Positions 1-32,189 of a stretch of DNA of 32,189 nt are shown here, piece by piece. Origin of the DNA: Deltaproteobacteria bacterium (GTDB taxonomy: Bacteria > Myxococcota_A > UBA9042 > DTJE01 > S145-11); contig WGCQ01000081.1 of NCBI GenBank assembly GCA_015493765.1, forward strand, positions 1 to 32,189, given 5' to 3'. The translations under genes and the position numbers were made by a program. The notes under the pieces are model-generated. The model saw nothing but the letters and a program-made list of their open reading frames with translations. It ran no database searches and was not told the origin of the DNA. Numbering within the stretch: the stretch's first letter is position 1; each line of letters opens with the position of its first letter.

Positions 1-295
1 CAGTCGGACCCAGTAACCGATATGCATCGCATATCAATAAAAAATCTTGCAATTCAAAAAACGCTATAAATGCATGCAAATACGCTGCTATAAGCACCAA
101 ATGTTTGCTCTAATCCCCTGTACTTGCGTTTTGTCAGAATTGATGATTTTGACCCTTGATTTTGTAACGTTTTGATAAATAGAGTGCTTTAAAAATAACC
201 TCACATCGAAGATCCCTCGGACATTAGGAAAGTCTTGATTAGTTCCGGATTTCGTCATATCATTAAACGACAGGCTGCCTATAAAAGGAGGAAAC
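1..295. other. AT-rich intergenic start of window
   Basis: No convincing gene is seen here. The stretch is clearly more AT-rich than the coding DNA that follows. A TTGACC at 149-154 could be a -35 box, but no good -10 lies at the right distance (the nearest AT-rich candidate, GATAAA at 174-179, needs a 19-base spacer). A 69-codon minus-strand open frame crosses the region but shows no recognisable protein features and its start sits on the Shine-Dalgarno of the next gene. Confidence 0.4.
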
Positions 296-556
296 ATGCC
301 TTTTGACTGGTATCACCCGATTATTCCCAAGACATTCCAGGAAAAAATCAAGGACCGCTTTCACGAGGCATATATTGCGGAAACCCGTTTCAGGGCGAGG
401 TTATTTTTTAATCTGGGCTATTCCCGGCAGTATGCGGTAAAAAGAATCCAGGAAAACCTGGCGTGGGAATTCGAGTTGTCAAAGGTCCCGGGCTTTTACG
501 ATGAGATACCCAAGGTCGTATCAGAGGTTTATGCCTATTACGGCCAAAAGAAGTAA
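296..556 (+). CDS. Small protein of unknown function (86 aa)
   Basis: I do not recognise this family. The start is well supported: an AAAGGAGG Shine-Dalgarno ends five bases before the ATG. The protein is soluble and rich in aromatic residues (many Phe, Tyr and Trp), without signal peptide, membrane segment or cysteine. It looks largely helical, with a central basic-amphipathic stretch around residues 30-60 (ETRFRARLFF, GYSRQYAVKRIQENLAWEFE). The length and lack of low complexity suggest a genuine small gene rather than a remnant. It stands alone, with 160 bases to the convergent tatA-like gene downstream. No function can be assigned. Confidence 0.7.
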   Translation: MPFDWYHPIIPKTFQEKIKDRFHEAYIAETRFRARLFFNLGYSRQYAVKRIQENLAWEFELSKVPGFYDEIPKVVSEVYAYYGQKK

Positions 557-716
557 ATCCTGGATTTGATGGCGCTATAAAGTCGTCATATTACACAACC
601 CGAAACTTGTCTTATGATGTAATGTATTGAATTTATAGAACATTTGCATGAACGGGTTCTGAATCCACCCTGAATTTGCCATCAATTCAACACCCTCTTC
701 CGGGCTGAATCGCAAA

Positions 717-1094
717 TCAGGCCTTGACTTCCACGACCTTCTGAACAGAGGAAAGTTGTACGGTTTCGATCGAACCCTGCCCTTCCAGTTTCAACAGGCC
801 GTCACCCACGGACACCAGTTTTTTGCCGTCCGCCACTCCTATTGTCACCACCCCGTCCTTGTATTCGGCCAGCCTGCCCAGGTGACCCTTCAATTGGGAT
901 TCAAGGGATGAGGTATCCTCGGATTCCAGTTTCTTTTGCCTGGTTTCCTCGGGTGCATCCCTGCCCTCGAGTCCGTCCTTGAAAGAGCGCATACCTTCAC
1001 CCAAACCCTTCATAACCTTGGGGATCCTGGATGCACCGAACAACAACACTATCACCAGTATGATTATCAATAATTCCGTACCACCGGGAAACAT
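717..1094 (-). CDS. tatA: TatA/TatE-like twin-arginine translocase subunit with C-terminal extension
   Basis: Residues 1-22 form one hydrophobic helix (TELLIIILVIVLLFG), followed by the FG hinge (FGASRIP) and an amphipathic helix ending in GEGMRSFKDGL. This is the TatA/B topology: the protein forms or gates the pore that exports folded twin-arginine substrates across the inner membrane. The TatA-like part ends near residue 45. TatA proteins are usually about 60-90 residues; this one has 125, and residues 70-125 look like a small beta-rich unit (KDGVVTIGVADGKKLVSVGDG) unlike the usual disordered acidic tail. A strong AGGAGG lies six bases before the ATG. It starts 12 bases after the upstream TPR-like gene, so both are probably cotranscribed. 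No tatB or tatC is visible nearby. Confidence 0.85.
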   Translation of the reverse strand: MFPGGTELLIIILVIVLLFGASRIPKVMKGLGEGMRSFKDGLEGRDAPEETRQKKLESEDTSSLESQLKGHLGRLAEYKDGVVTIGVADGKKLVSVGDGLLKLEGQGSIETVQLSSVQKVVEVKA

Positions 1095-1106
1095 ATTTCC
1101 TCCTGT

Positions 1107-2345
1107 TCAGAATAGTTTTTTGAACTTATGGCCTATGTTACCTATATTCTTGATTTTTTTGCCTATATTTTTGATCTTGTTCGCAGTTGACCCAATCCTG
1201 TCAGCCGCATTGCTGGGTGCACTTACCGCCTTGTCAGCCTTCTTGGCATACTCGTCAGGACCACTCAACATCTTGTCCTCTTCTTTCAACACCTTGTCCG
1301 CCTGTTTATCAGGATTAAACTTCCCATTTCCAGCCATGGAATACCTTGCCTCCCTGACCCCGTCGGGGGATACGCCAACCTTGTCCGCCCAACTCACAAT
1401 GATGTCAAACTTGGAATTCCAGTCGATCGGCACCAGCAATACGTAGGGATGCTTGATCAATTTCATTATCACGTAAGCCACGGCCTTGGATGGCTTTTTG
1501 TACCAGATAATCGGTCTCTTCCTGGTATGCTTGTCCAGGCCTATCGCCTCCGGGGGATAGCCGATCTTGGCCAGCATGTCCTTCAGGATCGACACGTTGT
1601 CGTCCCCGATGTCCCGATCCTCCTGGTCCATACCGTTCAGCAGTTTGACATGGGCATAGCCCGTTACCTTTTTAAAATCGGGTGTCTCGCGGATCGATGC
1701 AAAATCCTTGTCCTTGCGGGCCAGCCTCAATTTTTTGTACCCCTCCTTGCGTTTCAGGTCCCTTATCCGCATCAGGTATTCGATCGCCCCTGCCTTATCC
1801 CCCATCAAGGCCCTTGTGCAGGCCTCGTCATACAGCGCCTGCACATAGCCGCCATACAATTTCAAGGCCCTGTCCAGTAACTCCAGTGCCCTGGAATACT
1901 GCTTTTTGTGATAATACCGCATGGCCCTTGCCCTGATCCTCTTGGCCTTGCGCTTGGCAGCCTTGGATGCGGGCAGGGGTATGTACCGACGCCGCAGTTT
2001 TTTTGCCTTGTGTTTTTTGAAATGCTTACGCCTTTCAATATCGTCCTGACTGGGCGGAAAACCCAGCCTGGTCATGGCAACCTTGGCCAGGTAACTGTCG
2101 TGTTTGGGGGCCTCGATAAATATCCGTTCGAACACGGTCGCCATGAATTTGCGTTTCTTTACAGGCACCCTGCTGACATCCCTGTAGGCCTCCCAGAATT
2201 TCATGCACATGGTCAACTGGTCCAGTTTGACCTGCTGGTAGTTCAAGAATTTTTGTTCACAATCCCCTTTCATCCTGTCCCATTCAGCCTGGGCAAAGGC
2301 GTGGGCAGATGTCACAATTATTAATAAAACAAGCCATTTTTTCAT
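1107..2345 (-). CDS. Exported TPR-like protein of unknown function
   Basis: The protein starts with a typical Sec signal peptide (MKKWLVLLIIVTSAHAFAQA), so the mature part should be periplasmic or beyond. I place the start at the second ATG (2345), because the GAGG ribosome site is eight bases from it but only two bases from the in-frame ATG at 2351. Residues about 130-245 are helical with TPR character (KQYSRALELLDRALKLYGG, QALYDEACTRALMGDKAGAIEYL). The middle is highly basic (KKHKAKKLRRR). The C-terminus from about residue 350 is a Lys/Ala/Asp-rich amphipathic stretch with repeated KIKNIG. It is followed after 12 bases by the TatA-like gene, which suggests cotranscription but not necessarily a shared pathway. 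Not assignable to a named family. Confidence 0.75.
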   Translation of the reverse strand: MKKWLVLLIIVTSAHAFAQAEWDRMKGDCEQKFLNYQQVKLDQLTMCMKFWEAYRDVSRVPVKKRKFMATVFERIFIEAPKHDSYLAKVAMTRLGFPPSQDDIERRKHFKKHKAKKLRRRYIPLPASKAAKRKAKRIRARAMRYYHKKQYSRALELLDRALKLYGGYVQALYDEACTRALMGDKAGAIEYLMRIRDLKRKEGYKKLRLARKDKDFASIRETPDFKKVTGYAHVKLLNGMDQEDRDIGDDNVSILKDMLAKIGYPPEAIGLDKHTRKRPIIWYKKPSKAVAYVIMKLIKHPYVLLVPIDWNSKFDIIVSWADKVGVSPDGVREARYSMAGNGKFNPDKQADKVLKEEDKMLSGPDEYAKKADKAVSAPSNAADRIGSTANKIKNIGKKIKNIGNIGHKFKKLF

Positions 2346-2365
2346 ATCCATGGCCTCATAATCAC

Positions 2366-2380
2366 GGAATCAATGATTCC
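2366..2380. promoter_or_regulatory. Perfect 15-bp palindrome between divergent genes
   Basis: GGAATCAATGATTCC is two perfect 7-base arms around one central base. It lies about 20 bases upstream of the TPR-like gene start (minus strand) and about 90 bases upstream of the divergent aminotransferase. Position and symmetry fit a dimeric repressor operator. No regulator is identified. Confidence 0.35.
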
Positions 2381-2472
2381 CAAAAGTCAGGGTTCAGGGT
2401 CGGTGTACTGGTCCAACCCTTTCCAATATGATATTGTACCATGATTTTTGTACTTTTTTATAAAGGCAGGCC

Positions 2473-3663
2473 ATGAATATTGATTTTTCAGACAAGATCA
2501 AGGCATTACCCACCTATCCGTTTGCCGAAATCGATGCCACGGTGCACAGGTTGCGGGCTCAGGGAATCGATGTGATCGACTTCGGGGTCGGTGACCCCCG
2601 GGTGAAGGTGTCCGAGGTGATCCGCCAGGCCTTACACGATTATGTGGAACAACACCCGGATGCAGGTTATCCGTCCTACCAGGGCAGTCCTGAATACAGG
2701 ACCGCGGCTGCCCGCTGGTTCGAGTCGCGTTTCGGCGTACACCTGGACCCGGAAACCGAGGTCGCATCCAGCATCGGCTCGAAGGAAGCGGTCTTTAACT
2801 TCCATCACGCCATGGTAAATCCCGGTGATTACGTGCTGGTTCCAACCCCCGGTTACCCGCCTTACTCCAGGGGGGCCGCCTTTTGCGGTGCAAATGTCTA
2901 TTTTTATCCCGTGGGTCCCCATAACGACTGGATCCCGGACCTGTCCGGCGTCCCGGATTCGGTACTGAACAAGGCGAAATTATTGTGGCTCACGCAGCCG
3001 CACGCACCCACGGGAAAGGCACTGTCCATGGGACAGATGCGGGCTCTACTGGAATTCGCTCAAAAATGGGGCATCGTGGTGGCCAGCGACGAGGCCTACT
3101 CCGAAATATGGTACACGAGTCCGCCCCATTCCATGTTGGAGGTCAGCCGTGACGGTGTAATCGTATTCCAGTCCCTGTCCAAGCGTTCGGCCATGACAGG
3201 TTACAGGGTCGGGTTCGTGGCAGGCGACCCGCGTCTGGTGAGCGCTTACAAGAAACTGAAAACCAACATAGATTCGGGAACACCGGATTTTGTCCAGGCC
3301 GCGGCCATTGCGGCACTGAACGACCAGGCACACGTGGACCGTATGCGTGCTGATTACCAGCAAAAAATGCAGGTCCTGACCCGGACATTCGACGAAATGG
3401 GCATGGATACCCGCAGGCCTGACGCCACGATCTTTTTGTGGCAGCGCGTGCCAGGCGGCATGACCGGCATTGATTTTGCCAGGCGGCTGTTGGACCCGGG
3501 CGTGGCAGTTGTAGTTACCCCGGGACAATACCTGTCAGACCCGTTGGCAGACGGCACGAATCAGGGCCGGGAATACTGCAGGTTCGCACTGGTCCCGGAA
3601 GTGCACCAGGTTGAGGATGCTGCACGCAGGATAAAAAAATGGTGGATGACTATTCATTCGTAA
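2473..3663 (+). CDS. PLP-dependent class I/II aminotransferase
   Basis: This is a fold-type I aminotransferase resembling aspartate, LL-diaminopimelate and succinyl-diaminopimelate aminotransferases; 396 residues is normal for the family. The PLP lysine is Lys237 in SLSKRSAMTGYR, with Asp206 and Tyr209 in SDEAYSEI holding the cofactor, and Arg370 (YCRFAL) is placed to bind the substrate alpha-carboxylate. GVGDP near residue 40 and YPSYQG near 75 are also typical. One oddity: the NPTG motif, whose Asn contacts the PLP ring hydroxyl, here reads QPHAPTG with Ala178 in place of Asn. The substrate cannot be told from sequence alone. It is transcribed alone, divergent from the TPR-like gene. Confidence 0.88.
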   Translation: MNIDFSDKIKALPTYPFAEIDATVHRLRAQGIDVIDFGVGDPRVKVSEVIRQALHDYVEQHPDAGYPSYQGSPEYRTAAARWFESRFGVHLDPETEVASSIGSKEAVFNFHHAMVNPGDYVLVPTPGYPPYSRGAAFCGANVYFYPVGPHNDWIPDLSGVPDSVLNKAKLLWLTQPHAPTGKALSMGQMRALLEFAQKWGIVVASDEAYSEIWYTSPPHSMLEVSRDGVIVFQSLSKRSAMTGYRVGFVAGDPRLVSAYKKLKTNIDSGTPDFVQAAAIAALNDQAHVDRMRADYQQKMQVLTRTFDEMGMDTRRPDATIFLWQRVPGGMTGIDFARRLLDPGVAVVVTPGQYLSDPLADGTNQGREYCRFALVPEVHQVEDAARRIKKWWMTIHS

Positions 3664-3694
3664 CATGGTAAAATAGGTGCGGGAGGTGAGCAAG

Positions 3695-4183
3695 ATGGAC
3701 AACAGCCCTACGAAGCAAACTGGGAGTGGCGGCGTCCCCATGGATGTCCTGGAGGCGGAACTGGCTCGCAGGATGCGTGCAACCCTCGGGGTCGTAGTGG
3801 CAAGCCCGAAGGATGTGGAGCAAATCAAAAAAAACCACGGTGAGGAAGGGCTTGCGGAGATCATGGAACAGATCGTGGAGCGACTCAAGAGCAACGTACG
3901 GCGGGTGGACCTGGTTACCATGCTGGACAAGACATCCGTTGCCGTTATATCAGTGGACCGCAATCCCGGTGGCCCGCGGGTACTGGCCGATAAGGTGTAC
4001 AGGATTCTCAACGAGGACCAATACGTCAGGATGGGCATGCCTGTGACAATTGAAGTGGCTGTCGGCGGAATCAGCGGGAGGCCGTCGGATAACGGTGCGC
4101 TGAAAGGATTTATTGACCAGGCAAAGGATGCGCTTGGCAAGGCCATAACAGGAAACGATTCATTTATATTCGATGCAGCCTGA
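3695..4183 (+). CDS. Degenerate GGDEF-like domain protein
   Basis: The start is the ATG at 3695, eight bases after a strong GGGAGGTGA; an earlier in-frame GTG at 3677 lies before this site and is unlikely. The 162-residue protein follows the GGDEF (diguanylate cyclase) fold: a beta strand (LGVVVAS), a helix aligned with the FKxxND segment (DVEQIKKNHGEEGLAEIMEQI), RRVDLVTMLDK aligned with the D..aRyGGDEF segment, a helix with LADKVYRIL, and VTIEVAVGG in the place of the SxGva strand, ending with an AKDALGKA helix. The GG(D/E)EF catalytic loop itself is absent, so cyclase activity is not expected. It overlaps the next gene by 11 bases. The fold assignment is by eye. Confidence 0.55.
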   Translation: MDNSPTKQTGSGGVPMDVLEAELARRMRATLGVVVASPKDVEQIKKNHGEEGLAEIMEQIVERLKSNVRRVDLVTMLDKTSVAVISVDRNPGGPRVLADKVYRILNEDQYVRMGMPVTIEVAVGGISGRPSDNGALKGFIDQAKDALGKAITGNDSFIFDAA

Positions 4184-4628
4184 AACGCGTGATAAGAAAA
4201 CTGGATTGTTCGATCGGGCTGTAGCTCGTATTCGTGCCGCCGGTTTTCCTGTTCAGTTGAACCCTGCGACAAACAATGCTCTGGTTGACTTGCAGGGGCA
4301 GGAAGGCCTGTATCGATTGGTTTTGAAGGCCCTGCCGAGTCCCAAGGAACCAAGGTCCCTGCATTTGCAAAGCATACTGATGGAGCCTTCACCGGATGCA
4401 CTGGGCATCTCCCGCGACGTCCTGATGGAATGGTTGAATGCCAAAAATTCCGACATCATTTTTGGCCGGTATTACGTGGTCGATGACTACAATGCCCTCG
4501 TGTTTGAAGTGGCCCTGCCCGTAATGGACAATGAGTGCGACTGGGCTACCTTTGACGAATACCTGCGGCTGGCCGTCTTTTCAGTGGAGGATGCCCTGGC
4601 CCAGTTGAAGGCCGTTGCAAAGGCTTAG
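4173..4628 (+). CDS. YbjN-like / type III chaperone-fold protein
   Basis: This 151-residue soluble protein has no signal peptide. The middle and C-terminal parts resemble the YbjN (DUF1790) family: LMEWLNAKNSDIIFGRYYV, then a short acidic turn and the strand NALVFEVALPV, then a helix with a sensor-like CDWATFDEYLRLAVFSVEDAL segment. In this family the fold resembles type III secretion chaperones and members are thought to act in signalling or protein binding; no enzymatic activity is known to me. Its ATG lies inside the end of the GGDEF-like gene, so translation is probably coupled and the products may act together. Confidence 0.55.
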   Translation: MQPETRDKKTGLFDRAVARIRAAGFPVQLNPATNNALVDLQGQEGLYRLVLKALPSPKEPRSLHLQSILMEPSPDALGISRDVLMEWLNAKNSDIIFGRYYVVDDYNALVFEVALPVMDNECDWATFDEYLRLAVFSVEDALAQLKAVAKA

Positions 4629-4671
4629 CATCCTGTTTTCGAATTCAGTCGAATATTTTACAAATCGCTTC

Positions 4672-4700
4672 TTGACAGACGAAAACACCTGCTTTATCCT
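4672..4700 (+). promoter_or_regulatory. Sigma70-type promoter
   Basis: A perfect TTGACA at 4672-4677 is separated by 17 bases from TATCCT at 4695-4700. It stands about 58 bases before the ATG of the small Cys-rich protein and probably drives it together with the kinase and peptidase genes that follow. The same -10 hexamer recurs at the rrf2 promoter at 9140. Confidence 0.7.
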
Positions 4701-4757
4701 CTATAAAAGGTAGTGTTACATTTTTGGTAAATTTTAACCTATTTTAGGAGGATGAGG

Positions 4758-4997
4758 ATGAAAAAGATAGTGGCAGGCGTAGTATTGGGCATGGCCATGT
4801 TAGGCGGGGTCGGATCCATGTATATGGCCAACACAGGTTGTCACAAGGGCAATGCATGCCAGGAACTGATCAAAAAGGCTTGCAAGGGAGCGGACAAGGA
4901 TCCCAAGCAGCAAAATATTTGCAAATTGTGGAAAAGCAGGGTCAATAATGGAATGAGCAACGAGACCTGCGAAACCAACCTCAAAAATATGAAGTAA
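4758..4997 (+). CDS. Small exported cysteine-rich protein (79 aa)
   Basis: The start is the ATG at 4758, six bases after AGGAGG; the ATG at 4752 directly abuts that site. An N-terminal Sec signal (MKKIVAGVVLGMAMLGGVGS) is followed by a short basic, soluble mature part with five cysteines (TGC, NAC, KAC, NIC, ETC). The TGC near residue 28 does not fit a lipobox because Asn and Thr precede Gly. Four of the cysteines could form two disulfides in the periplasm. There is no detectable family. It precedes the histidine kinase by 35 bases and sits directly behind the best promoter of the region, so it is likely expressed well and with the kinase. A function as periplasmic ligand or partner of the kinase is only a guess. 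Confidence 0.7.
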   Translation: MKKIVAGVVLGMAMLGGVGSMYMANTGCHKGNACQELIKKACKGADKDPKQQNICKLWKSRVNNGMSNETCETNLKNMK

Positions 4998-5032
4998 TTT
5001 TTATTTTTACCAAGGGGCCATAAGGCCTTACA

Positions 5033-6619
5033 ATGAAACTTTCCCTTCCGACAAGGGTATTTTTGGCCTATGCCGTAGTTACAGCCCTGTTTGGGGGGTC
5101 TGTATTTTTTCTCGTACATCAATTTACAGGAGTCTTTGACCATGTTGTCCGGGTCCACAAGGTCCTGGACTCTACTAACGAAGACCTGAGGCTGCTGGAC
5201 AGGGAATTGCGGCAGATCGGAGTCGGCCTGGGCGACCATTTCGACGGGACATATGTACGTGCGGCCAGGCGGATTGTGGAAATGAATATCCACATGAGGC
5301 TGCATAATGCCGTCATCGCCGTATCCAGGATCAATCAACACGGGGAATGGTCCAAAGAGGTCAAGGATGTGGCCCAGAAGACGCTGGCATTGCTGGAGAC
5401 CTTGTTATCCAAAAAGGACAAACTCTTACAGGCCAGGCGCTCCAATATCCTTGCATTGATGCAAACCAGGCCGGATACGGACATAAAATTCCTGGAGGCC
5501 CTGGCGGCAACCCTCTCAAAGCCGGAAAATCTCAATCGAAATACGGCAAACGTGCTGGGTGCCCGGATGCGAGGTCTGTTATTGTGGTTGCAGGAAAGGG
5601 TTTCCGTGCTGGCATCGCTGAGTTCCACCTTGTCGAGGCTGGCATACATCCAGTTGGACCGCCAGGTAACCCGGACATCCACGGTTAGCCTGTTTGCACC
5701 GGCAGTGGCGCTAATCATATCAATCCTCGTGATGCTGCTGGTTTTTCTGTGGCTGCGTCCGGTGGGCTTCCTGGTGAAAACGGTCAGACGTATCGCATCA
5801 GGCAATTATGACCTCAAACCCACGTCCCTGGGTGTACGCGAATTCGACATGCTGGGCGAGGCCATATTCCAGTTGGCCGGGGCATTGAAGGCCAGGGACG
5901 AAGAAATCAGGCAGCACCAGCAAAACCTGGTCCAGTCGGAACGAATGGCAGCGGTGGGCAAGACCGCCTCCGTGATGGCCCACGAGATTCGTAACCCCTT
6001 GAATTCAATCAGTTTAAACCTGGACATGCTGAAGGAGCGGCTGGAACGGGAAGGCAGGTACGGAGTCGTGGAGGACCAGGTTCGGATCATCGAACGGGAG
6101 GTCAACCGGTTGTCTAACATCACGGGTGAATACCTGAAATTTGGGCGTATCTCCCAGTCAGTAATGGATTCATGTGACATCACCGCCCTGGTGAGGGAAT
6201 TACTGGAATTTATGAAAGGGGAACTGGCAAAAAACGCCGTTGAGGTGGTAACCAGGCTGCCTGATCGGCCGGTCATGGTGACACTCGATGCACAGCGTAT
6301 GCGCCAGGCATTGATGAACCTGGTAAAGAACGCAATCGATGCCATGCAGGGACAGGACGCGGGGGCCAGGCTGGAAGTCGGAATCGAGGAAAAGGCCCGA
6401 AAGGTATTGATTTGGGTCAAGGATACCGGGCCTGGCATCAGCCCGGGGATCATGCAGGACCTGTTCGAGCCTTTTGCCAGCACCAAGCCCGGCGGCACGG
6501 GACTGGGACTGGCATTCGTACACCAGGTGGCGGCCGAAAACAAGGGCCGCGTATGGGCACAAAACGCCCCGGACAAGGGCGCAATTTTTTATGTGGAATT
6601 AACCAAGAGTTTGGAGTAG
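5033..6619 (+). CDS. Membrane-bound sensor histidine kinase
   Basis: Two membrane helices (about residues 8-28 and 220-243) enclose a roughly 190-residue, largely helical extracytoplasmic sensor region. A HAMP linker (about 245-295) leads into a HisKA dimerisation helix with the phospho-acceptor His317 in MAHEIRNPLNS. The ATPase domain shows an N box with Asn433 (NLVKNAIDAM), the DTGPG box with Asp464, an F box (LFEPFAST) and the G2 box GGTGLGLAFV. All catalytic motifs are intact, so it should autophosphorylate and pass phosphate to a response regulator. No regulator is encoded in the window, making it an orphan kinase. The ribosome site is weak (AAGG, seven bases before ATG). The M49 peptidase gene follows after 32 bases. 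Confidence 0.93.
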   Translation: MKLSLPTRVFLAYAVVTALFGGSVFFLVHQFTGVFDHVVRVHKVLDSTNEDLRLLDRELRQIGVGLGDHFDGTYVRAARRIVEMNIHMRLHNAVIAVSRINQHGEWSKEVKDVAQKTLALLETLLSKKDKLLQARRSNILALMQTRPDTDIKFLEALAATLSKPENLNRNTANVLGARMRGLLLWLQERVSVLASLSSTLSRLAYIQLDRQVTRTSTVSLFAPAVALIISILVMLLVFLWLRPVGFLVKTVRRIASGNYDLKPTSLGVREFDMLGEAIFQLAGALKARDEEIRQHQQNLVQSERMAAVGKTASVMAHEIRNPLNSISLNLDMLKERLEREGRYGVVEDQVRIIEREVNRLSNITGEYLKFGRISQSVMDSCDITALVRELLEFMKGELAKNAVEVVTRLPDRPVMVTLDAQRMRQALMNLVKNAIDAMQGQDAGARLEVGIEEKARKVLIWVKDTGPGISPGIMQDLFEPFASTKPGGTGLGLAFVHQVAAENKGRVWAQNAPDKGAIFYVELTKSLE

Positions 6620-6651
6620 AATACCGAAAGACCGTATCATAGGAGGTTTAC

Positions 6652-8424
6652 ATGAAATACGTTGTTGGTGCCATGCTGGTGGTGGGCATGCTGTCATGGG
6701 GATGCGCCAAAAAACATGCCAAGGTCGCGCCCGCAAAGAAGGTGGCGGCCGTGAAACCGAAACAGAAAAAGGTGGCAAAGAAAAAGATGTTGAAAAAAGC
6801 AAAACCCAAATACGAGTTTTCAGAGACCTATGTCAAGGCCCAGTTGAAAAAATTTGCACCTGTTACCATGAGTGTACCGGAAAAGGACCTGAGTCCGGAA
6901 CAACAGAAGGCTCTGCACTACCTGGTTCTGGCTGCGGATGTGATGGACCACCTGTTCTGGGTGCAGGCCGGGCCGAATTGCCTGAAAGTGCGTAAGGAAT
7001 TGCAGGAAAAGGCCAAAAAGGACCCGGCATACAAGGATGTATTGCGCCTGGTGAACATCATGGCAGGGCCATACAACCGCCTGGAGGCATTCAAGACATT
7101 TTATGGACATTACAAAAAACCACTTGGCGGTACGTTCTATCCATTGAAAATGACAAAACAGTGGTTCAACAGTTTTTTGGCCTCTCACCCCGAACAAAAA
7201 GAGGCATTTTTGTCGCCGGTCACCGTGATCCGGCAACGCGACAGCAAACTGGTTGCCGTGCCTTACAGCGTGGAGTACGCAAACGACCTGCACAAGGCGG
7301 CAGATTACCTGAACAAGGCCGCCCGGTTCGTCAAAAACCCCACCCTGAAAAAATTCCTGTTGAGCCGTGCAAAGGCTTTCACGGACAATCGCTATTTTCA
7401 AAGCGACTGCGATTGGATGGACGTCAAGGGCGACGGGTTGGAGGTCACTATAGGGCCGTATGAGGTTTACGAGGACCGGCTGTTCAATTACAAGGCGGCG
7501 TTCGAAACGTTTATAGGACTGGTGGACCCGGTGGAATCCAGGAAAATGGCCCTGGTCAAAAAACATATCGGTGCCATCGAGGACAATCTGCCGGTGCCTG
7601 ACAAGTACAAGGGCAAGGGTCGCTCAAAGGGGTCACCGATCCGGGTTATTGACCTGATCTATGCGACGGGAGACGCCCACAAGGGTGTCCAGACGCTGGC
7701 CTACAACCTGCCCAACGACGAACACGTACGCAAGGTCAAGGGGTCAAAAAAGGTGCTGCTGAAAAACATGTCCAATGCGAAGTTTGAGATGATCCTGAGG
7801 CCAATCGCAAAACTGGTCCTGACCAAGGCGCAATTGCCGTTTTTGTCGTTCGATGCGTATTTCAACCACACGTTGATGCACGAAATCAGCCACGGGGTAG
7901 GGCCTGGGTTCATAGAAAAAAACGGGACCAGGACCACGGTGAACCTGGCATTGAAGGACACCTATTCCGCGATCGAAGAGGCAAAGGCGGACGTGCTGGG
8001 CGAATACAACACGCTGTTTTTCATCAAAAAGGGTTGGTTCCCACAAAAACTGGAAGATACGTCCAAGGTCACCTACCTGGCCGGAATATTCAGGTCCGTA
8101 CGTTTCGGCGTGTCAGAGGCCCATGGAAAGGCCAACATGATCCAGTACAACTACTTGAAACAGTTCGGCGTTTTCAAGTATGACCCCAAGACCCGCAAAT
8201 TCAGCGTTGATACAAAGAAATTCGCTGCCGGCATCAAGGCCCTGGCGCACGACCTGTTGATGCTGGAGGCCGAGGGCAACTACCGCAAGGCAAAGGCATT
8301 CATCCAGACCTATGGCAGTGTGCCTGAGGAGGTAAAAGAGGCCCTGGCCGGAATGGGTTCCATCCCGGTGGATGTATGGCCCAGTTACCCGCTGGCCGAC
8401 AAGATGCGAGCCCTCAAACTGTAA
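6652..8424 (+). CDS. M49-type (dipeptidyl-peptidase III-like) zinc peptidase, exported
   Basis: Residues 1-18 form a signal peptide ending in LSWGC, which suggests a lipoprotein although Trp at -2 is unusual for a lipobox. A Lys/Ala-rich linker runs to about residue 55. The catalytic core carries HEISHG (His410, Glu411, His414) within FNHTLMHEISHGVGPG and EEAKADVLG with Glu443 about 30 residues later. That pairing is the zinc site of the M49 family, in the HExxH form found in plant and bacterial members rather than the HExxxH of animal DPP III. Members cleave peptides or act as zinc hydrolases. At 590 residues it is family-sized. AGGAGG precedes the ATG by six bases. Its last 11 bases overlap the convergent flavin-reductase gene. 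Substrate unknown. Confidence 0.85.
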   Translation: MKYVVGAMLVVGMLSWGCAKKHAKVAPAKKVAAVKPKQKKVAKKKMLKKAKPKYEFSETYVKAQLKKFAPVTMSVPEKDLSPEQQKALHYLVLAADVMDHLFWVQAGPNCLKVRKELQEKAKKDPAYKDVLRLVNIMAGPYNRLEAFKTFYGHYKKPLGGTFYPLKMTKQWFNSFLASHPEQKEAFLSPVTVIRQRDSKLVAVPYSVEYANDLHKAADYLNKAARFVKNPTLKKFLLSRAKAFTDNRYFQSDCDWMDVKGDGLEVTIGPYEVYEDRLFNYKAAFETFIGLVDPVESRKMALVKKHIGAIEDNLPVPDKYKGKGRSKGSPIRVIDLIYATGDAHKGVQTLAYNLPNDEHVRKVKGSKKVLLKNMSNAKFEMILRPIAKLVLTKAQLPFLSFDAYFNHTLMHEISHGVGPGFIEKNGTRTTVNLALKDTYSAIEEAKADVLGEYNTLFFIKKGWFPQKLEDTSKVTYLAGIFRSVRFGVSEAHGKANMIQYNYLKQFGVFKYDPKTRKFSVDTKKFAAGIKALAHDLLMLEAEGNYRKAKAFIQTYGSVPEEVKEALAGMGSIPVDVWPSYPLADKMRALKL

Positions 8425-9004
8425 TCTTCAGGTCTTCCAATGTCTTAGCGTGCAATGTCGAACGGTCTATCGTTACAAACCGGTTTGCGCCCAGGTAAAG
8501 GGTGGGCCTGGCACCCAAGGGCGTGATCCCGTCCTGCGCGAACACCTGCTGGTCCAGGTGGATTCCCCTGACCCGCCCTATGAACAGGTCGTGGTCCCCC
8601 GTTGTCACAATCCGGTCCAGGTCGCACTCCAAGGCCGCGTAAAAACCGTTGAGCAAAGGGACATCCAGTACACGTCCTTGATTTACATCAAGGCCTGCTG
8701 TGGCGACTTTGTCGTAATCCCGACCACTAAGTCGGCCTCCCAGCACGTAGATGTCCAGTGCCTCGAACGCATAGAAGGCAACACTGAAACGTTTCGAGTC
8801 CATGATCAATGAATGGGTATAGCGCTTGGGGCTGATCGATACCCCGTGCAGTAGCGGATCCATGGACAACTGGGACTGCCACACCACGGACATGAAATTA
8901 GGCCTGTGTTCCCGGTCAAATGCAGAAACCACCGCCACCGTATTCGGGTAAGCTATGTAGTTTTTTTTCAATTCTTCGGGTTTTATGAATCGAATTCCTG
9001 TCAT
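8414..9004 (-). CDS. Flavin-reductase-like FMN-binding split-barrel protein
   Basis: The 196-residue protein follows the flavin-reductase-like/DIM6-NTAB family: an N-terminal strand with YPNTVAVVSA, then RPNFMSVVWQSQLSMDPLLHGVSISPKRYTH-like signature positions, KRFSVAF, SGRDYDK and the late segment GDHDLFIGRV. Such proteins bind FMN and either reduce it for a partner oxygenase or act as oxidoreductases on their own. It is cytoplasmic. GGAGGT lies six bases before the ATG. The gene stands alone, divergent from the SUF operon, and its 3' end overlaps the M49 gene by 11 bases on the opposite strand. A link to iron-sulfur metabolism is possible from position only. Confidence 0.85.
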   Translation of the reverse strand: MTGIRFIKPEELKKNYIAYPNTVAVVSAFDREHRPNFMSVVWQSQLSMDPLLHGVSISPKRYTHSLIMDSKRFSVAFYAFEALDIYVLGGRLSGRDYDKVATAGLDVNQGRVLDVPLLNGFYAALECDLDRIVTTGDHDLFIGRVRGIHLDQQVFAQDGITPLGARPTLYLGANRFVTIDRSTLHAKTLEDLKITV

Positions 9005-9117
9005 ATGGCTACCTCCATGACAGGATTAACACATTTTCATTCGTTTGTCCCGGCAGGTAAAACATCCCAAATTCTACTGATACAAATCATGTTACATCAT
9101 TATGGTAAAAAATAATC

Positions 9118-9145
9118 TTGACAAAAAAGTAAAAATTGTTATCCT
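9118..9145 (+). promoter_or_regulatory. SUF operon promoter, probably leaderless
   Basis: TTGACA (9118-9123) and TATCCT (9140-9145) are separated by 16 bases. The ATG of the Rrf2 gene begins at 9152, only six bases after the -10 box, so a normal start site would fall on or next to the ATG. No Shine-Dalgarno is present. The Rrf2 product probably binds here, but I see no clear palindrome. Confidence 0.65.
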
Positions 9146-9151
9146 GGGGAT

Positions 9152-9655
9152 ATGAAGGTGACCTCGAAAGAGGAAATGGGCCTGCGGTGCATGATGAGGC
9201 TGGCGGAACGCTCGGCAGGTGGCAGGACTGTCACGATCAACGACCTGGCACAGGCCGAGGGATTGACCCCCGGTTATGTTGGCAAACTCGTCAGCCTGCT
9301 GGGCAGGGGCGGCCTGGTAAAAAGCGTGCGCGGTGCAGGCGGCAGGATTGAACTCAGCCGTCCGCCCGAGTCGATCACGCTGGCCGAGATCATTGCGGTG
9401 CTGTCCACGCAGGCCACGAACTCGAAGCGGGTCCCGATCGTGGAGGCTGGCAAGGCCAAGAATTGCAATCGCTATCCGAATTGCAACCTCAAGGCCGTTT
9501 GGGGCGCGCTGGCCGCGATCGTGGAGCAAACCCTGTCCAAGGTCAGCCTGTACGACCTTGTATGGGGCAATCCGCATTCCCTGGTCACGGAGATCGGTGG
9601 CAGCGAGGGACCTGAAAACAGCAGGATACTGACGGCAACGATACGCAAGGCATAA
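9152..9655 (+). CDS. Rrf2-family transcriptional regulator of the SUF operon
   Basis: The 167-residue protein is an IscR/Rrf2-type winged-helix repressor. The N-terminus MKVTSKEEMGLRCMMRLA matches the usual first helix, and TINDLAQAEGLTPGYVGKLVSLLGRGGLVKSVRGAGG is the recognition helix and wing. The family senses iron-sulfur status through a cluster bound to three cysteines and a fourth ligand; here only Cys105 and Cys111 are seen in the loop (KNCNRYPNCNLKAVW), so the cluster site is shorter by one cysteine than IscR. As first gene of the operon it is likely autoregulatory and controls the downstream suf genes. sufC begins 12 bases after it. The start is fixed by the family N-terminus, not by a ribosome site. 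Confidence 0.9.
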   Translation: MKVTSKEEMGLRCMMRLAERSAGGRTVTINDLAQAEGLTPGYVGKLVSLLGRGGLVKSVRGAGGRIELSRPPESITLAEIIAVLSTQATNSKRVPIVEAGKAKNCNRYPNCNLKAVWGALAAIVEQTLSKVSLYDLVWGNPHSLVTEIGGSEGPENSRILTATIRKA

Positions 9656-9667
9656 ACAGGAGTGATT

Positions 9668-10411
9668 ATGAAACCATTGTTGGAAATCAAGGACCTGCAT
9701 GCGCAGGTGGAGGGCCAGGAGATACTGAAGGGCATAAACCTGGCCATGGATGATGGCCAGGTCCACGCGGTCATGGGCCGCAACGGCTCCGGCAAATCCA
9801 CGCTGGCAAACGTGCTGATGGGCTCGCCGTTTTACGAGGTTACGCAGGGCCAGGTCCTGTTCAAGGGCCGGGACATCACGAACGAGGATACCACGACCAG
9901 GGCCAGGATGGGGATGTTCCTGGGCTTTCAATACCCTGTGGAACTAGCCGGGGTACGGGTGTACGAGTTTTTGAAGACCCTGCATCGGAACAAGACCGGC
10001 GAGGACATAAAGCCCGCGGAATTCAGGGCATACCTGTCGGACATCATGTCCACCCTGGACATGGAGCCGGACGTGCTGGGCAGGGGGTTGAACGAGGGGT
10101 TTTCAGGCGGGGAAAAGAAAAAACTGGAGGTGCTGCAACTGCTGCTGTTGCAACCGGAACTGGCGATCCTGGACGAAACGGACTCGGGATTGGACGTGGA
10201 TGCCTTGCGCACCGTGTCCTGGGGGATCAGGAAGGCCGTGGAGCGCGGCAGCAAGGTGTTGATCATCACGCACTACACCAGGATCCTCGATTACCTGTCA
10301 CCCGACCGCGTCCACGTGCTGCTGAACGGCAGGATCGTGGCCTCTGACGGGCCTGACCTGGCCCAAAAGATCGATGACCAGGGCTACGAATGGCTGGGAG
10401 GTGCCCAGTGA
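9668..10411 (+). CDS. sufC: SufC, Fe-S assembly ATPase
   Basis: This cytoplasmic ABC-type ATPase energises the SufBCD scaffold. Walker A is GRNGSGKST, the signature is FSGGEKKK in the SufC-specific form, Walker B is LAILDETDSGLD and the H loop is ITHY. 247 residues is the normal length. I chose the ATG at 9668, five bases after AGGAG, rather than the in-frame GTG at 9662 inside that site. The stop overlaps the sufB start by four bases (GTGA), implying translational coupling. Confidence 0.97.
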   Translation: MKPLLEIKDLHAQVEGQEILKGINLAMDDGQVHAVMGRNGSGKSTLANVLMGSPFYEVTQGQVLFKGRDITNEDTTTRARMGMFLGFQYPVELAGVRVYEFLKTLHRNKTGEDIKPAEFRAYLSDIMSTLDMEPDVLGRGLNEGFSGGEKKKLEVLQLLLLQPELAILDETDSGLDVDALRTVSWGIRKAVERGSKVLIITHYTRILDYLSPDRVHVLLNGRIVASDGPDLAQKIDDQGYEWLGGAQ

Positions 10412-11751
10412 GTGCCAGTGTGCCTGTTAAAATAAATGAAAACCTGATCCGCGAGGTCAGCGAGTCCAAGTCGGAACCCGAGTGGATGCTGGACATACGC
10501 CTGAAGGCGCTAAAGGCCTTCCGCGCCTCGTCCCTGCCCGATTTCATGCCCGTGAAATTCCGGGAACGGATCCGTTTTGACGAACTGGCGTACTACGTGC
10601 GTGCCACGGACGGACCTGTGCAGGACTGGGAGGATGTGCCAGAATACATCCGCAAGACCTTGGAGGGGCTGGGCATCCAGGAGGCGGAGCAAAAATACCT
10701 GGCCGGCCTGACCGTGCAGGTGGAAAGCGAATCCGTTTACCAGTCCTTCCAGGAACAGTTACAAAAACAGGGTGTGATATTTACGGACCTGGACACAGGG
10801 GTTAGGGAATATCCATCGATTGTGCGGCGCTATTTTTCAAAGATAACGCCACCTGAATCGAACATCTTTGCCGCCTTGAACACGGCACTGTGGTCCGGCG
10901 GGGTGTTTTTATACGTGCCTGCGGGCGTGGAGGTGAAATTCCCGTTGCAATCGTATTTCCGGATCAACCGGCCGAACCTGGGACAATTGGAGCACACGGT
11001 GATCGTGCTGGAGGAGGGGGCATCCGTGCATTACATCGAGGGATGCAGCGCCCCGATCTATTCCAAGGTGGACCTGCACGCGGGCGCGGTGGAGGCGTTC
11101 GTGGGCCCTGGCGCCACGCTGAAGTTCACCACGATCCAGAACTGGTCGCACAACGTGCTGAATATCGGCAACAAGCGGGCAGTGGCCATGGATGACTCGT
11201 TCGTGGACTGGGTGGATGCAAACATGGGCGCAGGCCTGAACATGAAATACCCGACCGTGGTGCTGTCAGGCCCTGGTGCGCGGGCCCAAACCCTGTCGCT
11301 GAGCATGGCGTCCGAGGGCCAGTTGCACGACACCGGTGCCCGGATGATCCACCTGGCACCGCACACGAGTTCCACGATCACGTCCAAGTCCGTGGTGAAA
11401 CAGGGCGGTGCCTCCGTGTTCCGCGGCAAGGTCAAGGTGGAGATTGGCGCGGACCATGTAAGGGCACGCAGCAAATGCGATTCCCTGATCCTGGACGACG
11501 AGGCGCGCAGTGACACGGTGCCCAGCCTCCAGGTGCTGCAAGACAATGCGGACGTGGGGCACGAGGCAACGGTCAGCAAACTGGGCCAGGACCAGTTGTT
11601 TTACCTGATGTCCAGGGGCCTGACAGAGGAAGAGGCCACGTTTACGGTGGTCAACGGCTTTGTCGCGGACTTCATCAAGACCCTGCCCATGGAGTACGCG
11701 CTGGAAATGAACCGCCTGATCGAACTGGAGATGAAGGGCGCACAGGGATAA
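10408..11751 (+). CDS. sufB: SufB, Fe-S cluster scaffold
   Basis: SufB is the core scaffold on which clusters form with SufC and SufD. The C-terminal beta-helix shows the conserved run with Cys357 in RSKCDSLIL (the counterpart of the essential E. coli Cys405), then GHEATVSKLGQDQLFYL and the final helical domain (VVNGFVADFIKTLP, ALEMNRLIELEM). WSGGVFLYVPAGVEV and EGCSAPIYS are also typical. The start is taken as GTG at 10408, six bases after GGGAGG; an ATG at 10390 lies in frame but before the ribosome site. 447 residues fits the family. Confidence 0.96.
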   Translation: MSASVPVKINENLIREVSESKSEPEWMLDIRLKALKAFRASSLPDFMPVKFRERIRFDELAYYVRATDGPVQDWEDVPEYIRKTLEGLGIQEAEQKYLAGLTVQVESESVYQSFQEQLQKQGVIFTDLDTGVREYPSIVRRYFSKITPPESNIFAALNTALWSGGVFLYVPAGVEVKFPLQSYFRINRPNLGQLEHTVIVLEEGASVHYIEGCSAPIYSKVDLHAGAVEAFVGPGATLKFTTIQNWSHNVLNIGNKRAVAMDDSFVDWVDANMGAGLNMKYPTVVLSGPGARAQTLSLSMASEGQLHDTGARMIHLAPHTSSTITSKSVVKQGGASVFRGKVKVEIGADHVRARSKCDSLILDDEARSDTVPSLQVLQDNADVGHEATVSKLGQDQLFYLMSRGLTEEEATFTVVNGFVADFIKTLPMEYALEMNRLIELEMKGAQG

Positions 11752-11762
11752 GGAGACTGGCA

Positions 11763-12755
11763 ATGGGAGCACAAAGCAAGGCGATCGCTATATTTTTGCA
11801 GGAATCGCAACACAGCAACTTCAGGCACGTCAATCCAGAGGTCAGCGGCGACGGCGATTTCGAGGTCAGCCATGTGATCAGGCCGCAACTGGGCGAGACC
11901 AACGTGGGCCTGCCCGTGTACTTCGAGCAGAAGGTCCAGAAGGTGGATGTCCGGGGCGGCGTGGTGCACATCGTACACCCCGCGGTGCTGGCCGATGCGC
12001 CGGTGCTGTCCACCACGTGGATACAGGTGGCCGAGGGCGCACACGCCACGATCATCGAGGAATTCGAGGGCTCGGACAGCGCGGTCCAGTCGGGCATTTC
12101 CGTGCTCACCGGGGCCAGGGACGCGGTGGTGGATTACGTGCGCAACATACGCATGCAGCAGGGCCGGGCCGGGATCTACAAGTGCGTGGTCGAGGCCCTG
12201 GGGCCGCAGGTCAGGGCATGGCAGATCGTTCGGGGTGCGGGCATCGCGGACTCGTCCATGAACATCCGGCTGCTGGCAAAGGGGGCAAACGTGGATTTGA
12301 TGAGCGTAACCCTGGCTCACGGCGATGCGGATGTGCACAACGACCTGTACACCACGCACGACGCGGCAAAGACGCATTCCCGGGTCATGGCGCGTGCCCT
12401 GTCCTTCGGGGACAGTCGAATCACGGCCAGCGGCAGGGCCGTGTTGCCGGACATTGCAAAGGGTGCGGAAACGGCCGTGGACATGAAGGGCCTGCTGCTG
12501 GGCCAGGGTAGTATCACCATGGTGCCCAAGCTGCGGATCAACCAGTTGGACGTGGTTGCAGGCCACGGCGCAGCCATAGGTCCCCTGGACCCGAATGCCG
12601 TGTTTTACCTGAACTCGCGAGGCATTGATCAAAATCAGGCACGCATGCTTTTGTTACGCGCATTCGTGATGCCCTTGATTGCCAATCTGCCGTCAAAGAG
12701 TATCATGGATGGGGTCATCAGTGACCTGGACAACCTGATTGGAGGCACCTCATGA
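11763..12755 (+). CDS. sufD: SufD-type Fe-S scaffold subunit
   Basis: This SufB paralogue should form the SufB-SufD heterodimer of the SufBC2D complex. The central beta-helix and the signature GHGAAIGPLDPNAVFYLNSRGI with its conserved His identify it. At 330 residues it is shorter than many SufD proteins (about 400-440), mainly because the N-terminal helical domain is brief. It starts 12 bases after sufB with AAGGAG at seven bases, and its TGA overlaps the next ATG by four bases (ATGA). Confidence 0.93.
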   Translation: MGAQSKAIAIFLQESQHSNFRHVNPEVSGDGDFEVSHVIRPQLGETNVGLPVYFEQKVQKVDVRGGVVHIVHPAVLADAPVLSTTWIQVAEGAHATIIEEFEGSDSAVQSGISVLTGARDAVVDYVRNIRMQQGRAGIYKCVVEALGPQVRAWQIVRGAGIADSSMNIRLLAKGANVDLMSVTLAHGDADVHNDLYTTHDAAKTHSRVMARALSFGDSRITASGRAVLPDIAKGAETAVDMKGLLLGQGSITMVPKLRINQLDVVAGHGAAIGPLDPNAVFYLNSRGIDQNQARMLLLRAFVMPLIANLPSKSIMDGVISDLDNLIGGTS

Positions 12756-14383
12756 GTTTTTCACCTGCGCAAATACGCCGGGATTTTCCCGTGCTCAGGG
12801 AGGGCAAGGTCCGTTACCTGGACAGCGCGGCCACTGCACAGAGGCCCGAGATCGTGATCCGGGCCGAGGCGGATTTTTATACCCTGATCGGGGCCAATGC
12901 GCACCGCGGGGTGTATGGCCTGGCCGTTGAATCCACCAGGCTCTACGAGGCGGCACGCGAGCAGATCGCGGGATTCATTGGTGCGGACACGGACGAACTG
13001 GCGTTCGTGCGCAATACCACGGAGGGGATCAACCTGGTGGCCCGGGCCTGGGCCGCACACCGGCTGGGACCGGGCAAGGCTATCGTGACCACGGTCATGG
13101 AGCACCATTCCAACCTGGTGCCCTGGCAGATGGTGGCCCAACAAACGGGCTGCGAACTGCGTTTCGCACGGATCACGCCCGAGGGCCTGCTGGACATGGA
13201 CCATTTGCAAGAGTTGCTGGACGAACGGGTGGTTCTGGTGGCCATAACACACGTTTCCAACGTCCTGGGCACGGCCAACCCGGTGGCGGATATTTGCAAA
13301 CTTGCGCACGAACACGGTGCGGCCTGCCTGGTGGACGGGGCCCAGGGCGCACCGCACAGGCAAGTGGACGTACACGCCATGGGCTGTGATTTTTACGCAT
13401 TTTCCGGGCACAAGATGATGGGTCCCATGGGGATCGGCGGGCTGTACATAAACAGGCAGCGCTTCAACGAGATGCAGCCGTTCATGGGCGGCGGCGAGAT
13501 GATCGACCGCGTGGAACTGTCGCACACCACGTATGCAAAACCGCCGCTGATGTTCGAGGCAGGCACGCAAAACGTGGGCGGTGCGGTGGGCATGGCCGCT
13601 GCGGTGCGATATTTGCAACGCCTGGGCATGCGGGAGGTGGAGGCGCACGAGAGGCTGCTTGGCGGGTATGCCAGGCAGAAACTGGCCAGGATACCGGGGG
13701 TCAAGGTGTTCGGGCCGGACCCGGATTCGGGTGGCACCGGCGGGGTGCTGACATTCACGGTGGATGGGCACCACCCGCATGACGTGGCACAATTTTTGGA
13801 CCATGCGGGCCTGGCCGTGCGGGCAGGCGACCACTGTGCCCAGCCTTTGCACAAGGTGCTGGGCGTCATCGCCACCACCAGGGCCAGTTTTTACATCTAC
13901 AACGAGATGTCCGATGCCGATGCACTGTCAGAGGCCGTTAGTGACATGCTGAAACACAGGGCCAGCGTGGTGCCGGGCGCATCCGATGCCATGGAAATGC
14001 TGGACTACTACTTTCGCAACCCGGTGGCCCGGGACCCGATCCCCGAGTGGGAGGTGGAAAAGGAAGGTGTAAACAGCCTGTGCGGGGATGAACTGACAAT
14101 AAGGCTGCACGTGGATGGGGCAGCGATAAAGGACCTGCAGGTGGAGGCCAGGGGATGCAAGGTCAGCCAGGCCTCGGCCTCGCTGGCAGCAGCCACGTTA
14201 AAGGGCAAGGCAGTGGACGAGGCCATGGAAATCATAAGCAAGGTACAGGCCATGCTGACAAACAACGGGCCGAAATTAGAGGGTGAGCTTGCGGCGTTGA
14301 ACCCTGTTGCGGACATGCCCGCAAGGCTGAAGTGTGCCCTTCTGGCGTGGAAAACCTTTGAGGAGGCTCTGAAGGATGTCTGA
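12752..14383 (+). CDS. sufS: SufS-SufU fusion: cysteine desulfurase with Zn/sulfur-acceptor domain
   Basis: Residues 1 to about 410 are a type II cysteine desulfurase: PLP lysine Lys221 (FSGHKMMGP), MEHHSN, and catalytic Cys362 (RAGDHCAQPLH). Desulfurase takes sulfur from L-cysteine as a persulfide. Residues about 415-543 are a SufU/IscU-fold domain with metal ligands Cys444 and Asp446 (LCGDELT), Cys469 (GCKVSQASASL) and Cys528 (RLKCALLAW). The 59-residue gap between the last two cysteines matches SufU, which has an insert, rather than IscU. In Firmicutes these are separate proteins and SufU accepts the persulfide from SufS through zinc. Here donor and acceptor are one polypeptide, and no sufE gene is present. 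Confidence 0.94.
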   Translation: MSFSPAQIRRDFPVLREGKVRYLDSAATAQRPEIVIRAEADFYTLIGANAHRGVYGLAVESTRLYEAAREQIAGFIGADTDELAFVRNTTEGINLVARAWAAHRLGPGKAIVTTVMEHHSNLVPWQMVAQQTGCELRFARITPEGLLDMDHLQELLDERVVLVAITHVSNVLGTANPVADICKLAHEHGAACLVDGAQGAPHRQVDVHAMGCDFYAFSGHKMMGPMGIGGLYINRQRFNEMQPFMGGGEMIDRVELSHTTYAKPPLMFEAGTQNVGGAVGMAAAVRYLQRLGMREVEAHERLLGGYARQKLARIPGVKVFGPDPDSGGTGGVLTFTVDGHHPHDVAQFLDHAGLAVRAGDHCAQPLHKVLGVIATTRASFYIYNEMSDADALSEAVSDMLKHRASVVPGASDAMEMLDYYFRNPVARDPIPEWEVEKEGVNSLCGDELTIRLHVDGAAIKDLQVEARGCKVSQASASLAAATLKGKAVDEAMEIISKVQAMLTNNGPKLEGELAALNPVADMPARLKCALLAWKTFEEALKDV

Positions 14384-14732
14384 ACAACAGGAAAAACAGG
14401 CACAAGGACAAGAGACATTGAAGGACCGCGTGTGGGCGTCCCTGAAGACCGTGATCGAGCCCGAACTGGGCGTGCCCATGGTGGATTTGGGGCTGATCTA
14501 CGACGTGGAGGAGATCGATGACGGCCACGTGCACATAAAGATGACCCTGACCTCGCCGTTTTGCCCCATGTCCGGCTACATGGTCCAGCTGGTTGAAAAT
14601 GCGGCCCTGGAAACCGACGGCGTAAGCAGCGCCGAGGTGGAGGTCGTGTTTGACCCGCCCTGGGACCCATCCACCATGGCAACGGACGAGATCAAGTCCA
14701 TGCTGGGTTACGGTGATCCCATGGAGTGGTAA
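14376..14732 (+). CDS. sufT: SufT-like MIP18/DUF59 protein
   Basis: The 118-residue protein is a DUF59 domain: VWASLKTVIEPELGVPMVDLGLIYDV, then MTLTSPFCPMSGYM with the conserved Cys and a C-terminal VVFDPPWDPSTM. Relatives (SufT, PaaD-like, eukaryotic MIP18) help mature Fe-S proteins, mostly by delivering clusters. It overlaps the SufS-SufU gene by eight bases and closes the operon; GAGGAGG lies nine bases before its ATG. Confidence 0.92.
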   Translation: MSEQQEKQAQGQETLKDRVWASLKTVIEPELGVPMVDLGLIYDVEEIDDGHVHIKMTLTSPFCPMSGYMVQLVENAALETDGVSSAEVEVVFDPPWDPSTMATDEIKSMLGYGDPMEW

Positions 14733-14747
14733 TCATTTGTTACCACC

Positions 14748-14804
14748 ACACTGCCACTGTAACGGCACGGACCATGCCGCGGATGTCACACGTGATGGCA
14801 GTGT
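14748..14804. terminator. Possible bidirectional terminator between sufT and pdxA
   Basis: ACACTGCCA (14748-14756) and TGGCAGTGT (14796-14804) are perfect 9-base inverted arms, with a smaller GGCA/TGCC hairpin inside. The structure sits between two convergent genes. No T-tract follows, so intrinsic termination is uncertain. Confidence 0.35.
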
Positions 14805-14809
14805 CGGAA

Positions 14810-15730
14810 TTATACGTGTGCCAGTTTTATTGCCATGCGTACGGCCTCTATTGCGCTGGATGGGTCCGCCTTGTCCAGGCCTGCGATGTCAAATGCGGGG
14901 CCGTGGTCCGGTGAGGTCCTGGGCCTGGGTAATCCCAGGGTAATATTCACGGCATTGTTGAAGTGCATAAGTTTCAAGGGGCCGAGCCCCTGGTCGTGGT
15001 ACATGGCCACCAGCCCGTCGAATTCCCCTTGTACGGCCCTGGTAAAGGCCGTATCCGCAGGCAGTGGCCCGGACGCGTTGACCCCGAGTTGTCGCGCATG
15101 TGCGATCGCAGGTGCGATCACCCGCTCCTCCTCGTCGCCGAATCGGCCATGGTCAGATGCATGAGGATTGAGTCCCAGCACTCCGATCGCCGGATGGTCC
15201 TTGCCCAGCAGGGATTTCAGGAAATCCCGTGTCAGTTCGATCGTTGTAATGACCTTTTGCCGGGTAATTGCCTCGGCCACCGCACGTACAGCCACGTGGG
15301 TGGTAACCAGGCTGATCCTCAATACCGGTCCTGACAGGTTCATGGCAAATGCATGGACCCCCAGTGCCCGTGCCACCATTTCGGTCTGTCCCGGGAAATC
15401 CAGGCCTGCATCTAAAAAGGCCCGCTTGTCAATGGGTCCTGTGACCAGTGCATCTATGCGGCCTGCCGCAAGGTCCGTGGTTGCCTGCTGCAATGCCCTG
15501 ATCGACGCCTGTCCCCCGGCCCTGGTGTATGCGCCAATGGGGGCCGTCCCGTCCAAATCGATTACACGGTTCTCGCACGTGTCCACGAACCCCGAGAGCG
15601 CCTGTTTCGGCCCGTAAATCACGTAATCCGCGGCCTCCTTGTTCGCGGCCACGGACCGCGCCATGACCTCCGGCCCGATCCCTGCCGGGTCCCCCACGGT
15701 GATCCCCACCCTTGGCCTGTTATGCAGCAT
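14810..15730 (-). CDS. pdxA: 4-hydroxythreonine-4-phosphate dehydrogenase PdxA
   Basis: PdxA oxidises 4-phosphohydroxy-L-threonine with NAD in pyridoxal-phosphate synthesis (DXP-dependent route). The N-terminal GITVGDPAGIGPEV, TGPIDK, FPGQTEM, LNPHASDHG and AMYHDQGLGPLK motifs are all present, including the metal-binding histidines. I start at the ATG at 15730, whose first base overlaps the upstream TAA and which has GGAGG five bases ahead, giving 306 residues; an upstream in-frame ATG at 15745 would lie within the preceding gene. It is the last gene of the pyr operon. Confidence 0.95.
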   Translation of the reverse strand: MLHNRPRVGITVGDPAGIGPEVMARSVAANKEAADYVIYGPKQALSGFVDTCENRVIDLDGTAPIGAYTRAGGQASIRALQQATTDLAAGRIDALVTGPIDKRAFLDAGLDFPGQTEMVARALGVHAFAMNLSGPVLRISLVTTHVAVRAVAEAITRQKVITTIELTRDFLKSLLGKDHPAIGVLGLNPHASDHGRFGDEEERVIAPAIAHARQLGVNASGPLPADTAFTRAVQGEFDGLVAMYHDQGLGPLKLMHFNNAVNITLGLPRPRTSPDHGPAFDIAGLDKADPSSAIEAVRMAIKLAHV

Positions 15731-16404
15731 TACAGCCTCCACCATACGTCGATGACCGGGAATATGGGAAATATCTTTACCTCGGACGGTCCCACCTGCA
15801 AGGGCAGGTTGGAAAAGGCCAACCCCGCACTGATCCGCACGTAATCAAAGGCATGGGTATAGACCAGCAATCCGTACGGGATGTGAAAATTGTGCTTGTA
15901 CGACCACTGCTCGCTGATTGACATGGTAATCATGTCCGCTGGCGTAACCAGCCAGTTTGCATCGACCCCGGCCTGTACGCCATGGTCCATGGGGCTCAAC
16001 GATAACAGGTAACCGGCATGTGCCGTGAACGACCATTTTTTTGACGGGTAATACGTGGCAAGCACCAGCAAGTGCCCCACCGCCGGGATATGCACCCTGC
16101 TGGAATCCAGGAAACTCTGCATGTAGCCGGCCTGGATCGACAGGTCAATATGTTCCCTGGCCAGTACGCGTCTCCTGAGGTACAGGTTCGGGGTCAACAG
16201 CAAGGCCAGTACGGGGTGCAAAAATATGGACAGGTCGTCGTTGATCCCATAGCCAAGCGGTGCAAACAGGCCTATCATCACCTCCTGGTCCTGTAGGGTC
16301 GCTGCGGAGTGCATGACAATGCTGTGGATACCGTCGAAATCGGCCTTTGCCGGCATGCTCAGGAAGGTCGATAATACCAGTATTATCAGTCCCCTGCGAC
16401 CCAT
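15730..16404 (-). CDS. Probable outer-membrane beta-barrel protein
   Basis: A signal peptide ([21 protein letters not shown]) is followed by about 200 residues of alternating amphipathic strands with aromatic girdle residues (YLRRRVL, IDLSIQAGYMQSF, WSFTAHAGYLLSL, WSYKHNF), and the protein ends with VIDVWWRL, a terminal strand of outer-membrane type. No named family is recognised. It overlaps pyrC' by 19 bases and pdxA by one base, so it is embedded in a pyrimidine/pyridoxal operon where no outer-membrane gene would be expected. Confidence 0.7.
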   Translation of the reverse strand: MGRRGLIILVLSTFLSMPAKADFDGIHSIVMHSAATLQDQEVMIGLFAPLGYGINDDLSIFLHPVLALLLTPNLYLRRRVLAREHIDLSIQAGYMQSFLDSSRVHIPAVGHLLVLATYYPSKKWSFTAHAGYLLSLSPMDHGVQAGVDANWLVTPADMITMSISEQWSYKHNFHIPYGLLVYTHAFDYVRISAGLAFSNLPLQVGPSEVKIFPIFPVIDVWWRL

Positions 16405-17573
16405 TTTACCCCCGCGGCCGGTAAGTGACCGTCAAACGGCGTGTTGCGGGACCTGGACCGGGGTTCCCATTTGCCTGGCTGCGAGGTACTCTCCATGTCG
16501 AGTTGCAACAGGCCCTCCGGCGATATGCCCGTGATCTCCATGGGACGCTTCACCAGGACCCGCATTACGTCCGTGAGCGTCAGTTCGCCCTGGCGTACCA
16601 GTCCCATGAGCGCGGGAAACACGAATTCGAGCCCAATCATTCCGGGCACGGCAAAATCCAGTTCCAGTTCCTTTTCGTGCACAGCAACGGGCGTGTGATC
16701 GCTGACCACGGCATCGATCGTCCCGTCCCGCACCCCTTCCAGCAGCGCCTGCCTGTCCTGTTGCGAGCGCAGGGGCGGATTGACCAGCAAGTTCTGGTCA
16801 AAGGCCTCCATGGCCTCGTCCGTCAGCAGCAGGTTGTAAAAGGCCACGGACGCGGTTACATTGACCCCCTGCTGCTTTGCACGGCGGATCGCCTCCACGC
16901 CCTGGCCGGTGGATACCTTTGCAATGTGCACACTGGCCCCGGTCAACTGGGCCAGGACCAGGTACCTGTTTATGGTGATCGCCTCGCCCGCCCATGAATC
17001 GGGCCTCAGGCCCAGCCTCGCTGACACCGGACCCTCGTTGACCTGTCCCTTGCCCAGTTCCGGGTGAAACGGGGTCAGCACCACGTACAAACCGAAATTG
17101 CGGGCATACTCCATGACCCGCCGCAAAAAACGGTCGGACCGTACCGGTACCTCGCCGTTGGTCACGCCCCACAGCCCCAGCCCGGCCATGTCACCCATCT
17201 CCGCCATCCGTTTGCCCTGCTGCCCCATGGAAAAGGCTGGCATGGGAATCAACCGGACCCCATTAGCATCCCGCTGCATGAAGTCCTGTGCCACGGATGC
17301 ATTATCGATCACTGGCAGCGTACAGGGCCTGCACATCACAGCCCCATAGCCGCCCGCACGGGCCGCCCCGGCAAAACTAACCACGTCCTCCCGGTACTCG
17401 TATCCCGGGTCAGGCAAAAATGCGTACAAATCGATGAACGGCCTGCTCCACACCCTGCCCTCGCGCACCACGTCCCTTTCGCTGACCTTGTCGTCCAGGA
17501 CCTTCAGCCCATGTTGCGGCTCGAACTCGGCATTGACAAAACCCCTCTGCGGGTCAAAGAAGTAGCCCTTCAT
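16386..17573 (-). CDS. pyrX: Noncatalytic dihydroorotase homologue (PyrC'/PyrX)
   Basis: The full-length 395-residue protein aligns with class I dihydroorotases ([56 protein letters not shown]). However the zinc ligands are gone: the HxH motif is Tyr50-Ala51-Phe52 ([12 protein letters not shown]), VHIxH is VHIAK with Lys219, and the DDG aspartate is TNG. Asp292 alone remains, and the substrate loop MPNTNP reads RPCTLP. It therefore should not hydrolyse or close the ring. In Pseudomonas an inactive PyrC' is a structural partner that aspartate transcarbamoylase needs to assemble, encoded just after pyrB as here. Its ATG overlaps the pyrB stop by four bases. An active pyrC must exist elsewhere. 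Confidence 0.92.
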
Positions 17574-18493
17574 TCAACCTCCTCGTTCGTGGTCGCGGCC
17601 AGTTTGAACAGCACCGCCATCCTTACGGCCACGCCGTTTGCCACCTGGTTGAGGACCACCGAGTGCGGTCCGTCGGCGACCTCCGGTTCGATCTCCACGC
17701 CGCGATTCATGGGCCCCGGATGCATCACCAGGCAGTCGGGTGCGGCAAGCCCGAGCCTGGTCCGGTCCAAACCGAATCTCCGGAAGTACTCCCTGTCCGA
17801 CGGCACCAGTTCCTCGGTGAAACGCTCCTTTTGTACCCGCAGCATCATCACCACGTCCGCCCCCCTCACCGCGTCCGCCGTGTTGTCGAACACCTCCACG
17901 CCCAGGGTTTCGATCCCGGGCGGCAGCATGGTCCTGGGACCCGCGACCCTGACACGTGCACCCAGCGTGGTCATACCGAACATGTTGGACCTGGCCACCC
18001 TGGAATGGGCGATGTCACCGATGATGGCCACGTTCAGCCCCTTTATGCGTCCCTTGTGGCGGCGGATCGTCAACATGTCCAGCAGGGCCTGCGTCGGGTG
18101 TTCATGCGGCCCGTCGCCCGCATTGACGATCGATGCATCCACGTAGCGCGTCAGCATGTGTGGCGCACCCACCGCACTGTGACGCAGCACAATGATGTCA
18201 GGATGCATGGCCATGAGGTTTTTTGCCGTGTCCACCAGGGTTTCACCCTTTTTCAGGCTGGACGTGCTGGCCGACAGGCTGATCGTATCCGCGGACAGGC
18301 GTTTCGCAGCCAGTTCAAAGGACAGTTTTGTCCTGGTACTGGGCTCCACGAAAAACAGCACCACCGTTGTACCACGCAGTGCAGGCACCTTTTTGCGCCT
18401 GCGCTCGCTGATCTCCCGAAACTTGTCCGCACTGTCCAAAAGCCCTGTGATCTGCTGCGAGGTCAGACCCTCAATGCCCAACAGGTGTTTCAT
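17570..18493 (-). CDS. pyrB: Aspartate carbamoyltransferase catalytic subunit PyrB
   Basis: PyrB joins carbamoyl phosphate and aspartate in the first committed step of pyrimidine synthesis. The carbamoyl-phosphate loop [13 protein letters not shown], the interdomain Lys (SLKKGET), HPTQALLD, and the aspartate loop region HPGPMNRG are intact. 307 residues is the basic catalytic length, without the N-terminal extension of the Pseudomonas enzyme. It overlaps pyrR by 23 bases and pyrC' by four. No pyrI is present, consistent with a PyrB-PyrC' complex. Confidence 0.97.
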
Positions 18494-19058
18494 TGTTCCC
18501 CTTTTCGTAAACCACGATCTCGTCCCGCTCGAATCCCATTTCCCGGAACTGTACCCTTACGGTCTGCGTGGGGTCGGCCTTCCTGACCGTCGTTGCAGCC
18601 AGGTCCGCGCAGATCGGATACTCCTTTGCAAGGCGGTCCACCAGGACCAGCAGCCTGATGAATGCGGGTCGTCCAAAATCGGTCAGGCTGTCCAGTGCGG
18701 CACGCACCGTCCTGCCCGTGTACAACACGTCGTCCACCAGCAATAACCCGCGACCGCTGAGGTTGAACGGTATGTTGGTTGTCCTGACATTGGGCTGAAC
18801 ACTGCCTTCGAACACGTCGTCCCTGTACAACGTGATGTCCAGCACGCCCAGCGGCAACCCGGGCAAACCCTGTTTTATCCTGACGTCGTTTATCCGGTTT
18901 GCCAGGAACACGCCCCCCGTCTGGATCCCCACCATGGCCAGGCCGTCGCATGCCCAGCGCTTGTCGGACTCCAGGGCAAGGTATTGCACGGCCTCTGTAA
19001 CACCTTCCGGCCCCAGGAGGTGTTCCTTTAGCCGGTAATCGGAAAATCTTTTTTTCAT
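18471..19058 (-). CDS. pyrR: PyrR, pyrimidine operon regulator / uracil phosphoribosyltransferase
   Basis: PyrR-type phosphoribosyltransferase with the PRPP loop [27 protein letters not shown] and [15 protein letters not shown], all typical. In Firmicutes PyrR binds pyr mRNA leaders and causes attenuation when UMP is high; many also act as uracil phosphoribosyltransferases. The leader here looks too short (about 14 bases from the predicted start site) for an attenuator, so control may differ. 195 residues is slightly longer than usual (about 180), with a polar tail. GGAG lies eight bases before the ATG. Confidence 0.93.
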
Positions 19059-19078
19059 TAACCTGTCTCCAGGACATG

Positions 19079-19106
19079 ATCATACAAATCCTGGAAACTT
19101 TTGCAA
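19079..19106 (-). promoter_or_regulatory. Promoter of the pyrR-pdxA operon
   Basis: On the minus strand TTGCAA (19101-19106) and TATGAT (19079-19084) are spaced by 16 bases, about 20 bases before the pyrR ATG. Transcription would start near 19072, leaving a leader of about 14 bases. Confidence 0.5.
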
Positions 19107-19118
19107 GGAATACACCCA

Positions 19119-19133
19119 AAAAACCGGGTTTTT
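19119..19133. promoter_or_regulatory. Palindrome upstream of the pyrR promoter
   Basis: AAAAACC-G-GGTTTTT is a perfect 7-base inverted repeat with a one-base centre. It lies 12 bases upstream of the -35 box. The loop is too short for a terminator hairpin; an operator is possible. Confidence 0.25.
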
Positions 19134-19160
19134 ACCCCAACCCGACCAGGAGGTCTATTC

Positions 19161-19327
19161 CGTGACCGTGGGCCGTGACCGAGACCGAGACCGTGGCCGT
19201 TGTCCGTGGCCGTTGACCTGGGATCGCCGGCATCCTGCCGGCCTTTTCCGTGACCGTTGTCCGTGGGCCGTGACCGAGACCGAGACCGTGGCCGTTGTCC
19301 GTGGCCGAGACCGTTGCCGTGGGCCGA
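19161..19327. repeat. CGG-hexamer repeat array A
   Basis: A noncoding array of short units read on the plus strand as CCGTGA, CCGTGG, CCGAGA and CCGTTG (reverse complement TCACGG, CCACGG, TCTCGG, CAACGG). A segment of about 45 bases at 19168-19212 recurs exactly at 19263-19307, so the array grew partly by block duplication of about 95 bases. A GCCGGC hairpin lies between the two blocks. Related arrays occur at 28082-28209 and 31938-32030. Confidence 0.85.
19226..19242. repeat. GCCGGC hairpin inside array A
   Basis: GCCGGCATCCTGCCGGC: two GCCGGC arms around the loop ATCCT. The downstream flank CTTTTCCGTG is also found, in reverse complement, next to the hairpin at 32153-32169, giving about 25 bases of shared sequence. 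Confidence 0.8.
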
Positions 19328-19329
19328 CT

Positions 19330-19360
19330 ACCGAATTTGGACAGGTAATTTTGGTGCTAA
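19330..19360 (+). repeat. CAGGTAATT intergenic element, copy 1
   Basis: An imperfect inverted repeat, ACCGAATT at the left and AATTTTGGT at the right around the core CAGGTAATT (19342-19350), followed by GCTAA. It matches copy 2 at 28435-28466 at about 27 of 31 positions. It lies between array A and the promoter of the MepM-like gene. Confidence 0.65.
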
Positions 19361-19369
19361 GTCGGGTTG

Positions 19370-19398
19370 TGGACCCATCACGCCGTTTGATGTAAAAT
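19370..19398 (+). promoter_or_regulatory. Candidate promoter of the 19440-25208 operon
   Basis: TGGACC (19370-19375) and TAAAAT (19393-19398) with a 17-base spacer; the expected start near 19405 gives a leader of about 35 bases that contains the hairpin at 19409-19426. Confidence 0.45.
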
Positions 19399-19408
19399 GC
19401 CCGGGAAG

Positions 19409-19426
19409 GCGATTTAACAAAATCGC
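19409..19426 (+). promoter_or_regulatory. Leader hairpin next to the ribosome site
   Basis: GCGATTTAACAAAATCGC is a perfect 7-bp stem with an AACA loop, ending immediately before the weak AGGG ribosome site and 13 bases before the ATG. It could affect translation or mRNA stability. Confidence 0.45.
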
Positions 19427-19439
19427 AGGGTATGCGCTG

Positions 19440-20708
19440 ATGGACAGGCAAAGGATATACATAAAAGAGGGCAGACCGGGCAGGGGCAAGGCATTTGTAG
19501 TGGCCTCGCTGATCCTGGCGGTGGGTTTTCTTGCCGTCTGGGTCATCCTCCCTGGCCCCAGCAAGCCCCCGAACAAAAACGCCATCACAGTGCCTGATGC
19601 CTCCTTACTGCATACGCCGGTTATGCCGCATGCAGGTGCCAAAAATCCGCCTGTCATGTCCGCCGAATTGACCCTTGGCAGGGGTGAAAACCTGGGCACA
19701 CTGCTGCGGCGTTCCGGGGCCAGAAACATCGACATGCCAGCACTGATCGCGGCGTTGTCATCATTCCTGGACCTCAAAAACCTGAAGGTGGGCCAAAAGC
19801 TCAGGGTCTTTTATGACGCCAGGACCCACGATTTGCGCTCCGTGATCGTGCCGCTGGATGTCGTACGTTACGTCGAACTGAAACGCACAAAAAAGGGGTA
19901 TGTTAGCACCCTTAAACGCAAAAAGACCGTAACCAGCATCGTGTCCTTTGCGTGCATGATCCGCTACTCCTTTCACAGGAGCCTGTACAACTGCGGGGCC
20001 GACGCCCCGTTGGCCTCAACGGTCGAGGCCTTCCTGGCCAGGCGCATCGACTTGTTCAGGCAGGTCCGGCGCGGCGACGTCTTGCGACTGATCATCGAAA
20101 AAATATCCGTATCGGGGCGTTTTTTGAAGTACGGACGGATCCTGGCGCTCACCTACACGGGCAGGGTGGTCAATGAATCGGCCTTCTACTTCAAAGGCAT
20201 GCACTACGACCGAAACGGCGAATCCTTTGAAAGGCCGTTTTTGCCCTCCCCGCTGCAATACGCAAAGGTGAAGTGGGGTAAGGTGGCATACAAACAATCG
20301 AAAAAAAAGCACCGCCTTTCCATCGAATACTCGGTGCCCAGCCAGACCCAGGTGTTTGCGGTCGGTGATGGCAAGGTCCTGTTTTCCGGCCGTGACATCC
20401 GCCTAGGCAGGCAGGTGATCCTGCAACACCAGGACGGATATCGCAGTTATTATGCGCGGCTGGCATCGATCGCAAAAGGTGTCAGGGTGGGCACCATGGT
20501 CCAGCAGGGCCAGGTCATCGGCAGGGTGGGCAGGCACCCGTTGTATTTTGCCGTATCAAGAAACGGGATTTACAGGAAACCGAGTGTGCTGGGCAAAATA
20601 CAGGGCACCAGGCTGGACCCCGGGGAAATGGCGGCGTTTAAGTCAAAAATAAACAAACTTATCAAGCAGTTACAGGAACTTCCTGTGCGCAACAGTTACG
20701 GTCCATGA
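19440..20708 (+). CDS. MepM-like cell-wall protein with degenerate LytM domain
   Basis: The start is the ATG at 19440; the open frame extends upstream only through repeat DNA. One membrane anchor (about residues 18-36) precedes a LysM/OapA-like domain (about 75-160), a second domain (about 165-260), and a C-terminal M23/LytM domain (about 265-385) in the same order as E. coli MepM. The zinc and catalytic residues are all replaced: the HxxxD motif reads RLSIE (Arg292, Glu296), the YxHL histidine is Arg340 (YYARL) and HLH is Pro367-Leu-Tyr369 (HPLYFAV). It should not cut peptidoglycan. EnvC and NlpD are known dead LytM proteins that activate amidases, so a similar activator role is plausible. 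It overlaps the next gene by four bases. Confidence 0.82.
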   Translation: MDRQRIYIKEGRPGRGKAFVVASLILAVGFLAVWVILPGPSKPPNKNAITVPDASLLHTPVMPHAGAKNPPVMSAELTLGRGENLGTLLRRSGARNIDMPALIAALSSFLDLKNLKVGQKLRVFYDARTHDLRSVIVPLDVVRYVELKRTKKGYVSTLKRKKTVTSIVSFACMIRYSFHRSLYNCGADAPLASTVEAFLARRIDLFRQVRRGDVLRLIIEKISVSGRFLKYGRILALTYTGRVVNESAFYFKGMHYDRNGESFERPFLPSPLQYAKVKWGKVAYKQSKKKHRLSIEYSVPSQTQVFAVGDGKVLFSGRDIRLGRQVILQHQDGYRSYYARLASIAKGVRVGTMVQQGQVIGRVGRHPLYFAVSRNGIYRKPSVLGKIQGTRLDPGEMAAFKSKINKLIKQLQELPVRNSYGP

Positions 20709-22111
20709 ACATCGATCGGCCAAAACTTGCCATAGGTACGTTTTCGACCACCCTGGCAGCCGCGTTCTTCGGCATGATGATGCTGCCGTCCAGCCGTGTC
20801 AACATCGCGTACAAGGCCGCCTGGCTGGGCAGCGGATACCTGTCCGTGGATGCGTGGGACATGCGCAAGAACAGGCACGACCAGGTGAAAATCCTGTCCG
20901 TGCGGGATAAAACGGGCCGGGCGCTCCCGTTTAAAAAGGTGGGTCCCAGGTTGTGGCGTGTGAATACGGGGAATGCACGCAAGGTCAGCCTGGTCACCGT
21001 GGTCAGGGGCCACAAACGGCTGCTGCACATCCACGCGGACCGCAAACCCATGCCCGCGGTGGTGGAAACGCCCGGGCCATTTGCCTTCAGGTGCAAGGAC
21101 ATGGGCTTTTTGGTGGTCCCGTTGGAGGGTGTGCCCGTGCTGGGCCTGGATAACCCGTTCCTGGTGATGCCCAGGCAGGAATCCGGTGCCCTTTCACCCG
21201 TGTTGCCGGCGAGGCTGCGCCTGGTATTCGAGTCCTCGGGCAAATCAGTGACCCTGAACCTCAACCACCGGCGCACCCAGGTCGTATCCATGCCGGTGCA
21301 GCCCACGAGGCCCCTGATTTTCAAAGTCATGCTGGGCAGCGAGCAACTGTGCCGCTATTCCTATTTCCTGGAGGGCCGGGCAAAGGGAATCGTGATGAAT
21401 GATGCCACCCTTTTATTACAAGGTACTCAACAGGTAGTCTTTCATGCACGACTGAACATAATAGAGCCACCTATGCACCTGTATTGTTTTGCCTACCAGC
21501 GCCAGGATGTCCACCTGACAGGACCTGTTGCCTACAAGTCCGTGGACATGGACGCACCACAGGCCAGGCTTTACATGCGTTTGCCGTCGAAACCGGGCCT
21601 GTACTACGTGCTGTGTACGCCGGACCCGGTGACCCCGTTGTTTTACTATGTACGCAGGGATGTGCTGGTCGCTGGCAAGTACCCGGCAAAGCAGGTGATC
21701 GATGCCATGGACCACTACGATATTGCAAAAATCGACAGGCACACGATTTTATCGCTGGTAAAGTCCGGGCGTATCAAAGCGGCCGTGGGCTGCCTGTCAG
21801 CCCAGATGCCCGACCTGCTGCCGCCTGTGGATGTGGCGGTATCCACGTTGAAAACGGATCAGAAACAGCGCCGCGAGAGGCATGAAAAGGCCGCCAGCAC
21901 CTTGCTGGTCCTGGTGGGCATCGCATTTGCCGGGATCACGCTGTGGCTGGTGCTGGTATCGCTGGAAAGCCATCGCGGTCTGCGGCAGGCCCTGGAGGAC
22001 GAGGGCGCGCCGCCAAGCCGGGCCCAGTGGCCTGAATTGGCCTTGTTCGTGTTGATCAACCTTGCCAACCTGGCGGTGCTTGTATATACTCTGGCCCTTG
22101 TGTTTTTCTAA
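20705..22111 (+). CDS. Membrane protein of unknown function (468 aa)
   Basis: An N-terminal hydrophobic segment (about residues 8-27, with AAAFFGMMMLP) is a signal or anchor. A beta-rich extracytoplasmic region of about 360 residues follows, with Ig-like character (LYYVLCTPDPVTPLFYYVRRDVLV). Two C-terminal membrane helices (about 398-420 and 445-467) end the protein. No family is recognised. It begins within the stop codon region of the degenerate LytM gene (ATGA overlap) and is followed 29 bases later by aspS, so it is translated from the same operon. A role in the cell envelope with the LytM protein is inferred from the coupling only. Confidence 0.75.
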   Translation: MNIDRPKLAIGTFSTTLAAAFFGMMMLPSSRVNIAYKAAWLGSGYLSVDAWDMRKNRHDQVKILSVRDKTGRALPFKKVGPRLWRVNTGNARKVSLVTVVRGHKRLLHIHADRKPMPAVVETPGPFAFRCKDMGFLVVPLEGVPVLGLDNPFLVMPRQESGALSPVLPARLRLVFESSGKSVTLNLNHRRTQVVSMPVQPTRPLIFKVMLGSEQLCRYSYFLEGRAKGIVMNDATLLLQGTQQVVFHARLNIIEPPMHLYCFAYQRQDVHLTGPVAYKSVDMDAPQARLYMRLPSKPGLYYVLCTPDPVTPLFYYVRRDVLVAGKYPAKQVIDAMDHYDIAKIDRHTILSLVKSGRIKAAVGCLSAQMPDLLPPVDVAVSTLKTDQKQRRERHEKAASTLLVLVGIAFAGITLWLVLVSLESHRGLRQALEDEGAPPSRAQWPELALFVLINLANLAVLVYTLALVFF

Positions 22112-22140
22112 CCTTGTTTCTAACCTTAAAGGTGATTGCA

Positions 22141-23892
22141 ATGCTCAGGACACACAATTGCGGGGAATTGAGGGAACAGGATACGGGTTCATCCGTTACC
22201 CTGGCCGGCTGGGTGGCCTCCATCAGGGACCACGGCCGGTTCGTGTTCATCAATTTGAGGGACCGCTACGGTATCACCCAGGTACGGGCGGACGAGGGCA
22301 CCGATGCCTGGCAGCAGGCCAGGCAACTGCGCATGGAAAGCGTGATCCAGGTCCACGGGACCGTGCTGTCCAGGGGCAAGGACAGCAACCCGGACATGGC
22401 CACCGGTGCGATCGAGGTGCAGGCCCGGGCAATCCGGGTGTTTTCACAGACGAAAACACCGCCCTTCGTGATCAAGGACACGACCGATGCCAGCGAGGCA
22501 CTGCGACTGAAGTACCGATACCTGGATTTGAGGCGCCCGGTGATGCGCAAAAAGATCGAGGCCCGGGTCAGGTTCACATCGTACATCAGGCGCTACTTCG
22601 AGGACCTGGACTTCCTGGAGATCGAAACGCCGATCCTGTTGAAGAGCACGCCCGAGGGTGCCCGGGATTTTTTGGTGCCCAGCCGGCTGCGTCCGGGCCA
22701 GTTTTACGCCCTGCCCCAGTCACCGCAGACCTACAAGCAGATATTGATGGTGGCAGGCTTTGATCGCTATTTCCAGATTGCCCGGTGCTTCCGCGACGAG
22801 GACCTGCGTGCGGACCGCCAGCCCGAGTTCACCCAGTTGGATGCGGAGATGTCATTCGTGGAGCCCAGGGACATCATGGGGATCATCGAGCGGCTGTTCA
22901 AGGGCATGTGGCGCGACTTGCTGGGCGTGGATTTGGCCGGCGACTTCCCGGTGCTGACGTACGACGAGGCCATGCACAGGTTTGGCAAGGACGCGCCGGA
23001 CATGCGCTATGGCATGGAGTTGCAGGACATCACGGACACCGTGAAGCCCAGCGCATTCGGGCTGTTTCGCAATACCATCGAGGCAGGAAACCGGGTCATT
23101 GCCATGAACGTGGCCAAGGGGGCCGGTTTCAGCAGGAAACAGGTGGACACGCTGGTGGAATTCGCCAGGTCCAGGGGCCTTGGCGGGCTTTTGTGGATGA
23201 AGGTGGGCGCTGACGGGGTGACAGGACCGGGTACGAAGCACATCGAGGACCCGGTAAAGCAGGCGATCATCCGGAGTATGCAGGCGGAACAAGGCGACCT
23301 GATACTGGCGGCGGCAGCGCCGGAAATGACCGCATTGAGGGCCATGGGTGCCCTGCGCGAGGAGGTGGCGTCCCGCATGGGCCTGGACAAGGCGGGCGAG
23401 TGGCGTTTTGTGTGGATCACCGAGTTTCCCATGTTCGAATACAACGAGGAGGAGGACCGGCCCCAGGCCGTGCACCACCCGTTTACCAGCGTAATGCCCG
23501 AGGATTTGCACATGCTGCACTCTGACCCGTACAAGGTCAGGGCCAGGGCATACGACATCGTGCTCAACGGCGTGGAACTGGGCGGCGGTTCCATCAGGAA
23601 CCACGACCCGGATGTGCAGATGCAGGTCTTCGAAGTGCTGGGCATGAACCGGGAGCAGGCCTTGCAAAAGTTCGGATTCCTGGTGGATGCGTTGTCCTTT
23701 GGTGCGCCGCCGCACGGCGGGGTTGCGTTGGGACTGGACCGTATCGTGATGATGGCCCTGGGCGCGGGCAGCATCCGGGATGTGATCGCATTTCCCAAGA
23801 CCACGGCAGGGCTGGACCTGATGAGCGGCTCACCGTCGAATGTTGCGGACCGGCAGTTACGGGAACTGCATTTACAGGTGACAAAGGGCTGA
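22141..23892 (+). CDS. aspS: Aspartyl-tRNA synthetase
   Basis: A class IIb synthetase of bacterial type (583 residues) that charges tRNA-Asp. The N-terminal anticodon-binding OB domain (about 1-105) is followed by the catalytic core with FLEIETPILLKSTPEGARDF, FRDEDLRADRQPEFTQLD (motif 2) and GLDRIVMMALG (motif 3); the bacterial GAD insertion lies around 290-410. His31 in RDHG is the residue found in Pseudomonas-type nondiscriminating enzymes that also charge tRNA-Asn, but the second marker position seems to be Lys80, as in discriminating enzymes, so specificity is unclear. AAAGGTGA precedes the ATG by about five bases; an upstream in-frame TTG at 22114 is not needed. Confidence 0.97.
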   Translation: MLRTHNCGELREQDTGSSVTLAGWVASIRDHGRFVFINLRDRYGITQVRADEGTDAWQQARQLRMESVIQVHGTVLSRGKDSNPDMATGAIEVQARAIRVFSQTKTPPFVIKDTTDASEALRLKYRYLDLRRPVMRKKIEARVRFTSYIRRYFEDLDFLEIETPILLKSTPEGARDFLVPSRLRPGQFYALPQSPQTYKQILMVAGFDRYFQIARCFRDEDLRADRQPEFTQLDAEMSFVEPRDIMGIIERLFKGMWRDLLGVDLAGDFPVLTYDEAMHRFGKDAPDMRYGMELQDITDTVKPSAFGLFRNTIEAGNRVIAMNVAKGAGFSRKQVDTLVEFARSRGLGGLLWMKVGADGVTGPGTKHIEDPVKQAIIRSMQAEQGDLILAAAAPEMTALRAMGALREEVASRMGLDKAGEWRFVWITEFPMFEYNEEEDRPQAVHHPFTSVMPEDLHMLHSDPYKVRARAYDIVLNGVELGGGSIRNHDPDVQMQVFEVLGMNREQALQKFGFLVDALSFGAPPHGGVALGLDRIVMMALGAGSIRDVIAFPKTTAGLDLMSGSPSNVADRQLRELHLQVTKG

Positions 23893-25208
23893 TGCGGTAT
23901 GAGGCAGGGCAATACGTACTCATGGCCGTGCTGTTTTTCGGCATGCCCCTGGCCGCTGACCCTATCGGCTACACCCCGGTAGGTGGCGAGGCATTCGGCA
24001 TGGGCGGGGCGTACAGCGCCGACTACGAGGACAGCACAGCCCTCCTGTTGAACCCGGCCGGTGCCGTGGAGCCGTGGATAAAACGGAAAAAAAACAAAAA
24101 GAAACGCAAGTACAAGGGCTCCGTGTCCACCGGATTCAACGGCAGGCTGGCCAGGCGTGCTTCCCCTGATTTTTTGAAACTGTACAATCCACGGACGCAT
24201 ACCTTTGCCTTCAAAAGGTATTCCGTGGGCCTGATGTCCAGTGGGACCACGGCCCGTCTCCAGATAAAAAAGTACAAGGTCCCGTTCGGTGTTGGACTCT
24301 ACCTGCGCAAAAACAATTTTTCGGACATCTGGTTCGAGAACTTCATCAACGGAGCGGGCAGGGTTGCGGTCAGCAAGGATTCGGGCATATACGAAGGCGG
24401 GTTGAGTGGCGCCGTGATCCTGGGGGGCAGGTGGGCGGTCGGTATTTCGTTGAAATTTTTATACGGATACTCCAGTGTAGAGCGTTATTTGGAATACACA
24501 TCCGGGGTTGGGTCAGGAATCACGAATTTTCAGTATTTTCGTAATATCTGGGGCCTGGGAGCGGCAATCGGGACGCGGGTCAGGGTTGCCAAACACGTCA
24601 CCATGGGTCTGACCATCGACCTGCCCGATTTCTCGATATTCGAGAAGACACAGTATCGTACCGCGTGTGTTTACAGGGGTTCCAAGGTGGCCACCGATTA
24701 CAGGGATGACTATTCAAACACGGGCAAGCGCTTTTCCGGCCCCCTGTTCCGCCTGGGTATCAGGTGGAAACCCAGTTACCGTTGGAAACTTGCGGCACAA
24801 TTCACGCTGAACCCATGGCCTGCACGATGGGAAAACGATTTTTCCGATGCTCACCTGCTGTCCGCAGCCATGGGGGTCAGTTTCATTGCGGCTCCCAGGC
24901 ACAAACTGGCCATGGGCCTGACCGCGAGGGTTTTGTCCAGTGCCCTCATCCGTTTCCCTGCGGATACCAGGACCTGGGCTGCGGCCTGGTCCCTGTTTTA
25001 TAGATATTCTTCACATCCGGTTCACCTGCCCTGGATAGGCAATTCCATCATCAGGCTGGCCATTGGCCTGCGATACACATATACCGGCGGTCGAATCGGT
25101 GGTATCGCAGCCCATTGCGGCGAGGGAACCAGCCAGGTCGCCCTGCGCTCGGCCAAGTTGAGGGCACAGGCACTGGACCTGCTGCTAAGGATCACCATGG
25201 TGTATTGA
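23892..25208 (+). CDS. Outer-membrane beta-barrel, PorV/FadL/UPF0164-like
   Basis: A signal peptide of about 21 residues (ending MPLAAD) is followed by the hallmark GGEAFGMGGAYSADYEDSTALLLNPAG, which is the N-terminal hatch signature shared by FadL, PorV and UPF0164 proteins. The remainder alternates amphipathic strands and aromatic residues expected of a barrel of about 14 strands. A Lys/Arg-rich loop (KRKKNKKKRKYKG) near residue 65 is unusual for an outer-membrane strand boundary. Related proteins transport hydrophobic compounds or act in secretion. Its ATG shares a base with the aspS stop (TGATG). Specific cargo is unknown. Confidence 0.8.
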   Translation: MRYEAGQYVLMAVLFFGMPLAADPIGYTPVGGEAFGMGGAYSADYEDSTALLLNPAGAVEPWIKRKKNKKKRKYKGSVSTGFNGRLARRASPDFLKLYNPRTHTFAFKRYSVGLMSSGTTARLQIKKYKVPFGVGLYLRKNNFSDIWFENFINGAGRVAVSKDSGIYEGGLSGAVILGGRWAVGISLKFLYGYSSVERYLEYTSGVGSGITNFQYFRNIWGLGAAIGTRVRVAKHVTMGLTIDLPDFSIFEKTQYRTACVYRGSKVATDYRDDYSNTGKRFSGPLFRLGIRWKPSYRWKLAAQFTLNPWPARWENDFSDAHLLSAAMGVSFIAAPRHKLAMGLTARVLSSALIRFPADTRTWAAAWSLFYRYSSHPVHLPWIGNSIIRLAIGLRYTYTGGRIGGIAAHCGEGTSQVALRSAKLRAQALDLLLRITMVY

Positions 25209-25225
25209 TTGCACGTACACAATAC

Positions 25226-27829
25226 TTACTGTGCGGGCAGGATCGCTATCTCGTCGATGCCAACGGCGTGTCCGTCACCACCCAGTACAGGGTCAACGCG
25301 GATCTGGTGGATTTCACCTACCCAGCCAGGTGTATTGCTCATGTCAATGGTGACGGTCTGTGTTCCACCGCCATTGCTGATATGCACCATGCGGTTCCAT
25401 GCCTCACGCAGTCCCCTGTCCCCAAACCGGTCCCAATAGACCTTGAGGTAGGACTTGTCAGCGGGACCATGGTCGTTTGCAACCTTGATGCGCACAATGG
25501 GGTGTGTGGCTGCTTCAATGCTGAGTTCCGGACTGGTCAACATGGGCTCCGGCCCCGGGACCTTGAATATCCACATCCCATTCGAAGGTCCGTTCGTCAG
25601 TTCCTGCCCGTTGGTCAGGGTCCAGCCTTCACGATCCCCATCAGTGTTAAAGCCAAATACCACTGGTTTAACGGGGCGACGCGTATAACGCAGGGACAGG
25701 TCTTTTACGCGCATGCTAACGTTGTTCAGGCCCGACACCTCCCAACCGATGTTCATGCCACCGATCCTGTAATCGGAAAGCACGTTCGAACCGGTCAAAA
25801 ATCCGTTGTCCCAGGCCCGCAGCAGGGCATCACGCATGGCAGGCAGGATGTCGCCCTGGAATGTCTGGCCGGGCCCGCCCACCTTGAGCCCATGGGTGAT
25901 GAAAGGTTCACCGCCCACGTTGTAGATCAGGCGTTCCGTACCGCCCTTATCCTGCATGATCACCTTTATTGGGACATCGTAGCGGTCGTCGTAGAATGTT
26001 ATGCCAAACCACAGGTAGTCGCCGAAACCGGGGCTTGATGTGTTTTGATTCTGAACCGTGAAATACACCAGGTACTGGGCCGCGTGGTAGGTGGAATTGT
26101 AACCGCTGCGTTGGTTACGATCCGCCTTCAGTAGTTGCGCGAATGCATGAAAATCGAGCCTGGCAATGGCTGACATCGGTGGCGACCCGGTATTGTAATT
26201 ACCCGGATAACTGATCTGCTGTTGTGCAAGGTGATACACCCAACCCTGCTGGGCGGATGGCACGTAATACACACCGCCGTATTCCACGTAGCCCTCCACG
26301 TCCGATATCAGGTCGCTTTCCGGTGTGCCTGGTGCACCTATGGTGATGCTTCCATAGATGTCTTGCCATGTTACGGACCCGTCAGCAAGCGTCTGAAGTG
26401 GCTGGTTATACAGGGTTGACTTGCTGTACCCCAGTGCCAGTTGCCAGACCGGGGCACCCTGGACCAGGCCTGACGGCATGGTTTTGATGGTAGCCCCTGT
26501 TTTGGGATTGATGGCAATGAAGCCCTTTGAAAAATGCCGGTCCCTGATCAGTTCGTTCGGGTCATCCGGGGGATACGTGGCCGTGCAGGTATTGTTGACG
26601 CAACTCAGTCCTGCGGCGCACCCGCAATCCGCCGCGCAGGTTCCGCAGTTTTCACCATATCCGGGTTCGCACTTACCATTCCCGCAACATGAGCCGCAAT
26701 CCCCAGGACAGGAGTGGCAGTTTTCGCCGTTGTTACAGGTTTTGTCCCCGCAATAGGGTTGGTTCACGCATTTTCCTGACACGCAGGCCTGGTGTTCGCC
26801 ACAACTACAGTTCAATATCCCGCCGCAGCCGTCCGAGGCCTGGCCGCACTCGATATTTAGGTCCTGGCAGGTCCTGGGCGTACAACATGCGGACTGGTAG
26901 CACACATCACCGTTCTTGCACCCGCAATCCTTGGCACAGGTTGCACAGTTTTCACCCAGTTCTGCCTGGCACTGGCCGTTTCCGCAACAACCGCCGCAAT
27001 CCGCCGGACAGGATGCGCAATTCTCGTCCGCCTGGCAGGTCCCATCACCGCAATAGGGCTGGGCCTGGCATTTCCCCGACACGCAAACCTCATGGGCCCC
27101 GCATGAGCCACAATCCAACACCCCGCCGCAGCCGTCCGATGCCTGGCCGCACTCTATACTTAGGTCCTGGCAGGTCCTGGGCGTACAGCATGAGGACTGG
27201 TAGCACACATCACCTTTCTTGCATCCGCAGTCCACTGCACAGGTCGCGCAATTTTCACCAAATTCCGCCTGGCACTGGCCGTTTCCGCAACAACTGCCGC
27301 AATCCGCCGGACAGGACGCACAGTCCTCGTCCGCCTGGCAGGTGCCATCACCGCAAAAGGGTTGTGCCTGGCATTTTCCCTGTTCGCAGGCCTGGTGCAG
27401 ACCGCACTGCCCGCAATCCACCTGGCCGCCACATCCATCCGGCCATGTACCGCATTCCTTGTTTAGGGTCTCGCATGATTCGGGCGTGCAGGATGCGCCT
27501 TCGTCCACGCTTGTATCCATTACCATATCTTGATCTTGATGGCCATTGTCCTGGATGGTATCCCGAACCGTATCACCTAACACATCAAAAACATCCGAAT
27601 CCACCAGAATGTCCGTTCCGTTTTCCCCCGGGTCCTGTGCGTTTGCATCGCCCTTTGCATCCACACCCACCACGCCAGGGTCCTTGTTACCCTGGTCCGG
27701 GCTCACCAGTACATCCCCTGACTTTGACAGGTCCCGTCCGGTAGATGCATCGGGGACCACTTGTATGTTGCTGCATCCCATGGCCCCTGATAGCAATCCT
27801 ACCAGGGCCAACGCATATAGCCTCTTCAT
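25226..27829 (-). CDS. Large lipoprotein with three Cys-rich repeats and a C-terminal jelly-roll-like domain
   Basis: The start is the ATG at 27829, seven bases after AGGAGG; the open frame runs 115 codons further upstream through repeat DNA and is not coding there. A lipoprotein signal (MKRLYALALVGLLSGAMGC) is followed by an Asp/Ser-rich linker (about 25-112). Residues 114-415 are three tandem repeats of 101 residues with about 22 cysteines each, containing CTPxxC, ECG, DGCGG, CGDGTC, CPADCG and CCGNGQC. From 430 to 867 lies an unassigned extracellular part whose end (FNTDGDREGWT, then SPELSIEAATHPIVRIKV) resembles carbohydrate-binding-like beta-sandwich modules. It is probably a surface adhesin or enzyme-associated protein. 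867 residues in all. Confidence 0.82.
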   Translation of the reverse strand: MKRLYALALVGLLSGAMGCSNIQVVPDASTGRDLSKSGDVLVSPDQGNKDPGVVGVDAKGDANAQDPGENGTDILVDSDVFDVLGDTVRDTIQDNGHQDQDMVMDTSVDEGASCTPESCETLNKECGTWPDGCGGQVDCGQCGLHQACEQGKCQAQPFCGDGTCQADEDCASCPADCGSCCGNGQCQAEFGENCATCAVDCGCKKGDVCYQSSCCTPRTCQDLSIECGQASDGCGGVLDCGSCGAHEVCVSGKCQAQPYCGDGTCQADENCASCPADCGGCCGNGQCQAELGENCATCAKDCGCKNGDVCYQSACCTPRTCQDLNIECGQASDGCGGILNCSCGEHQACVSGKCVNQPYCGDKTCNNGENCHSCPGDCGSCCGNGKCEPGYGENCGTCAADCGCAAGLSCVNNTCTATYPPDDPNELIRDRHFSKGFIAINPKTGATIKTMPSGLVQGAPVWQLALGYSKSTLYNQPLQTLADGSVTWQDIYGSITIGAPGTPESDLISDVEGYVEYGGVYYVPSAQQGWVYHLAQQQISYPGNYNTGSPPMSAIARLDFHAFAQLLKADRNQRSGYNSTYHAAQYLVYFTVQNQNTSSPGFGDYLWFGITFYDDRYDVPIKVIMQDKGGTERLIYNVGGEPFITHGLKVGGPGQTFQGDILPAMRDALLRAWDNGFLTGSNVLSDYRIGGMNIGWEVSGLNNVSMRVKDLSLRYTRRPVKPVVFGFNTDGDREGWTLTNGQELTNGPSNGMWIFKVPGPEPMLTSPELSIEAATHPIVRIKVANDHGPADKSYLKVYWDRFGDRGLREAWNRMVHISNGGGTQTVTIDMSNTPGWVGEIHQIRVDPVLGGDGHAVGIDEIAILPAQ
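26585..27490 (-). repeat. Three tandem 303-bp coding repeats
   Basis: The three Cys-rich units begin at residues 114, 215 and 316, an exact 101-codon period. Repeats 1 and 2 are nearly identical in the CGDGTCQAD-CASCPADCG segment, and repeats 2 and 3 in CCTPRTCQDL-IECGQASDGCGG, indicating recent duplication or homogenisation. Confidence 0.85.
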
Positions 27830-27856
27830 TTGAGTTCCTCCTGTCCAAGCATAGAT

Positions 27857-27885
27857 AGTATATGAAACAGTGTTGCTATAGTCAA
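27857..27885 (-). promoter_or_regulatory. Promoter of the Cys-rich lipoprotein
   Basis: On the minus strand TTGACT (27880-27885) and TATACT (27857-27862) are spaced by 17 bases, each matching consensus at five of six bases. An imperfect palindrome GTACATCA..TGGTGTAC (27893-27912) lies just upstream of the -35 box and could be an operator. Confidence 0.7.
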
Positions 27886-28034
27886 CAGGTTGGTACATCA
27901 CAATTGGTGTACGGAATGCAGGCTTAAGAGGGCATTGATTCGATGGGATTTGGCGTTGGATCGTAGGGACTGGTTCCAAACCCGTCCTTTTGGGGGAGGC
28001 GATGTAAGTTCTTGAAAAAAAATGGAATATTATT

Positions 28035-28075
28035 GCCGGCGAGACGCCGGCGAACCGAGCAGGCCAGCGGCCTGC
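28035..28075. repeat. Two adjacent palindromes before array B
   Basis: GCCGGCGAGACGCCGGC (28035-28051, loop GAGAC) is followed by GCAGGCCAGCGGCCTGC (28059-28075, 7-bp arms, loop AGC). Both can form stable hairpins. The second is followed by GCTCCA, as is a matching segment (GGCCTGTGCTCCA) near 28360. Confidence 0.75.
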
Positions 28076-28081
28076 GCTCCA

Positions 28082-28209
28082 CACGGCCAACGGCCACGGA
28101 CTCGGCCAACGGTCACGGCCAACGGCCACGGCCAACGGTCTCGGCCAACGGCCACGGCCAACGGCCACGGCCAACGGTCTCGGCCAACGGTCTCGGCCAA
28201 CGGTCTCGG
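28082..28209. repeat. CGG-hexamer array B, eight 13-bp units
   Basis: From 28106 to 28209 there are exactly eight 13-base units, each CCAACGG followed by a variable hexamer: TCACGG, CCACGG, TCTCGG, CCACGG, CCACGG, TCTCGG, TCTCGG, TCTCGG. Less regular units precede it. The period is not a multiple of three and every frame gives low-complexity protein, so it is noncoding. Confidence 0.9.
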
Positions 28210-28215
28210 AAAATA

Positions 28216-28308
28216 CGGGCGAAACGAGTGTGTTGATTTGATGGATTTATAGACGAATTCGGATTTTTGTGTGTTTTGTAATAGTTTGAAATACAAAAAT
28301 AATTCAAG
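28216..28308. other. AT-rich spacer in the repeat region
   Basis: An AT-rich stretch between array B and the next palindrome. I see no gene, promoter of quality or stable hairpin in it. Confidence 0.3.
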
Positions 28309-28407
28309 ATGCCGGCTGGAAGCCGGCGATCCCAGGGGGAACTTTGTAACACCCTCCAGAGGCCTGTGCTCCAACGGGGGCCATCCACACCCTCTTCCAG
28401 CCGGCAT
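28309..28407. repeat. Long inverted repeat of about 99 bp with internal hairpin
   Basis: ATGCCGGCTGGAAG (28309-28322) and its exact reverse complement CTTCCAGCCGGCAT (28394-28407) enclose 71 bases. Inside the left end, GCCGGCTGGAAGCCGGC forms the alternative short hairpin of the same family as the others. The unit could fold as one long stem with a 71-base loop or as a short hairpin. Confidence 0.75.
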
Positions 28408-28434
28408 GCTTACTTTACAATCGGCATACTCTTA

Positions 28435-28466
28435 ACCCGAATTTAGTCAGGTAATTTGGGTCTTAA
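28435..28466 (+). repeat. CAGGTAATT intergenic element, copy 2
   Basis: ACCCGAATT at the left and AATTTGGGT at the right form an inverted repeat with one mismatch around the CAGGTAATT core (28448-28456). It directly abuts the rlmK stop codon (minus strand) and could fold as a hairpin at the 3' end of that transcript, though no T-tract follows. Confidence 0.65.
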
Positions 28467-29437
28467 CCAGGCGCCTTGATCAGCCAACACCGGTGAATTT
28501 GCTGGTTTCGATAATCGATTGGTATGGTTTTACGCGTTATTTCAGCGATTTCTGCAGCAGGCAGACCATCCATTTGCGGTTCGAAACGCTGGTGATTGGT
28601 AGAAAAAAAGATCGTACCGCCCGGGGCCGTAACCCGCAGCACCTTTTGCAGCAAAACCGGGTGATCACGCAGGACCTCGAAACGACTGGACCCGCGTTTT
28701 GCCGTGGAAAAGGACGGCGGGTCCACCACAACCAGGGAAAACGGCCTGCCCCGATAATGGTCCAGAAAGTCAAACACGTCACTACGTACAAACCTGTGGC
28801 CCGGGAAGACCAGCCCGTTGCGCTCCATGTTTTCACTGGCCCACTGGATATAGGTCTGGGACCGATCGACGGAGGTCGTTGTTTTTGCACCCCCTGCTGC
28901 AGCGGCGCAGGTAAATGCCCCCGTATAACAGTACAGGTTCAAGAAATTCTGTCCCCCTGCCATTGAACGCACCATTACCCTGGTATCCCGGTGGTCCGAA
29001 TACAACCCGGTATCCACGCGGTCCGACAGGTTGACCTTGAAATACAAGTCCCGCTCCCTCACCCACAGCGTAAGATTACGGTTGTCGAGCCGTTCATAGC
29101 GAGGCCCATCGGCCTGCCCGGTCCGCCGTCGCTTCATGAATACCCGTTCCATGGGCACACTCAAGGCATTTGCCACTGCCCGTGCCATGGCAGGCAACCA
29201 CTTAGGCCCGGTTTGCAGCCTTTCGTATTCAGCGATCACCAGGTGACCTGCATACCAATCCACCACTGCCCGGACCTCAGGTATATCCCAGTCATACAAC
29301 CTGAAAACGTCGATATTTTGTTTGCGAAAGCGCTTTTTCAGCCTGGAATAGGTCTTTTTTACCCGGTTGGCCAGCATTTCCGCCTGCCGTTGAACCTGTT
29401 CCTCTGTGTATTGCCAGGTCATGACACCAGTATCCAT
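28463..29437 (-). CDS. rlmK: RlmK-type 23S rRNA m7G methyltransferase (stand-alone)
   Basis: The protein matches the C-terminal RlmK half of E. coli RlmKL, which methylates G2069 of 23S rRNA at N7. Shared motifs include LANRVKKTYSRLKKRFRKQNI, VFRLYDWDIPEV, VNLSDRVDTGLYSDHRDTR, FLNLYCYTGAFTCAAAAGGA (SAM loop), TSVDRSQTYIQWASENM, VVVDPPSFS (catalytic motif IV) and QIHRCWLI at the end. In enterobacteria it is fused to the m2G2445 enzyme RlmL; here the RlmL half is absent from the window. 324 residues. The start at 29437 has no clear ribosome site; the next ATG at 29422 is an alternative. Confidence 0.92.
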   Translation of the reverse strand: MDTGVMTWQYTEEQVQRQAEMLANRVKKTYSRLKKRFRKQNIDVFRLYDWDIPEVRAVVDWYAGHLVIAEYERLQTGPKWLPAMARAVANALSVPMERVFMKRRRTGQADGPRYERLDNRNLTLWVRERDLYFKVNLSDRVDTGLYSDHRDTRVMVRSMAGGQNFLNLYCYTGAFTCAAAAGGAKTTTSVDRSQTYIQWASENMERNGLVFPGHRFVRSDVFDFLDHYRGRPFSLVVVDPPSFSTAKRGSSRFEVLRDHPVLLQKVLRVTAPGGTIFFSTNHQRFEPQMDGLPAAEIAEITRKTIPIDYRNQQIHRCWLIKAPG

Positions 29438-29465
29438 AAAATCGGCACAAGGTCAACTTTTTATT

Positions 29466-29483
29466 TTTAGCCCGAATTACCTG
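29466..29483 (-). repeat. CAGGTAATT intergenic element, copy 3 (partial)
   Basis: On the minus strand this reads CAGGTAATTCGGGCTAAA, matching the right half of copies 1 and 2. It lies just upstream of rlmK, in opposite orientation to copy 2, so rlmK is flanked by inverted copies about 1 kb apart. Confidence 0.55.
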
Positions 29484-29505
29484 GCATGCATCCATTTCTG
29501 CAATG

Positions 29506-29514
29506 TGGTATGAT
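29506..29514 (+). promoter_or_regulatory. Extended -10 promoter of the amylase-like gene
   Basis: TGG-TATGAT is an extended -10 element (hexamer 29509-29514) without a good -35 box. Transcription would start near 29521, about 26 bases before the ATG. Confidence 0.45.
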
Positions 29515-29546
29515 TGCTTGTACCTTGTCGATGCAAGAGGAATTTT

Positions 29547-31895
29547 ATGCGTACTCGGATATCGATGCTGTCTTTTATACTGGCCTTCGTTGCCTGTGCC
29601 AGCCCGAGTCCCCTGAATAATATCCCCCTGGACCTGCCCCAGGGCGATATGAAGCCACATGATGTGCCTGTACCCGGTGTGGATATGCAAAAATCAGAGA
29701 CCCGGGATATTGGCGATTCCGGGGATGCCAGGGACGCCCAAAAAACGGATACCATAACAGACACTAATGGCGGTGACACGCAACAGGCCCGGGCATACCC
29801 CGTGCGCAAGTGCACTATTACACTCAAATTCCAGGCCCCACAGGGTGCGAAAACCGTGACCGTCCCTGCGGAGTGGAACAAGTGGGACAAAACCGCGACC
29901 CCCATGCAAAAGGGGGCTGCAGGGGAATTTACCGTGGAATTCAAGGGAAACGATGCCATACCGCCGGGTGAATGGGGCTACAAGTTCCTGGTGGACGGGA
30001 AAGACTGGGTGATGGACCCTGAAAATCCGTTGTCCAAGTGGGTGGACGGGATACAAAACTCCAAACTGGTCATGCCGAACTGCAATCTGCCATTGATCGA
30101 ACTGGACAAGGTAACAACCGATGCGAAAAACATGCACATCCACATCGAGTTTTCCGTATTCAGGGGCCAGGATAAAAGGCCTGTGAACCACGTATCGGTG
30201 GAGCAGGCCGGCAAGGCGGTAAAATTCAGTGTGGGTGATGACGGACACGGGATTATTGATTTCGATGCCCCGGCAAAGGACAAATATGGGTTTTTGATTA
30301 CGGCGAGTTCCGACACCGGCAAGGCACAGCGCTATGTACCGGTGTGGCTGGAGGATAAGGCGTTTTCCTGGAGGGACGCGGTCATCTATTTTCCCATGAC
30401 GGACCGGTTCATGGATGGTGACAAGGCGAACGACAAGCCCGCGGAATGCCTGGATGCGCACAACAAGGCCAACTGGCTGGGTGGTGATTTTGCCGGGATC
30501 AAACAAAAGATCGATGCAGGTTACTTCGATAAACTGGGCATAAATACGCTGTGGCTGGGGCCTGTGTGGAACAATCCGAACGGATGCTATCCGGGCGCTG
30601 TAAATCACACCTACACGGCGTACCACGGGTATTTCCCCCTGGATTATTCCACGATCGAGGAGCACTACGGCACCCTGGACGAACTGAAGGCATTGATTGA
30701 TGATGCACACAAACACGGTATAAGGGTGCTTGCGGATTTGCCGGCCAACCACGTATTTCAGGACAGCAAGATATTTTCCATGCACCGGGACTGGTTTCAC
30801 TATGGCAAGGTTGGCCAGACACCGTTGATATGCAGCGATGACGACAACTGGAACAAACACCCTATCGACTGCTGGTTTCAGCCATACCTGCCGGATTTCG
30901 ACTACACGAACAACGAGGCTGTGGATTTTGTAACAAATGCGGCAGTGCGGTTCATACAGGAGACCGGCGTGGACGGCTTCCGGGTGGATGCGGTAAAGCA
31001 CATGGTGCCAAATTTCATCAAAACTTTGCGGTACAAGATTCGGAAACAAATCGAGACCCCGGACCTGCATTTCTACATGGTGGGCGAGACATTTGTGGGT
31101 GAATGGGGCGGTGGAACGGGCCAGTCCGAGACCCTCATAAAAAAATATGTGTCCTCTGACCAGTTGGACGGGCAGTTTGATTTTCCGTTGTACTGGGCCG
31201 TGCTGAAGGCCTTTGCCCGTCATACCGAGTCGTTTTCGGACCTGGCCGGTATGCTGGCCCAGGATGAGGGTTATTATGGCAAGGCTGCGATCATGTCCAC
31301 CTTCATTGGCAACCAGGACGTACCCCGGTTTATCAGTCATGCCAGTGGTGTGATCGCGGACCAGTGGGGCAACGGGGCCAGGCAACAGGGATGGGACAAT
31401 CCGCCTGCGCTGCCAACCGACAAAACCCCGTACAACCGCCTGAAAAGCGCTTTTGCCTTCGTGATGTGCATACCGGGCGTCCCTTTGGTGTATTACGGGG
31501 ACGAGGTGGCCATGCCCGGCGCAGGGGACCCTGACAATCGCAGGATGATGCAGTTTGACGGCCTTACTGACCTGCAGAAAGATGTCAAGGATACCCTGTC
31601 CAAGGCAATTGCATTCAGAAAGGACCATCCGGCCACCAGGCGGGCCACGCCCGTGGTGCTGAGCAAGGGGACGGATTACCTGGCAATAGGTGACGATCAG
31701 GGTGGTGATGCGGTTGTATGCCTGTTCACCAGGGAAAGTGTGCGGGACATGGTGGTTCCCCTGGGCAAACTACCGGATATGAAGGGCGTACACGGTTTGA
31801 AGGACCGTTTGACCGGCGCTGTCTATCCCGTAACCGACGGTAAAATATCGGTGCACTTCGATAAAAACCGTTGCGCCATGCTGGAGGCCCAGTAG
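29547..31895 (+). CDS. GH13 alpha-amylase-family lipoprotein
   Basis: A lipoprotein signal (MRTRISMLSFILAFVAC, Cys17) and an Asp/Thr-rich linker (about 25-85) lead to a CBM48/E-set domain (about 88-175, with AEWNKWD and GEWGYKFLVDGKDWVMDPEN), a second E-set domain (about 180-265), and a GH13 barrel. Region I is DLPANH (Asp397, Asn401, His402), region II GFRVDAVKH with nucleophile Asp481, region III VGETF with acid Glu514, and region IV GNQD (Asn589, Gln590, Asp591). All three catalytic acids are present, so hydrolysis of alpha-glucans is expected at the cell surface. The usual region IV histidine (NHD) is Gln590. AGAGG lies six bases before the ATG. 782 residues. Confidence 0.92.
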   Translation: MRTRISMLSFILAFVACASPSPLNNIPLDLPQGDMKPHDVPVPGVDMQKSETRDIGDSGDARDAQKTDTITDTNGGDTQQARAYPVRKCTITLKFQAPQGAKTVTVPAEWNKWDKTATPMQKGAAGEFTVEFKGNDAIPPGEWGYKFLVDGKDWVMDPENPLSKWVDGIQNSKLVMPNCNLPLIELDKVTTDAKNMHIHIEFSVFRGQDKRPVNHVSVEQAGKAVKFSVGDDGHGIIDFDAPAKDKYGFLITASSDTGKAQRYVPVWLEDKAFSWRDAVIYFPMTDRFMDGDKANDKPAECLDAHNKANWLGGDFAGIKQKIDAGYFDKLGINTLWLGPVWNNPNGCYPGAVNHTYTAYHGYFPLDYSTIEEHYGTLDELKALIDDAHKHGIRVLADLPANHVFQDSKIFSMHRDWFHYGKVGQTPLICSDDDNWNKHPIDCWFQPYLPDFDYTNNEAVDFVTNAAVRFIQETGVDGFRVDAVKHMVPNFIKTLRYKIRKQIETPDLHFYMVGETFVGEWGGGTGQSETLIKKYVSSDQLDGQFDFPLYWAVLKAFARHTESFSDLAGMLAQDEGYYGKAAIMSTFIGNQDVPRFISHASGVIADQWGNGARQQGWDNPPALPTDKTPYNRLKSAFAFVMCIPGVPLVYYGDEVAMPGAGDPDNRRMMQFDGLTDLQKDVKDTLSKAIAFRKDHPATRRATPVVLSKGTDYLAIGDDQGGDAVVCLFTRESVRDMVVPLGKLPDMKGVHGLKDRLTGAVYPVTDGKISVHFDKNRCAMLEAQ

Positions 31896-31937
31896 GGCGG
31901 TATTGCGAGGTGGCCTTCGTCACCAGTACGCCCCCCC

Positions 31938-32030
31938 GTCACGGCCACGGCCCCACTCGGCCAACGGCCAACGGTCTCGGCCCCGGTCAACGGTCTCGGC
32001 CCCGGTCAACGGTCAACGGTCAGCGGTCAC
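31938..32030. repeat. CGG-hexamer repeat array C
   Basis: Irregular units CGGCCA, CGGCCC, CGGTCT and CGGTCAA follow each other after the amylase gene. The vocabulary is that of arrays A and B on the same strand as B. CGG-CCCCGGTCAACGG-TCT is itself repeated once. Confidence 0.85.
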
Positions 32031-32063
32031 TGAATTCTGGCCTCTGGTATCGGGTCTCGGGAC

Positions 32064-32099
32064 GCAGCCTGCGGCTGCTGCGGGACGGCCCTGCGGGCC
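32064..32099. repeat. Paired GC-rich palindromes
   Basis: GCAGCCTGCGGCTGC (32064-32078) and GGCCCTGCGGGCC (32087-32099) are perfect arms of six and five bases around TGC loops. They resemble the GCAGGCC-AGC-GGCCTGC palindrome at 28059 in layout. Confidence 0.7.
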
Positions 32100-32130
32100 T
32101 TGCGGGAAGGCTTCAGTTGCAACCGAAAAC

Positions 32131-32187
32131 TCCGGCCACGGCCACGGAAAAGGCCGGCAGGATGCCGACCCCACTCGGCCACGGTCA
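32131..32187. repeat. Repeat array C continuation with GCCGGC hairpin
   Basis: CGGCCA units flank GCCGGC-AGGAT-GCCGAC (32153-32169). In reverse complement the hairpin and its flank match the one at 19226-19252 over about 25 bases apart from one changed arm base. The array runs off the window edge. Confidence 0.75.
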
Positions 32188-32189
32188 GC

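Follow-up and report, generated by a model that had tools for sequence, protein, structure and literature searches.

Intergenic short-unit arrays of a deltaproteobacterial genome as probable gene-less members of an IVS-type selfish repeat family

Based on a survey of the genome from which the window derives (the window being the whole 32,189-nucleotide stretch of DNA analysed), we identified its three intergenic arrays of short units as part of a genome-wide, polar, composite repeat family rather than as loose units. These arrays are probably members without a four-helix-bundle (FHB) gene, whether solo, decayed or non-autonomous, of an IVS-type selfish repeat family that has expanded in this lineage and whose coding member is an S23/IVP (PF05635) FHB gene; we infer that they originated as FHB-less derivatives. 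In other bacteria the FHB gene and its flanking repeats are present or absent as a block, so the window repeats probably represent the non-coding portion of a selfish element that has gone unnoticed and has no known transposase. This link to FHB genes is invisible from the window alone, and emerged from the wider genome search.

The three intergenic array regions reported in the initial annotation are real (19160-19327, 28081-28209 and 31938-32030; for arrays, “+” denotes the CCG strand). The first lies between divergent predicted genes, one ending at 19058 (-) and the other starting at 19440 (+), and consists on the plus strand of an array of 6/7-nt units (19160-19218; CCGTGA, CCGTGG, CCGAGA, CCGTTGT and others), a hairpin module (CCTGGGATC-GCCGGCATCCTGCCGGC-CTTTTCCG; 19217-19250) with a 7-bp stem and a 3-nt loop (-16.6 kcal/mol, z -2.8), and a second array block (19248-19327). 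The latter contains a 50-nt block duplicated from 19163, the copies being 95 bp apart and 98% identical, which bears out the growth by block duplication that had been proposed. On the minus strand, the second region comprises a GCCGGC-GTCTC-GCCGGC hairpin (28035-28051; GAGAC on plus), adjoining a GGAGCGCAGGC-type hairpin, GGAGCGCAGGCCGCTGGCCTGC, and the longest array of the window (28081-28209), with a 13-bp super-period of 7+6 nt units. Also on the minus strand, the third region combines an array for which period analysis gave a 19-bp period of CTCGGCCCCGGTCAACGGT (31938-32030), a copy of a 93-nt double-hairpin module (32050-32110; GGCCCGCAGGGCC and GCAGCCGCAGGCTGC stems), and a further hairpin module (32138-32169) that is 97% complementary to 19228-19257.

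GCCGGC-N5-GCCGGC hairpins with differing loops had been described at these regions, and those with ATCCT (19226-19242), GAGAC and TGGAA loops were recovered as such, while the AGGAT hairpin (core 32153-32169) is imperfect, with GCCGAC as its second arm. Allowing one mismatch, the window holds four hairpins against 0.35 expected, a number reached in none of 100 shuffles. RNA folding resolves the 5-nt loop of the initial description into an extra base pair and a 3-nt loop, and the TGGAA hairpin (28311-28327) sits inside a 131-bp terminal-inverted-repeat (MITE-like) element at 28226-28356. Elements of equal 131-bp length recur at several other loci (L003, L010, L011, L015 and L063), with ends GAG(G/T)GTGTTGA...TCAACACCCTC; two of these other copies show a clear 6-bp target duplication (GGCCTC), and both are inserted in the GGAGCGCAGGC hairpin. 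Another terminal-inverted-repeat insert (CATGGTTAATATCTATTTAGCAGTAAGC...GCTTACTGCTAAATAGATATTAACCATG) was observed within an array elsewhere in the genome (L014, contig C32, approximately 12630-12900).

A role as RNA elements had also been raised for the arrays. Folding of the three window arrays gave z-scores of -3.1 (minus strand of 28081-28209), +1.7 and +1.0 relative to shuffles, such that only one array of three beats them, and RNA structure was rejected as a selected feature of the arrays. Because folding is this uneven, solo arrays are not proposed to act as RNA. No Rfam match above the gathering score was found in the window or at loci L055 and L060, so no known RNA family was identified there.

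Searches of the whole genome (3.57 Mb in 279 contigs, 96.75% complete, contamination 2.87%) identified 123 GCCGGC-N5-GCCGGC hairpin cores and 768 array signatures, defined as the 16-nt pattern CCGWGRCCGTTGRCCG (393 and 375 on the two strands), with zero matches to the reversed-pattern control in either case; the three window copies are therefore not the only ones. The family is also lineage-specific: no more than four signatures occur in any of 51 further genomes from the class, and 1 of 35 other genomes examined has the main hairpin type. Among 84,980 species genomes, a 25-nt array pattern was found in one other organism, an Acidobacteria MAG, and a specific hybrid pattern had no match outside the genome of origin. 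For close reading we used 21 genome stretches (378 kb), selected in part for hairpin content and having 1.5 times the array density of the genome, with genes called by a simple coding-potential gene caller. In agreement with the annotated avoidance of coding DNA, 460 of 464 array signatures, all 24 hairpins and all 25 double-hairpin modules in this sample lay outside predicted genes. Rescaling from the 46 clusters sampled, which account for 121 of the 768 signatures, suggests about 290 clusters occupying some 1.5% of the assembly, both figures being estimates because contigs break at repeats.

Closer inspection of these loci revealed a consistent anatomy. The unit vocabulary is small (CCGTGG, CCGTTGG, CCGTTGA, CCGAGA, CCGTGA, CCGAGT, CCGAGG), whole blocks are duplicated and unit order is variable, with constant joints where modules sit between array blocks (e.g. 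...CCGTGTGGGGCCGGCATCCTGCCGGCCTTTTCCG...). Arrays do occur in either orientation, as annotated, but only between loci; within a locus they are strand-pure, with 33 of 33 intergenic loci on a single strand. The short units are likewise joined to hairpins, as first proposed, the hairpins being modules of a polar composite: four module types share the orientation of the array in ratios of 20:1, 31:2, 21:0 and 8:0 (same:opposite). Further modules extend the composite, including the module GGAGCGCAGGCGGCCTCGCCTGC (112 matches genome-wide with up to two mismatches), the 93-nt double-hairpin module (53 matches) and the MITE-like inserts. Replichore polarity was rejected as a cause of strand purity, since arrays on one contig can differ in orientation. 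Arrays were often bordered on the outside by a further dispersed sequence, GGCTCGGCGTGCCGGCGGGGGAGGGCCCATGCG... (L057:89, L059:14935, L061:19103, L005, L013, L111, L113 and L115).

The array of the Acidobacteria MAG, which uses the same vocabulary, lies directly 5' of an FHB gene with a hairpin leader. In the genome of origin we identified 17 matches to PF05635 (23S rRNA IVS protein), with PF05635 and TIGR02436 matches confirmed on individual proteins; most lie at contig ends, as would be expected of repeats at which an assembly breaks. Arrays were found within 500 bp of 14 of these 17 genes, many of whose flanks are cut off, compared to 73 of 278 random genes (Fisher p 5e-6), and the remaining three copies adjoin a hairpin module, a MITE-like insert or a double-hairpin module. 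Two main gene types, A and B, show 86-98% identity within type, and one divergent copy (L100) is close to neither. Among 14 copies for which orientation relative to the array could be scored, all nine of type A are on the CCG strand of the array, and the other five, comprising four of type B and the divergent copy, are on the opposite strand. Type A genes are preceded by a leader of about 156 nt predicted to fold into a long hairpin that encloses the Shine-Dalgarno sequence (-74 to -85 kcal/mol), and comparable hairpin leaders were seen in two further cases, the Acidobacteria MAG and a different genus of the phylum. In the latter (G062, L161-L165), FHB genes lie as convergent pairs between CACTGG-type hexamer arrays of a single orientation, and both genes of a pair have a long hairpin leader. 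No FHB gene is found at any of the three window loci, and the comparison of about 290 array clusters to 17 visible FHB matches indicates that most arrays spread or persist without one.

The arrangement of an FHB gene between short arrays extends to other genomes. Among 48 FHB loci, 28 carry short tandem arrays (period 5-24) in both 450-bp flanks compared to 8 of 311 random windows, a ratio inflated to some degree because the random windows were not matched for intergenic position; arrays in at least one flank were found at 43 of 48 and 82 of 311, respectively. For loci with arrays on both sides, the downstream unit fits the reverse complement of the upstream unit better than a direct copy in 18 of 20 cases, and units taken from other FHB loci almost never fit. 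The unit is therefore common within a locus and different between loci, the typical flanks being inverted heptamers. This unit-orientation test replaced a shared 8-mer statistic for inverted flanks, which was dropped as too noisy in high-GC DNA. In the genome of origin the arrays near FHB genes lie on one strand (direct), so inverted flanks are not seen there, and only two of its FHB copies are flanked by sufficient sequence for two-sided arrays to be seen.

Named plasmids of cyanobacteria, Azospirillum, Gemmatirosa and Riemerella provided a further comparison, with the flanks of other genes as the control. Arrays of 6-8 nt units (or multiples thereof) occupy both 150-bp flanks of 12 of 14 FHB genes, ten of them inverted, against 1 of 41 other genes; a plasmid search with the FHB protein of the genome of origin as query returned no match. 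These plasmid genes lie in cas6/cas4, cas10/cmr3-family and nrdB/nrdA gaps and beside sufB, and the copy of Azospirillum lipoferum 4B lies inside a 23S rRNA gene, flanked by inverted heptamers, i.e. a classical IVS. Three of the units (L177, L178, L180) are inserted in type I-D and III-B CRISPR-cas operons carried by cyanobacterial plasmids. Empty counterparts were identified for four cyanobacterial sites: in a relative whose flanks are 85-95% identical, the FHB gene is missing along with both arrays, such that gene and arrays are present or absent as a single unit. Insertion is the simpler reading, as sites and units differ, and precise loss could in principle produce the same pattern. The earlier suggestion that the arrays could be mobile is upheld in that form, spread within the genome of origin being presumed.

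The leading alternative is that the arrays are minisatellites grown by slippage in permissive intergenic DNA, on which FHB cassettes and MITEs merely co-land. Block duplications and variable unit order fit such growth, and MITE-like elements do insert into modules. We nevertheless regard this account as unlikely: the orientation of gene to array is fixed in 14 of 14 copies, the four cyanobacterial empty sites lack both arrays as well as the gene, the same arrangement recurs with unrelated units in other phyla, and a lineage-specific vocabulary is held fixed across many contigs.

It is also rather improbable that the family is a REP/BIME-type mosaic, in which palindromic modules are moved by an IS200-like RAYT transposase and the CGG units are mere linker. 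The GC-rich hairpins do resemble REP palindromes in a clustered intergenic mosaic, and array loci are enriched in convergent gene gaps (12 of 24 versus 21 of 112, p=0.003). However, a search for Y1_Tnp (PF01797) found no match in the 96.75% complete genome and was positive in 5 of 14 control genomes, the modules carry neither of the end tags, GTAG and CGTC, by which REPs are defined (PMC3733652), and array signatures far exceed hairpins (768 versus 123). The initial annotation had likewise set the arrays apart from REPs, and also from CRISPR, a distinction upheld by their continuous 6/7-nt units without spacers. A diversity-generating retroelement was also considered and rejected, as no RVT_1 was found in the genome and the Avd model matched the FHB protein of a relative only weakly (20.7 bits, cut-off 80).

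That the arrays are regulatory or chromosome-organising sites under selection, such as protein-binding arrays, terminators or nucleoid elements, appears very improbable. Their intergenic location and excess in convergent gaps would suit such a role, as would the one array strand that folds better than shuffles; conversely, inspection showed no relation between array orientation and the strand of neighbouring genes, orientation switches along one contig, shuffles fold at least as well as two of the three window arrays, and the family is absent from order-level relatives. The protein-binding or nucleoid function put forward in the initial annotation found no support in any test run here. An assembly or binning artefact can be practically dismissed, since many contigs, including that of the window, do terminate in repeats, as expected where repeats break an assembly, yet many arrays are contig-interior between predicted genes and contamination is 2.87%.

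For the preferred reading of the arrays as members of an IVS-type selfish family, the following model is offered. In a complete unit, the FHB gene would lie between two short-tandem-repeat arrays, in many cases preceded by a long hairpin leader in which the ribosome-binding site is buried. Most bacteria would carry the two arrays as inverted copies of a single 6-8 nt unit, and in the present lineage the arrays would be co-oriented, having expanded into polar mosaics that include hairpin modules. Individual loci may grow through slippage and unequal exchange between tandem units, as the block duplications suggest, and new loci may arise when the unit is copied into intergenic DNA, a mode of spread consistent with the presence and absence seen in cyanobacterial plasmids and presumed for the genome of origin. 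In the copying step that we judge likeliest, an S23/Avd-like FHB oligomer would bind the unit as a folded single strand or as RNA, with host replication or repair putatively performing the copying. The FHB proteins resemble the Xanthomonas S23 protein (PDB 2GSC), which is pentameric (PMC4990558). IS200-like and reverse-transcriptase routes are unsupported given that neither Y1_Tnp nor RVT_1 was found in the genome, which is 3% incomplete; RVT_1 was also not found in several other genomes with multi-copy FHB genes. By analogy to the Coxiella 23S IVS, transcribed inverted arrays may form a stem cleavable by RNase III, which would explain the tolerance of units inside operons and rRNA.

Among known systems, the 23S rRNA IVS with an S23p/IVP ORF (Leptospira, Coxiella) shares the protein family (PF05635/TIGR02436), and in Coxiella two or three tandem heptamers (GACAGAT) precede the S23 ORF, with RNase III excision reported (PMC4990558). 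Whereas an IVS lies inside 23S rRNA and is excised from the transcript, the window loci lie between protein genes, and are therefore described as related to IVS elements rather than as an IVS. In further contrast, most FHB copies found are intergenic or inside operons, and the genome of origin has direct, mosaic arrays in vast excess over the gene. Intergenic heptamer repeats, among them cyanobacterial STRR, TAACTGA in Beggiatoaceae (PMC4679880) and GGGAATC in Xanthomonas (PMC4692102), the latter with about 70 close inverted pairs (PMC4692102), are likewise dispersed, intergenic and tandem, unlike the mixed 6/7-mers with hairpin modules described here. Term searches of these two papers gave no hit for S23 or four-helix proteins. 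REP/BIME systems with RAYT (PMC3733652) present a similar mosaic of short palindromes in intergenic clusters, but the genome of origin has neither the RAYT nor the GTAG/CGTC tag, and tandem arrays dominate. Compared to foldback transposons (Drosophila Galileo, PMC3573991), the FHB unit is only about 0.45 kb, bacterial, without a transposase, and varies in unit by locus.

The family is probably best placed with IVS-type selfish elements, and there is a sizeable chance that a separate class would be warranted. More tentatively, and at somewhat less than even probability, bacteria may widely harbour a class of mobile element that lacks its own transposase, recombinase or reverse transcriptase, comprising an FHB gene between arrays of a locus-variable unit and recognised by structure rather than sequence, of which classical 23S IVSs, many orphan FHB genes and many dispersed heptamer repeats would be forms and the present genome an extreme expansion. 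Within the open-access literature (subscription journals and preprints being outside the scope) we found no paper joining heptamer repeats with IVSs; the link described here joins both with orphan FHB (S23) genes of unknown function. If the unit truly moves without its own recombinase, it raises the question of how a DNA element bordered by repeats of variable sequence copies itself. As a practical rule, FHB genes should be sought beside intergenic 6-8 nt arrays, and those inside operons (CRISPR, suf, nrd) regarded as likely selfish inserts.

Several minor observations were also made. In a genome of the same class and another family (G015; L046, L048), the GCCGGCTTCCAGCCGGC hairpin is found again beside a different hexamer array (CACGGG), a parallel example with no clear FHB gene nearby. 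A short repeat, CCGAATTT(A/G)(G/T)(A/T)CAGGTAATTT, occurs in 12 copies in the 378-kb sample, all intergenic, and at window positions 19331 and 28437, where it adjoins arrays in both cases. Finally, window positions 26807-27409 contain a 300/303-bp coding tandem repeat within a large gene with repeated Cys-rich segments of CGDGTCQADE type.
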